This document shows, piece by piece, positions 1 through 54,235 of a stretch of DNA of 54,235 nucleotides. The translations under genes were made by a program, and so were the position numbers. Each line of letters starts with the position of its first letter. Within the stretch, counting starts at the first letter, position 1. Origin of the DNA: an uncultured Lachnospiraceae bacterium (GTDB taxonomy: Bacteria > Bacillota > Clostridia > Lachnospirales > Lachnospiraceae); NCBI GenBank assembly GCA_947173945.1, contig CAMWGV010000012.1, positions 1 to 54,235 of the forward strand, written 5' to 3'. The notes beneath the pieces are model-generated. The model was not told the DNA's origin. It was given only the letters and a program-made list of their open reading frames with translations, and ran no database searches.

Positions 1-471
1 GTAGCAATTGTGTGTGCCATGCAGCATAAACCAAGCCTTTATATTCTGGATGAACCAACAAGCGGTCTGGATCCATTAATGCAAAAGGAGTTTTTTGAAA
101 TTTTAAAGGAACGGCATAGTGATGGCGCAACCATTTTTCTTTCGTCACATGTCCTATCTGAAATACAAAAAAATTGTGTACGTGCAGCAATTATTAAAAA
201 TGGAACAGTTGTTGCCCTTGACAAAGTCGAAAATCTTTCCAAAACAGGTGCAAAACGTATAACACTTCATGGCGTAACGTCTATTCCTGAAACCCTTGTC
301 GTACAATCGGTTGAAGTGGGAGAGGACTATATCACATTTCTTTATTGTGACGAAATAAAACGGCTTTTAACTACAGCAGCCAATATGCCTATTACGGATA
401 TAACAATTGTTGAGCCTGATTTAGATGAAATTTTTATGTATTATTATGAAAAGGACGGTAAAAACGAATGA
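1..471 (+). CDS. ABC transporter ATP-binding protein, C-terminal part (cut by window edge)
   Basis: The reading frame is open from base 1, so the gene starts outside the window. The visible part has the Walker B motif followed by the D-loop (YILDEPTSGLDP) and the H-loop (SSHVLSE). Walker A, the Q-loop and the signature motif would lie upstream. After the nucleotide-binding core comes a tail of about 80 residues with a C-terminal segment (EPDLDEIFMYYY) typical of drug or bacitracin-type ABC-2 export ATPases. The stop codon overlaps the start of the downstream permease (ATGA), so the two are translationally coupled and should form one exporter. The substrate cannot be read from sequence. Confidence 0.93.
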   Translation, partial: VAIVCAMQHKPSLYILDEPTSGLDPLMQKEFFEILKERHSDGATIFLSSHVLSEIQKNCVRAAIIKNGTVVALDKVENLSKTGAKRITLHGVTSIPETLVVQSVEVGEDYITFLYCDEIKRLLTTAANMPITDITIVEPDLDEIFMYYYEKDGKNE

Positions 472-1256
472 CAATTTATATAAAAGAGCTCAGACAATCC
501 ATTAAATCGTTATTGATCTGGACATGTTCCATTGGCATTATGATATTAATATGTATCCTTATATTTCCGGAAATGAAAAACGAAATGGACAGCATGAGCA
601 ATCTGTTTTCAAATATGGGTGGATTTACGGCCGCATTTGGAATGGATAAACTTAATTTTGGAGAACTGATGGGCTTTTATGGAATAGAAAGTGGAAATAT
701 ACTCGGAATCGGCGGCGGCTTTTTTGCAGCACTTCTCGGAGTGTCTGCATTAGCAAAAGAGGAGAGAGAGCGTACCGCTGAATTTCTTCTGACGCATCCG
801 GTAAGCAGAGCTTCTATTGTTTCACAAAAGCTTTTATCGGTTATTACGCAGTTACTCATTATGAACGGCTTAGTTATAATCATAAGTCTGATTTCCTCAA
901 AAATCATTGGTGAGGAGTTTCAGATGAGGGAATTCATGCTTTTACACATGGCTTACTTAATATTACAGCTTGAAATTTCCTGTATATGCTTTGGAATTTC
1001 TGCATTTATAAGACGAGGCAGCATTGGGATAGGCTTAGGGCTTGCGCTTGCTTTCTATTTTATGAACATTGTATGCAACATAAGTGAGAAAGCGGACTTT
1101 TTGAAGTATATCACGCCTTATGCATACGCCGATGCAAGTAAGGTTATTCCAACAGCAAAGCTTGAAATGAACCTGATCATGCTAGGGGTTTTATTTTCAA
1201 TGCTGGGCGTGATAACTGCTTATGTGAAATATACAAAAAAGGATATAGCTGCCTGA
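468..1256 (+). CDS. ABC-2 type transporter permease
   Basis: This 262-residue protein has about six hydrophobic segments: one near residues 13-33, a pair around 80-95 and 120-140, and three in the second half. A cytoplasmic loop (ALAKEERERTAEFLLTHPVSR) lies between the second and third segments. That loop, with its ERTAEFLL and P-(V/I)-SR pattern, is typical of ABC-2 permeases that pair with bacitracin/drug-export ATPases. The ATG overlaps the stop of the ATPase gene, so it is the membrane half of the same exporter. The gene ends one base before the stop of the convergent recombinase gene, and no terminator hairpin is visible between them. Confidence 0.88.
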   Translation: MTIYIKELRQSIKSLLIWTCSIGIMILICILIFPEMKNEMDSMSNLFSNMGGFTAAFGMDKLNFGELMGFYGIESGNILGIGGGFFAALLGVSALAKEERERTAEFLLTHPVSRASIVSQKLLSVITQLLIMNGLVIIISLISSKIIGEEFQMREFMLLHMAYLILQLEISCICFGISAFIRRGSIGIGLGLALAFYFMNIVCNISEKADFLKYITPYAYADASKVIPTAKLEMNLIMLGVLFSMLGVITAYVKYTKKDIAA

Positions 1257-1257
1257 T

Positions 1258-2310
1258 TTATTGTTTTTCCCTCAGGGTAACCTTATTCCGGGCTGTACGG
1301 CGCCTGTTTTCGTCAATATCAGCATAATGGCGTCTGGTAGTATTAACATCGGTATGTCCCAAAACATCAGCAACAAGGTAAATATCACCGGTTTCCTGAT
1401 AAAGTGACGTACCGTAGGTACTACGGAGTTTATGCGGCGTAATATGCTTTAAAGGCACAGAACAGGAAGAATATTTTTTAACCATGTTCTCAACTGTTCG
1501 AACGCCTATTCGTTTGTTTTGTGAGGAGAGGAACAGAGCATTTTCGTGACCCTTCTGGGGATTCATTTTCTTTCGTTCCTCCATGTATGTAGCTAAGGGC
1601 TCAGAAGCCTCATCGCTGAAATATACGATGGCTTCCTTGCCGCCTTTGCGGACAATTTTAATGCACATTTTATCAAAATCAACGTCCTTAAGGTCTAAAC
1701 CGACACATTCAGATATACGGATTCCGGTGCTTAACATAAGCGTTAAAAGGGCTAAATCACGATTTTTTGTCTTAGAATGATACTGTAATTGTTTATTGGT
1801 CAAATGGTTGCCATATTCAACTGTATCAAGGAATTCAGCCACCTCGTTAGCCTCCATACGTACAATCTGTTTTTCGTGTATTTTGGGCATATCAACCTTA
1901 ACAAGCGGATTTTGGCTTAAAAGGTCATTCTTATACAAATATGCGTAGAAAATTCTTAAACTCGTTAATTTGCGCTTTATAGCGGCCTTGCCATTCGTGT
2001 ATATTTTGCCGTTTTTCGTGTATTTTTGCAAATAGTCAAGGTAATCCTCAATAAACATGGAATCTATGTCATTTAAGACATCAAGAGAAATGTCCTTTAA
2101 GCTGTCAAAAGATTGTTTGTCATAAGACATATATATGTATTCAAAAAAGGTTTTTATGTCACGTATATAACCAAGCTGTGTACGTGAAGCTTTGGATTGC
2201 TGGATACCTCGGACAAATCGTTTTACATATGGAGGAAGTTCCTCGCATATTGCACGAATGTAATCTAAGTTTTGCATTTCATTTTGTTCGTGATAAGTAT
2301 AATCAGCCAT
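1258..2310 (-). CDS. tyrosine recombinase/integrase (XerC/D-like)
   Basis: This 350-residue protein has an N-terminal SAM-like core-binding domain (about residues 20-140) and a C-terminal catalytic domain. The catalytic set is visible: Arg in STGIRISE, Lys in KGGKE, His-x-x-Arg in PHKLRST, His in LGHTDV and the Tyr nucleophile in RRHYAD. I chose the ATG at 2310 because AGGAGG lies 8 bases upstream; the longer frame to 2349 has no ribosome site. It has its own promoter. Architecture and length fit XerC/D-type site-specific recombinases. I see no excisionase, att repeats or cargo, so it may be a resident chromosomal enzyme rather than part of a mobile element. Confidence 0.9.
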   Translation of the reverse strand: MADYTYHEQNEMQNLDYIRAICEELPPYVKRFVRGIQQSKASRTQLGYIRDIKTFFEYIYMSYDKQSFDSLKDISLDVLNDIDSMFIEDYLDYLQKYTKNGKIYTNGKAAIKRKLTSLRIFYAYLYKNDLLSQNPLVKVDMPKIHEKQIVRMEANEVAEFLDTVEYGNHLTNKQLQYHSKTKNRDLALLTLMLSTGIRISECVGLDLKDVDFDKMCIKIVRKGGKEAIVYFSDEASEPLATYMEERKKMNPQKGHENALFLSSQNKRIGVRTVENMVKKYSSCSVPLKHITPHKLRSTYGTSLYQETGDIYLVADVLGHTDVNTTRRHYADIDENRRRTARNKVTLREKQ

Positions 2311-2355
2311 AAATAAAACCTCCTGTGAATATAGTTGTGCGTAAACCATATGTTA

Positions 2356-2385
2356 ATTATAGCACGTTTACCCATATTTTAGCAA
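2356..2385 (-). promoter_or_regulatory. Predicted sigma-A promoter of the recombinase gene
   Basis: On the minus strand a -35 TTGCTA is followed by an 18-base spacer and a perfect -10 TATAAT, about 45 bases upstream of the chosen start codon. No competing start lies between this promoter and the AGGAGG. Confidence 0.65.
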
Positions 2386-2393
2386 TAGCTATT

Positions 2394-2417
2394 TTCGTAA
2401 AACCTGAGTTTTGCGAA
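2394..2417. repeat. Inverted repeat just upstream of the recombinase promoter
   Basis: Two 10-base arms (TTCGTAAAAC and GTTTTGCGAA) are complementary except at one position and surround a 4-base CTGA loop. The repeat begins 9 bases upstream of the -35 box of the recombinase gene and lies downstream of the membrane-protein gene. There is no T-run after it, so it is a poor terminator. It could bind a regulator or the recombinase itself, which is inference only. Confidence 0.5.
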
Positions 2418-2471
2418 TAGTTCAAAGTCAATAATATCATATTAGCACTTACGCATTATTCTCTACCCCAT

Positions 2472-3089
2472 TTATTTTTTTCTTATTTTATAATACACAG
2501 ATCTTAACCAATTCCATATAGCACATCCTAAACAACATACAAGTTCAATAACAAAAATGACAAGAATAATAGAAATAACTATTACAGAAATATCATATAA
2601 AATTTTAATTCCTGAAATACCTAAGATTAAAAAAGCAGCCATAACCAAAACTTCTAATGAAAATCTAAATAATAATTGTTGTGAAGCTGGCAAATACTTA
2701 TACATTTGAAAAAAATTTGGCTCTAAATAGCCTAATCTCTGGCGAAGATATGAATTTCTTTCATATATATTATCTTCAAATTTTTCATATGCTGTTCTTT
2801 TCTTTGCGTATGTATTACTATCCACCAAAGTCTTAAATGCCCTAATTGTTGTTCTGTCAACATATTTATTATATTTATCAAGGTACGGTCTGCTTTCATT
2901 TATAACGGAATCCATATCATTATTTTCTTTAATCAGTCTGTATAAAGGATAATAAACTCTATTGTAAGCTATTTCCAGTTTATCTAAAGGTCTGCTTTTA
3001 TTGTAATTATATATTGTTATAAGAAATGTAATTAAGCCTGCCATAAATGTCGACAATATAATTTTTATGATTTCAAATAATATTTCCAT
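2472..3089 (-). CDS. Hypothetical membrane protein, unidentified
   Basis: I do not recognise this 205-residue protein. It has one hydrophobic segment at the N-terminus (about residues 5-28). A soluble middle of about 110 residues follows, rich in Tyr, Arg and Lys with pattern PLYRLIKEN and RAFKTLVD. A hydrophobic pair sits at about 145-195, and the tail is basic (YYKIRKK). The layout suggests a membrane-anchored protein with a helical cytoplasmic domain. The codon bias is more AT-rich than that of the surrounding housekeeping genes, which may point to accessory status. A GGAG sequence lies 12 bases before the ATG, which is a long spacing. A putative promoter lies at 3219-3247. Confidence 0.7.
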   Translation of the reverse strand: MEILFEIIKIILSTFMAGLITFLITIYNYNKSRPLDKLEIAYNRVYYPLYRLIKENNDMDSVINESRPYLDKYNKYVDRTTIRAFKTLVDSNTYAKKRTAYEKFEDNIYERNSYLRQRLGYLEPNFFQMYKYLPASQQLLFRFSLEVLVMAAFLILGISGIKILYDISVIVISIILVIFVIELVCCLGCAIWNWLRSVYYKIRKK

Positions 3090-3218
3090 AGTATATAAAA
3101 TCTCCCCTTCCTCAATTGCTGTCCGTATTTTTGTTCCTAGATACTGTAGCTTATCACTTAGCTATTTTTGAACACTTCATCATCCTTTATTTTTTTATCT
3201 CAAGTTTTCTTTGTAATT

Positions 3219-3247
3219 ATTATAACATGAAAAAAATTTACGGGCAA
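3219..3247 (-). promoter_or_regulatory. Putative promoter for the 205-residue membrane protein
   Basis: TTGCCC, a 17-base spacer and TATAAT preceded by TGT (extended -10) occur on the minus strand. The -35 hexamer lies inside the 3' arm of the upstream terminator hairpin. It would give a leader of about 120 bases before the gene. Confidence 0.5.
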
Positions 3248-3288
3248 TCACATGCATTAGAATACCAATTTCATGCATGTGATTGCCC
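3242..3288 (-). terminator. Rho-independent terminator of surface protein A
   Basis: A perfect 16-bp inverted repeat (arms 3242-3257 and 3273-3288) with a 15-base loop is followed on the minus strand by GTAAATTTTTTT. It lies about 57 bases downstream of the stop of the 1461-residue surface protein gene. Its stem resembles the terminator at 7874-7925 of the paralogous gene, so the terminator was duplicated along with the gene. Confidence 0.88.
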
Positions 3289-3344
3289 ATATTTAAATCA
3301 TAAATTTTGTCTGCCGTCTGCACATAAGTTAATGCATCGGCATA

Positions 3345-6300
3345 TTAATTTTTCCTCTTGTTTTTCATGGTCAATACCAATATACCTAAGAGAGACAACA
3401 TTCCAAGTCCAATAACACCGATTGAATTTGTGCTATCTCCTGTTACAGGACCAGCTGCTGGTGTCTCTGTAGTCGGAGCTTCCGTAGTCGGTGGCTGTAT
3501 GATTGGATCTTCTGCGGTCGATGCCTCTGTAGTCGGCTCTTCCGTTGTTGGCTCCTCCGTGGTCGGTGTCTCTGTAGTCGGTTCTTCCGTAGTTGGTTCT
3601 TCTGTAGTCGGCTTCTCCTTCGCCACATATACAGGTGTCAAAACAATAGAGCCATTTGTCGTACTGATTGTAGCACCTGCAGCATAGCTGGTGCCGGCTG
3701 CATCCTTCCATCCTTTAAAGGTAAAGCCCGTAACCGACTGCCCTGCTCTTACAGTATATACAAATTTCTTAGTATGCGTGCTTATCTGATAAACGGTTTT
3801 ACTTTCCGTACTCAGCGTTGTACCGTCCTTTTTCAGATACTTCAGCTGTCCTTGTTTTTCATACACACAGTAAACATTTAAGCCACTAGGAGAAACTGTT
3901 ACATTATCTCCTGCCTTCTTCAAAGTATCAGCAGAAGAAACAGTAGCATTCTCGTTGAGGACATACCCCACAAAGGTATTCTTTTCACCGGCATTATATG
4001 TAGCCAGTCCACGCTCTATCTCATCCTCATTGTTGTAAAAAGTAACGGCGGTTCTGTAATCCGAGGCAGCATTATATGTATGATAGCTGATATAAGCCGT
4101 CTTTTTATATATGGCATATAAGGTAATATCTTCCGTCCCTGCCGTAAGCGTAGCAAGTCCTACTTTTGCATTTTGGTTCGTATTCCAGCCGACAAACTCA
4201 TATCCCGTCTTGGAAGCGGTATAGGTTAAATCAACAGGATCTCCGTTAGGATAGCTGATTTGTGTCAGGCTTCCACCGCTAAAGGAACCACCTCCGTTTG
4301 CCGTGACATTGTAAGTCACATTGCAGTCTTCCGTGGTTGACTCCTCATATACAGGTGTCAGAACAATAGAACTTTCCATCGTACTGATTGTAGCGCCTGC
4401 AGCATAGCTGGTGCCGGCTGCATCCTTCCATCCTTTAAAGGTAAAGCCCGTAACCGACTGCCCTGCTCTTACAGTATATACAAATTTCTTAGTATGCGTG
4501 CTTATCTGATAAACGGTTTTACTTTCCGTACTCAGCGTTGTACCGTCCTTTTTCAGATAATTCAGCTGTCCTTGCTTTGAATATACACAGTAAACATCTA
4601 AGCCTTCAAGAGAAACTGTTACATTATCTCCTGCATTCATCAAATCGTCAGCAGAAGAAACATCAGCATTCTCATTGAGGACATATCCTGCAAAGGTATT
4701 ATCTCCACCAGCATTATATGTAGCCAGCCCATGCTCTATCTCATCCTCATTGTTGTAAAAGGTAACGGTGGTTTTGTAATCCGAGGCGACATCATATGTA
4801 TGATAGTTGATATCAACCGTCTTTTTATATATGGCATATAAGGTAATATCCTCTGTCTCTACCGTAAGCGTATCAAGTCCTACTTTTGCGTCTTTGTCCG
4901 TATTCCAACCAACAAACTCATAGTCCGTCTTGGAAGCGGTATAGGTTAAATCAACAGGATCTCCGTTAAGGTAGCTGATTCGCTTCCGTTTTCCATCCTT
5001 AATTTCGTCATCGCTAAGTTTTTCACCGTCAAAGGTATCGCCTCCGTTTGTCGTGACATCATAGGTCACATCATAGCCTTCTCTTAAAACAGCATATGAT
5101 TTGTCGTCGTCCTCTTCATACTTTATGACGTAACCGTCTTTTTTTGCAAACATCTGTGAGGTAATATCGGTCTTCAGTTCCGCAACCTTTCTGCCATCGT
5201 AATATCCCGCTTCGATTGTATCAAAGACTATCGTGCCGTCCAAATTTTTGAAGGTGTCCGTAAATGTATAGAACCCGGTGTCTGACCCTAAATAATACAC
5301 ACTGTCATCACTATGTAATGTTTGAGTAGTAATACGAACTGATTTATTTTCAGCGAGAGAAGGATCAAAATATATATTACCTTCTCCACCATCGGTAAGC
5401 GTTGCCTTCGAGCCTTGAAAAATTAATTGTGACCAATTCTTTTCGGAACCATCATATACATTCCAATCCTCGTTATTATAAATCTCAGAGTCAGAGTCAA
5501 GAATTGTCGTGCTTGCGGTCTCTGCTATATAAATACCTGTTTTACAGTTATGTACATCAACTGTTATGCTCGTTATGCTTCCACTGGTTTTAATACCATT
5601 GCCACATTCATATATTTCCAACCGATTTTCCCAGCCTTGCGGATATGAATAAATCCCATAGTTGGAAAGAAGACCGTCTTCTGAACATCGGCGGATAGTA
5701 TCCAATGTAGTAGTCGGGGATTGATTATCTGTATTTTTATATAAATTTTTCACTTCCATTCCGTACTTGCAATCTTCTATCAGATTATTGCCATAGGAAT
5801 AAGTATCGCTCGTTGATTTGATACCGGTTCCACAATTATATATATCCGTATCCGCAATATTCAGTCGGTTTTGAGTGTCAACTCCTATTTCACAATCATA
5901 AATCTCGGATTTTCCTTTAGCATTCACAGTCCTGTCGGAATATTTCTCCAACTTCTCATATCCGTCAGATCGTAAATGATAAGGATGATCCAGACTGTAT
6001 ATATATAATGGCGAGATAGATGTATTGGAAAAACCCGTTGTTATAGAAGGTTCACCCTTTACAACACAATTATAGAAATATGATGTACTGTTGTTATCGA
6101 AACGCATACTTACAGATGTTTTTCCACCGGTAAAGCTTGTATCATAGACAGATGTACTACCAGCACATATTAGATTTGTGTCCTTGCTTTGGTACTTACA
6201 GCTAATAATTGTCGCATTATTACTTGTGGCAGACATATCACTTCCGATGTCAAAATCATTGATATCACAATCTATCAGAAAACATGTACTACGAGCTGCA

Positions 6301-7730
6301 GTAACACCGGCAGAATCTACCGCTGAGGCTCTTGCCGTTAATGTTGTATTTACTATGGCAACCAAATCCCCTGCCATATTAATTCCTTCCTTGCAATCTG
6401 ATATCGTACAGTCCGATACTACGACCTGGCATCCATCTAATTTAATACTTGTATCAAAGCCTTTAATTATACAGCCTTTAATCTGAGGTCTCGATTTAAG
6501 GTCATAGTCGTCAGATATATAAGTGCTTTGCAAACGACTAATACCATTAAATCCGACCGTGTTGGAAGCACCCTCCCGTGCCTCCATAGTAAGATTTGAA
6601 ATTGTTGCCTTGTTATATCCCATCAAATTCTGGATGTCAACTCCGGTAATACAATCCGTAATTGCAATATCATCGATTGTGAGTGTATCAATACCAAAAC
6701 TCATGACGTTGATTCTTTCCATCTTGATTCCCGTATCAAACCCTGTAATCGTACATCCTGTAATTTCTTCTATCCCAACACCATATTGATCAATCGCAGT
6801 TATTCCTGTCTCTGAGGTGCTAAGCTCACATCCGGATATTGATTTGATAATGTAAGGGGCACCGTCGTAATCTGGCATCCCCTCTCCAAAGACGGTTCCC
6901 GTACAGTTTGTTGCCGTAATGCCAGAAAAGCTTACAGGGCATGTAGATTTAGTTTTAAATAAGAGCCCGCAGTTATCCATAATGCAATCAGAGAAGCTGA
7001 CAGGGCATACCCCACCCGTTGAATAAACGCACGGATCCGAACAACTAGAAAACTTACAGTTGGAGATAGAAATTCCATTTGCTGAACTGGATGCCTCCAC
7101 CTGAACCTTTCCATTTTTGAAGTCTACATTATCTATTGCTATGGTAGTTGCTGCCTGAACCATAAATAAAGGATAAGCACCGCCCCCTATATCTATACTG
7201 TGTCCGTTACCTAAAAGCAGGAATTTCTCTTTCGGAATAGTTAAATAAGTAGCACTAGGCAATGTGATATCAGTATTTAAAATAATTACTACCGAATTTT
7301 CATCTCCAATGTATGTTGCTCCCCATTCAGAAGCTTGCGCCCACCCACTGCCATCACTCGGTGTATGCTTAAACAGGCTGTTCCACTCGTCTTGGGAATT
7401 AATCTCAATTTTATATCCATCCTCCGGCACGTCCGGAGACGCTGCATATAACAATGCATCTCCTACCGTGGCAGCGGCATATAACAACACATCTTCTGCC
7501 GTGACAGATGAGGCATAAATATTCTCCGCATCTCCTACCGTGGCAGATGGAAGTGCGTCTGTACCTGTTGCCGCCTGAATGGTTCCTTCCACATATGTAG
7601 TATATGTAGCATCCGTATCTGTCGCACATTGCTCCGCATTTTCGGCATAAGACATAGAGCCTGGTGTATTTATAATCAACAGGCATGTACACAGTATGGA
7701 ACAACAAAGCTTTTTCAGTTTTCTTCTCAC
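3345..7730 (-). CDS. Large secreted cell-surface protein A: beta-helix, List-Bact repeats, Thr-rich stalk, xPxTG-like anchor
   Basis: This 1461-residue protein starts at GTG, with AGGAGG 8 bases upstream. Residues 1-31 form a signal peptide. A right-handed parallel beta-helix region (about 165-830) follows, seen as repeated short rungs of the type SISGCELS, ITGCTITGFDTGI and ISDCKEGI with regularly spaced Cys and Asn. Next are two copies of a module of about 240 residues. Each has a Listeria-Bacteroides/InlB-type repeat (VGWNTD, DITLYAIYKK), a linker, and a QL(N/K)YLKKDGTTLS plus GFTFKGWKDAAG repeat. A PTTEE stalk (about 1370-1425) precedes GPVTGDS, a hydrophobic helix and a KNKRKN tail, which is the layout of a sortase substrate with G in place of L. 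No catalytic motif is recognised. An adhesin or surface-binding role is inference. It has its own promoter and terminator. Confidence 0.85.
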   Translation of the reverse strand: MRRKLKKLCCSILCTCLLIINTPGSMSYAENAEQCATDTDATYTTYVEGTIQAATGTDALPSATVGDAENIYASSVTAEDVLLYAAATVGDALLYAASPDVPEDGYKIEINSQDEWNSLFKHTPSDGSGWAQASEWGATYIGDENSVVIILNTDITLPSATYLTIPKEKFLLLGNGHSIDIGGGAYPLFMVQAATTIAIDNVDFKNGKVQVEASSSANGISISNCKFSSCSDPCVYSTGGVCPVSFSDCIMDNCGLLFKTKSTCPVSFSGITATNCTGTVFGEGMPDYDGAPYIIKSISGCELSTSETGITAIDQYGVGIEEITGCTITGFDTGIKMERINVMSFGIDTLTIDDIAITDCITGVDIQNLMGYNKATISNLTMEAREGASNTVGFNGISRLQSTYISDDYDLKSRPQIKGCIIKGFDTSIKLDGCQVVVSDCTISDCKEGINMAGDLVAIVNTTLTARASAVDSAGVTAARSTCFLIDCDINDFDIGSDMSATSNNATIISCKYQSKDTNLICAGSTSVYDTSFTGGKTSVSMRFDNNSTSYFYNCVVKGEPSITTGFSNTSISPLYIYSLDHPYHLRSDGYEKLEKYSDRTVNAKGKSEIYDCEIGVDTQNRLNIADTDIYNCGTGIKSTSDTYSYGNNLIEDCKYGMEVKNLYKNTDNQSPTTTLDTIRRCSEDGLLSNYGIYSYPQGWENRLEIYECGNGIKTSGSITSITVDVHNCKTGIYIAETASTTILDSDSEIYNNEDWNVYDGSEKNWSQLIFQGSKATLTDGGEGNIYFDPSLAENKSVRITTQTLHSDDSVYYLGSDTGFYTFTDTFKNLDGTIVFDTIEAGYYDGRKVAELKTDITSQMFAKKDGYVIKYEEDDDKSYAVLREGYDVTYDVTTNGGDTFDGEKLSDDEIKDGKRKRISYLNGDPVDLTYTASKTDYEFVGWNTDKDAKVGLDTLTVETEDITLYAIYKKTVDINYHTYDVASDYKTTVTFYNNEDEIEHGLATYNAGGDNTFAGYVLNENADVSSADDLMNAGDNVTVSLEGLDVYCVYSKQGQLNYLKKDGTTLSTESKTVYQISTHTKKFVYTVRAGQSVTGFTFKGWKDAAGTSYAAGATISTMESSIVLTPVYEESTTEDCNVTYNVTANGGGSFSGGSLTQISYPNGDPVDLTYTASKTGYEFVGWNTNQNAKVGLATLTAGTEDITLYAIYKKTAYISYHTYNAASDYRTAVTFYNNEDEIERGLATYNAGEKNTFVGYVLNENATVSSADTLKKAGDNVTVSPSGLNVYCVYEKQGQLKYLKKDGTTLSTESKTVYQISTHTKKFVYTVRAGQSVTGFTFKGWKDAAGTSYAAGATISTTNGSIVLTPVYVAKEKPTTEEPTTEEPTTETPTTEEPTTEEPTTEASTAEDPIIQPPTTEAPTTETPAAGPVTGDSTNSIGVIGLGMLSLLGILVLTMKNKRKN
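3461..3615 (-). repeat. 15-bp coding tandem repeats (PTTEE stalk) in surface protein A
   Basis: The strand encodes repeated 5-residue units (PTTEE, PTTET and PTTEA variants) in periods of 15 bases, interrupted once by AEDPIIQP. About nine units are visible. The same array in the paralogue (8068-8312) is longer. Such arrays commonly change copy number by slippage or recombination. Confidence 0.85.
3627..5066 (-). repeat. Intragenic tandem duplication, 720-bp period
   Basis: Bases 3676-3839 are identical to 4396-4559, 164 bases with no difference. Similarity at the same 720-base offset extends over most of 3627-4346 against 4347-5066. The unit encodes about 240 residues of repeat module. The paralogous gene has a single, more diverged copy at about 8320-9050. 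The identity inside gene A indicates a recent duplication or gene conversion. Confidence 0.9.
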
Positions 7731-7835
7731 TTTTATATCCTCCTTTTTTCTTTCGTTCCCTCGCCAATTCCTCCCCCACAGACGATTAGAGTTTCATTCA
7801 CATTTGTTATATCGCAAAATAATATAATTAGAAAC

Positions 7836-7863
7836 ATTATAACATATTTTCTGCCAATGTAAA
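7836..7863 (-). promoter_or_regulatory. Promoter of surface protein A
   Basis: The minus strand has TTTACA, a 16-base spacer and TATAAT with an upstream TGT (extended -10). It lies about 105 bases before the GTG start, in the 220-base gap between the two paralogues and just downstream of the terminator of the upstream gene. Confidence 0.7.
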
Positions 7864-7873
7864 ACAAAAATTA

Positions 7874-7925
7874 CGGGCAAGTACATGCTTGAAAATCCAA
7901 TTAATTTCATCCATGTGCTCGCCCG
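7874..7925 (-). terminator. Rho-independent terminator of surface protein B
   Basis: 14-base arms (7874-7887 and 7912-7925) pair with one wobble and one mismatch and are followed on the minus strand by TAATTTTTGTTTT. It lies 26 bases past the stop codon of the 1318-residue gene. Its core (CGGGCAA...ACATG) is shared with the terminator at 3242-3288. Confidence 0.85.
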
Positions 7926-7950
7926 AATAATTTAAATAATAAAAACGTAT

Positions 7951-10900
7951 TTAATTTTTTTTCTTGTTTTTCATGGTCAATCCCAATATACCTAAGAGAG
8001 ACAACATTCCAAATCCGATAACACCGATTGGATTTGTGCTATCTCCTGTTACAGGACCGGCTGATGGTGTCTCTGTAGTCGAAGCTTCCGTAGTCGGTGG
8101 CTGTATGATTGGATCTTCTGCGGTCGATGCCTCTGTAGTCGGCTCTTCCGTTGTTGGCTCCTCCGTGGTCGGTGTCTCTGTAGTTGAATCTTCTGTAGTC
8201 GGTGTTTCTGTAGTCGGCTCCTCTGTAGTCGAATCTTCCGTGGTCGGCGGTTCTGTAGTCGGCTCTTCCGTGGTCGGCTCCTCTGTAGTTGAATCTTCTG
8301 TGGTTGGCTCCTCGTTCTCCTCATATACAGGTGTCAGAACAATAGAACTTTCCATCGTACTGATTGTAGCACCTGCGGCATAGCGGTTATCGTCTTCATC
8401 CTTCCATTCTATAAAGGTAAAGCCCGTAACCGGCTCCCCTGCTCTTACTGTATACTCAAATTCCTTATTATCTGCACATATCTGATAAACGGTTTTACTT
8501 TCTGTACTCAGAGTTGTACCATCCTTTTTCAGATACTTCAACTGTCCTTGTTTTGAATATACACAGTAAACATCTAAGCCATCAAGAGAAACTGTTACAT
8601 TATCTCCTGCCTTCAGTAAATCGTCAGCAGAAGAAACATCAGCATTCTCATTGAGGACATATCCGGCAAAGGTATTATCTCCACCGGCATTATATGTAGC
8701 CAGTCTATGCTCTATCTCCTCATCCTCATTGTTGTAAAAGGTAACGGCGGTTTTGTAATCCGAGGCAGCATCATATGTATGATAGTTGATATCAACCGTC
8801 TTTTTATATATGGCATATAAAGTAATATCCTCTGTCTCTGCCGTAAGCGTATCAAGTCCTACTTTTGCGTCTTTGTCCGTATTCCAACCAACAAACTCAT
8901 AGTCCGTCTTGGAAGCGGTATAGGTTAAATCAACAGGATCTCCCTTAAGGTAGCTGATTCGCTTCCGTTTTCCATCCTTAATTTCTTCATTGCTGAGTTT
9001 TTCACCATCAAAGGTATCGCCGCCGTTTGTCGTGACATCGTAGGTTACATCACAACCTGCTGCAAAAACAGCATATATGGAATCGTATTCACCTGGCTCA
9101 GCTAATATGACAAAGCCTTCTTTTTTTGCAAACATCTGCGAGGTAACATCGGTCTTCAGTTCGGCAACCTTTCTGCCGATTGTATATCCATCCGGAACTG
9201 TGTCAAAAACTACTGTGCCGTCCAAATTTTTGAAGGTGTCGCCAAATATATAGAATCCAGTGTCTGACCCTAAAAAATACACACTGTCATCACTATATAA
9301 TGTTTGGGTATTAATGCGAACTGATTTATTTTCAGAGGGAGAGGAACCAAAATATATATTACCTTCTCCACCACCAGTAAGCGTTGTCTCCGAGCCTTGA
9401 AAAATTAATTGTGATGAATCATTATATACATTCCATTCCTCGTTATCATAAATCTTAGACCCAGAGTCAAGAATTGCCAGGCTTGCGGTCTCTGTTGTAT
9501 AAATACCCGTTTTACAGTCATGTACATCAACTGTTACGCTCGTTATGCTTCCGCTGGTTTTAATACCGTAATTACCACATTCATATATTTCCAACCGATT
9601 TTCCCATCCTTGCGGATGTGAATAAATCGCATAGGTGGAAAGAAAACCATCTTCTGAACAATTGCGGATAGTATCCAATGTAGTAGTCGGGGATTGATTA
9701 TCTGTCTCTTTGTAAAACTGGCTCACTTCCATTCCGTACTGGCATTTTTCTATCAGATTATTGCCGTAGGAATAAGTATAGTTTGTTGATTTGATACCGG
9801 TTCCGCAATCATGTATATACGTATCCGCAATATACATTTGGTTTGGGCAGACAACTCCTATCTCACAGTAGAAAATCTCAGATTTCCTTTCATCATCCTC
9901 ATTCTTTGTTTTTTTGGAATATTCCTTCAGTTTATCATATCCGTCGGATCGGGAATGATAAGGACGAGCCAAACTGTATATGTATAATTTTGAGTTATTT
10001 CTCGCAGAAAATCCCGACGTTGTTACACCAGGCTCACCCTTTACAACACAATCATAGAAATATGAATAGCTGTAATCCATACTTACAGATGTTTTTCCGC
10101 CAATAAAGCTTGTATCATAGACGGATGTATAACCAGCACATATGAGATTTGTGTCCTTACTTTGGTAGCTGCAGTTGATAATCGTCGCATTATTTTGTGA
10201 ACCGTCCATATTACTTCCAATGTCAAAATCATTAATCTCACAATCTATTAGAAAACATGTACTACGCTCTGCAGTAACGCCGATAGAATCTGCCACCGAA
10301 GCCCTTGCCGTTAAGGTTGTGTCTACTATGGCAACCGGATTACTTGCTATTGTATTAATTCCTTCCTTGCAATCTGATATCACACAGTCCGATATATAAG
10401 CTTGGCATTGAGTTAAGTCAATACCTGTATCAAAGTTATTAATCGTACAGCCCTTTATATAAGGCATCGATTTAAGGTCATAATAATCAGCTACAGAAGC
10501 GTTCTGCAAACGATCCCAACACTTAAATCCGACCGTGTTAGAGTCATCCCGTGCCTCCATAGTAAGCTTTGAAATCATTGCTTTGTTATATCCTGACAAA
10601 TACTGGATGTCAACTCCGGTAATACAATCCGAAATTTTAATATCATCGATTTTGAGTGTATCAGTACCAGAAAGAGCAGGTATGTTGTTGATATGTGACA
10701 GATTAATTCCCGTATCAAAGCCTATAATTTTACATCCTGTAATTTCTCCTATTCCAGTAGCATACTGATCAATCGCTGTTATTCCTGTCTCTGAGGTGCT
10801 AAGCTCACATCCGGATATTGATTTGATAATGTAAGGGGAACCTTCAGATTCTGACGGCCCCTGTCCAAAGACGGTCCCCGTACAATTTGTTGCCTTAATG

Positions 10901-11907
10901 CCGGAAAAGCTTACAGAGCATGTAGACATAGATTTAAATAAGAGTCCACTCTTATCCATAATGCAATCAGAGAAGTTGACAGGGCATGGGGCACCCTTTG
11001 AATAAACGCACGGCCCTGAACATTCAGAAAAGTCACATCCGGTGATATCCGCATTTCCTGTTGCATCGCTTGTATACAATTCAACTGATGCTGAAGAAAA
11101 CTGACTGTCTGTACAGTTAAAACTCATATGACCATACACCTGTACCGTTCCGTTTTCGATGTGTGTCTGCTGCTCTATTGTTACGGTAGTTGCACCATAC
11201 ACCTGCACAGTTCCGTTTTCGATATGTGTATTTTCTATTGTTACAGTAGTTGCATTCTGCACCTGTATCGTTCCGTTTTTGATGTGTGTATTCTCTATTG
11301 TTACGGTAGTTGCTGCCTGAAACATAAATGCATATCCGCCTAAATCTATGCTGTGTCCGTTGCCGTAAAGCAGGAAATCCTTTTTAACCGACTCTATCGT
11401 AGGAATCATTAAAACAGTATCTTTAGACAATGTGATATCAGCATTTAAAATAATTACTACCGGATTTTTATCTTCGATGTATACAGCTGCCCCAGATGAA
11501 TTGGTCCAACCACTGCCATCACCCTCCGTATGGTTAAACAGGTTGTCCCAATCGTCTTGGGAATTAATCTCAATGCTATACCCTCCCTCTGGCACATCTG
11601 GAGATGCTGCATTTAACATCACATCTCCTATCGTGGCGGATGCATATAGCAACACATCTGTTGCCGTGACAGATGAAGCATAAATGTCCTCCGCATCTCC
11701 TGCCGTAGCAGATGGAAGTGCGTCTGTACCTGTTGCCGCATAGGCATTCTCTGTCACATCTGTATCTACAGTATCCGCATAGATTGCATCCGTATCTGTC
11801 GCATATTGCTCCGTGTTTTCGGCATAAGACATAGAGCCCGGTGTATTTATGATCAACAGGCATGTACACAGTATTGCACAACCAAGTTTTTTCAGTTTTC
11901 TTCTCAC
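7951..11907 (-). CDS. Large secreted cell-surface protein B, paralogue of the gene at 3345-7730
   Basis: This 1318-residue protein has the same plan as protein A. It has a GTG start behind GGGAGG, a nearly identical signal peptide, a degenerate ATAGDA-type linker and a beta-helix of short Cys/Asn-rich rungs. One Listeria-Bacteroides-type repeat module, a Thr/Glu/Pro stalk and the GPVTGDS plus helix plus basic-tail anchor follow. It differs from A in three places. Three near-identical rungs of about 20 residues (VTIENTHIENGTVQV) occur at about residues 200-258 where A has one. Only one copy of the 240-residue module is present. The stalk is longer. Long stretches are close to A at DNA level. 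It is probably exposed on the cell wall; the ligand is unknown. Confidence 0.85.
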   Translation of the reverse strand: MRRKLKKLGCAILCTCLLIINTPGSMSYAENTEQYATDTDAIYADTVDTDVTENAYAATGTDALPSATAGDAEDIYASSVTATDVLLYASATIGDVMLNAASPDVPEGGYSIEINSQDDWDNLFNHTEGDGSGWTNSSGAAVYIEDKNPVVIILNADITLSKDTVLMIPTIESVKKDFLLYGNGHSIDLGGYAFMFQAATTVTIENTHIKNGTIQVQNATTVTIENTHIENGTVQVYGATTVTIEQQTHIENGTVQVYGHMSFNCTDSQFSSASVELYTSDATGNADITGCDFSECSGPCVYSKGAPCPVNFSDCIMDKSGLLFKSMSTCSVSFSGIKATNCTGTVFGQGPSESEGSPYIIKSISGCELSTSETGITAIDQYATGIGEITGCKIIGFDTGINLSHINNIPALSGTDTLKIDDIKISDCITGVDIQYLSGYNKAMISKLTMEARDDSNTVGFKCWDRLQNASVADYYDLKSMPYIKGCTINNFDTGIDLTQCQAYISDCVISDCKEGINTIASNPVAIVDTTLTARASVADSIGVTAERSTCFLIDCEINDFDIGSNMDGSQNNATIINCSYQSKDTNLICAGYTSVYDTSFIGGKTSVSMDYSYSYFYDCVVKGEPGVTTSGFSARNNSKLYIYSLARPYHSRSDGYDKLKEYSKKTKNEDDERKSEIFYCEIGVVCPNQMYIADTYIHDCGTGIKSTNYTYSYGNNLIEKCQYGMEVSQFYKETDNQSPTTTLDTIRNCSEDGFLSTYAIYSHPQGWENRLEIYECGNYGIKTSGSITSVTVDVHDCKTGIYTTETASLAILDSGSKIYDNEEWNVYNDSSQLIFQGSETTLTGGGEGNIYFGSSPSENKSVRINTQTLYSDDSVYFLGSDTGFYIFGDTFKNLDGTVVFDTVPDGYTIGRKVAELKTDVTSQMFAKKEGFVILAEPGEYDSIYAVFAAGCDVTYDVTTNGGDTFDGEKLSNEEIKDGKRKRISYLKGDPVDLTYTASKTDYEFVGWNTDKDAKVGLDTLTAETEDITLYAIYKKTVDINYHTYDAASDYKTAVTFYNNEDEEIEHRLATYNAGGDNTFAGYVLNENADVSSADDLLKAGDNVTVSLDGLDVYCVYSKQGQLKYLKKDGTTLSTESKTVYQICADNKEFEYTVRAGEPVTGFTFIEWKDEDDNRYAAGATISTMESSIVLTPVYEENEEPTTEDSTTEEPTTEEPTTEPPTTEDSTTEEPTTETPTTEDSTTETPTTEEPTTEEPTTEASTAEDPIIQPPTTEASTTETPSAGPVTGDSTNPIGVIGFGMLSLLGILGLTMKNKKKN
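8068..8312 (-). repeat. 15-bp coding tandem repeats (PTTEE/DSTTE stalk) in surface protein B
   Basis: About fifteen 5-residue units (PTTEE, DSTTE, PTTET and PTTEP variants) are encoded with a 15-base period. The last units next to the anchor match those of protein A, including the AEDPIIQP interruption. The extra units lie on the N-terminal side. Confidence 0.85.
11131..11313 (-). repeat. Triplicated 60-63-bp beta-helix rung in surface protein B
   Basis: Three consecutive units (11131-11193, 11194-11253 and 11254-11313) are near-identical; the first carries one extra codon. Each encodes a rung of the form TTVTIE-(N/QQ)-THI-(E/K)-NGT. Protein A has only one equivalent unit at about 7098-7155, so the array expanded in B or contracted in A. 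Confidence 0.9.
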
Positions 11908-12080
11908 TTTTATATCCTCCCTGTTTCTTAATTTTCCTCACCAAATTCTGCCCCCGCAGACGATTGGAAATTCATTCGCATTTGTCATGCCATTAAAATA
12001 ATATAATTTTAATATACTAAAACATACTTTCGAGAATATAAAAAGCAGAAAATTCCTACAATACTACATAAATTTTTATC

Positions 12081-12110
12081 ATTATAACGAGCAAATAATA
12101 ATCCTCACAA
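12081..12110 (-). promoter_or_regulatory. Possible promoter for surface protein B
   Basis: The 216-base gap between rluD and surface protein B holds TTGTGA, an 18-base spacer and TATAAT on the minus strand. A weaker alternative nearer the gene (TAGTAT around 12013-12018) aligns with the promoter position of gene A. I see no convincing terminator for the upstream rluD operon in this gap. Confidence 0.4.
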
Positions 12111-12123
12111 TGATCATTTACAA

Positions 12124-13041
12124 TTAAAGTTTATCAAGAATTTTTTGAAAATACTCCGGTAATTCAGATTTAAATTCCATGTATGCTCCACTGATAGGAT
12201 GATGAAAGCCCAGAACACCTGCATGAAGCACCTGACCGTCTGTTTTGAATGGTTTCGACTTTGGACCATACACGTCATCGCCCAATAAGGGATGATTTAT
12301 GCTTGCCATATGAACTCTGATTTGATGTGTTCTTCCTGTTTCAAGCCTGCATTCAATCAGAGAAAAATTATTTTTTAACTGTTCCAGCACATTGTAATGT
12401 GTGATTGCTCTCCTGCCCTTTACGCTGTCAATTGCCATTTTTTTTCTGTCTGTTTTGTGGCGTGCAATGGGCTTGTCAATTGTACCGCTTTGTTCATTGA
12501 AATGGTTATATACTATGGCTGTATATACTCTTGTGATATCGTGTACTTTAAATTTATCAGACATAACACGATGGGCCGTATCATTTTTACATGCAACAAT
12601 AAGACCTGTTGTGTCCATATCTATCCTATGAACAATACCAGGCCGCATGACTCCATTTATTTGTGAAAGTGACTCTCTGCAATGGTACATCAGTGCATTT
12701 ACAAGTGTGCCCTCAAAATGTCCCGGTGCCGGATGAACCACCATTCCCTTTGGTTTATTTACAACAATAATATCATTATCTTCGTAAACGATGTCCAAAG
12801 GAATATCCTGTGCCTTTATCTCAAGTACCTCCGGGTCAGGAACAGCGATATAAATGCTGTCACCTGGACGAAGCTTGTAATTTGACTTTATTGCACTGTC
12901 ATTTACGGTTATCTGCTCATTATCAAGCAGCTTCTGTATATATGACCTGGAACACGAATTTAAGGCAACAGAAAGATACCGGTCAATTCTGTTGCCTATA
13001 TTTTCGTCTGCCTCTTCAATTTTAATGAAGTATTCTTCCAT
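12124..13041 (-). CDS. rluD: Pseudouridine synthase, RluD family
   Basis: This 305-residue protein has an N-terminal S4 RNA-binding domain (about residues 14-75, with SRSYIQKLLDNEQITVND). The pseudouridine synthase fold follows, with the catalytic Asp in HRIDMDTTGLIV (about residue 137) and the GRTHQIRVH motif near 235. RluD-type enzymes isomerise uridines in helix 69 of 23S rRNA. The paralogue at 40227-41216 is closer to RluC. The exact target is inferred from family, and a YlyB-type name would also fit because it follows lspA, as in Bacillus. The start is one base past the lspA stop, so it is the last gene of the long operon. Confidence 0.85.
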   Translation of the reverse strand: MEEYFIKIEEADENIGNRIDRYLSVALNSCSRSYIQKLLDNEQITVNDSAIKSNYKLRPGDSIYIAVPDPEVLEIKAQDIPLDIVYEDNDIIVVNKPKGMVVHPAPGHFEGTLVNALMYHCRESLSQINGVMRPGIVHRIDMDTTGLIVACKNDTAHRVMSDKFKVHDITRVYTAIVYNHFNEQSGTIDKPIARHKTDRKKMAIDSVKGRRAITHYNVLEQLKNNFSLIECRLETGRTHQIRVHMASINHPLLGDDVYGPKSKPFKTDGQVLHAGVLGFHHPISGAYMEFKSELPEYFQKILDKL

Positions 13042-13042
13042 A

Positions 13043-13627
13043 TTATAAACCTACTTCTTTATCAAACTTTTCGTCCGTTTCTTCATCATTTTCTGCGTAA
13101 ACAGCTTCATCCGCATGTTTCGCCATACTTAATATCTCGTTAAATTCTGCATCCCCGTATCTGAATAGAATAAGAATAAACAGTACAATCATTCCGACAA
13201 CAACCATCATGTCGGCTACATTAAATACAGGAAAGTTTATAAGCTCAAAATCAAAGAAATCAACTACATAACCAAACCGTATCCGATCAAGCATATTACC
13301 GAGTGCACCTGATATAAGCAGAACAAGACAGATCCGGACAGGTATATATTTTCTATCATTTGCAACATTGTGATATATCTTAAATGCAAACAATAGGGCC
13401 AGAATTGTAAGTACAATAAACAATACTCTCCCACCTTGGAACATTCCCCATGCAACACCTGCATTTCTTATATAGGTTATGGAAAATATGTCCTTGATAA
13501 CAGGTTTTGATTCATAGAGCTCAAAGCTGCTTGTAATCATAAACTTTGTAAGCTGGTCAAAAGCAGTAAAAAGACCAATAAATATAATAGGTACTATAAA
13601 TATTTTGATACTCGCTTTGTTTTTCAT
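13043..13627 (-). CDS. lspA: Lipoprotein signal peptidase (signal peptidase II)
   Basis: This integral membrane aspartyl protease removes signal peptides from prolipoproteins. The 194-residue protein has four hydrophobic segments. It shows the conserved blocks NAGVAWG, GNMLDRIRFG with the first catalytic Asp, and FNVADMMVVVG with the second. It ends in an acidic tail of about 40 residues (AENDEETDEKFDKE) beyond the usual family end. It lies 12 bases after aroB and one base before rluD. Confidence 0.93.
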   Translation of the reverse strand: MKNKASIKIFIVPIIFIGLFTAFDQLTKFMITSSFELYESKPVIKDIFSITYIRNAGVAWGMFQGGRVLFIVLTILALLFAFKIYHNVANDRKYIPVRICLVLLISGALGNMLDRIRFGYVVDFFDFELINFPVFNVADMMVVVGMIVLFILILFRYGDAEFNEILSMAKHADEAVYAENDEETDEKFDKEVGL

Positions 13628-13639
13628 ATAGTCAACATC

Positions 13640-14743
13640 CTATAACCTTACATTTATGTTTGCAATATACTCTGTCATTGCATTTCTCATATCGTCCTCT
13701 GTAACATTCATATCTATATAAGCATTGCCTATTTCCTTTATAAGTATGAATTTAATCTTGCTTCCTGATGCCTTTTTATCATTTTTTGTGTATCGGATAA
13801 CCTGTTCCATGTCAAAATCTTCCGGAAGCTGGGGAATATTATACTTTAATATGACATTCGTAATTTCATCTAAGGCATCTTTCGTTATGTTTCCTTTGTT
13901 ATATGATATGATGCATGCCAGGATAGTTCCGATAAATACACATTCGCCATGTAAAAACTGAAAATCCATATATTTTTCAATCGCATGACCAAGTGTATGT
14001 CCCAGATTCAGCAATGCCCGGTCTCCCTTTTCTGTCGGATCCTTCTCAACAACATCCTTTTTCACAATGTTGCTTCTTCGTATCATCTCTGCCATAACAT
14101 CCATATTGTGGCTTTCAATAAGCTCTGAATTTTCCTTCAACCAGTCAAAATATTGGGCATCCTTAATAAGTCCATGCTTTACGATTTCACCCATTCCTGC
14201 ATTGTACTGTCTCACATTAAGGGTATTAAGCACGGATAAATTCATATATACAAGTCTTGGCATGTGGAATGCTCCCACCATGTTTTTGTAGGAGTCAAAA
14301 TCAACACCTGTTTTTCCGCCAATACTTGAATCTACCTGTGATAAAAGGCTTGTGGGAATTTGAATAAAATCAATTCCGCGAAGATATGTTGCTGCCGCAA
14401 AGCCTGTTAAATCTCCTACAACGCCTCCACCAAGTGCAATGAGGATATCACCTCTATCAAACCGTTCCAAAATAAGTGTTTCGTACAAATTACGAACTAC
14501 ATCAAGATTTTTACTTTGCTCTCCTTCCGGAAATACAAATGGAATTGCCTTTGAACAACATTTTTCTATAGAAACCAATATAGCATCCATATATAAGGAT
14601 GCTACATTCGTTTCTGATACTACACATATCTTTCTTCCCGATAATCCAAGCTCCAAAAGCTTGTCCGGAAGTAAATCAAAGCTATCAGTGTATACAATGT
14701 TGTATATAGGCTTACCATCTTTATGAACTGTCAAATCATGCAT
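13640..14743 (-). CDS. aroB: 3-dehydroquinate synthase
   Basis: This 367-residue protein is of standard family length. It catalyses the second step of the shikimate pathway, converting DAHP to 3-dehydroquinate with NAD and a divalent metal. Visible motifs are the NAD-binding GGGVVGDLTGF and the IPTSLLSQVDSSIGGKTGVD block. Metal ligands are in GMGEIVKHG, in LGHTLGHAIE and in FLHGE. No other shikimate gene is in the window, so here it is a passenger in the division and rRNA-modification operon. Confidence 0.95.
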   Translation of the reverse strand: MHDLTVHKDGKPIYNIVYTDSFDLLPDKLLELGLSGRKICVVSETNVASLYMDAILVSIEKCCSKAIPFVFPEGEQSKNLDVVRNLYETLILERFDRGDILIALGGGVVGDLTGFAAATYLRGIDFIQIPTSLLSQVDSSIGGKTGVDFDSYKNMVGAFHMPRLVYMNLSVLNTLNVRQYNAGMGEIVKHGLIKDAQYFDWLKENSELIESHNMDVMAEMIRRSNIVKKDVVEKDPTEKGDRALLNLGHTLGHAIEKYMDFQFLHGECVFIGTILACIISYNKGNITKDALDEITNVILKYNIPQLPEDFDMEQVIRYTKNDKKASGSKIKFILIKEIGNAYIDMNVTEDDMRNAMTEYIANINVRL

Positions 14744-14770
14744 GGTATATTACGCTCCTATAAACTTCTT

Positions 14771-15928
14771 TTATACAAATTCAAAACCGTCCTCATCTTC
14801 ATTTTCGTTCGGCTCAGTTCCATCACCAAGCAATGCTGTCTCATTGATGTCAACCTCAACATCGTCGATTATAGTCTCATCAATAGTTGGAATTTCCGGC
14901 TCCGGCTGCTTTGGAGCACTTTCCTTTACCGGTTCCTCCTGCTTTGGAGTAACATCAACCTTTGTTTCCTCCTGAGGGGCAGCTTTTACACTTTCATTTT
15001 CAGTTGGACGCTTTGCTTCAGTCTCAGGCTTACGCTCCGGTTCTTGTTTAACAGTCTGAGATGAACTTCCGGTTGTTGTTTTGTTTGCCGCCTGGGAAGA
15101 GGTCGTCCTTCTTGACGATGATCTACCTGTATTAACTTTAAATGTCGTATCGCTTTTGTTTTTCTCAGTAACGGTCCGTCCGTCATAAGGATTATATCGT
15201 CCTTCACTTGCACCCTTGTCAGGATTAAACGGATCTACAAAATTTTCATTAGCTCCAAGTCCTGAGGTGTATACAGCACTTGTACTTGTCCTACTGTCAT
15301 CACCATAGCCTCCATCGCCATAGCTGCCGCCACCGCCACTGGAAGCTCCACCCAGAGTTGACTCATCTCTCATCTGAGGGTCACCTGTAAATGAACCAAA
15401 TGAACCGCCGTCATTTTTGGAATATGAGGCTCCCCCGCCGCCACCTGGCAGGAGACTTAGTGCCTTTTCATCTATGTAAGCATCTACATCAAAATCATTT
15501 TCCTGTAGAAACTCAAACTGCATTTTCATAAGGGAGCATAAATTAGATTTATACGCAGCATACTGTGTTTCAAGGACTTTAATTTCTTCTGTAATTTGCG
15601 CAAGTCTTTTTTCTGCATCACTGACAATATTTTTTGCTTTATTTTTTGCATCAAGTTCTATATTTTTTGCTTCTTTCGTTGCACGTGACTTTGTATCCTC
15701 AGAATCCTTCTCAGCAAGCATCAGGGACTTTTCAAGTTCAGCTTCCTTAGACTTATAATTTTGAAGTCCGTCTGTAAGTGTATTGACGCTTTCCTTCAGC
15801 TCTGCATTCGAACGGTAAAGCTGCTCATAGCTTTCTGCAACCTCCTTAAAAAACTCGTTTACATCCTTCTTGTCGTAACCAATTCCCATGTGAAACTTTT
15901 TCTGCTGAATATCTACCGGTGTTAACAT
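14771..15928 (-). CDS. divIVA: DivIVA domain protein
   Basis: The first residues (MLTPVDIQQKKFHMGIGYDKKDVNEF) match the DivIVA lipid-binding N-terminus. A coiled coil follows to about residue 135 with long heptad stretches (ELEKSLMLAEKDSEDTKSRA). The remaining 230 residues are low-complexity: a Gly/Ser-rich part (GGGGASYS, SSGGGGSYGDGGYGDD), a Lys/Glu/Pro-rich part, and an acidic end (NENEDEDGFEFV). DivIVA proteins bind negatively curved membrane at septa and poles and recruit division or wall-synthesis factors. At 385 residues it is much longer than Bacillus DivIVA (164). It is adjacent to sepF. The start is set by GGGGG 7 bases before ATG. Confidence 0.9.
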   Translation of the reverse strand: MLTPVDIQQKKFHMGIGYDKKDVNEFFKEVAESYEQLYRSNAELKESVNTLTDGLQNYKSKEAELEKSLMLAEKDSEDTKSRATKEAKNIELDAKNKAKNIVSDAEKRLAQITEEIKVLETQYAAYKSNLCSLMKMQFEFLQENDFDVDAYIDEKALSLLPGGGGGASYSKNDGGSFGSFTGDPQMRDESTLGGASSGGGGSYGDGGYGDDSRTSTSAVYTSGLGANENFVDPFNPDKGASEGRYNPYDGRTVTEKNKSDTTFKVNTGRSSSRRTTSSQAANKTTTGSSSQTVKQEPERKPETEAKRPTENESVKAAPQEETKVDVTPKQEEPVKESAPKQPEPEIPTIDETIIDDVEVDINETALLGDGTEPNENEDEDGFEFV

Positions 15929-15956
15929 CCCATAACCCCCTTCGTATATAATATCA

Positions 15957-16619
15957 CTAATATCTGCCTAACTGCGGAGATACTGTTGATTCATTCAGTA
16001 TTTCCTCACGTAAATCACCTGTTACCTCTATATTGTCCGGTGCTGCTATAAATATATTGGCCGAAATTGCCTGCAGTGTACCGTTCAAAGCATAGCATGC
16101 TCCACCAATAAAATCGATAATACGCTGTGCCGGAGCAAGCTCTACTCCTTCCATATTAATAACAATTGTTTTTCCGTTTCTAAGAAAATCCGTGACAGTC
16201 TGTGCTTCATTGATCTCCTGAGGTTTAATTACATACACTTCGCTTCTACCTCTATAACTTTCTGAACGTTGTCTACTGTTACTGTTGAATTCAACTAATT
16301 TGTTGTTGCTACTTGCCGGCCTGCTGGACTGAGCCTGTCGGGCGACAGCGTAGGCTGACGTTGACTGTTGAGCCTTGTATGATGTAGTTGACGGACTACC
16401 TGAAAAGCTTGTCTGCTTTGGCTGGCTTGCAGATGTCTTATCTGCGGATGAAGTCTTGCCAGAAAATGCAGAACCTTTTTTTGAAGATTTTGATGAATAA
16501 TAATCATCATCATCGTCATCGTCATCATCATCAAATAAGTCGTCATCAAATTCATCGTCGTCTAAATCTTTCATTTTAAAAAAGTCCAAAAAACTTTTTT
16601 TACCTGCTTCCTTAGCCAT
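15957..16619 (-). CDS. sepF: Cell division protein SepF
   Basis: This 220-residue protein has the conserved C-terminal SepF domain (about residues 125-210; VYVIKPQEINEAQTVTDFLRNGKTIVINMEG). The N-terminal amphipathic membrane-binding part (AKEAGKKSFLDFFKM) precedes an acidic run of consecutive Asp residues. A Ser/Gln-rich linker joins the two. SepF bundles FtsZ filaments and ties them to the membrane at the septum. I chose the ATG at 16619 because AAGGAG lies 7 bases upstream; an in-frame ATG 6 bases earlier lacks this. It sits between yggS and divIVA as in many Firmicutes. Confidence 0.93.
   Translation of the reverse strand: MAKEAGKKSFLDFFKMKDLDDDEFDDDLFDDDDDDDDDDYYSSKSSKKGSAFSGKTSSADKTSASQPKQTSFSGSPSTTSYKAQQSTSAYAVARQAQSSRPASSNNKLVEFNSNSRQRSESYRGRSEVYVIKPQEINEAQTVTDFLRNGKTIVINMEGVELAPAQRIIDFIGGACYALNGTLQAISANIFIAAPDNIEVTGDLREEILNESTVSPQLGRY
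16496..16562 (-). repeat. GAT/GAC trinucleotide-rich tract encoding poly-Asp in SepF
   Basis: A nearly pure run of GAT and GAC codons encodes about ten consecutive Asp plus flanking Asp/Glu residues (about residues 19-42 of SepF). Simple trinucleotide tracts can vary in length between strains. Confidence 0.8.
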
Positions 16620-16637
16620 AAACAATCTCCTTATTTA

Positions 16638-17333
16638 TTAATGTATATTATAATCTCGCTCTCCAAAAATACCTGTTCCAACACGAACCATGGTTGCCCC
16701 CTCTTCAATTGCAACCATGTAATCATTTGTCATACCCATTGAGAGTACATTCATACCAATATTATCAATGCTTTTCGATTTTATGTCAAGTGATAATTGG
16801 TACAATTTTCTAAAATGAACGCGGTTTTCTTCGGGATTTTCCACAAAAGGAGCTATTGTCATCAAGCCTTCCACCTTTATGTTCTTAAAATCCTTAATTT
16901 GCTCAATAAAATCATCAATTTCAGATATATCCAAACCGAATTTGGTCTCTTCGTTTGCCACATTAACCTGAATTAAAATATTACATATAACTCCCTTTTT
17001 GGCAGCTTCCTTATTAATCTCCTTCGCAAGGTGAACCGAATCAACAGAATGTATAAGACATACCTTGTCAACTATATATTTTACCTTGTTCGTCTGAAGA
17101 TGTCCGATCAGATGCCAATTTACCGGTCTGGAAATATTTTCATACTTGTCTACAAGCTCCTGTACCTTGTTTTCTCCATAGCATTCCATACCATAGGTCA
17201 TAAGCTCCTCAATATCGGATAATGGCTTTGTTTTGCTTACGGCAATAAGCGTTACATCCTCTACAGGACGCCCGGCAGCCTCACAGGCTGCTTTTATGTT
17301 ATTTTGAACCTGTTCTAAATTTTCCTTAAGCAA
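16638..17333 (-). CDS. yggS: PLP homeostasis protein, YggS/PLPBP family
   Basis: This 231-residue single-domain alanine-racemase-like barrel carries no C-terminal racemase domain. The PLP lysine is in IAVSKTKP (about residue 35). HLIGHLQTNK and LSMGMTNDY are the family signatures, with the phosphate-binding end in MVRVGTGIFG. The family buffers pyridoxal phosphate and affects amino acid metabolism. The start codon is TTG with AGGAGGAG upstream. The position directly upstream of sepF is a widely conserved arrangement in Firmicutes. Confidence 0.92.
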   Translation of the reverse strand: MLKENLEQVQNNIKAACEAAGRPVEDVTLIAVSKTKPLSDIEELMTYGMECYGENKVQELVDKYENISRPVNWHLIGHLQTNKVKYIVDKVCLIHSVDSVHLAKEINKEAAKKGVICNILIQVNVANEETKFGLDISEIDDFIEQIKDFKNIKVEGLMTIAPFVENPEENRVHFRKLYQLSLDIKSKSIDNIGMNVLSMGMTNDYMVAIEEGATMVRVGTGIFGERDYNIH

Positions 17334-17348
17334 TGTAAAAGTCTCCTC

Positions 17349-18734
17349 CTAATAAATAATCTGGTTTTCCTTTACACTTGAAGAATCAAGTATGATATTA
17401 TCATATATTTTAAGCGTGCCATCACTTTCAATCAATGCAAACTCATCAATGGTCTTTATAATGTTGACAACCTTAAATTCGGCAGTGCCCCGGTTTGCCG
17501 AATAAACACCTTTCAGCTTTGTTGTTTCCAAAACAGAAACAGCCAAAGTTTTATTTGTATTTATATTATAAAGTACATCTGAAGTATCAAGGGACGAAGG
17601 GTCAATGAGACAATATTCTTCGTCTGTTTTGTATATTGTCGGAGCAATTTGCTTTATGGTACGCTCACCGTCTTCACTCGTTGACTGTAAATTAAGCCTG
17701 TTTGTAGAACTCTGGTTGCCACCGGCAGTGAAAAAGTCAATCGGCACCTTGTAAACCTCTTTCTCAACAATTGAGGAAACCGGCACCTTAAGACCCGACT
17801 CCTCTTCCATAAATATCTCAATTGACAGATACCTTTCATTTATAAAATTGGATAGAAATTTGTCAATTTTTATATTTATGTAGCTTCCGTCCGAACCTGT
17901 AAAAATTTCAAATGGCATAATAACCTTATAGCTTGAGTTATTTATGCTGAAACGTATTTTTGTTTTTTCACTCAGTGCACGAATCTGTTCCTCAGTCACA
18001 GGTGCAATTATATTCCATTCTTCATTCGGGATAATTTTTACTATAGGCTTGTTTGCCGAAATTATATCACCTGTCTTAAGAGTCTGCTTATTGTATTCGG
18101 ATTTGTCATAATCCTTCTTGGAAACACTATTCATGTCAAAGCTCTCAAAACCATCGGTATAATATGTTACAAGACCACTGTAAGGTGAATTCACTGCTGA
18201 AAGTATTGCCCTATTGTTATTGCCATTTTTGATTTCCTGCATCAGAACTTCATTTGACAGCTCAAGAACCTTGTTATTTACATCGGTTTGAAAATTGTAG
18301 GCAGAGTAAAAGTTAACATCCTTATAGCCAACCTTATATAATGATATCAGCGAACGGATATCTTCATAATCCTCCGTTTTTAAGATATTCTCCATATTTT
18401 CAGAGTCAATGACTGTATCATACACCTGTCCGGTCTCATCAATTGTACATACAGTTGAATTCTTTTTCACCTTTTCTCCGTCACGTATATAGTAACATAT
18501 GTAGCCCGACTTGTCAGATGTAATAATCTGTTCGTCCCTGATTGCAAGTCCCTCAAGCTGTATGTTATTGTTGATGCTGCTCTTGTTGACCTTATATGTT
18601 GTAATAGGGTCTTTTCTTGATGCAATAAACAGGGAAATAAGTACATAAATAAGTACGGCAAGAATCAGGACAGTTGCCACATTTATTTTTATATCTCTGT
18701 TAAAAATTACAATTTTATTATCCCTTTTATCCAT
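17349..18734 (-). CDS. HlyD-like membrane-anchored protein in the division cluster
   Basis: This 461-residue protein has one N-terminal transmembrane helix (about residues 18-37) and an extracellular body. A barrel/lipoyl-like pattern (SGYICYYIRDGEKVKKNSTVCTI and GLVTYYTDG) resembles HlyD/RND adaptor proteins. No partner ABC or RND transporter is next to it. It lies between the DD-carboxypeptidase and yggS-sepF. Position suggests a wall or division role rather than secretion, but no function can be assigned. The stop is 15 bases before the yggS start. Confidence 0.75.
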   Translation of the reverse strand: MDKRDNKIVIFNRDIKINVATVLILAVLIYVLISLFIASRKDPITTYKVNKSSINNNIQLEGLAIRDEQIITSDKSGYICYYIRDGEKVKKNSTVCTIDETGQVYDTVIDSENMENILKTEDYEDIRSLISLYKVGYKDVNFYSAYNFQTDVNNKVLELSNEVLMQEIKNGNNNRAILSAVNSPYSGLVTYYTDGFESFDMNSVSKKDYDKSEYNKQTLKTGDIISANKPIVKIIPNEEWNIIAPVTEEQIRALSEKTKIRFSINNSSYKVIMPFEIFTGSDGSYINIKIDKFLSNFINERYLSIEIFMEEESGLKVPVSSIVEKEVYKVPIDFFTAGGNQSSTNRLNLQSTSEDGERTIKQIAPTIYKTDEEYCLIDPSSLDTSDVLYNINTNKTLAVSVLETTKLKGVYSANRGTAEFKVVNIIKTIDEFALIESDGTLKIYDNIILDSSSVKENQIIY

Positions 18735-18749
18735 TTTAAGTGCTTCCTT

Positions 18750-19730
18750 TTATTGTATGTAACACATAATCTTTGCAATATCTGTGTATAGCTGGCTTCT
18801 TGAAGTTGCATGCGAAGCAACAAGGAAGTAATCCTTTCCATCCTTGTCAAGCCATAATGCCAGGCAGTTTCCTGCTCCTGTTGTCGTACCTGTTTTACAG
18901 GCACTTATTTTAAATCCTGAAGGCAAGACAGCCTTCCCACTTACAAACATATTTGTCGTATTTGTTTCGGTTTCCACCTGATTCCCATAGGAATCCTTAT
19001 ACACATACGAATAGGATGCCATCTGGCTTATATCTCTTATGTATGGGTACTTCTTCGCTTCTTTTGTAATCAGGTATAAATCGTAAGCAGTAGAATAATG
19101 CTCCGGATCGTCCAGCCCATGGGGATTCATATAGTGGGTGTTTGTAGCACCAATCGAATATGCTCTATCATTCATAAGCTGGCAAAAGCTTTCAACATCT
19201 CCGGCAATATATTCCGCAAGAATAAGAGCATAATAATTGTTTGACTCAATAAGAAGACCATGCATTAAATTATCAACCGTTATCTCACAGCCATATGTAA
19301 GCTCACAAGGTCCAACTCCGGGAACCGTAATGTTATAATTATGGCTTAATTTTACCACATCATCATAGCTTATACTTCCGTCATCTATCTTGTCACACAC
19401 AATAATTGCTGTCATAAGCTTTGTCATACTTGCAGGATACATTCTCTCGTGAGGATTTTTAGCTGCCAATACAGTTTTGTCTGAATCATTAATAAAAAGA
19501 CTGTAATATAAGTCATCGTATCCCTCTGAATTTATATCCTCTGTTCTGTATACAATGGTATCAGCATCTGTGTAATGAATGCCTGTGTGATCCACCAGGT
19601 CCCAATTTATGTATACATTGCTGTCATCATCGTATTTGTCAGATATTCTGCTGTTAAGAAAACCAATTATAAATATTGCAACAGCTAACAACGAGACTGT
19701 TGCAATAAACCTTCTCATTTCGTCCCTCAT
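18750..19730 (-). CDS. D-alanyl-D-alanine carboxypeptidase (serine, PBP5/DacF type)
   Basis: This 326-residue protein has an N-terminal membrane helix (about residues 8-24) and the three penicillin-binding motifs: SMTK near residue 101, SNN near 160 and KTG near 279. It trims the terminal D-Ala from peptidoglycan pentapeptides outside the membrane. It ends soon after the catalytic domain and lacks the C-terminal beta domain and amphipathic anchor of PBP5, so the N-terminal helix is probably its anchor. A second ATG four codons in (19718) has the better ribosome site (GAGGG at 5 bases), so either start is possible. It is 6 bases after mgsA. Confidence 0.9.
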   Translation of the reverse strand: MRDEMRRFIATVSLLAVAIFIIGFLNSRISDKYDDDSNVYINWDLVDHTGIHYTDADTIVYRTEDINSEGYDDLYYSLFINDSDKTVLAAKNPHERMYPASMTKLMTAIIVCDKIDDGSISYDDVVKLSHNYNITVPGVGPCELTYGCEITVDNLMHGLLIESNNYYALILAEYIAGDVESFCQLMNDRAYSIGATNTHYMNPHGLDDPEHYSTAYDLYLITKEAKKYPYIRDISQMASYSYVYKDSYGNQVETETNTTNMFVSGKAVLPSGFKISACKTGTTTGAGNCLALWLDKDGKDYFLVASHATSRSQLYTDIAKIMCYIQ

Positions 19731-19736
19731 ATTATC

Positions 19737-20135
19737 CTAATGCTTGAAAAGCTCCCTCCAATCCAAGTCTCCTCGTTCCAGTGCCTTAATCATAAGCTCT
19801 GCTGTAGCAAGATTTGTAGCAAGTGGTATATTGTGTATATCACATAAAGAAAAAATATTATTTATATCTACCTCATGGGATTTCTTTGTCTGGGGATCCC
19901 TGAGGAAAATCATCATATCCAATACATTACTTTCAATCATAGAACCGAGCTGCTGCTCTCCCCCTGTATGTCCTGCCAGAAATTTGTGGACAGCAAGGTT
20001 TGTAACCTCCTCAATCATCCTGCCTGTAGTACCGGTGGCATAAAGCTCATGATGAGACATAATGTCTCTATATGCTATACAAAAATTCTGCATTAACTTT
20101 TTCTTTGAATCATGGGCAATTAAACCAATATTCAT
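19737..20135 (-). CDS. mgsA: Methylglyoxal synthase
   Basis: This 132-residue protein matches the family across its length: LIAHDSKK at the N-terminus, LYATGTTG phosphate binding, HTGGEQQLG, FLRDPQ, the SHEVDINN loop and IPLATNLATAE. The enzyme converts dihydroxyacetone phosphate to methylglyoxal and phosphate. The catalytic Asp71 of the E. coli enzyme (GGDQQ) is Glu here (GGEQQ), while the Asp101 position is kept. The gene is set in the shape and division operon between rodA and a DD-carboxypeptidase, with no carbohydrate gene next to it. Confidence 0.92.
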   Translation of the reverse strand: MNIGLIAHDSKKKLMQNFCIAYRDIMSHHELYATGTTGRMIEEVTNLAVHKFLAGHTGGEQQLGSMIESNVLDMMIFLRDPQTKKSHEVDINNIFSLCDIHNIPLATNLATAELMIKALERGDLDWRELFKH

Positions 20136-20149
20136 TTAATACTTCTCCT

Positions 20150-21253
20150 CTAGTATTTTAGTTTTTGTATACTGACATTTAATACCATCCCCATACCTAG
20201 CGATATACTGAGTAGGGAACTTAGTCCGTAGCTGATAAAAGGTAATGGTATTCCGGTGTTTGGAAGAATTCCTGTTGCAACACCAATATTTATAAAAGAC
20301 TGATACGCAATAAGCATACCAACACCGGTTGCAATAAGCATACCTTTTGTGTCTTTTGCCTTTCTGCCTATACTTATACATTGTAACACTATTAACAGTA
20401 TAATTGCAATAATAATTACACTTCCGATAAAGCCTAATTCTTCCCCCACGACAGAGAAAATAAAGTCAGTCTGCTGCTCAGAAATAAAGTTTGCATCCTT
20501 TACCGTTGCCATGGTTGATGTGTTAAGTCCTTTCCCCGAAAGCTGCCCTGAGCCGATTGCCATTATAGAGTTATTTTGCTGTGAGAAATCCTCACCATAC
20601 TGTTCAGGATAAATAAACTGCAATATTCTTCCGACCTGATATTCCTTAAGCAGCTTCTGGTCGGGTCTTTGTATATACCAGAGAAAGCTTCCTGCAATCG
20701 GAACGAGTATGAGAATGGCAAGTCCGATAATTTTATAGCTTATTCCGGATATATATAAAATTGTAACGAGTATCATCGCCAGGCACAAGGTTGTAGAAAG
20801 GTCAGGTTCCGCAATTACAAGAAACATCGTTATCCCGCAATATAATGCATACTGTGCGAGACATTTGAACGTATTTATCTCATCCTTGTATTTATCAAGA
20901 AACGCAGCACTAAATATAATCATAAATATCTTGGTAAGCTCGGAAGGCTGAAACTGAACCCCTGCTATAACGACCCATCTTCTTGCATTGTTTACGGTGG
21001 TACCGAACAAAAGCACCATTGCGAGCAGTCCAATATTAATTACAAAAAATACTTTATAAAATTTACATATAAATTCATAGTCAATCAGTGACACAAATAT
21101 CATAACAATAAAGCCTAATACAACACCAAAAATCTGTCTCCTTAAATAGTCGCTGTTTGCACTGTTAATAATAACAGTACCAATTGCTATGATAATCATA
21201 ACCATAAAAAGCAGTTTGAAATTATAATCCTTGCGATTGAACTTTGTGAACAT
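20150..21253 (-). CDS. rodA: Rod shape-determining SEDS glycosyltransferase (RodA)
   Basis: This 367-residue polytopic protein with about ten hydrophobic segments belongs to the FtsW/RodA/SpoVE family. Signatures are QPSELTKI (with VVIAGVQF before it), AIGSGQLSGKG in the catalytic loop, FIFSVVGEELGF, and the C-terminal TGIPLPFISYG block. RodA polymerises lipid II together with a class B PBP, and the matching PBP2 gene is four genes away at 22558-25395. The start lies inside the end of minD with a 32-base overlap, with AAGGAT as ribosome site. Confidence 0.93.
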   Translation of the reverse strand: MFTKFNRKDYNFKLLFMVMIIIAIGTVIINSANSDYLRRQIFGVVLGFIVMIFVSLIDYEFICKFYKVFFVINIGLLAMVLLFGTTVNNARRWVVIAGVQFQPSELTKIFMIIFSAAFLDKYKDEINTFKCLAQYALYCGITMFLVIAEPDLSTTLCLAMILVTILYISGISYKIIGLAILILVPIAGSFLWYIQRPDQKLLKEYQVGRILQFIYPEQYGEDFSQQNNSIMAIGSGQLSGKGLNTSTMATVKDANFISEQQTDFIFSVVGEELGFIGSVIIIAIILLIVLQCISIGRKAKDTKGMLIATGVGMLIAYQSFINIGVATGILPNTGIPLPFISYGLSSLLSISLGMGMVLNVSIQKLKY

Positions 21254-22031
21254 TTTTATCCTTCTTCTTAAATAGTCTGAAAAGGCCTGAGCCTTCCCGC
21301 TCCTTATCTATAAGTATTCCTGAAATTTTCTTTGCAATATTTTCATATGCAGTTCCTGATTTACATTTGGTTCCTGCAATCGGTTCCCCTCTATTTGAGG
21401 AAACTACTATATTTTCGTCATCCATAATAGTACCGATAAGGTTAATGGAAAGTATGTCTACAACATCATCTACTGACATCATATCTCCACGTCTTACCAT
21501 ATCCTGACGAATTTTATTTATTACCAAATCAATTCTTGGCATTTCATTTGCGTCAAGTATACCGATGATTCTGTCCGCATCCCTTATAGCTGACACCTCA
21601 GGCGTTGTCACAACAATTGCACGTTGAGCTGCTGCAATGGCATTTTTAAAGCCATGTTCAATGCCCGCCGGACAATCAATCAATATGTAATCATATTCCG
21701 GTTTTATCTGCTCAATAAGCTTTCGCATCTGTTCCGGTGATACGGAAGTTTTATCCCTTGTCTGTGCAGCAGGAAGCAAAAACAATCCCGGACACTGCTT
21801 GTCCTTTATGATAGCCTGGCTTGCCCTGCAGTTACTCTCAATAACGTCAACAAGATTGTATACAATTCTATTTTCCAGCCCCATTACAACATCAAGATTT
21901 CTCAATCCAATATCAGTATCTATAAGCAAAGTCCTATATCCAAGCTTTGCCAGACTGTAACCAACATTTGCGGTTGTAGTCGTCTTCCCTACACCGCCTT
22001 TTCCAGATGTAACAACAATCACTTCACTCAT
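21222..22031 (-). CDS. minD: Septum site-determining ATPase MinD
   Basis: This 269-residue ParA/MinD-type ATPase has a deviant Walker A (GKGGVGKTT, residues 10-18), a switch I region (LLIDTDIGLRNLD) and Walker B (YILIDCPAG). The C-terminal amphipathic membrane-targeting helix is present (SGLFRLFKKK). MinD recruits MinC to the membrane to block FtsZ assembly at wrong sites. The start overlaps the minC stop by one base, with AGGAGGGG inside the end of minC. The end overlaps rodA, leaving no room for minE, which often follows minD. Confidence 0.95.
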   Translation of the reverse strand: MSEVIVVTSGKGGVGKTTTTANVGYSLAKLGYRTLLIDTDIGLRNLDVVMGLENRIVYNLVDVIESNCRASQAIIKDKQCPGLFLLPAAQTRDKTSVSPEQMRKLIEQIKPEYDYILIDCPAGIEHGFKNAIAAAQRAIVVTTPEVSAIRDADRIIGILDANEMPRIDLVINKIRQDMVRRGDMMSVDDVVDILSINLIGTIMDDENIVVSSNRGEPIAGTKCKSGTAYENIAKKISGILIDKEREGSGLFRLFKKKDKNVHKVQSQGL

Positions 22032-22531
22032 TAATACCCCTCCTGATATAAGCCATAGACAAAAGTATTTTCCCTGCCGCTACATCCTGAAAGAACCTCG
22101 CCGTTTATATTTCCTATAACAACAACATTCCCTTCTGATATAACGGAGCCTCCATACTCTACGTCGCCAATAATAACAATGCTCTCACGTGCTTCAAGAG
22201 ACTGACCGCTTTTTATACTGCCTATATAAAACAGTCCGTCCGTATCGTCTTGTATCGTTTCTTCTTCATCCGGGGTATCTTTTATTTCTTCTTTTGGTTG
22301 AATATTTAGTCCTGTATTTTTTAAAAGGAAAATAATTTCTTCCTCGTCTTCCTTGGTAAGTGATTTTCCTTCAAAGGTAATTTGAATCGGATTATTACTT
22401 TCACAGTATTGTTTTTTTGTGCCAAAACGCTTAAGAAGCTCTTCCTTAATAAGCTCTACATGCGCTGTTTCATCCATAATAATTCTAATTCCCGTATTAT
22501 TACCCTTGACAATAACGGGACAATTGTTCAA
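22031..22531 (-). CDS. minC: Septum site-determining protein MinC (C-terminally short)
   Basis: This 166-residue protein has an N-terminal FtsZ-inhibiting domain (about residues 1-80) and a C-terminal beta-helix (about 98-166). The beta-helix carries KSGQSLEARESIVIIGDV, the counterpart of the MinD-binding RSGQ motif. MinC proteins usually run to about 210-230 residues and end after a strand resembling LQPTQLRIA. This one stops at GLYQEGY, before that strand. The start codon is TTG behind GAGGTGA. The gene abuts minD with a one-base overlap, so the short end looks fixed rather than a sequencing error. Confidence 0.9.
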   Translation of the reverse strand: MNNCPVIVKGNNTGIRIIMDETAHVELIKEELLKRFGTKKQYCESNNPIQITFEGKSLTKEDEEEIIFLLKNTGLNIQPKEEIKDTPDEEETIQDDTDGLFYIGSIKSGQSLEARESIVIIGDVEYGGSVISEGNVVVIGNINGEVLSGCSGRENTFVYGLYQEGY

Positions 22532-22557
22532 CTACTTATCACCTCAATATGATTTGA

Positions 22558-25395
22558 TTAATCTCCACCTACATTGTCTCCGCTCATATGAGCATTGACA
22601 AGCTTTTCAGGATCGTATAAATATGCATATATAAATCCGGCAACTTCTCTTGCGTTACCAGAATAAAAGCCATTTTGAATAACACAGGTTATTGCAACCT
22701 CAGGATTGTCATATGGTGCATATGACACAAAAAGTGCATGATTTCTACCCAGCTCACTCTCCTGTGCCGTACCTGTTTTTCCTGCAACAGCAACATCAAG
22801 TCTTTTTACAATATCACCATAGGAGGTGACAACCCGTCTCATTCCCGCATGAATTGTATTCCAGTTTGACTCACTTAAATCTATTGTGTCATATACGACA
22901 GGTTTATTTTCCATTACAATATTGCCTTCATAATCCGTAACCTTATCAATAAGAGTAAGGTTATAGCAGGTTCCGCTGTTTGCCACTGCTGTTATATATT
23001 TTGCAAGCTGAACCGGAGCATATGAATTCCGGCCTTGTCCAATAGCACTACGAACAGAGTCATTATTTGATACAACTGGCTCCATCTCAGGAATTTCAAC
23101 ACCCGAAACCTCAGAAAGTCCAAACTTCTGTGCATACTTTGCCAGTCTTTCCAATCCATAAGAGTCTACATATTGACGCTTTTCATTCAGTGCCAGATTG
23201 TATCCTACATTGTAAAAAAACATGTTGCAGGATGCGGCAATTGCACCCTCCACACTAAGATATCCATGACCATAGTTGTACCAGCATTTTGGCGATGGGT
23301 CAATTTTATCAAACACATCATAGCACAGGAAGCTGGTTGACGTATCTATTACACCCTCTGATAAGCCTGCAACAGAAGACAGTACCTTAAACGTAGAACC
23401 TGGTGCAGTTCTCTGCTGTGTTGCCCTGTTATACATTGGTCTGGTTTTATCTGTCAGCAGCTTATTATAATACTCGGAATTTATCTCATTTGTAAGATAA
23501 TTATTATCATAGCTTGGGTAACTTACCATAGCCAGTACATCTCCAGTGTTTACATCAGTTACTACAACTGCCCCGGAGCATGGCGAAAGTGCAAGCATTG
23601 CAGGTGTAATATCCAGATTCTGAAGTTTTTTGATAAAGAATTCGTACGCACCATACAATCCACTTTTGTATTCTGCATATTCCGTATCATTACTCTTGTC
23701 CAAAACCCCCTGCTCATAAAGCAGTTCTATTACAACTCCGCCTGATATTTCTGCTGATTGTATCATACCTTTAATTATTTCGTTGTCGAATTCTGTGTCC
23801 TCTCTCAGACATTTTACAATGTATTCACACAGAATAGAGTATACTTCGTCGGAGTCGTAATAATTACTCTCCACCTCAAGCAACTCAATATCGATTGCCT
23901 CAATGCTGATTACATATTGTAAAAATTCCGCAAGAGATGTCTGATTATTTACATATGCCTTGAACTCTTTACTGTCTCTGTCTATAATAGAGGATTTCAT
24001 AACACCATTTTTGCTCAAAAGTTCACATATATATTCCATGTAATCCTGATAGTTCGTATCAAGTTCATAAAGTGGGGTAAATTCAGTCGTCAATATTGAA
24101 TCAATTCTATTTATAATCGTGTCCTTTTGTGTTGTAAACATGTTGTATACACTTTTTTCAATATCAGATGCACCAGCCCGTTGCATTTTATCCATAGAAA
24201 TATAATTATTATTAAATAACCCAAAATAAACCTCTGATATAGATATCTGATAGTTTTCTGACGGTGCTACATAAAGCTCCGGTGTAAGGTTCGAGAGTAT
24301 TATGGAGGCTATTTCCCTCTCTAACGTATCATAACAATATTTTTCTAAATCAGCATCAATTGTAAGGTATACATCATTTCCGGCTGAGGCAGGAACAGTC
24401 TTGACCTTTTCGATAACCTTTCCAAGATTATCAACATACATGGTCTCGTATCCCCTGGTACCTCTTAAATATTCCTGACAATACTGTTCTATTCCGGTTT
24501 TTCCAACAATATCGTCCACTGTGTACCTGCTTGTTCCTGTATATTTTGAATTGTACTCGGAAAGCTCCGTATCAGATATTGCTCCAATATAGCCTATAAT
24601 ATGGGCAAAATATTTTGCATCATTGTAACGTCTTAATGACTTTACAGAAACCTCCATACCGAGAAGCTCATCGCAGTATTCTGTAATTGCAGCATTACTT
24701 GCCTCACTTATATCATAAGCGATTGTGACAGGCATATACTGTTGAAAACGGTTCTGCCACAGCTTATACCTGCAGGATAAAATTTTAAGTTGCTCATCCT
24801 TTGAGTATTTGTCCGATATTTCAAATCTTTTTGTGCAAAGATACTCCATGATATCGTCCGCTGTTGCATTTTTGTGCTCATCAGTAAGACTGTCAAAGGT
24901 ATTTGCTCCGTATACATCCTTTTTAAATGTTTTGAGCTGATTATCGGAAATTGTAAACTCGTAATTACCGGAAGGTGTAAGCTGAATCGGAAAATCAACA
25001 AACAGATGGTCATTATTTGACTCAAGAATCTGTATTGTCCTGTGAACAATCTGGTTTTTCAGCTCTGATTCTGATATTCCAAGCTCCTTTGCCTTAGCCT
25101 CAACATTATTGTTGTTACTGTATACAACGGAATAAGACAACTCATTATATGCCAGAAGCTTACCATTTCTATCAAAAATATTTCCTCTCACTGATTCTAT
25201 GGTCAGTGTTTTCTCTGTTTTATATATGAAATTTTCCATATGCTCCTGCCCTTCCACTATCTGAAGTGCAAAAAGTCTTTTTACAAGAATAAAAAACATA
25301 ACAATAACAAGCACAGTGACAGGAAACAATCTGTGCTTAACAAAATCAAGTATAATTTCTTTTATTGATGTTAATATTTCACGCAGTATTGACAT
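22558..25395 (-). CDS. mrdA: Penicillin-binding protein 2 (class B transpeptidase), extended form
   Basis: This 945-residue protein has an N-terminal membrane helix (about residues 18-44) and the dimerisation region with RGNIFDRNG near 55. Transpeptidase motifs are STFK near 665, SCN near 722 and KTGT near 872. It is much longer than typical PBP2 (about 600-700), mainly because about 230 extra residues (roughly 360-600) sit between the pedestal and the SxxK motif. That insert is Asp/Glu/Tyr-rich with no recognised domain. The protein cross-links wall peptides with RodA during elongation, and mreD, mreC and rodA are all in the same operon. Confidence 0.93.
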   Translation of the reverse strand: MSILREILTSIKEIILDFVKHRLFPVTVLVIVMFFILVKRLFALQIVEGQEHMENFIYKTEKTLTIESVRGNIFDRNGKLLAYNELSYSVVYSNNNNVEAKAKELGISESELKNQIVHRTIQILESNNDHLFVDFPIQLTPSGNYEFTISDNQLKTFKKDVYGANTFDSLTDEHKNATADDIMEYLCTKRFEISDKYSKDEQLKILSCRYKLWQNRFQQYMPVTIAYDISEASNAAITEYCDELLGMEVSVKSLRRYNDAKYFAHIIGYIGAISDTELSEYNSKYTGTSRYTVDDIVGKTGIEQYCQEYLRGTRGYETMYVDNLGKVIEKVKTVPASAGNDVYLTIDADLEKYCYDTLEREIASIILSNLTPELYVAPSENYQISISEVYFGLFNNNYISMDKMQRAGASDIEKSVYNMFTTQKDTIINRIDSILTTEFTPLYELDTNYQDYMEYICELLSKNGVMKSSIIDRDSKEFKAYVNNQTSLAEFLQYVISIEAIDIELLEVESNYYDSDEVYSILCEYIVKCLREDTEFDNEIIKGMIQSAEISGGVVIELLYEQGVLDKSNDTEYAEYKSGLYGAYEFFIKKLQNLDITPAMLALSPCSGAVVVTDVNTGDVLAMVSYPSYDNNYLTNEINSEYYNKLLTDKTRPMYNRATQQRTAPGSTFKVLSSVAGLSEGVIDTSTSFLCYDVFDKIDPSPKCWYNYGHGYLSVEGAIAASCNMFFYNVGYNLALNEKRQYVDSYGLERLAKYAQKFGLSEVSGVEIPEMEPVVSNNDSVRSAIGQGRNSYAPVQLAKYITAVANSGTCYNLTLIDKVTDYEGNIVMENKPVVYDTIDLSESNWNTIHAGMRRVVTSYGDIVKRLDVAVAGKTGTAQESELGRNHALFVSYAPYDNPEVAITCVIQNGFYSGNAREVAGFIYAYLYDPEKLVNAHMSGDNVGGD

Positions 25396-25400
25396 TTCAA

Positions 25401-25901
25401 TCAGCTCTCTTCTTTTCGTTTTAATAATTTATTTATAAACACATATATCTTGTATACTATAATAGTAAGAAGTGCGGTACAAAGCATTTCAGGCAATATT
25501 ACATTTGTAAAAAAAGTACCGAATTCCAGTCTGTTTTTTAACAAAAATGAAATTAAATATACAATTACATTGAAAAAGAAATCGTCTATTATAATGACAA
25601 TCAGAGGAAGTAACACGTCCTCAACCATATAATTTTTGTGAAAAAATCCATTTACATATCCTATTATCATATATAAAAACATATAAGGACCAAGCACGGA
25701 AGTAAAGAAGCAGTCCACAAGCAGACCACTGAAAAAACCTATCAGCATTCCTTCCCTGCGCCCTCTCATAAGACCAAAGGACATTGTCAAAATCAGCAAC
25801 AAATTAGGTGTTATGCTCCCGAGATCGTGAAAGCCGAAAATAGTTGACTGAAGTACAAAATTTATTACTATTAATATAGCTAAGGAAATAGCACGTATCA
25901 T
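25401..25901 (-). CDS. mreD: Rod shape-determining protein MreD
   Basis: This 166-residue protein has five or six hydrophobic segments and the family pattern LNFVLQST near the N-terminus, GLMRGRREGMLIGFFSGLLVDCFF and GFFHKNY. It is a membrane partner of MreC in the elongation complex. It lies 11 bases after mreC and 5 bases before PBP2, with AGAGG upstream of ATG. Confidence 0.9.
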   Translation of the reverse strand: MIRAISLAILIVINFVLQSTIFGFHDLGSITPNLLLILTMSFGLMRGRREGMLIGFFSGLLVDCFFTSVLGPYMFLYMIIGYVNGFFHKNYMVEDVLLPLIVIIIDDFFFNVIVYLISFLLKNRLEFGTFFTNVILPEMLCTALLTIIVYKIYVFINKLLKRKEES

Positions 25902-25912
25902 ATCTACCTCTG

Positions 25913-26761
25913 TTATTTTATAGTTTTTTTCGTATCTGTAATTACTAAAACTGCATCAATATTGGAAAAATCCACAGTTGGCGTAATGTATGCTGTCATT
26001 GTTAAATTGTTGGAGTCAAGGGCTATATCAGACACATATCCGATTGTAATACCTTGATGATAACGTTCTGATATATGAGAAGTAACTACCTTATCACCTA
26101 CGGATACTGCAGCGTCTTTATCTATATCAGTTGCTACAAGATAACCGTTTTGATATTGACTTAAGCTTCCTTCCACGGAACAAAGAGCATTTGACGGCAT
26201 AATCTTTGCACTTATTTTTGAATTATCATCTATAACTGCCCTGACCTTTGAGTATTCATCCTGACATTCAATGATTATTCCACAAAGTCCTTCACCCCCC
26301 ATAACATTTGCACCCGTAAAAAGTCCATCCTTTGTTCCCTTATCAATGTAAAAGGTTGAAAACCATGATGTGGAATCCTTTGCAAATACATGTGCAACTG
26401 TTTTATGAAACTCCGGATAATTCTCGTCAAGAGAATAGAGCAATCTTAACGTAGTCAGCTCGTCAAGCTTTCCCTGATAGATGGTTATCGTGCTTTTTGC
26501 TTCCTCAAGCTCCCTTTTTAATGCCTCATTTTCCGCAGTGAGCTTCTCGATTTCCTGTAAATTTTCAAGCTTGTCGTCTGTCCACAGACCTATGGAATTG
26601 ACACTGTTTTGAATCGGTATTATAAACTTACTTGTATATTTCTTTATCATAAGAACGCTGTCACTTGCAAAGTATGACATAACAAGCAAAACAACACATA
26701 TTATCGTAAGTACCAGAAGCAGATACTTAGGGCTTATATCTTTTTTTGAGTCGAATCTCAT
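25913..26761 (-). CDS. mreC: Rod shape-determining protein MreC
   Basis: This 282-residue bitopic protein has a membrane helix at about residues 14-32, a coiled coil around 65-105 (LQEIEKLTAENEALKRELEEA) and two beta-barrel domains with WFSTFYIDKGTKDGL, AKIMPS and GYLV. MreC organises PBP2 and RodA from outside the membrane. The gene overlaps the end of radC by ATGA. In many bacteria mreB precedes mreC; here radC does. Confidence 0.92.
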   Translation of the reverse strand: MRFDSKKDISPKYLLLVLTIICVVLLVMSYFASDSVLMIKKYTSKFIIPIQNSVNSIGLWTDDKLENLQEIEKLTAENEALKRELEEAKSTITIYQGKLDELTTLRLLYSLDENYPEFHKTVAHVFAKDSTSWFSTFYIDKGTKDGLFTGANVMGGEGLCGIIIECQDEYSKVRAVIDDNSKISAKIMPSNALCSVEGSLSQYQNGYLVATDIDKDAAVSVGDKVVTSHISERYHQGITIGYVSDIALDSNNLTMTAYITPTVDFSNIDAVLVITDTKKTIK

Positions 26762-27450
26762 CTTAATATTCCTCTCTCAAGCATACTAACGTAGCAGTTA
26801 TTTCCCACTATAATATGATCTGACAAATGAACACCAATCAGCATTCCTGCTTCGCATATCCTTTTTGTAGCTTCCATGTCAGCCTCACTGGGCTCAGGTA
26901 TTCCGGAAGGATGATTGTGTACAAGTACAATAAATACAGCCTCATATTTTAGTGCTTCTATATATATTTCACGGGGAGATATAATTGCATAGTTTACTGT
27001 CCCCTCAGAAATAAGCAGTTCCTTAATCAACATATGTGCAGTAGAAAAAAGCATAAGATATGTTTGTTCCTTTGTTGCATATTTACATTTTTCCATGAAA
27101 TATGCAGCAATAGAATCAGGGCTCGAAAAAGTAATATCCTCTCTCAACCTGCTTGCATTCATTCTCTTTGCCAGCTCTGTAACAGCCAGAAGCTGCGTCG
27201 CTTTTACATTGCCTACACCCTTAATAGACGTAAGCTCTTCCCTGCGTAAAAAGTTTAATCCATTCAGCCCCTTGTGATAAAAATGGGTATTGAGTATTCT
27301 GTGGGCTAAATCAACAGAGCTTGTATCACGCGTCCCATTTCTTAATATAACGGCGATAAGCTCTGCGTCGCTCAGTGACTCAATTCCATACAAAACTGCC
27401 TTTTCGTATGGTCGTTCACAGTCAGCAATGTCTTTAATTAAATTATTCAT
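26758..27450 (-). CDS. radC: RadC/JAB-domain protein
   Basis: This 230-residue protein has a helix-hairpin-helix-like N-terminus (LTSIKGVGNVKATQLLAV near residues 70-90). A C-terminal JAB1/MPN metalloprotease-like domain carries HNHPSGIPEPSEAD near residue 178, the expected zinc-binding pattern. The biochemical role of RadC is unsettled; the old DNA-repair assignment has been questioned. It is translationally coupled to mreC. Confidence 0.92.
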   Translation of the reverse strand: MNNLIKDIADCERPYEKAVLYGIESLSDAELIAVILRNGTRDTSSVDLAHRILNTHFYHKGLNGLNFLRREELTSIKGVGNVKATQLLAVTELAKRMNASRLREDITFSSPDSIAAYFMEKCKYATKEQTYLMLFSTAHMLIKELLISEGTVNYAIISPREIYIEALKYEAVFIVLVHNHPSGIPEPSEADMEATKRICEAGMLIGVHLSDHIIVGNNCYVSMLERGILR

Positions 27451-27486
27451 ATATTCCTTTCACCTCTCCGGGTATCAGGAAATAAT

Positions 27487-27747
27487 TTACAAAACTTTAT
27501 ATATAATTATACCAATAATTATGCCAATAATACTTGCAATATTGATTGTTATTGTAAGTCCGAATGTAAGTACCATTATACCAAGGTCAAGTACTATCGG
27601 TGATGAAAGACCAAATGTCTGTCCATAATTGAGCCAGCTAAGCCAGCTTATTCCACGGCACAGATATCCGATAAAACCACCAAGCACTATACCACTGAGT
27701 AATATAAGTAAAAAAGTCCATTTGCCTTTGTTTACAGCTCCTGCCAT
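27487..27747 (-). CDS. Small membrane protein, DUF4321-like
   Basis: This 86-residue protein has two hydrophobic segments (about 10-32 and 50-85) and the family-like pattern SPIVLDLGIMVLTFGLTITINIAS ending in a hydrophobic stretch (given here in shortened parts: VLDLG, LTFGLTI, IIGIIIGIIIYK). Length and pattern match DUF4321 proteins, which commonly sit next to radC/mreBCD in clostridia. The function is unknown. It has a clear ribosome site (GGAGGTAGCAT-ATG) and lies 31 bases after the PLP enzyme gene. Confidence 0.8.
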   Translation of the reverse strand: MAGAVNKGKWTFLLILLSGIVLGGFIGYLCRGISWLSWLNYGQTFGLSSPIVLDLGIMVLTFGLTITINIASIIGIIIGIIIYKVL

Positions 27748-27778
27748 ATGCTACCTCCAAATAAATTCTTTGTCTAGT

Positions 27779-29068
27779 CTACCATACAATAAGACCTTTT
27801 TCTACAATTTTTTGCAACGACATCATAATACCGTATTTTGCATGAGGGTATGTAAGTCCTCCCTGAAAATATACAGCATAAGGCTCTTTCATTGGTGCAT
27901 CTGCACTAAGCTCTATGGATGCGCCTGATACAAATGCGCCTGCCGCCATAATAACCTGACTGTCATATCCCGGCATATCCCACGGTATAGGCGTAACAAA
28001 GCTGTCAATCGGTGCTGCAGCCTGTATTCCCTCACAAAAGGCACACACAAGCTCCGGTTTTCCAAATTCAACTGCCTGTATTATATCGTATCGTTCCTGA
28101 ATTCCGTCAGGAACAGTCTTAAATCCAAGCTTCTCATATATGTTTGCAGCAAATATTGCTCCCTTTAAGGAAGCTGCTGTAACTGTAGGTGCAAGAAAAA
28201 GTCCCTGTGCAATATTTCTTGTTACTCCAAGAGAAGCACCAACCTCTTTTCCAAGTCCGGGAGTGGTAAGTCTGTATGCACAGTTTTCAACACACTCCTT
28301 CGTTCCGCAGATATATCCTCCTATTGGTGCAAGTCCACCACCCGGATTCTTGATGAGGGAACCTACAACAAGATCTGCCCCAACCTCTGACGGTTCAAGC
28401 TCCTCAACAAATTCACCATAACAGTTATCAACCATACATATAACATCAGGCTTGATGCCCTTGATAAATGAAATAAGCTCACCAATCCTTGCAACCGAAA
28501 GTGTAGGTCTTGTCTCGTAGCCCTTGGAACGCTGTATCTCTATCAGCTTTGTTCTTTCGTTAATGGCATTTTTAATTCCCTCATAATCAAAATCACCATT
28601 TGGAAGTAAATCTACTTTGTTAAATGTAATGCCATATTCTGCAAGTGAACCCTTGCTTTCCCTTATACCGATAACCCCCTCTAAGGTATCGTATACACGT
28701 CCTACAGGCGAAAGAATTTCGTCCCCCGGACGTAAATTTCCGGATAATGCAATGGAAAGGGCATGTGTTCCACATGTAATCTGCTGTCTTACAAGTGCGT
28801 CCTCCGTCTTGAAAACCTTTGCATATATTTCTTCAACAGCCTCTCTTCCACTGTCATTGTAACCATATCCGGTTGTCCCAAAAAGATGCTGTTCAGCAAG
28901 CTTTGCACTCTGCATTGCACGAAGTACCTTAATCTGATTCATCTCGGCCGTTTTATCAATCTCATTGAATCGGTCTTTTAAACTCTCCTCAATCTGATTA
29001 CAAAAATCATACACCTTTTCATCTATTCCAAGTTCCATGTAGTATTGTTTCATTGAATCCTGTGCCAT
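27779..29068 (-). CDS. PLP-dependent enzyme, methionine gamma-lyase/aluminium-resistance family (YnbB-like)
   Basis: This 429-residue fold-type I PLP enzyme has the cofactor region GTHALSIALSG and the Schiff-base lysine in VVGSLIKNPGGGLAP. Related proteins are annotated as aluminium resistance proteins or methionine gamma-lyase family proteins; the true substrate is not established. The gene lies 15 bases after miaA, a neighbourhood seen in many Firmicutes (miaA-hfq-ynbB), but hfq is not between them here. AGGAGG lies 6 bases before ATG. Confidence 0.87.
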   Translation of the reverse strand: MAQDSMKQYYMELGIDEKVYDFCNQIEESLKDRFNEIDKTAEMNQIKVLRAMQSAKLAEQHLFGTTGYGYNDSGREAVEEIYAKVFKTEDALVRQQITCGTHALSIALSGNLRPGDEILSPVGRVYDTLEGVIGIRESKGSLAEYGITFNKVDLLPNGDFDYEGIKNAINERTKLIEIQRSKGYETRPTLSVARIGELISFIKGIKPDVICMVDNCYGEFVEELEPSEVGADLVVGSLIKNPGGGLAPIGGYICGTKECVENCAYRLTTPGLGKEVGASLGVTRNIAQGLFLAPTVTAASLKGAIFAANIYEKLGFKTVPDGIQERYDIIQAVEFGKPELVCAFCEGIQAAAPIDSFVTPIPWDMPGYDSQVIMAAGAFVSGASIELSADAPMKEPYAVYFQGGLTYPHAKYGIMMSLQKIVEKGLIVW

Positions 29069-29083
29069 TGTAACCTCCTGGCA

Positions 29084-30034
29084 TTAAATAATGTGTTTAT
29101 CCGATAGTTGTTGTAACATAAACGTAAGCTGGTCTTCGGCATTGGAAAGAATATCCTTGTCAACCCATGTTACTTCCTTTTCACGCCGGAACCATGTAAG
29201 CTGCCTTTTTGCAAAATGTCTTGTATCTCTTTTGATAAGATAGATTGCTCTCTCAAGGCTGATTTCTCCTTCCAGATAATCCAGTATTTCCTTATAGCCT
29301 AAAGCCTGCATGGAAACCATCTGCCTGTTTACACTGTACTTTTCTTTCAGGTGCTTTACCTCATCGATAAGCCCCACTTCAAGCATCAAATCAACCCGTC
29401 GTTCGATTCTGTCATACAGAAGCTTTCTGTCGCAGTTTAAAACAAAGTATGCAAAATTGTAAGGAGAAACATTTTCCCTTTGGGTTTCATTATGTTCCGA
29501 TATTTTCTTTCCTGTCTGTTCGTAATATTCCAATGCCCGTATTACTCTTTTATAATTGTTTGGATGAATACTGTCTGCTGATTTTGGGTCAACATCCTTC
29601 AGGAGCCCATGTATATAATCCGCTCCCTTTTCCTCATGTAAGCGCTCATATTTTTTTCTTATGTCATCTCCTGTTGTATCATCAAAGGAAATGTCATATA
29701 CAACAGACTGTATATAAAAGCCTGTTCCTCCAACAATGATTGGTATTTTCCTCCTACTGTATATTTCATCCATAGCCTTACAGCAAAGTTCCTGAAACAA
29801 AGCAATATTAAATGATTCATCCGGCTCCAATATATCAATAAGATAATGTGGGATATCCTGCATTTCGGCCTTAGATATTTTGGCTGAACCTATATCCATA
29901 TGTTTATATACCTGAACGGAATCCGCCGATATAATTTCACCATTTATTTTTTTTGCAAGCTCAATGGAAAGCTCCGTTTTTCCAACTGCTGTGGGACCTG
30001 TTATAATTACAAGCGGCTTTTTCATAATTTCCAT
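29084..30034 (-). CDS. miaA: tRNA dimethylallyltransferase
   Basis: This 316-residue protein has the P-loop GPTAVGKTEL near residues 13-22, SADSVQVYKHMDIGSAK and GGTGFYIQS. It transfers a dimethylallyl group to N6 of A37 in tRNAs reading U-starting codons. MiaB, encoded by the first gene of this operon, then methylthiolates the same base. It follows mutL after a 77-base gap with no clear promoter or hairpin. Confidence 0.95.
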   Translation of the reverse strand: MEIMKKPLVIITGPTAVGKTELSIELAKKINGEIISADSVQVYKHMDIGSAKISKAEMQDIPHYLIDILEPDESFNIALFQELCCKAMDEIYSRRKIPIIVGGTGFYIQSVVYDISFDDTTGDDIRKKYERLHEEKGADYIHGLLKDVDPKSADSIHPNNYKRVIRALEYYEQTGKKISEHNETQRENVSPYNFAYFVLNCDRKLLYDRIERRVDLMLEVGLIDEVKHLKEKYSVNRQMVSMQALGYKEILDYLEGEISLERAIYLIKRDTRHFAKRQLTWFRREKEVTWVDKDILSNAEDQLTFMLQQLSDKHII

Positions 30035-30111
30035 AAATGTCCTCTATACTATAAAACTAAAATGTGTATTTTTCATGTCTGCAAGACTGGTCTGTCCATA
30101 TCTTTTTACAT

Positions 30112-32055
30112 CTATACAATTCTTTTGAATTTCTTTTCAAGCTCCTGCTCACTTATGGATATAATTGTCGGTCTTCCGTGAGGACATGTATATGGATTCT
30201 CCAGACTCAGAAGCTTATCAATCAGTGCATTTGCTTCGGGCAGACTGATTTGGGTATTTCCCTTTATTGCCGCCTTACATGCCATAGTGGAAAGCTTCTT
30301 TATGAATATATCATCTGTTATATATCCTGAGTTGTTAATCAGCGAGCCCACAAACTCCATAAACATCTGTCTTCCATGTATTCCGTAAATATTGGATGGA
30401 ACTGCATTAATTTTAAACTCATTCCCACCAAATTCCACGATATCATAACCTATTTTCATAAACATATCATAATGATCAAGTATCGCCTGATGTTCTGCAT
30501 ATGTAACGGTAATAATCATAGGTGGCATAAGCTGCTGTGATAAAACCTCCCTGCCCTTAAGCGTGCTCATAAGCTCTTCATATTTCACCTTTTCATGGGC
30601 AGCATGCTGATCCATGATGTACAGATTTTTTTCATATTCCATAAGCCAGTATGTACCAAATACCTGCCCGATAATCCTATGCTTTTCCTTTGCCTTCGGT
30701 GTGAGAAAATCATCATCAAACATGCTTACCTGCCCGTTGGACGAAGCAGCATATTGTACGCCCTTATCCCTCATTACGGAGTTTTCAATTTGCTCAGCAT
30801 AATTAAGCGGCTCCGGCACATTTTCTTCACTTTTCTTAATCTTTTCCTCGTTTTTCTTTAAGGATTCCAGTATTTTGTATGTAGGACTGTATTTTCCTGC
30901 CCTGATATCCGGCTTAGGAGTATGATGTTCTGTCCTTTCAATCTCATGTGATTTGGTTGCCTTAGGAGTATATTTCTCCATTCTGTTAACCTCATAAGGC
31001 TCTGCCGGTTTCGGCTTTTTGTCAGTGCTTTCCTTTTGTGTACTGACAGGAGTCGTTTCCTTTGGAATAATTTCCTTTCCATTTAAAGCATCCCTTATTG
31101 TGTGAGTAATTACCTCAAACAACTGCTTCTCATTGTCATATTTAAATTCCATCTTTGTCGGATGTACATTTATGTCACATTTTTCTGTAGGAAGCTCAAT
31201 ATTAAGTACGGTAAACGGGAACTTGTGCTGCATAACAAAGGTCTTATAGCCTTCCTCAATTGCCCTGTTTACCACATTACTCCTTATGAATCTGTTATTT
31301 ACAAAATAGGTCTCCAGCCCTCTGTTTCCACGTGCAATAAATGGCTTTCCAATATATCCGCCTATTTTAATTTCGCTGTCCTCATAGCTCACCGCAATAA
31401 GGTTGGATGTTATATCCCTTCCAAATAGCTCATAAATCGTATTTTTTAAATCTCCATTTCCCGAACTGCTTATTTTTGCCTGACCATTTACAATAAGCTT
31501 AAGGGAAATGTCCGGATGCGAAAGTGCTATTCTTAACACTAAATCCGCAATATAGGAAGCTTCCGTCATGGAGGACTTTAAGAATTTTTTTCTTGCCGGT
31601 GTATTGTAAAAAAGGTTTCTTACAACGATTGTTGTACCCTCTGGCACCCCAATCTCTTTCAGCTCCTCCTCAACGCCTCCGTTTATAACATATTTTACTC
31701 CTGTTATGGAGCCCGCAGTTTTCGTCACCATCTCACACTGTGATACGGCAGCTATTGTAGAAAGTGCTTCTCCTCTGAATCCCAGCGATGTAATGTAAGA
31801 CAAATCCTCCACCGTTTCAATTTTGCTGGTGGCATGGCGTAAATATGCTGTTTTCACCTGCTCCTTTGGTATGCCACATCCATTATCCGTCACTCGTATA
31901 AAGGAAAGACCTCCCTCCTTTATTTCCACTGTTATAGCAGTCGAGCCGGCATCAATGGAGTTTTCCAGAAGCTCCTTAACAACCGACGACGGACGCTCAA
32001 TAACCTCGCCTGCAGCTATCTTATCTATAGTTGTCTGGTCAAGCAATTTAATCAT
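30112..32055 (-). CDS. mutL: DNA mismatch repair protein MutL
   Basis: This 647-residue protein has an N-terminal GHKL ATPase domain with IAAGEV, ENSIDAG, DNGCGI and GFRGEAL, and then a Lys/Glu/Pro-rich linker of about 130 residues (340-470). A C-terminal endonuclease domain follows with DQHAAHEKVKYEE near residue 483 and CPHGRPT at the end. The metal-binding DQHA motif marks an endonuclease-competent MutL as in organisms without MutH. It starts 7 bases after mutS. Confidence 0.95.
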   Translation of the reverse strand: MIKLLDQTTIDKIAAGEVIERPSSVVKELLENSIDAGSTAITVEIKEGGLSFIRVTDNGCGIPKEQVKTAYLRHATSKIETVEDLSYITSLGFRGEALSTIAAVSQCEMVTKTAGSITGVKYVINGGVEEELKEIGVPEGTTIVVRNLFYNTPARKKFLKSSMTEASYIADLVLRIALSHPDISLKLIVNGQAKISSSGNGDLKNTIYELFGRDITSNLIAVSYEDSEIKIGGYIGKPFIARGNRGLETYFVNNRFIRSNVVNRAIEEGYKTFVMQHKFPFTVLNIELPTEKCDINVHPTKMEFKYDNEKQLFEVITHTIRDALNGKEIIPKETTPVSTQKESTDKKPKPAEPYEVNRMEKYTPKATKSHEIERTEHHTPKPDIRAGKYSPTYKILESLKKNEEKIKKSEENVPEPLNYAEQIENSVMRDKGVQYAASSNGQVSMFDDDFLTPKAKEKHRIIGQVFGTYWLMEYEKNLYIMDQHAAHEKVKYEELMSTLKGREVLSQQLMPPMIITVTYAEHQAILDHYDMFMKIGYDIVEFGGNEFKINAVPSNIYGIHGRQMFMEFVGSLINNSGYITDDIFIKKLSTMACKAAIKGNTQISLPEANALIDKLLSLENPYTCPHGRPTIISISEQELEKKFKRIV

Positions 32056-32062
32056 ATCAGTC

Positions 32063-34705
32063 CTATCCTCTCAATCTTTCCTTTAATTCCTGAAGATAAA
32101 GCATTGCCTTCATCGGTGTCATATTATCTAAGTCAAGGTTTTTAAGCTCATTTGCAACAGACATTTCAATTGGTGAAGAAAAAAGTGACATTTGCTCATA
32201 GGAAGATTCTTTCTTTTTCTGTTCCATGTCATTATCTTTACTTCGTATTTTGGTTTCAATTTCCTTCGCCTTTAGGGCAAGATCAGAATCAATCAGTTGA
32301 TCACAGATCTCTCTTGCCCGGATAAGCACCTGTTCCGGTACACCGGCGAGCCTTGCAACCTGAATACCATAGCTTCTGTCAGCTCCACCCTTAATAATCT
32401 TTCTCAAAAATACTATGGACTCTCCGTCCTCTTTTACAGCGATACAATAATTGTTAACAGAGGACAATTTTCCCTCAAGCTCTGTCAGCTCGTGATAATG
32501 CGTGGCAAACAGCGTTTTTGCACCTAAGATATCTTTGTCAGCAATATATTCTACCACAGCCCATGCAATACTGAGTCCGTCAAAGGTGGACGTTCCACGT
32601 CCAATTTCATCCAGTATAATAAGACTATTATGGGTTGCATTTCTTAAAATGTTTGCAACCTCATTCATTTCTATCATAAAGGTTGACTGGCCTGATGCAA
32701 GATCATCCGATGCGCCTACCCTCGTAAATATTCTGTCACAAAGTCCGATATTGGCATATCCGGCAGGAACAAAGGAACCAATCTGTGCCATCAGCACAAT
32801 AAGTGCCGTTTGACGCATATATGTTGATTTTCCTGCCATATTAGGACCTGTTATAATAGATATGCGGCTCATGGAATTATCAAGAAACGTATCGTTGTCA
32901 ACAAAATTACCGTCTCCGATGACCTTTTCCACAACAGGATGTCTGCCGTTTTTTATATCAATTATTCCGTCCGTGTTTATTTCAGGCTTAACATAGTGAT
33001 TTTTAACTGCAACATAGGAAAGGGAAGCCAACGCATCTAACTCTGCAATGTAATGTGCCGTATTTTTAACACGCTTAACAGTTTCCCCAAGCTTGTCCCG
33101 AAGATTTACATACATCTCATACTCAAGACCATAAAGTCTGTCCTCAGCTCCGAGAATAGTATTTGACAGTTCATCAAGCTCGTCAGTCGTATATCGTTCC
33201 GCATTTGCCAGTGTCTGCTTCCGAATGAAATAGTCAGGGACCTGATTCTTAAAGGAATTTGTAACCTCGAAATAATAACCAAATATCTTGTTATATTTTA
33301 TCCTCAGATTTTTAATTCCGGTTTTATTGCGCTCTTTTTCTTCCAGCTCGGCAAGCCATCCTTTACAGTTTGTTTTTGCATCCTTAAGTCTGTCAATCTG
33401 GCTGTCATATCCTTGCTTAAATATCCCGCCTTCCTTAATCGTAATGGGAGGCTCCTCCTCTATCGCAGAATCAATCAGCTCGTATAAGTCATCGAGTGTG
33501 TCTAAATCTTCATATATCCACTTAAATCTTGGAGCTTCAAGCTCTTTCAAAAGATTTTTAATATCCGGAAGATATCGGATAGAATTTTTAAATGCAAGTA
33601 AATCACGTGGATTTGCTGTCTTTAAGGTAATCCTTGCAATCAGTCTCTCTAAATCATAAATGGAATTCAGGTATTCTCTGAGCTCCTCCCTGGTTATCAT
33701 TGCAACATTTAAGTTTTCGATTGATACAAGCCTGTCCTCTATGGCTTCCTGATCCATAAGCGGTTGTTCAACGTATTCCCGCAAAAGCCTTGCGCCCATA
33801 GCAGTCTTTGTTTTATCCAACACCCACAGCAGGGAACCTTTTTTCTGTTTGTCTCTGATTGTTTCGGTAAGTTCAAGATTTCTTCTCGTTGAGGCATCAA
33901 TAACCATATAAGAGTCTACAGAATAAATATTAATACTGTTAATATGCGCCAGACTATTCATCTGTGTATCATACAAATATTGAAGTAATGCACCTGATGC
34001 AGATACCATGACAGGAAAATCTGACAGACCTAGTCCCTGAAGGCTATTTACACTAAAATGTTTTTTTAACAGTCTTTCAGTGTTATCAAAATCAAAATAA
34101 TAGCTGTCAACAACAGATTTTGTAATAGAAAGCTTGTCAATAGTAAAGCTTAATCCATCTGCCGAAAAGTCAAAGTCTTCCCTGCATATAAGCTCTGATG
34201 GCTGATATTTATTAAGCTCGTCCACCACTTTGTCTGCAGACCGGACCATGCATGTTTTAAAAATACCCGTAGATAAATCCGTTACCGCAATTCCATACTG
34301 GCTTTTTCCACTGCATATGCACATAATGTAATTATTTTTACCATCGTCAAGAAGCTCCGTTGACATGTTTGTTCCCGGAGTTACTATTTTTATTACCTCT
34401 CGCTTTACAAGACCCTTTGCAAGACGTGGGTCTTCCACCTGCTCACCTATGGCAACCTTATAGCCTTTTTCCACAAGCCGGTTTATATATGTATCAGCAG
34501 CATGAAAGGGAACACCACACATAGGTGCTCTCTCCTCCAAACCGCATTCCTTTCCTGTCAGGGTGATTTCAAGCTCCTTTGATGCAAGCAGTGCATCATC
34601 AAAAAACATTTCATAAAAATCGCCTACCCTGTAAAATAAAATACAGTCCTTATGCTGCTCCTTTGTTGCAAGATATTGCTCCATCATAGGAGAAAGCTTA
34701 GCCAC
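32063..34705 (-). CDS. mutS: DNA mismatch repair protein MutS
   Basis: This 880-residue protein has the mismatch-binding FYE at residues 30-32, the Walker A motif GPNMAGKST near 620, Walker B (LILDEIGRGTS) and a C-terminal clamp-binding-like segment (YEQMSLF). It detects mismatches and recruits MutL from the next gene. The start codon is GTG with AGGTGA upstream, 34 bases after the miaB stop. Confidence 0.96.
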   Translation of the reverse strand: MAKLSPMMEQYLATKEQHKDCILFYRVGDFYEMFFDDALLASKELEITLTGKECGLEERAPMCGVPFHAADTYINRLVEKGYKVAIGEQVEDPRLAKGLVKREVIKIVTPGTNMSTELLDDGKNNYIMCICSGKSQYGIAVTDLSTGIFKTCMVRSADKVVDELNKYQPSELICREDFDFSADGLSFTIDKLSITKSVVDSYYFDFDNTERLLKKHFSVNSLQGLGLSDFPVMVSASGALLQYLYDTQMNSLAHINSINIYSVDSYMVIDASTRRNLELTETIRDKQKKGSLLWVLDKTKTAMGARLLREYVEQPLMDQEAIEDRLVSIENLNVAMITREELREYLNSIYDLERLIARITLKTANPRDLLAFKNSIRYLPDIKNLLKELEAPRFKWIYEDLDTLDDLYELIDSAIEEEPPITIKEGGIFKQGYDSQIDRLKDAKTNCKGWLAELEEKERNKTGIKNLRIKYNKIFGYYFEVTNSFKNQVPDYFIRKQTLANAERYTTDELDELSNTILGAEDRLYGLEYEMYVNLRDKLGETVKRVKNTAHYIAELDALASLSYVAVKNHYVKPEINTDGIIDIKNGRHPVVEKVIGDGNFVDNDTFLDNSMSRISIITGPNMAGKSTYMRQTALIVLMAQIGSFVPAGYANIGLCDRIFTRVGASDDLASGQSTFMIEMNEVANILRNATHNSLIILDEIGRGTSTFDGLSIAWAVVEYIADKDILGAKTLFATHYHELTELEGKLSSVNNYCIAVKEDGESIVFLRKIIKGGADRSYGIQVARLAGVPEQVLIRAREICDQLIDSDLALKAKEIETKIRSKDNDMEQKKKESSYEQMSLFSSPIEMSVANELKNLDLDNMTPMKAMLYLQELKERLRG

Positions 34706-34739
34706 TTCATCACCTATCCTTTCAGTAGTTTAAAAGATT

Positions 34740-36191
34740 TTATATCTGTTCGCCTATAAAATAAAATCCTTTACACGTATCAAGTCTCACATTAACAATC
34801 TGACCAATCAGACTTTGATCTCCCTTAAAATGAACGGTTATATTCTCACCTGTTCTTCCGGTTAAAAGCCGACTGTCCTGATGATTTATCTCTTCCACTA
34901 AAACATCCTTGCACTTACCCTCATATCTTTTTATTTGATTATTTGAAATTGTATTTACCCGTTCAAGCAATCGGTTAAACCTATCCTTTACAACATCTGC
35001 AGCTATCTGATTATCCATAGCTGAAGCAGGTGTACCGGTTCTTTTCGAATATATAAATGTAAATGCCTGATCAAATTTAACCTTTTCCACTACATCAAGA
35101 GTCTCCTGAAAATCCTCCTCGGTTTCTCCTGGGAATCCAACCATAATGTCAGTTGTAAGTGATATATCCGGCATGGCTGCTCTTATTTTTTCAACAAGTG
35201 CAAGATAATGCTCCTTCGTATATCTTCTGTTCATTTTATTAAGTATGACTGATGAACCCGCCTGAACCGGAAGATGAAGATGCTTGCAAATCTTATCATT
35301 AGTCGCCATAACCTCTATAAGCTCATCCGAAAGATCCTTTGGATGGCTTGTCATAAATCTGACACGCTCAAGCTTTGGAATCTGGCATACCATTTCCAAA
35401 AGCTCTGGGAACGTAATTTGCGAATCATCATCAATCTGGACAATTTTTCCATCCGTATAGTCGAATACTTTGCCGTAGGAGTTTACATTCTGCCCAAGCA
35501 GCATAACTTCTTTTACACCACGATCGGTAAGCTTTTTGATTTCATCTAATATTTCATCCGGCTTTCTGCTTTTTTCCCTGCCTCTTACATAGGGAACAAT
35601 ACAATATGTGCAAAAATTATTGCATCCGAACATAATATTAACGCCGGACTTAAAACTATACTTTCTCTTTTGAGGCAGCGATTCTACTGTCTGTTCGCTT
35701 TTTTCAAGTATTTCAATAACCTGTTTTTTAGTGTTCAAGTGTGTATTTAAAAGCTCTGCCAGCTTATATATGTTATGTGTTCCGAATATAACATCAACAA
35801 AACCGTATTTCTGCTTTATTGTTTCTATAACGTGTGGCTCCTGCATCATACAGCCGCACAAACATATAATCATGTCCGGATTATTTTGCTTCAGGTTTTT
35901 CAGATGACCCAAATGTCCATAAAGCTTTTGGTTGGCATTTTCCCTTACGGTACATGTATTGTATATCACAATATCAGACTTCTCGTCCTCCTGCTCACTG
36001 AAACCAATAACATCTAAAATACCCTTTAATTTTTCGGAATCATGGGAATTCATCTGACACCCGAAGGTCGTTACACAATATGTTAATTCACGATTCTTTT
36101 TAGCCCTGATATCAAAAAACTGTTCTTTGCACAAATTTATGAAATAATATTGTCGGTCTGGTTCCATAACAGGAATCCCATTTGTATCCAT
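34740..36191 (-). CDS. miaB: tRNA-2-methylthio-N6-dimethylallyladenosine synthase
   Basis: This 483-residue radical-SAM methylthiotransferase has an N-terminal UPF0004 domain with three Cys (FGCQMN, NTCTVRENA, CLCGCM). The radical-SAM cluster is CNNFCTYC, and a C-terminal TRAM domain ends near KGFYFIGEQ. It acts on the product of MiaA. An in-frame TTG at 36260 would add 23 residues, but that TTG is the first base triplet of the -35 box. I therefore chose the ATG at 36191 with AGAGG 10 bases upstream. It is the first gene of the long operon. Confidence 0.95.
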   Translation of the reverse strand: MDTNGIPVMEPDRQYYFINLCKEQFFDIRAKKNRELTYCVTTFGCQMNSHDSEKLKGILDVIGFSEQEDEKSDIVIYNTCTVRENANQKLYGHLGHLKNLKQNNPDMIICLCGCMMQEPHVIETIKQKYGFVDVIFGTHNIYKLAELLNTHLNTKKQVIEILEKSEQTVESLPQKRKYSFKSGVNIMFGCNNFCTYCIVPYVRGREKSRKPDEILDEIKKLTDRGVKEVMLLGQNVNSYGKVFDYTDGKIVQIDDDSQITFPELLEMVCQIPKLERVRFMTSHPKDLSDELIEVMATNDKICKHLHLPVQAGSSVILNKMNRRYTKEHYLALVEKIRAAMPDISLTTDIMVGFPGETEEDFQETLDVVEKVKFDQAFTFIYSKRTGTPASAMDNQIAADVVKDRFNRLLERVNTISNNQIKRYEGKCKDVLVEEINHQDSRLLTGRTGENITVHFKGDQSLIGQIVNVRLDTCKGFYFIGEQI

Positions 36192-36231
36192 ATATGATAT
36201 TCCTCTCATAATAATTTTTTTCAACTGAATA

Positions 36232-36260
36232 ATTATAAGACAGATAAAAACTTTTTTCAA
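36232..36260 (-). promoter_or_regulatory. Strong sigma-A promoter of the miaB-to-rluD gene run
   Basis: TTGAAA, a spacer of exactly 17 bases and TATAAT occur on the minus strand, about 40 bases before the chosen miaB ATG. It is the only clear promoter I find on this strand for the packed genes down to rluD, although internal promoters cannot be excluded. Confidence 0.8.
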
Positions 36261-36312
36261 CAGTGCAAATACAACAAATGAATTACAATGTACTTGATGC
36301 TACACATTAAAA

Positions 36313-36341
36313 ATGAGACTGCCAAAATATAGCAGTCTCAT
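36313..36341 (-). terminator. Rho-independent terminator of the yneA-like gene
   Basis: A perfect 10-bp stem (ATGAGACTGC and its complement) with a 9-base loop is followed on the minus strand by TTTTT. It lies 24 bases beyond the stop of the LysM gene and upstream of the miaB promoter, so it separates the two transcription units. Confidence 0.88.
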
Positions 36342-36364
36342 CAAAAGGTGTGAAATGGTAAACT

Positions 36365-36697
36365 CTACATCGGTACCCCATAATAAGGAACTATGATAGA
36401 TGCACCATTGTAGAGGGTGTCGCTTGTTAATCCGTTAATCTCCTTTACCTCTGCAATATAGTCTTCTACAGAGTCATATTCCTCTGATATGTACTCCTGT
36501 GCTATGCTCCAGAGCGTGTCATCTCTTTCTACAGAGATACACTTAAAGTACTTTTCGTTGTGTGTATTTGCACTAACATCGCGGTTAATACCGGATGTTC
36601 CAAATATAATGATAGAGGCTACAAGCATAATACTTATACAAAGGATAAGCTTCTTGTAATTGTTATGAATAAAAATAATCGTTTTCTGTAATTCCAT
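36365..36697 (-). CDS. yneA: LysM-domain small membrane protein, YneA-like SOS cell-division inhibitor
   Basis: This 110-residue protein has one transmembrane helix (about residues 16-34) and a C-terminal LysM-type domain (about 53-105; DDTLWSIAQEY, YIAEVKEINGL, SIIVPYY). Length and layout match YneA, the Bacillus SOS-induced protein that delays septation. In support, three LexA-type boxes overlap its promoter. AGGAGG lies 7 bases before ATG. In Bacillus yneA is divergent from lexA; here the divergent gene is a TtcA-like thiolase and lexA is not in the window. The gene symbol rests on architecture plus regulation, not on alignment. Confidence 0.82.
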   Translation of the reverse strand: MELQKTIIFIHNNYKKLILCISIMLVASIIIFGTSGINRDVSANTHNEKYFKCISVERDDTLWSIAQEYISEEYDSVEDYIAEVKEINGLTSDTLYNGASIIVPYYGVPM

Positions 36698-36710
36698 AAA
36701 ATCACCTCCT

Positions 36711-36722
36711 GAACATGTGTTC
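36711..36722. promoter_or_regulatory. LexA-type SOS box 1
   Basis: GAACATGTGTTC is a perfect 12-base palindrome matching the Gram-positive GAAC-N4-GTTC core. It lies just upstream of the AGGAGG of the yneA-like gene, downstream of its -10 box. Confidence 0.8.
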
Positions 36723-36736
36723 TTTGTTATGTTATT

Positions 36737-36765
36737 AATATACCGTACATTTGTTCGTTTGTCAA
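36737..36765 (-). promoter_or_regulatory. Promoter of the yneA-like gene
   Basis: A perfect -35 TTGACA, a 17-base spacer and -10 TATATT occur on the minus strand, 39 bases before the ATG. The spacer contains SOS box 2, and boxes 1 and 3 flank the promoter, so LexA binding should occlude RNA polymerase. Confidence 0.85.
36744..36757. promoter_or_regulatory. LexA-type SOS box 2, inside the promoter spacer
   Basis: CGTACATTTGTTCG matches the Gram-positive SOS consensus CGAACATATGTTCG at 12 of 14 positions. It sits between the -35 and -10 boxes of the yneA-like gene. Confidence 0.75.
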
Positions 36766-36774
36766 CACTTTTTT

Positions 36775-36788
36775 CGAATAAATGTTCG
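36775..36788. promoter_or_regulatory. LexA-type SOS box 3, upstream of the -35
   Basis: CGAATAAATGTTCG matches the SOS consensus at 12 of 14 positions and lies 10 bases upstream of the -35 box. The stretch 36789-36935 beyond it shows no gene or further box. Confidence 0.7.
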
Positions 36789-36935
36789 TTTTTTTGTTTG
36801 ATAGAAAACTTTGTTTTCCATCAGCACACTCCTTTGATATACTATGTGTTCATTTTACAAGTACACTGCCTCTATGTATATGTTTTACCATATTTATTGT
36901 CCTATAAATGTCTCTTTAAACATAAATACTGGTAA

Positions 36936-36964
36936 TTGTATGAAAAATATATTTATGTTAAAAT
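36936..36964 (+). promoter_or_regulatory. Promoter of the TtcA-like gene
   Basis: TTGTAT, a 17-base spacer and TAAAAT lie 57 bases before the ATG. An AAAAGGAG ribosome site follows 8 bases before the start codon. Confidence 0.6.
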
Positions 36965-37021
36965 AATTTGCAGTTTAATTTATATGCTGTGTATGGAATG
37001 TAATAAAAAGGAGAATAAACG

Positions 37022-37735
37022 ATGAAGCTTCAGAAGCTTTTAAGCTATACAAGAAGAGCTGTTGATATATATGGTATGATAGAAGAAAATGACAAAATTG
37101 CAGTGGGAATATCCGGTGGTAAGGATAGTCTCGCTCTTTTGTATGCACTTTCAAATTTGAGAAGATTTTATCCAAAGCATTTTGATATTATTGCAATTAC
37201 AATTAACCTTGGTATTCCTGGCTTTGATACATCTGAAATTGAAAAGCTTTGTAAACAGCTTGATGTAGAATACTATGTGGAAGATACAGAGATATACGAA
37301 ATAATATTTAACGCCCGCAAGGAATCCAATCCATGCTCTTTATGTGCCAAGATGAGAAAAGGTGCTCTTAACGACAGAATTGTCAAACTTGGCTGTAATA
37401 AGCTTGCATATGCCCATCACAAAGATGATATTATAGAAACTTTTATGATGTCTTTGATCTATGAGGGACGCATACATACATTTGCTCCAATTACATATCT
37501 TGACCGCTCTAAACTTACTCTTATACGCCCTCTCATGTTTTGCAATGAGGGCGAAATAAAAGCATTTGAAAGACAGATGGCTCTTCCTGTTGTGAAAGCC
37601 AAATGTCCGGCTGACGGCTTTACAAAACGGGAATATGCCAAAAATCTCGTAAAAAGCCTTGAAGCCGAAAATCCCGGCTGTAAAGAAAAAATATTTACAG
37701 CTATCTTAAATGGTAATATCAAGGGTTGGACATAA
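37022..37735 (+). CDS. ttcA: PP-loop tRNA thiolase, TtcA family
   Basis: This 237-residue protein has the ATP-pyrophosphatase loop SGGKDS at residues 31-36. Cys105 and Cys108 (NPCSLC) and a third Cys at about 195 (KAKCPADG) form the three-Cys iron-sulfur pattern of TtcA. AYAHHKDDIIET is the second family motif. TtcA makes 2-thiocytidine at tRNA position 32, but clostridial relatives may have other targets, so the symbol is family-based. It is the only plus-strand gene in the right four-fifths of the window. Its last 17 bases overlap the end of the convergent nadE. Confidence 0.85.
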   Translation: MKLQKLLSYTRRAVDIYGMIEENDKIAVGISGGKDSLALLYALSNLRRFYPKHFDIIAITINLGIPGFDTSEIEKLCKQLDVEYYVEDTEIYEIIFNARKESNPCSLCAKMRKGALNDRIVKLGCNKLAYAHHKDDIIETFMMSLIYEGRIHTFAPITYLDRSKLTLIRPLMFCNEGEIKAFERQMALPVVKAKCPADGFTKREYAKNLVKSLEAENPGCKEKIFTAILNGNIKGWT

Positions 37736-39680
37736 GCTCAGCTATCTGTTTTTGCCACATTTGATAGGAAGCATCACTTGGCATGCGCCAGTCTCCTCTC
37801 GGTGAAAGGCATACGCTTCCCACCTTGACACCATCCGGCATGCAGCTGCGCTTAAACTGCTGGGTGAAGAATCTTTTATAAAATGTATCCATCCACTTTA
37901 ATATTATTTCGCCAGAGTAAATCCCCTTAAAGGCCTTCTTTGCCATATAATATATCTTATCCGGTGAGAAACCATATCTTATAACATAATATAAAAAGAA
38001 GTCATGAAGCTCATAAGGACCTACAACATCTTCTGTTTTTTGTACGATATCCCCATTCTCATCAGGAGGAAGAAGCTCAGGGCTTATTGGAGTGTTAATA
38101 ATATCCGTCAACACCTCTGTGCTGTTTGGGAATAAATTGTGTTTTACGACACTGTCAATCATCCATTTTACAAGCGTTTTAGGAATACTTGCATTAACAC
38201 CATACATACTCATCTGGTCCGCATTATAAGTACACCAGCCCAGCGCAAGCTCACTTAAATCTCCCGTTCCAACTACAATTGCACCGATTTTATTGGCATA
38301 GTCCATAAGTACCTGCGTTCTCTCACGTGCCTGCACATTTTCAAAAGTTACATCCTTATTTTTCATGTCATGACCAATATCCTTGTAATGTGTCACGCAT
38401 GCCTCCTCGATAGGGATAATTTTTGTATCTATCCTGAGACTGCTCATAAGCTTAAGCGAATTATTGTAGGTTCTGTCTGTAGTACCAAAGGCAGGCATTG
38501 TTATTCCGACAAGATTCGTCATTGGCAGCCCAAGTCTTTCAAGTGTTTTGGCACAGACAAGAAGTGTCAGTGTTGAATCCATTCCACCGGAAACACCCAC
38601 AACCATTTTACCGCCAGTAACACTAAGACGCTTGGCAAGGCCTCCCACCTGCATATTAAATATATCATTACATCTGGCAAGCCTCTTCATCTCGTTATTT
38701 GGTATAAATGGATGCTTTGAAACATTATATATGGATCCGTCAGAGCCCAAGAAAGTATCTTTTATAAAAATCTCCCTGATTTCAACATTTTTACAGTAAG
38801 CACTGTGGGAATCCTTATATGTTTTCCCCTTAATTCTGTCTGCTCTGATTTTTCCCAGATCAATGTCCGCCACAAGCATATAGTTGTTATCTGCAATGTT
38901 CTTATTTTCAATTAAAACACGTCCGTTTTCTACAATCATGGAATGTCCTGAAAATATTAAATCTGTCGTTGATTCACTTGAGCCTGCAGATGTGTATATA
39001 TAATCACACATCAGTGCTACGGATTTACTCTTTACAATATTTCTCCTGTACTCACGTTTCCCAATCGTATCATTGCTTGCCGACAGGTTTAATATTACCT
39101 CAGCACCGGAAACTGCCATCCATGTAGATGGTGAAACAGGTGCCCACATATCCTCACAAATTTCCACTCCAATTGTAAGCTTTCCACAGAAATTATAAAT
39201 TATATTATTACCCACAGGAATTTTATAATCCTCACAGTCACATGCAACATCTGTTGAGGAAACTTCTGTAGCTGAAAGGTCAGCGGCATATGAAAACCAC
39301 CGTTTTTCATAAAATTCATTGTAATTTGGAATAAAGGATTTTATATTTATGCCATAAATGACACCATCAAATATAATGTATGCCGCATTAAACAGCTGGT
39401 TCTCTATTTTACATGGCGCTCCAAGCGCAATAATCATATTCAAATTGGCAGATGCCTTAACAATCTTTCCAATTGCGGACTTACATGAGTCAAGCAAAAT
39501 GTCCTGAAAAAATAAATCCCCACAGGAATATCCTGTTATGCAAAGCTCAGGAAAGCATATTACATCTACATTCTGCCTGTGTGCCTTTTCCAGTATATTA
39601 ATAATCTGTTCCGTATTATAGTTAACGTCGGCAACCCGAACATCAGGTACTGCTGTACAAACTCTGTAATAATCAAACAT
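37719..39680 (-). CDS. nadE: Glutamine-dependent NAD+ synthetase
   Basis: This 653-residue two-domain protein has an N-terminal nitrilase-type glutaminase (FPELCITGYSC with the catalytic Glu; VEICEDMWAP with the catalytic Cys) and a C-terminal synthetase with the PP-loop GVSGGMDST. It uses Gln-derived ammonia to convert nicotinate adenine dinucleotide to NAD+. I chose the ATG at 39680 because AGAGGTG is 7 bases upstream and family members begin with a similar MF-Y-RV sequence; an upstream in-frame GTG at 39689 overlaps the recU stop. It is the last gene of its run. Confidence 0.95.
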   Translation of the reverse strand: MFDYYRVCTAVPDVRVADVNYNTEQIINILEKAHRQNVDVICFPELCITGYSCGDLFFQDILLDSCKSAIGKIVKASANLNMIIALGAPCKIENQLFNAAYIIFDGVIYGINIKSFIPNYNEFYEKRWFSYAADLSATEVSSTDVACDCEDYKIPVGNNIIYNFCGKLTIGVEICEDMWAPVSPSTWMAVSGAEVILNLSASNDTIGKREYRRNIVKSKSVALMCDYIYTSAGSSESTTDLIFSGHSMIVENGRVLIENKNIADNNYMLVADIDLGKIRADRIKGKTYKDSHSAYCKNVEIREIFIKDTFLGSDGSIYNVSKHPFIPNNEMKRLARCNDIFNMQVGGLAKRLSVTGGKMVVGVSGGMDSTLTLLVCAKTLERLGLPMTNLVGITMPAFGTTDRTYNNSLKLMSSLRIDTKIIPIEEACVTHYKDIGHDMKNKDVTFENVQARERTQVLMDYANKIGAIVVGTGDLSELALGWCTYNADQMSMYGVNASIPKTLVKWMIDSVVKHNLFPNSTEVLTDIINTPISPELLPPDENGDIVQKTEDVVGPYELHDFFLYYVIRYGFSPDKIYYMAKKAFKGIYSGEIILKWMDTFYKRFFTQQFKRSCMPDGVKVGSVCLSPRGDWRMPSDASYQMWQKQIAELMSNP

Positions 39681-39685
39681 TTTTT

Positions 39686-40216
39686 TCACCTCTCACTTAA
39701 ATCCTTCTGCAATCCTTTTAAATAGTGTACAAGAGCTCCCTGCTCCTGCTTAATAAAGTATTCCCTGTCAAGCTCATCATACTTAAAATTTTTCGGATGT
39801 CCCGCTTTTATTCTCTCTATGTATTCGGAAAGCTCCGAAAACCGCATATAATAAAACTCATTACGCGCCGTAAACATAATAATCAGAAAGCTTATACCAT
39901 TTTGAGCCTCGAAATCACGCATAAATTCAATCTGATGCTCATGTATATTTCTCATGTTGAAGGTATCTACTGCACACTCTTTTGCATCAAAGCATATCGG
40001 AACCCCCTGCACGGCACCTATATAATCCACGGTAGAGTCCTTTTCAAAATATGCAAGTGAAATATTCCCCTTTTCCTTATCAATTCTGACAGGCGTTATG
40101 GGAGTTGGAATTTTTTGGACAAGCCCAAGCCCCTTTTGCCTGTAAAGCTCATTTGTATGGTTGATAAGCTCCTCAAGTGTTGAACCTCTAAGCCCTCTTG
40201 AATTCCATGTCGCCAT
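39686..40216 (-). CDS. recU: Holliday junction resolvase RecU
   Basis: This 176-residue protein has the N-terminal NSRGLRGSTLEE, KIPTPITPVRI, the STVDYIGAVQG active-site Asp, FDAKE with the catalytic Glu-Lys type motif, and NIHEHQIEFM. RecU cleaves Holliday junctions during recombination and chromosome segregation in Firmicutes, and a RuvC role is filled by it there. I chose the ATG at 40216, with GAGG 8 bases upstream. The longer frame overlaps the upstream gene and has no family resemblance. It is 10 bases after the RluA-family gene. Confidence 0.92.
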   Translation of the reverse strand: MATWNSRGLRGSTLEELINHTNELYRQKGLGLVQKIPTPITPVRIDKEKGNISLAYFEKDSTVDYIGAVQGVPICFDAKECAVDTFNMRNIHEHQIEFMRDFEAQNGISFLIIMFTARNEFYYMRFSELSEYIERIKAGHPKNFKYDELDREYFIKQEQGALVHYLKGLQKDLSER

Positions 40217-40226
40217 TTCATTTACC

Positions 40227-41216
40227 TCAAATATTATAAATTTCTTCACCGGGTGATATGGACATATCACTTTCACATACAGTCAAAAAAACATCCGGCA
40301 GTGTATCACGTATCTCCAAGCCGTCCGGAAAAAAAACCTGACCTGCATGAAGCAGTTGATGCTTCAGTTTGAAGTTATCTCTTACATATCTGTTTACACC
40401 TTCACTGCCATATTTGTAATCCCCGATAATGGGATATCCAAGATATGCAAGGTGTGCTCTTATCTGATGTGACTTTCCTGTAATAAGCTTTACCCTTATC
40501 AGGGAAAATTGTTTTCCCGTACAAATCGGTGTAAAGCATGTTCTGATAAGGCTGTAATCCTTGTCATTATTATAGCTTTCCACGGGAATAATATATGATT
40601 TATTATATTCCCTGTCTTTTCTTATATAAGCACTGGCATCAAGCGCTTTATCAAACTGCCCCTCCACAATTGTATAATAATACTTATCCAGCTTTCGCTC
40701 CTTTAACAATAACGACAGGCTCTGGCTGCCATGTAGGGATGTGCCTGCAAGTATTATGCCCGATGTATTTCTGTCCAACCGATTGCACACCGATGGTTTA
40801 AATCCATCAACGTCTGATATTCGTCCATTGTTTATGCAATAATCAACAATTGCTTCATTTATGGAATAATCCCCATCCTTCGCTTTTTGGGACAGCATCC
40901 CCTGTGGTTTATGGACGGCAATTATATTTTCGTCCTCATATAGCACCTTCAAATCAAAGCCGGCTCCACGGGATATTTTGTCTTCCCTTAAACTCATGGT
41001 TTTAAATTTCTCTATCGTTTCCTCCGAAAGAAAAAGCTTAACAACATCACCATCTGCAAGAAGCTCGTCTCCCTTTGCCTTTTTATCGTTTAAGGTTATA
41101 TTTTTCTTTCTGAGCATCTTATATACAAAGGATGCCCCTGCCTTGTCAAGATACTTGAAAAGAAATTTATTTAACCTCTGTCCGGAAGTTTTATCATTTA
41201 TATTTAACTCTCTCAT
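40227..41216 (-). CDS. Pseudouridine synthase, RluA family (RluC-like)
   Basis: This 329-residue protein has an N-terminal S4 domain (SGQRLNKFLFKYLDKA, near residues 11-26). The catalytic region CNRLDRNTSGIIL holds the active Asp near 148, and GKSHQIRAHL is at about 242. It should modify uridines in 23S rRNA; RluC-type is favoured by the short N-terminal S4 domain and by PHGML-like text (HKPQGMLSQK). The precise positions modified are not deducible. AAGGATG lies upstream of the ATG, and the gene is 9 bases after an unknown membrane protein. Confidence 0.88.
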   Translation of the reverse strand: MRELNINDKTSGQRLNKFLFKYLDKAGASFVYKMLRKKNITLNDKKAKGDELLADGDVVKLFLSEETIEKFKTMSLREDKISRGAGFDLKVLYEDENIIAVHKPQGMLSQKAKDGDYSINEAIVDYCINNGRISDVDGFKPSVCNRLDRNTSGIILAGTSLHGSQSLSLLLKERKLDKYYYTIVEGQFDKALDASAYIRKDREYNKSYIIPVESYNNDKDYSLIRTCFTPICTGKQFSLIRVKLITGKSHQIRAHLAYLGYPIIGDYKYGSEGVNRYVRDNFKLKHQLLHAGQVFFPDGLEIRDTLPDVFLTVCESDMSISPGEEIYNI

Positions 41217-41225
41217 ATAACATCC

Positions 41226-41801
41226 TTAAATACATGTTTCTTTAATATTTTGTGCCACATGCTTATCTATGCTTCTTGTTTTGTCGTTTGGTTCACTGAT
41301 AGAATTTGCTTTCTTTATGTAGTCATCCATATTATCATAAACATATATTGTATATTTATATTTACTGTCTTTCAAACAGCTTTGAATCCATTTTTCATAT
41401 GTTTTTTTCTCTGTCGAAAAGTTTTTATCCAATGCAAGTGCACATATCTTTCCGTTTTTTATACACATCGCCTGATAAAATTTAAAGCCCTCATACTGTG
41501 AGATTGCAAGGTCATACATTAAAAATCCATATTGATTGGAAATCGAATCCGATATTTTTTTATAATCATTTTCATCAAGTTGCTTAAACCTTACACATAA
41601 AATAAATGCAATAAAAAACTTAGCCATAGGCAGCGTAAGTAAAATTGCAAAAACAATTCCTACACGACTTGTAGAACCAAATGCCAGAAGCATTGTAATG
41701 ACTATAAATTCAATCATTGCGGCAAAAATTATAAATCCAACAAGCTTTCCTCTTCTATATGCCTTTAAATAACCGTATTCTCCCTTGTTAACCCTATTCA
41801 T
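41226..41801 (-). CDS. Hypothetical membrane protein, unidentified
   Basis: I do not recognise this 191-residue protein. Two closely spaced hydrophobic segments (about residues 22-45 and 50-72) lie near the N-terminus. A soluble C-terminal domain of about 115 residues follows, with the pattern GFLMYDLAISQYEGFKFYQAM and a predicted mixed alpha/beta make-up. I took the ATG at 41801 because a GGTGAT-type ribosome site precedes it and the earlier in-frame ATG has none. It sits between an SDR enzyme and the RluA-family gene in a run of translation and recombination genes. Confidence 0.7.
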   Translation of the reverse strand: MNRVNKGEYGYLKAYRRGKLVGFIIFAAMIEFIVITMLLAFGSTSRVGIVFAILLTLPMAKFFIAFILCVRFKQLDENDYKKISDSISNQYGFLMYDLAISQYEGFKFYQAMCIKNGKICALALDKNFSTEKKTYEKWIQSCLKDSKYKYTIYVYDNMDDYIKKANSISEPNDKTRSIDKHVAQNIKETCI

Positions 41802-41845
41802 TTTAATCACCACTCCCTTGAACATCAGTTGATTAAAATTTGCTA

Positions 41846-42604
41846 TCAGGATATAAATTTTACAATAAAATCAGATGGAAATATTTTTGCTGCAATCCTG
41901 TACAATTTCATTGTTATACCATATACGGAAATATGTGAATTATGGTAAGCATCCCTGAGTGCCTTTTCTACAACCTTTTCCGGATTAGCCTTAAACATCC
42001 TTTTAAACAGCTTTATCTGGGTGTACTTTTCTGCAACATCAAAAAACTCAGTTTTAACAGGTCCGGGACACACTGCAGTAACACAAATCCCCCTGTAAGC
42101 AAGCTCCTTACGGAGTGCTGTTGAAAGACTTTTTACATACGCCTTTGTTGCAGCATAAACCGCAAATGATGGCTGCGGGGCAAACGATGCTGAGGATGCA
42201 ATATTTATAATATTGGCTTTGCCCTCATTCATATACGGCAAAGAAATACTCGTCACTCTTGTAAGTCCTGTCACATTGACATCACACATGCCACAGCTAT
42301 CCTCCTCGCTTACGGTCTCAAAATGACCTATTATTCCGTAGCCGGCAGCATTTACAAGCACCCTTATGGATGGCTTATACTGATTTAAAAGATTTTTATA
42401 TACCATAAGCTGCTCTTTGTCTGATATATCACATGTTATGGGGCGTACAGTAACATTTTTTACACTGTTCTGAAGCTCTATCAGTCTGTTGCTTCTTCTT
42501 GCCAGCACCCATATTTCATCAATTCTTTTATATTTGACAGCAATCTGTTTTACAAATTCCATTCCAAGACCGGAAGATGCACCTGTTACGACCGCTATAT
42601 TCAT
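41846..42604 (-). CDS. Short-chain dehydrogenase/reductase
   Basis: This 252-residue Rossmann-fold protein has the cofactor motif TGASSGLGMEF at residues 7-17, NAAGYG near 83, the catalytic Ser in ASSASFAPQ and the Tyr-x-x-x-Lys pair in YAATKAYVKS near 150. The following PGPVKTEFF is typical of classical SDRs. The substrate is unknown. I chose the ATG at 42604 behind GGAGG; its A is the last base of the TGA stop of the upstream methyltransferase, so the two are coupled. Confidence 0.88.
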   Translation of the reverse strand: MNIAVVTGASSGLGMEFVKQIAVKYKRIDEIWVLARRSNRLIELQNSVKNVTVRPITCDISDKEQLMVYKNLLNQYKPSIRVLVNAAGYGIIGHFETVSEEDSCGMCDVNVTGLTRVTSISLPYMNEGKANIINIASSASFAPQPSFAVYAATKAYVKSLSTALRKELAYRGICVTAVCPGPVKTEFFDVAEKYTQIKLFKRMFKANPEKVVEKALRDAYHNSHISVYGITMKLYRIAAKIFPSDFIVKFIS

Positions 42605-43971
42605 CACATTAACCTCCATCCCGGTAAATATTTATTCTTTAATATACCCTTATTCAGCTTTCCCCAACCCAAAGGATATCCATCAACGAGCACAAGCACC
42701 CATCCGTCTTTGCCATCGGCATCGATAGTCTCACCCTTAAGATATTTAATTACCCTTACGTCATCACAGGAAAGATTGATGACATTATCAAAATCATCCT
42801 TTGTAAGTGTCATTGCAAGAGACTGGCTGGGCTCAAATCTGTTTTTCTTATTTTCACCTAAATAAAGTCCGCATCTGAGTATTCTCATTCCCTTTACATC
42901 AGGAAAGCACTCAGGAATATAATAAAGCTTATCATCCGACATTTCTACTCTTGAAATATCAATATCTTTTCCCAGCTTTCCCAGAAACGCAATAGCCTCT
43001 GTACTTAATTTCGCACGTTTCATCCTATAGCTTCCTGTATTTCCTGAATTATCACATTTACCTTCTTTTTTTACAAGACAGACAAAATGGCCCTCTCCCT
43101 CTACTTTATGCGGCCATATTCTTGCACATTTTTTTAACTCATCATTTCCTGACAGTGACCATTCGGGATGACCATCATCAAACAGCTCATATTTATTGAA
43201 TTCACACAAGCTAAGCCGAGAGTCAAGAGAAAGCATATACTCAACAGACTGTTCATTTTCTAATGGTGAAAATGTACAGGTTGAATATACCAGTTTTCCA
43301 CCCGGCTTCAACATATCAACGATATGTTTCAAAATATCTCTCTGTATATCTACAAATACCTGATTTTTATTATTTTCCCATGCTGTTATCATAGAGGAGG
43401 ACTTTCTGAACATTCCCTCCCCCGAGCATGGTGCATCAATCAGTATTTTATCAAAATATTCATGAAATCGTTCTGCAAGCTTATACGGTGCCTCACTTAT
43501 AATGAGTGAGTTAGAAACACCGAATACTTCAAGATTTTTAAGAAGTGCCTTTGCTCTCGATGCACTTATATCATTGGATACAAGTATCCCTTTTTTATTA
43601 AGCTTAGCAGCAAGCTCTGTGGATTTACCTCCCGGTGCCGCACATATGTCAAGAACACGGTCACCCTCACCTACAGGTAAAACGGATGCAGGTGTCATGG
43701 CACTTGGCTCCTGAATATAATAAAGCCCCGCATAATAATATGGATGCTTTGAAGGTCTGTCTATCTTTTCATCAAAGTAAAAACCATTTTCACACCACGG
43801 CACCCTTTTTAAATGAAATGGATTTATTTTAAGGAACTCCTCAACCGTTATTTTCAGGGTGTTGATTCTTATTCCATGATGCATAGGCTCATCAAGACAT
43901 TTTTTATATGCATCAAAATCATCCTTAAGGAGTACCCTCATATTTTCTTCATAGCTTTTTGGTAAATCCAT
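42604..43971 (-). CDS. RNA m5C methyltransferase, NOL1/NOP2/Sun family (RsmF-like)
   Basis: This 455-residue protein has an N-terminal substrate-binding part (INTLKITVEEFL) and a SAM site (LDICAAPGGKSTELA near residue 109). Two catalytic-region Cys lie in DAPCSGEGMFRK and YSTCTFSPLENE. A C-terminal RsmF-type extension and PUA-like domain (about residues 300-455, ending PLGWGKLNKGILKN) follows. RsmF-type enzymes methylate C5 of cytosines in 16S rRNA. It starts 8 bases after hflX with a weak ribosome site. Confidence 0.88.
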   Translation of the reverse strand: MDLPKSYEENMRVLLKDDFDAYKKCLDEPMHHGIRINTLKITVEEFLKINPFHLKRVPWCENGFYFDEKIDRPSKHPYYYAGLYYIQEPSAMTPASVLPVGEGDRVLDICAAPGGKSTELAAKLNKKGILVSNDISASRAKALLKNLEVFGVSNSLIISEAPYKLAERFHEYFDKILIDAPCSGEGMFRKSSSMITAWENNKNQVFVDIQRDILKHIVDMLKPGGKLVYSTCTFSPLENEQSVEYMLSLDSRLSLCEFNKYELFDDGHPEWSLSGNDELKKCARIWPHKVEGEGHFVCLVKKEGKCDNSGNTGSYRMKRAKLSTEAIAFLGKLGKDIDISRVEMSDDKLYYIPECFPDVKGMRILRCGLYLGENKKNRFEPSQSLAMTLTKDDFDNVINLSCDDVRVIKYLKGETIDADGKDGWVLVLVDGYPLGWGKLNKGILKNKYLPGWRLM

Positions 43972-43979
43972 ATATGCTT

Positions 43980-45209
43980 CTATATATCAAGGCTTCTATC
44001 TGCATATGCCCGGATATATATTCCATCCTCTCTGTAATCTTCCTCAAGTATACTTCCGGTTTTCCGAATTTTGTTTATGATTCCTGCATCGGAATATGGT
44101 ATCAGCTTTTCGATATAATTTCTGCTTTTGTTAACCTCTTCCGTTATGGCAGAAATAAGCTCCTCAAAACCAATTTCCTTTTTTGCGGCAATATAAACAA
44201 CCTGGTCCGCCTTAAAATCCTTTATGACAGGTAATGTTTCAACCTTATCAATCTTGTTAAAAGCTGTTATTACCGGCTTATTTTCAACACCAAGACCACT
44301 AAGTGTCTCATATACAGTGGTGATATGATTGTCAGCACAAGGGTTGGATATATCAACCACATGCAAAATGATATCAGAGTATTTTGCCTCCTCCAAAGTA
44401 GAACGGAACGCATTAATCAGATGATGTGGAAGCTTTTTAATGAATCCAACCGTATCGGTTATAATTATTTCCTGACCATTTGTAAGCTTATATCCTCTGG
44501 ATGTCGGGTCCAGAGTTGCAAACAACATATCCTCCTCAAGAACACCTGCAAGAGTAAGCTTATTTAAAAGCGTAGACTTACCGGCATTCGTGTAGCCGAC
44601 AATTGATACAATCGGAAGCTTGCCGGACATACGCTGCTTTCTCATGACCTCCCGGTGCTGCTTCACATCCTCAAGCTCCTTTTGAAGCTGTCCGATTCTG
44701 TCACGAATAATTCTCCTGTCAATCTCAAGCTTTTTTTCTCCCGGACCTCTTGTTCCGATACCACCACCAAGACGTGACAAAGAATTTCTCATACCAATCA
44801 GTCTTGAGGAACGATACTTAAGCTGTGCCAGCTCAACCTGAATAATTCCCTCACGGGTCGTAGCCCTCTTAGCAAATATATCAAGTATGACCATGGTCCG
44901 ATCCATTATTTTTGTATCTAGAATTTCTTCCAGATTTTTCATCTGCATTGGACTCAGCTCGTCATCAGAAACAACACCGGATGCTTCAAGCTCTGTAACA
45001 AGCTCCCTTAGCTCTTCCGTTTTACCGGAACCTATGTAGGTTGCTTTATCAACAGCCTCCTTTTTTTGAATGAGTCTGCCCACAACAACAGCACCTGCAG
45101 TTTTCACAAGCTCCTCCAGCTCGTCTAAGTTGGCATCTATATCCTCACCTTTATCTAGATCAACTGCAATAAGGATTACCTTTTCAATTTCTTTGTCTGT
45201 ATTATACAT
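43980..45209 (-). CDS. hflX: GTPase HflX
   Basis: This 409-residue protein has the HflX N-terminal domain (YIGSGKTEELREL) and the glycine-rich linker GGGIGTRGPGEKKLE. The GTPase motifs are G1 GYTNAGKSTLL near residue 202, G3 DTVGFI and G4 AFNKID. HflX splits stalled 70S ribosomes and can help heat-damaged ones. The nearby translation-factor fusion and rRNA modification genes give a ribosome-maintenance context. Confidence 0.94.
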   Translation of the reverse strand: MYNTDKEIEKVILIAVDLDKGEDIDANLDELEELVKTAGAVVVGRLIQKKEAVDKATYIGSGKTEELRELVTELEASGVVSDDELSPMQMKNLEEILDTKIMDRTMVILDIFAKRATTREGIIQVELAQLKYRSSRLIGMRNSLSRLGGGIGTRGPGEKKLEIDRRIIRDRIGQLQKELEDVKQHREVMRKQRMSGKLPIVSIVGYTNAGKSTLLNKLTLAGVLEEDMLFATLDPTSRGYKLTNGQEIIITDTVGFIKKLPHHLINAFRSTLEEAKYSDIILHVVDISNPCADNHITTVYETLSGLGVENKPVITAFNKIDKVETLPVIKDFKADQVVYIAAKKEIGFEELISAITEEVNKSRNYIEKLIPYSDAGIINKIRKTGSILEEDYREDGIYIRAYADRSLDI

Positions 45210-45246
45210 ATGTCACCATCTACTTTACATAATATTATTATTGTAA

Positions 45247-46125
45247 CTAATTATCATTTAAATCGTATATGTCATGTACAACATGAGGATTGACATTTAC
45301 CCTCGTGTATACAAATTCGTAAATATCTTTCCCTCTTTTGTCGTCAGGATAAATATTTATAAAGCTTTCGGCCAGACTGAGCGCCCTGTCATAATCTCCA
45401 AGCTTTGTGTAGCATAATATTTGATTATAAAGCAAATCCTTTTGCTCATCGCCATTCCCGTCAAGATTTGACTCTATGTATGAAAGTGCCTTATTGTAAT
45501 CCTCTCTGAACATATACAGGGTTGCATATCTGTTGGCAAGATGCTGGTTAAATCCAAAGGCACCTGTATAAATATCGTAGTATTTAAGCATGTTGTTATC
45601 ATCTCCAAGCATCTCATAGCAGTGTCCTGCATACAGACTCAATTCAACATAGCCGTAATCTACTAACTTGGCAAATACCGGAGCCTCATCCTTATAATTT
45701 CCGTTTGAATAGCTATCAAGGGTTATGGCAATCACACTAAGCTCATTCACCTTGTCTTTATCATAATATCTCTTTTTGTATTTTGTAAGGATTGTGTCAT
45801 ATGCTTCATATGCCTTGTAGTACTCTGCCAAATGTATATGGGCATCCGCCTTATACATAAGTGAGTCCACGTCCATTTTTTTTGTAAACCATTGCTTACA
45901 GTCTAAGGATTTGTCAAAGTACGTGATTGCCTCCTCATACTGACCCTCATTATAAAGCTTTAAGCCTGTTTCGCGATATTTATTTTTCTTGGAGAATAAG
46001 TGAAGTGCACTTATTATAATTGCAGGTACTAAAATTATGACAAACATTGACCGGAAAATAATCTGTGCCTGTCTGTTTATCCTTTTCCTTCTTCTCCTTC
46101 TTTTCCTTCTTCTATCAGTACTCAT
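45247..46125 (-). CDS. TPR-repeat membrane protein
   Basis: This 292-residue protein opens with a strongly basic stretch (RRRKRRRRRKR) followed by one membrane helix (about residues 27-44). Several tetratricopeptide units follow, for example GLKLYNEGQYEEAITYFDKS and CYTKLGDYDRALSLAE. This suggests a membrane-anchored scaffold with an external TPR domain, but the topology is not certain. Function is unknown. It lies 13 bases after the VanY-like gene and 37 bases before hflX. Confidence 0.78.
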   Translation of the reverse strand: MSTDRRRKRRRRRKRINRQAQIIFRSMFVIILVPAIIISALHLFSKKNKYRETGLKLYNEGQYEEAITYFDKSLDCKQWFTKKMDVDSLMYKADAHIHLAEYYKAYEAYDTILTKYKKRYYDKDKVNELSVIAITLDSYSNGNYKDEAPVFAKLVDYGYVELSLYAGHCYEMLGDDNNMLKYYDIYTGAFGFNQHLANRYATLYMFREDYNKALSYIESNLDGNGDEQKDLLYNQILCYTKLGDYDRALSLAESFINIYPDDKRGKDIYEFVYTRVNVNPHVVHDIYDLNDN

Positions 46126-46138
46126 ATATATCTCTCCG

Positions 46139-47023
46139 TTAATTTCCTAAAAGGCTGTGAAATTCTTCAAGCGTTAAATTGTTTTTTGTCATAAATTCTG
46201 CCGCTTCCGCACCAACATATCTGAAATGCCAAGGCTCATAGCTTATACCTGTTATGTCAGCCTTATCTTTCGGATACCGTACTATGAAACCATAGGCTGT
46301 ACAGTTGTCAATAAACCACTTCATAGTTTCATTCGACTCTAAATCCTCAGACAGACTATAAATTCCCTCCTCTGTTATATCAAGGGCAAGACCGGTCTCA
46401 TGCTCACTGTGACCTACCTCCTGCACAGTTTCTAACGTCTTTTTATATGCCTCTTCCTGACTAAGCCCCTTGTCCATAAATTCCTGAACACTTCTATCGA
46501 TAATACCCTGCTGTGTATCCTTATCCCTATATGCAGAAATGATACTATAATGATATCCTGCATCATTACATGCCTTAAGCATCCGGTACAAATCAATATA
46601 GGCCTGCTCATCTATAATGGCTCCACTGTTCAGAACATGCTGTTCAAACTCATAGTCTTCCGGAAGACCAGTTTTGGTATTTACAAGCATAAGCAGACTT
46701 TTGTTTTTATCATATATTGCCTGACATTCTGCTCTGAGCTCCGAATTCGGATCCTTAAGCTCCGTCGATGCATCTGTCCTTGTTGCCGTGTTTACTACCT
46801 TATCTTTTTTCTCTTTTTTATCCGGCTTAAATATATTTACAATCAAAGAAATAATCAATACAAATACAACCAGTACTGTAATTGTATAAATAAGCACACT
46901 ATAATCCCCGGCTTTCGTGTGCCTTACAAGAAGTCTTGTATATCTCTTAAAAAATCTTCGTATCTTTTTTCCTGTTTTCTTCAGTGACTTTAACAAACGT
47001 GCAAAAAATCCCTGTAAATCCAT
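46139..47023 (-). CDS. D-Ala-D-Ala carboxypeptidase, VanY/peptidase M15 family
   Basis: This 294-residue protein has a basic N-terminal cytoplasmic part, one membrane helix (about residues 50-70) and an external M15B domain. Zinc-site motifs are HSEHETGLALDI near residue 214-225 and EPWHFRYVG near 270. It removes the terminal D-Ala from wall peptides. With no vanA/B/R/S genes nearby, it is a housekeeping wall enzyme rather than evidence of vancomycin resistance. I chose the ATG at 47023 with AGGAGG 6 bases upstream. Confidence 0.9.
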   Translation of the reverse strand: MDLQGFFARLLKSLKKTGKKIRRFFKRYTRLLVRHTKAGDYSVLIYTITVLVVFVLIISLIVNIFKPDKKEKKDKVVNTATRTDASTELKDPNSELRAECQAIYDKNKSLLMLVNTKTGLPEDYEFEQHVLNSGAIIDEQAYIDLYRMLKACNDAGYHYSIISAYRDKDTQQGIIDRSVQEFMDKGLSQEEAYKKTLETVQEVGHSEHETGLALDITEEGIYSLSEDLESNETMKWFIDNCTAYGFIVRYPKDKADITGISYEPWHFRYVGAEAAEFMTKNNLTLEEFHSLLGN

Positions 47024-47061
47024 ATGGCTCCTCCTTTGCAAATATTAAGTCTACATACTTA

Positions 47062-47364
47062 TCATTTCATCATATCAAGAATAGACTGCTTTGGAATTGC
47101 TCCCACAGAGCGTTTCAATACCTCGCCATTTTTGAATAAAATAAGTGTAGGTATAGACATAACATTGTATGACTCCGCAAGCCCCTGTGCATTATCTACG
47201 TTACACTTACATATCTTTATATCCTTTGCTTCTGATGCTATCTCATCAATAATTGGTCCCATCATTTTACATGGACCACACCAGTCTGCATAAAAATCAA
47301 CAAGCACTGGCTTATCACTGTTTACCACTTCTTCCTCAAAATTATCATCATTTAAATATATCAT
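47062..47364 (-). CDS. trxA: Thioredoxin
   Basis: This 100-residue single-domain protein has the redox motif WCGPC (Cys29 and Cys32) and the conserved cis-Pro in SIPTLILFKNGE. It is a general cytosolic dithiol reductant. It lies 11 bases after the GTPase-nuclease fusion gene and is probably cotranscribed. No thioredoxin reductase is in the window. Confidence 0.95.
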   Translation of the reverse strand: MIYLNDDNFEEEVVNSDKPVLVDFYADWCGPCKMMGPIIDEIASEAKDIKICKCNVDNAQGLAESYNVMSIPTLILFKNGEVLKRSVGAIPKQSILDMMK

Positions 47365-47375
47365 TGTTTTCTCCT

Positions 47376-49919
47376 TTATAAATCATATTGATCACGAAGA
47401 CGGTTCTGTTCATCATCAATAACCTTCTGTAGCTCCCTGGATGATAAAACCATACAACTTTGTCCTCTTGTTATCTGCTGTATAAGTCCATCCGAACTTA
47501 CAACTGTTATATTATAACACGTTTGGTTCAAATTAGTAAACTTTTCTATATATTGGTCTGCTGTTTCCCCTTCTTTTGTGTGTATAACCGTTATTTCTTC
47601 CGTTGTTTTTTCAGAGCCGGGGTTATTTTTTAATTTATACCCATCAAATACGACAATTATACTGTAGTCCGTTATTCCCTTATAATTTGCCAATATAGAA
47701 ATAAGCTTGTCTTTTGCAGAATCCATATTCAGCTTTGCAAGTTCCTTCAGGTCATCCCATGCAAAAATCACATTGTATCCATCAACGATAAGCAGTCTTG
47801 GAAGCTTTGGTGTTGGTTTACCATAATGTGTTTTATATTCCGGCTCACGAATCTTTTTCTTCTGATAGCTTCTTTTTGCATTTTGGTTAGAATATGCGGT
47901 TTTATTTATTATTTCATCAATTTCATCCGTTCCTATGGAATAATCAAAATTACTCCTGCTTAACTTATAATTTTCACTGTAATCACTAATTTCTTCCCCT
48001 GAAATATCATCAGACACATGCATATATTTTTCAACCTCATACCAGGGAACTATAAAACCGGCTCCATGTGCACAAAATACAGAAGCAGACATATTATGCA
48101 GATCCGCATCAGGGTCATACCCACATTTGTCTATTATTTCATCTTGATTGTGGCATGGGAAATAGCCACTTGGAATACATGATATCGTTCCAAGTCCACG
48201 TGTATACTCGCTTATATGTTCCTGATATTTCCGAAGTGTGCTCACAGGGCCATTGCCCTTAATCGATGCATTTTCATTGTTAATAACAGGGTCCTTAATG
48301 GAGCATCCAAGCATATCAAGATCTGTCATTGCCTTACCAAGCATATCCCCTGGAAGCTCAAGTTCAAAATCATAATATGGCTCCAAAAGTATAGAGCTTG
48401 TCTTCATAAGCCCCTGCCTGACAGCTCTGTACGCAGCTTGACGAAAATCCCCACCTACAGTATGTTTATCATGTGCTTTGCCATTTATCAGTGTGATTTT
48501 AACGTCCGTAAGCGGTGAACCTGTAAGTACACCCCTGTGAAGCTTTCCTCTCAGACAGGAAATAATAAGTCTCTGCCAGTTTTTGGAAAGAATATCTGTA
48601 CTACAGTTTACATCAAACACAATACCACTTCCACGCTCTCCCGGCTCAAGTAATACATGAACCTCAGCATAATGTCTTAATGGTTCAAAATGTCCAATAC
48701 CAACTGTCTTTTCAGCAATTGTTTCCTTGTACTCAATTTGCCCCATATCATAATCTGGCCTGAAACCATACCTTGTTTCAATAATTGACGATATAATCTC
48801 AAGCTGTACGGGACCCATTATTTTTAAAATAATCTGTTTATCTTTTTCATCCCACGAAACGTCAAGCTCCGGAATTTCTTCTCCAAGAGCCACAATATCG
48901 GAGTAAATGTGTCTTGCGTCTACTCCATCCGGTACAAGCATGATATATTTTAATACAGGCTCAAGTATTGGAAGCGTCAAAACTCCCGATTCATCACCTA
49001 AAACATCACCAGCCTGTGTGTGCTCCAGACCAAGCACAGAGCATATATTTCCTGCAGACACAGTTCCAGCTGTCTCGTATTTTTCTCCGGAATAAAGACG
49101 TATCTGAGATACCTTTTCTTCACCAATGATATCCCTTACATGTAAGCTTCCTCCTGTTATTTTCATATGGGTAATACGATTTTTCTGTTCATCCCTTGAT
49201 ATTTTATATACAATTGCAGAAAAATCACTGCCATAGCATGATGACACAGCATATTTATTTATACCTGCAAGCAGACACTCAACATTTTCAAGCCTGAGTG
49301 CTGAACCGAAATAGCACGGGAAAATTTTTCTTTTTTTAATAAGCAATCTTATATCATCGTCAGAAATTATATAACCATTTAAATATTGTTCCAGAATCCC
49401 TTCATCGGACATTGCCATGCTTTCATAGTCATTTATAGTAAATTCTTCATCTGTGAAATCCATACATTCGTCACTTAGGGCATCTTTTATATTTGCAAGT
49501 ACTTCTTCCTTAATAACGTCCGGCATATCCATTTTATTTACATATATGAATACAGGTATATGGTAAGTCCTAAGAAGCTTCCATAATGTTCTTGTATGGC
49601 TCTGAACTCCCTCCGAAGCACTTATAACAAGAATTGCATAATCAAGCACCTGAAGTGTCCGCTCCATTTCGGCAGAAAAATCCACATGTCCCGGCGTATC
49701 TAGCAAAACATATTCCACATCCTTGTATGTGAACCTTGCCTGCTTTGAGAAAATGGTTATGCCTCTTTTTCTCTCAATATCATCATTATCTAAAAATGTA
49801 TTTCCTTTATCAACTCTGCCAACAGCCTTTAAAACTCCTGCACTGTAGAGAATTGCCTCAGACAATGTTGTCTTTCCAGCATCAACATGAGCTAAAATTC
49901 CTATACATAATTTTTTCAT
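47376..49919 (-). CDS. TetM-like translational GTPase fused to a Rae1/YacP-type NYN endoribonuclease domain
   Basis: In this 847-residue protein, residues 1 to about 640 match the EF-G-like ribosomal protection family. G1 is AHVDAGKT (10-17), G2 RGITI (53-57), G3 DTPGHVDF (74-81) and G4 NKMD, followed by domains up to a TetM-like C-terminus (LLEPYYDFELELPG, YTRGLG). A charged linker (about 640-708) leads to a NYN domain (709-847) with VDGYN (Asp713), VVFDGYK (Asp759), GETADQYIE (Glu785, Asp788) and SSDG (Asp810). This order matches YacP/Rae1, which cuts mRNA in the ribosomal A site. A single protein joining a ribosome-binding GTPase to an A-site nuclease is the notable feature. It is not safe to call it tetracycline resistance. 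Neighbours are trxA and a HAD hydrolase. Confidence 0.88.
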   Translation of the reverse strand: MKKLCIGILAHVDAGKTTLSEAILYSAGVLKAVGRVDKGNTFLDNDDIERKRGITIFSKQARFTYKDVEYVLLDTPGHVDFSAEMERTLQVLDYAILVISASEGVQSHTRTLWKLLRTYHIPVFIYVNKMDMPDVIKEEVLANIKDALSDECMDFTDEEFTINDYESMAMSDEGILEQYLNGYIISDDDIRLLIKKRKIFPCYFGSALRLENVECLLAGINKYAVSSCYGSDFSAIVYKISRDEQKNRITHMKITGGSLHVRDIIGEEKVSQIRLYSGEKYETAGTVSAGNICSVLGLEHTQAGDVLGDESGVLTLPILEPVLKYIMLVPDGVDARHIYSDIVALGEEIPELDVSWDEKDKQIILKIMGPVQLEIISSIIETRYGFRPDYDMGQIEYKETIAEKTVGIGHFEPLRHYAEVHVLLEPGERGSGIVFDVNCSTDILSKNWQRLIISCLRGKLHRGVLTGSPLTDVKITLINGKAHDKHTVGGDFRQAAYRAVRQGLMKTSSILLEPYYDFELELPGDMLGKAMTDLDMLGCSIKDPVINNENASIKGNGPVSTLRKYQEHISEYTRGLGTISCIPSGYFPCHNQDEIIDKCGYDPDADLHNMSASVFCAHGAGFIVPWYEVEKYMHVSDDISGEEISDYSENYKLSRSNFDYSIGTDEIDEIINKTAYSNQNAKRSYQKKKIREPEYKTHYGKPTPKLPRLLIVDGYNVIFAWDDLKELAKLNMDSAKDKLISILANYKGITDYSIIVVFDGYKLKNNPGSEKTTEEITVIHTKEGETADQYIEKFTNLNQTCYNITVVSSDGLIQQITRGQSCMVLSSRELQKVIDDEQNRLRDQYDL

Positions 49920-49938
49920 CAGAAACTTCCTTTTGCAG

Positions 49939-50628
49939 TTACATATTTTTTATTTCCAGTTCCTTTTTCAGATCAGTAAAGTCATTTATACATGCCCTTA
50001 TATGCTTAAGTCCATCTAAGCCCTTACAATCGTTGTCACCTGTTACAGCAACAATGTTTTCCACCCCTGCATTTATTGCGGAAAGTATACCTGTTTCCGA
50101 GTCTTCAAAAACAATACAGGATTTTGGCGGAATATTTATCATTTTACATGCCACGAGATATAAGTCTGGAAAAGGCTTGTCCCTAAGACGCTTGTCATGG
50201 TATACGAGCTTATCAGGGTCAAACCATCTGTATAAGTCATAGGCTTCAAAATAATACATTATGTTTGATAAATTGGCTGTAGTTGCTATCGTCCGGGGAA
50301 TGTTATACTTGTCCAGATAATTAAGAAAATCAACAAGACCCGGAGCAAGCGGAGGGGTATCATTTGCAAGAAGCTTCCTGTAAATATGTTCCTTTTCCTC
50401 GCTTAGCTGCTCCAGTGTATCCTTAGAAATTTCATATCCGAGAAAGTGCTCCAAAATATCCTTTGCAGACTTGTTAACAATATAGTTCCTCTGATCAGAC
50501 TCATCAGGATAAGTACCGGTAATCTCTTCCACATACATAGACCATGCTTTTATGTGATACTTGGAATCAAAAAGCATTGTTCCGTTAAAATCAAATATAA
50601 CTCCTATTATTTTATCTAACTCAAACAT
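49939..50628 (-). CDS. HAD-superfamily hydrolase (beta-phosphoglucomutase-like)
   Basis: This 229-residue protein has HAD motif I as DFNGT (Asp13 nucleophile, Asn15), motif II in TIATTANL, the motif III lysine in DKRLRDKPFPDLY and motif IV in VFEDSETGI. A helical cap domain lies at about 20-95. In most relatives motif I reads DxDGT, with the second Asp acting as acid/base; here it is Asn, which may change or slow the reaction. Substrate unknown. AGGAG lies 5 bases before ATG. Confidence 0.88.
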   Translation of the reverse strand: MFELDKIIGVIFDFNGTMLFDSKYHIKAWSMYVEEITGTYPDESDQRNYIVNKSAKDILEHFLGYEISKDTLEQLSEEKEHIYRKLLANDTPPLAPGLVDFLNYLDKYNIPRTIATTANLSNIMYYFEAYDLYRWFDPDKLVYHDKRLRDKPFPDLYLVACKMINIPPKSCIVFEDSETGILSAINAGVENIVAVTGDNDCKGLDGLKHIRACINDFTDLKKELEIKNM

Positions 50629-50648
50629 AGTATCTCCTGTTTCTTTTC

Positions 50649-50669
50649 ATAGGAAACTTCATTTCCTAT
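50649..50669 (-). repeat. Short inverted repeat between the S8 protease and HAD genes
   Basis: A perfect 8-bp stem (ATAGGAAA/TTTCCTAT) with a 5-base loop lies in the 52-base gap before the HAD ribosome site. It has no T-run, so it is more likely an mRNA stem-loop or processing site than a terminator. Confidence 0.5.
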
Positions 50670-50680
50670 CGTCACGCTTC

Positions 50681-52327
50681 TTATAAAGCACCCCAGCCTA
50701 TTTCCGGATTCGGGTATGTTTTATATCCCGGTAAAGGACCGGCTTCACGTATCAGATTTGCCTTAAGCTTTTCACCATACATAAAAGGATCATTTCCCTT
50801 AACGATTCCCCACTCCATAAGCTTTGCAGCCCTTGCCGATACATAAGGTGTCGCAAAGGATGTTCCTGACACGGTAACATAACCGCCCCCCGGACTTGCC
50901 ACTTGTATATTTACACCCGGAGCTGAAACATCAGGCTTAACCTGATTATCTATGGCATAACCCCTGCCTGAAAAGGATGCATAGGATAACAGCCTTTCAT
51001 CATAGGCACCTACACTTATAACGCTTCTTGCCGATGCTGGTATTGTCATTGTCGTATATCTGGATGGTGTTATAAATCTTACATCGGAGGATGTTCCTTC
51101 CGAAACGGGAAGCCATAAATCAACCCTGCCATTTAATATTGATTTAGGATTAAAGGAAACCGTCCAGATTCCCTGTTCTATATATTCATTTTTAGGCGAT
51201 ATTGATATATACGTCTCCTGATTTTTGTTGTACGGAGTTGGGTAACCATTTATTACACTTATATCCATATCAGGCAGACTATAGCTCATAACCTCACTGT
51301 ATAAATTAAAGGGCCCCAGCACAACCCCACTCGGTGTCGTTAAAAAAATATCAACTACGTCAACAAAATCTCTCCATATCTGTAAGTTTATCCCAATCTC
51401 ATATGGATTAACCTGAAAGTCAACATACTGCCATGCCGTATTTCCAAGCATAATTTGTGCATGTCTTGCACTTCTGCCTTCATTTCCCATACCTGTAACT
51501 ATACTTATTCTTGCTGTGTCAGCAACACTGTCAATATATTCCTCAAGCATGGAATTTGAGCCATGGTCACCATAATTGTTGCCAAAACTCAAATTAATGA
51601 CCATCGGTAAATCATATTTTTGGGAAAAGCTTACCGCATAATCCAGTGCAAGTATTAAAGATATGGTATTGGGAAATCCCGATATATTACTGTTATCCAG
51701 TTTAATTGCAAGAATATCTGAGTCAGGCACATCTCTTGATATTATGCTTGCAACTCCCGTGCCATGCCCTGAATAGTCATAAGTCGGCAACCCATCTCCT
51801 GTTTTTAATGCCGTGTTTATTTCTTCTCTGGTAAAAAATCTGCCAACGCCATATTGATTTGGATGTTCTTCATCATATGGCAGTGTCTGATCCCATATTC
51901 CCACAAGCTTCGTTGTTCCATCATTATTTATAAAAGCACCCGACTTGTAATCTATCCCTGAATCGATGACAGCTGTCACAACACCTTTACCCGAAAGCCC
52001 ATCCATTTTTAAAATGGATGTTGCTGCAACCTCAAGGTAAATGCTTTTGGGCTTTTCTATAAATAAAATTGATGGAATACGTGTGAGCAGTTCTATATTT
52101 TCACTTTTAATACGGATAATTGCGTAATTATTTTGAAGAATCGTATAACTAAATCCAACGGATTTGCTTACTTCCTCCAAATCACCGGTGTATCTTATTA
52201 TAAGCTGCCATTCATCAACAGAACTGTTGTAACCAACATCTAAATCTAAAGAATTATTTCTTTCCTCCTGTGGAATCGAAAGCGACAGATTAAGCTCCGT
52301 GCCCAGTTTCGCCGGATCATAAACCAT
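50681..52327 (-). CDS. Subtilisin-like serine protease (S8 family, Csp-like)
   Basis: This 548-residue protein has an intact catalytic triad: Asp122 in AVIDSGID, His188 in YSGHGTGVAS and Ser490 in GTSFATP. An N-terminal prodomain-like part of about 100 residues precedes it. A long insert (about 285-430), which may be a jellyroll as in CspB of clostridia, lies between the His and Ser blocks. There is no signal peptide or membrane helix, so export would need another route. Csp-type proteases process germination proteins in spore formers, but this one has no spore gene next to it, so the role is open. AGGTG lies upstream of ATG. Confidence 0.87.
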   Translation of the reverse strand: MVYDPAKLGTELNLSLSIPQEERNNSLDLDVGYNSSVDEWQLIIRYTGDLEEVSKSVGFSYTILQNNYAIIRIKSENIELLTRIPSILFIEKPKSIYLEVAATSILKMDGLSGKGVVTAVIDSGIDYKSGAFINNDGTTKLVGIWDQTLPYDEEHPNQYGVGRFFTREEINTALKTGDGLPTYDYSGHGTGVASIISRDVPDSDILAIKLDNSNISGFPNTISLILALDYAVSFSQKYDLPMVINLSFGNNYGDHGSNSMLEEYIDSVADTARISIVTGMGNEGRSARHAQIMLGNTAWQYVDFQVNPYEIGINLQIWRDFVDVVDIFLTTPSGVVLGPFNLYSEVMSYSLPDMDISVINGYPTPYNKNQETYISISPKNEYIEQGIWTVSFNPKSILNGRVDLWLPVSEGTSSDVRFITPSRYTTMTIPASARSVISVGAYDERLLSYASFSGRGYAIDNQVKPDVSAPGVNIQVASPGGGYVTVSGTSFATPYVSARAAKLMEWGIVKGNDPFMYGEKLKANLIREAGPLPGYKTYPNPEIGWGAL

Positions 52328-52379
52328 ACATTCACCTGCAAAAACATATTTATACTATAATACAAAATATAAATTATTT

Positions 52380-53930
52380 TTATGCGGATTTCTTTACAAA
52401 TCTGTTTATTATACGATCCAATATATCCTTTGCCTCTCCAAATTCCTTAAGCCTTGAATAAAACAGGAAAAATACAACATTTGACAGAACAGCACATATT
52501 AAAAGCCTGATAACTATTGTTGCAATTCCTGAGCCTGTAACAAAACTGCATGCCAGATAGCATACGATACATGCAATTAATGTTATAAATGCATACAGGA
52601 ATAATCTTAAAACATACTCCCTTTTACTTCTCTTGAACATTGTCTTAAAAATATTGTAAAGTATCCACGGCATTCCCACACAGGCTACAGATATTACCGA
52701 TGCAATAAGAATACCATATATTCCAAGAAACTGAACCAGTATTATGTTTAATATAAGGTTTGTAAATGATGTTGCAAGAGGTCTGAACCTGTCCTCGTGC
52801 CATATTCCCGCAGCATTTTTGTACGTGTGCAGTACAAGATTCATCTGGTCAACAAAGAAATAAACTGTAAAACAAATATCTATAACAATTCCAAGTGTAT
52901 GTTCCTCTCCTGCCCACAATATCATAAACGGATGTAAAAGACAAAGCAGACAACAGCAGCATATTCCTACAAGCCAGGCCACAATAAACGTAAATTTCTT
53001 CATGTCATTATAATTCTTTTCTCCGGATTCCAAAATAATACTGTTTCCTATCCCTGCCGTACAGGACACATAAATAACCTGAAGTAATGTAATTACGGAC
53101 TTTACAATATAATAATAATTGTTGTATATACCCAGCGGAGTAAGACCCATAAAAATAGATATAACTATGGAATCCATTGACATAACCATAACCATTCCGA
53201 TTCTTGAAGTAAACAAATCCTTTATACGCTGATTTATACTCTTTACAATATCTGTGGACAGCTCACCTACCGGCTTATATTCCGGATATTTTTTCATAGA
53301 AAAATATGCTACCACAACATTGGTAAGCACCTGGGTAAGGAACGAAACGATAAGATAAAAATAATAGTTTTTAAATATAATAACTACAAGAAACTGTCCA
53401 ACATATTGGAATGTATTTGTAATTAATGATACCTTACTCGTAATGTCATCTCTCTGGTGTGCTGTAAGCAGACTGCTCCTATACGCAAACAGCCAGTAAG
53501 ATATTACCGTACATGCAAGATTTAACAAATATATAATATATATATTGACATCCGATGGAACTTCATCGGCCGCATTTTTCGCAATAAGATGTGGAACAAA
53601 CGGAAGTACAATTGTTCCCACAACAGCTATAATTCCTCCGATAATTCTATAATATTTCCTGTAAAGCTTAAGCAGTGCACATATCTCCTGCTTGTCCTGT
53701 CTTATAATCGGGTCATACATACTGTAAACCATTGCAGAACCGACTCCAAGCTCAGCCATATTGAGCACCAGAAGAATTGAGGAAAACAATCCGTTAAGAC
53801 CAAGGTATTTTATGCCCATAAAGTACATAATTGCTGTTCTCATAGCAAAAGGCAGCAATATTTGATATACCTTTAGTATCATTCCAAAAAATATGTTTCT
53901 TGTGGCATTTGCAACTCTGCTCTCGTCCAC
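52380..53930 (-). CDS. Polysaccharide/lipid flippase (MATE/MurJ-like superfamily, Wzx type)
   Basis: This 516-residue polytopic protein has about twelve to fourteen hydrophobic segments and the opening SRVANATRNIFFGMILKVYQ, typical of Wzx-type oligosaccharide transporters in Firmicutes. It probably flips lipid-linked sugars for capsule or wall polysaccharide, but no glycosyltransferase genes are in the window, so the substrate is unknown. The start is GTG with AAAGGTTAGG upstream. It is the first gene of the minus-strand run to nadE, 134 bases after the broken wall-hydrolase fragment. Confidence 0.87.
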   Translation of the reverse strand: MDESRVANATRNIFFGMILKVYQILLPFAMRTAIMYFMGIKYLGLNGLFSSILLVLNMAELGVGSAMVYSMYDPIIRQDKQEICALLKLYRKYYRIIGGIIAVVGTIVLPFVPHLIAKNAADEVPSDVNIYIIYLLNLACTVISYWLFAYRSSLLTAHQRDDITSKVSLITNTFQYVGQFLVVIIFKNYYFYLIVSFLTQVLTNVVVAYFSMKKYPEYKPVGELSTDIVKSINQRIKDLFTSRIGMVMVMSMDSIVISIFMGLTPLGIYNNYYYIVKSVITLLQVIYVSCTAGIGNSIILESGEKNYNDMKKFTFIVAWLVGICCCCLLCLLHPFMILWAGEEHTLGIVIDICFTVYFFVDQMNLVLHTYKNAAGIWHEDRFRPLATSFTNLILNIILVQFLGIYGILIASVISVACVGMPWILYNIFKTMFKRSKREYVLRLFLYAFITLIACIVCYLACSFVTGSGIATIVIRLLICAVLSNVVFFLFYSRLKEFGEAKDILDRIINRFVKKSA

Positions 53931-53971
53931 GTTAAATACCTAACCTTTCATGGCATGACTGTCATACTAAA

Positions 53972-54016
53972 TTAATTGCCGATATATACAGGCAACTTCC
54001 TCATATCGGCAATTAA
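53972..54016 (-). terminator. Hairpin downstream of the broken wall-hydrolase gene
   Basis: Perfect 14-bp arms (53972-53985 and 54003-54016) with a 17-base loop lie between the hydrolase remnant and the flippase gene. The following minus-strand sequence is TTTAG-like and only weakly T-rich, so termination efficiency is uncertain. Confidence 0.6.
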
Positions 54017-54065
54017 ATTAACAAGGCAGCCCTGCCCAAATAAATACAGTCTGCTTATATATATA

Positions 54066-54234
54066 TTATATTTTCTGTACATAGTCAAGACTTATCCACC
54101 CTGCACCACTTATAAGCTTTCCCCATTTCGATGCACCTACTCCCAAGGATTCGGCAACAATTGTATAAACTTCATTCTAATATTTCGTTTACTCTTGTCT
54201 GTACTGCATTATAATCATAACCTGCAGCAGTAAG
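54066..54234 (-). pseudogene. Degraded C-terminus of a cell-wall hydrolase (CW_7/Cpl-7-like plus SH3-like remnants)
   Basis: Two short minus-strand pieces in different frames look like parts of one protein. Bases 54172-54234 encode LTAAGYDYNAVQTRVNEILE and then a stop; AGYDYNAVQ-x-RVNE is the typical end of a Cpl-7 (CW_7) wall-binding repeat. Bases 54066-54171 encode, in another frame, VYTIVAESLGVGASKWGKL and SGAGWISLDYVQKI, typical of the C-terminal end of a bacterial SH3-like domain in clostridial amidases and lysozymes. The usual first half of the SH3 domain is missing between them, which implies a deletion or frameshift. The rest lies beyond the window, so the upstream protein may still end functionally after CW_7. 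Confidence 0.68.
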
Positions 54235-54235
54235 C

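Follow-up and report, generated by a model that had tools for sequence, protein, structure and literature searches.

The window analysed here (the whole stretch of 54,235 nucleotides from an uncultured Lachnospiraceae bacterium) carries on its minus strand an uninterrupted open reading frame with an ATG start, whose product joins a translational GTPase to a YacP/Rae1-type nuclease domain (Table 1). The GTP_EFTU profile of Pfam matches residues 5–223 with an E-value of 3.6e-51, and domains I, II, IV and V exceed their cut-offs while the domain III profile stays below; the G1–G4 motifs and domains I–V of an EF-G/Tet-type translational GTPase are present, domain III with a sub-cut-off profile. 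Among solved structures compared by sequence, TetO (4v6v) is the best match (8.6e-75, residues 1–589), followed by TetM (3j9y, residues 1–581). The NYN_YacP profile matches residues 710–845, scoring 139.5 bits (cut-off 24.6), and the corresponding structure match is YacP/Rae1 of Bacillus subtilis (5mq8/5mq9; 3.6e-21). Both halves named in a preliminary description of this DNA are borne out, the EF-G/Tet-type body with intact G motifs by the Pfam and TetO/TetM matches and the Rae1-type NYN domain by its four acids, all of which lie at the positions claimed.

Table 1. Coordinates of the fused gene and its parts in the window
Feature	Position	Strand	Residues and characteristics	Basis
Fused translational GTPase–NYN_YacP/Rae1 protein	47376..49919	-	847 aa	ORF, Pfam, structure sequence matches
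G domain	49251..49907	-	5-223; P-loop AHVDAGKTT, DTPGH78 and NKMD intact	Pfam, alignments
EF-G domain II	48999..49223	-	233-307	Pfam
EF-G domain III	48765..48959	-	321-385	Pfam, 21.0 bits, under cut-off 27
EF-G domain IV	48399..48743	-	393-507	Pfam
Domain IV tip	48435..48485	-	479-495; at the position of the Tet Ser-Pro-Val tip	alignments
EF-G domain V (EFG_C)	48144..48389	-	511-592	Pfam
Clade-specific tail past domain V	48015..48167	-	585-635; GYxxCHN ... SVFCxHGAGxxVxW ... MH	alignments
Linker	47802..48002	-	640-706; low predicted confidence, poor conservation	alignment, AlphaFold2
Short predicted linker helix	47895..47930	-	664-675; consensus ELxxIFxRTYG	alignment, AlphaFold2
NYN_YacP/Rae1 nuclease domain	47379..47795	-	709-847; D713, N716, D759, D788, D810	Pfam, alignments

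The AlphaFold2 model of the fused protein, based on an alignment of 55 rows, has a mean pLDDT of 84.9 and a pTM of 0.62, so that it leaves the placement of the NYN domain relative to the GTPase body unfixed. In blocks of ten residues the pLDDT is 74–94 across the NYN domain and 35–54 across residues 641–700, and residues 486–489 in the tip of domain IV are below 50. The clade-specific tail is predicted to form a helix, a hairpin and a helix, and relatives without the NYN domain that were recovered in full stop at this tail or within about 15 residues of it. A zinc site made of C589, C616, H618 and H634 was considered, these residues being kept in 79–81 of 81 close sequences; it is not claimed because several of the divergent fused rows lack C616 or H618, and several NYN-less rows have Lys in place of H618. 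The linker has a mean identity to the window protein of 18%, and within it E666 and I670, which are overlapped by the predicted helix, are kept in at least 90% of the 55 rows. From H634 to the start of the NYN domain the tether measures 64–136 residues in an alignment of the window protein with related loci.

The architecture of the fusion has been in print since 2015. The accessible text of Atkinson 2015 (PMC4342817) reports, from ten clostridial species, Tet proteins that carry a YacP-like NYN domain and share the architecture found here, and it reads the fusion as possible RNase-assisted tetracycline resistance; as far as that text extends, it treats neither distribution nor origin, replacement of yacP or a catalytic comparison. 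The remark in the preliminary description that no experimental description of such a fusion was known to its author agrees with the full-text literature, most subscription papers lying beyond reach, in which no experiment on it was found. New here are the distribution of the fusion, its one fused clade, the replacement of yacP, the non-Tet identity of the GTPase and the relaxed edges of the NYN domain.

The suggestion of 2015, tetracycline resistance to which an RNase activity has been added, would suit the position of TetO and TetM as the closest solved structures to the GTPase body, the naming of some relatives as TetM/TetW/TetO/TetS family in public plasmid records (one of them fused), and the presence of two fused copies on records classed as plasmids. 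We nevertheless consider it very improbable. The best Tet model (NF012153, Tet ribosome protection) gives the window protein 429.8 bits and nine further proteins 369.8–457.6 bits (two fused, six NYN-less clade members and one distant Tet-like protein), all against a family cut-off of 775. The TetM tip Ser508-Pro509-Val510, of which Pro509 overlaps tetracycline according to the available text of two reports (PMC7456112, PMC8161019), is replaced by other letters in both the TetO alignment and the family alignment; in the clade the tip commonly reads GRAHxKHTEGGDFRQA, with exceptions such as three divergent fused proteins (L237–L239) and a protein of Ligilactobacillus salivarius. The occurrence of the fusion under 26 family codes, 79 of 80 fused genomes having a single NYN domain above the cut-off, may also speak against resistance. 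Judged by its sequence, the GTPase does not belong to the tetracycline protection proteins, since the drug-dislodging tip is absent and the curated cut-offs are failed, and the earlier label "TetM-like" does not hold as a statement of function. With TetM and TetO it shares EF-G-like domains and a similar G domain, but it differs from them in the tip of domain IV, the extra tail and the nuclease. It is also unlike EF-G, with which it has domains I–V in common and whose tip His aligns with His483 of the window protein: on the EF-G family model TIGR00484 the window protein reaches 260.9 bits against a cut-off of 659.4, and in a tree of 61 rows the GTPase clade is separate from the EF-G clade. The correction would bear on annotation, as relatives carry tetracycline resistance names in some public records and can inflate resistome counts for gut bacteria. 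The distant Tet-like GTPase (L200), which scores 453.1 bits on the Tet model, comes from a genome of the window's own family (G068).

In the alignments the catalytic core of the nuclease half is kept and its edges are relaxed. D713, D759, D788 and D810 are conserved in 81, 81, 81 and 80 of 81 sequences, namely the window and 80 loci chosen by similarity to it. In a second set with divergent members, these acids and N716 are found in all 36 fused rows, the window included; the preliminary description had made its Rae1 assignment depend on the acids being present in relatives. Like Rae1/YacP of B. subtilis (5mq8/5mq9), the window protein has the NYN core, the acids D7, D53, D81 and D104, and also N10 and Q108 (B. 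subtilis numbers). Unlike the fused domain, the B. subtilis protein stands alone, in the order rlmB-rae1-sigH (found in a B. subtilis plasmid record), and has Arg118, Arg165 and a C-terminal arm, all three of which the window protein lacks. Arg118 is kept in 17 of 32 fused rows versus 33 of 33 stand-alone rows, and 16 of the 32 fused rows end before the arm versus none of the 33; Arg165 occurs in 32 of the 33 stand-alone rows, and 21 of the 32 fused rows have a gap there. The 33 stand-alone rows come from 31 genomes (G536 and G555 are each counted twice), and in them the arm and Arg118 are near-invariant rather than established as family-defining.

The available text of PMC6613710 and PMC12320835 reports Rae1 of B. 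subtilis as an mRNA endonuclease acting in the ribosomal A site, and the former groups the suppressor R166P with loss-of-function alleles, so that Arg166 matters in that organism. We infer from the loss of the arm and of Arg118 that ribosome docking may have been handed over to the GTPase, although the same loss could instead mean a changed substrate. Four fused rows (L237, L238, L239 and L244) lie outside the NYN tree and the counts of arm and Arg118 because of a motif filter; loss of catalysis, considered for these rows, was rejected, as the acids are present and only the surrounding letters differ. Three of them, L237 and L238 (genomes G525 and G678) and L239 (G299), have changed letters in the P-loop and the domain IV tip along with intact NYN acids; here the GTPase may be drifting, with the nuclease preserved.

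How common the fusion is, a survey proposed earlier, was addressed in 391 genomes of the class. The GTPase was sought with alignment A2, which spans domain IV to the tail, and the fusion with alignment A3, which runs from domain V to the NYN domain; a Pfam NYN search was added in unclear cases. The GTPase was called in 165 genomes, 164 of them by A2 at E < 1e-60 and the last being G474, where it is cut by a contig end; the A2 matches of 81 of the 391 genomes, G474 among these, were all weaker, from 1e-24 to about 1e-32. The fusion proved common: 138 carriers have it, the window's genome included, as compared with 15 that have a separate NYN gene and nine that have no NYN domain, and the remaining carriers are two cut by contig ends and one with a frame break within the contig. 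A NYN domain thus accompanies the GTPase in 156 of the 165 carriers. The nine genomes with the GTPase and no NYN_YacP match are G326, G331, G359, G375, G477, G500, G530, G623 and G426, the last 65% complete. Contig ends concern G378 and G517 in the class sample and G095 and G256 in the family set, and the frame of the fused gene is broken in two genomes, G514 and G630 (in the latter inside the contig), so that splitting of the gene may occur. The 138 fused genomes span 26 family codes, where codes in the class sample run up to f86. With the same fusion in so many genomes, misassembly is excluded as the source of the fused gene.

A3 was positive in 257 genomes, eight of which are NYN-less GTPases matched via the tail; hence at most 249 class genomes have a NYN domain by A3, and about 92–93 of the 226 genomes without the GTPase would have one, a figure obtained by subtraction and not genome by genome. 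In the window's family NYN_YacP was found in 264 of 299 genomes, six of them with two matches. Match-level detail covers 150 matches each for this search and for the A3 class search; among the 150 family matches listed, 12 are short stand-alone frames, two are short frames at contig ends and the rest lie in frames of at least 457 amino acids. Twenty of the 35 NYN-less genomes of the family were tested, and all 20 are without the GTPase. Four family genomes (G007, G016, G020 and G068) have a stand-alone NYN gene and no GTPase of this clade.

The GTPase tree, rooted with an EF-G outgroup, places 36 fused GTPases in one clade (bootstrap 100, SH-aLRT 99) that is nested among NYN-less GTPases, which argues for one fusion event. 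The 36 rows comprise 20 of the 138 fused genomes of the class sample (the window and 19 others) and 16 other loci; 13 rows with a separate NYN gene and six without NYN all fall outside the fused clade. The remaining 118 fused, 10 of 15 separate-gene and three of nine NYN-less genomes of the class sample are not placed in the tree, and L241 (G514, broken frame) and L230 (half recovered) were left out, as was L123, the same gene as L200. It is on the GTPase tree that the probable single origin rests. In the best NYN tree the fused domains do not form one clade, three changes being needed, and by itself this tree would argue against one fusion; their grouping as one clade is not rejected (p-AU 0.27).

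In the fused genomes checked the free gene is generally gone, a point that the preliminary description had proposed to survey. Of the 137 fused genomes besides the window's, 80 were searched for a second NYN domain, and 79 have none above the cut-off (three of them have sub-threshold matches), the exception being G620; the genome of the window itself gave no NYN_YacP match other than the fused one. The nearest stand-alone relatives are the yacP genes of the window's family. At nine of 12 such loci yacP lies beside rlmB or between rlmB and sigH (not in G059, G217 and G020), most having the order cysS-mrnC-rlmB-yacP and several having sigH next. The surroundings of rlmB were read in 12 fused genomes: all 12 lack yacP there and have mrnC before rlmB, and eight have sigH directly after rlmB. 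The window's genome also has cysS-mrnC-rlmB, on a contig that stops 470 bases past rlmB. The gene we take to be mrnC is named from its position, and it had no NCBIfam match at 1e-20. Seven genomes of the window's family (G202, G024, G217, G054, G059, G161 and G242), in which the NYN gene and a complete GTPase gene are separate, at first resembled fissions of the fused gene. In five of them yacP adjoins rlmB or is flanked by rlmB and sigH (deduced from coordinates for G161), and the GTPases of all seven fall outside the fused clade; given this setting and tree position, these genomes appear to have kept the unfused arrangement.

The setting of yacP bears on a further explanation, in which the protein would mature ribosomes or process tRNA or rRNA, its GTPase working like an assembly factor and its NYN domain trimming rRNA or tRNA. 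A proposal that the NYN domain matures rRNA and tRNA is cited in the accessible part of Atkinson 2015 (PMC4342817), and the rRNA methyltransferase gene rlmB often adjoins stand-alone yacP. In none of 12 fused genomes examined, however, does the fused gene belong to the rlmB operon, and the reported activity of B. subtilis Rae1 is that of an A-site mRNA nuclease (available text of PMC6613710 and PMC12320835); we judge this explanation improbable.

It is also conceivable that the two halves do separate jobs and share a chain merely as the outcome of one ancient fusion that was followed by loss of the original yacP. The nine carriers without NYN, the 15 with a separate NYN gene, the many class genomes with NYN and no GTPase and the divergent linker would all fit such a fusion of convenience. 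Against it stand the 138 fused among 165 carriers, the absence of all 19 unfused clade members in the tree from the fused clade, the joint loss of both parts in each of the same-family genomes tested, the conserved linker motif, and the loss from the fused NYN domain of elements that stand-alone Rae1 keeps. On balance we think it unlikely, though less so than a role in maturation.

The neighbourhood of the gene offers little guidance. The window contains genes for HflX, RsmF and a pseudouridine synthase, and the preliminary description had seen in hflX and the RsmF-like gene a theme of ribosome rescue. Across 80 related loci, 56 of which have at least 4 kb downstream and some of which have incomplete flanks, hflX lies near the fused gene in five and RsmF in four, mainly in the nearest relatives; for this reason the theme is not used as evidence. 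No conserved neighbourhood was found across the 80 loci, where the commonest family within two genes on either side, an ABC ATPase type, occurs at eight. A defence system was considered and dropped, there being no PADLOC match. Two genes upstream of the fusion lies a subtilase with a CspB prodomain (50681–52327, minus strand), presumably of the spore germination protease family. Elsewhere in the window two very large frames occupy the minus strand, one of 1461 amino acids with Listeria-Bacteroides repeats (3345–7730) and one of 1318 amino acids without a Pfam match at 1e-10 (7951–11907).

Taking these data together, we favour, at roughly even chances, a model in which a ribosome-docking GTPase delivers its tethered Rae1 endonuclease to ribosomes. 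The delivery model is based on the GTPase motifs, the EF-G/Tet layout and the Rae1-like NYN core with its conserved acids, and from the A-site mRNA cleavage reported for Rae1 in the available text of PMC6613710 and PMC12320835. It draws further on the one fused GTPase clade, the fused NYN domain as sole copy in 79 of 80 genomes, the gap beside rlmB in 12 of 12, the co-occurrence of GTPase and NYN domain even when unfused, and the lack of the GTPase in 20 of 20 NYN-less family genomes; loss of the arm and Arg118 would be expected had docking been taken over by the GTPase. We count against delivery the nine GTPase-only genomes, the NYN tree, the two broken frames, the four family genomes with a stand-alone NYN gene and no GTPase of this clade, the want of conserved neighbours, the changed substrate that loss of Arg118 and the arm could mean, and the expected clash of domain IV with the Rae1 domain in a single A site.

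The recognise-remodel-cut mechanism put forward earlier is plausible, and we hold its order of events with less assurance than delivery itself. The EF-G-like body would bind ribosomes with an accessible A site, domain IV being pushed towards the decoding centre; GTP would then be hydrolysed and the GTPase body would let go; the tethered NYN domain would move into the vacated A site, or work on nearby mRNA, and cut the mRNA, upon which the ribosome could be rescued and the message destroyed. Ribosome binding, mRNA as the substrate, the sequence of steps and the physiological trigger are all inferred. Domain IV and the Rae1 domain should not fit into one A site together, in which case GTPase and nuclease must take turns or operate on separate ribosomes, and the tether is expected to have the length that would let the NYN domain follow the departing domain IV or reach a neighbouring ribosome.

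In eukaryotes, no-go decay employs Hbs1/Pelota plus a separate endonuclease. It is tempting to speculate, albeit with considerable doubt, that the fused protein is a single-chain bacterial no-go-decay machine in which the GTPase identifies stalled ribosomes, opens the A site by hydrolysing GTP and hands it to the tethered nuclease. If so, one protein would do the job of Hbs1/Pelota and the endonuclease, and across much of the gut Clostridia Rae1 would exist in no other form. The occurrence of the fusion under many family codes, with the free copy nearly always absent, points to a translational GTPase as a partner of Rae1, and Rae1 as the tail of a GTPase in many gut Clostridia hints at a route of delivery to stuck ribosomes. 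The fusion offers a one-gene system for testing Rae1 targeting.

The nine GTPase-only genomes imply that the GTPase does something even by itself, and they should be useful for finding this lone function. NYN-less GTPase relatives also occur in plasmid records of Bacilli (Ligilactobacillus, Paenibacillus). One of them, on pMP118 of L. salivarius (L257:3529-5920), is encoded next to, and divergently from, an rpsN copy without any Cys, which therefore lacks the CxxC zinc motif, and lies near a putative metal homeostasis protein; its context is possibly one of zinc limitation.
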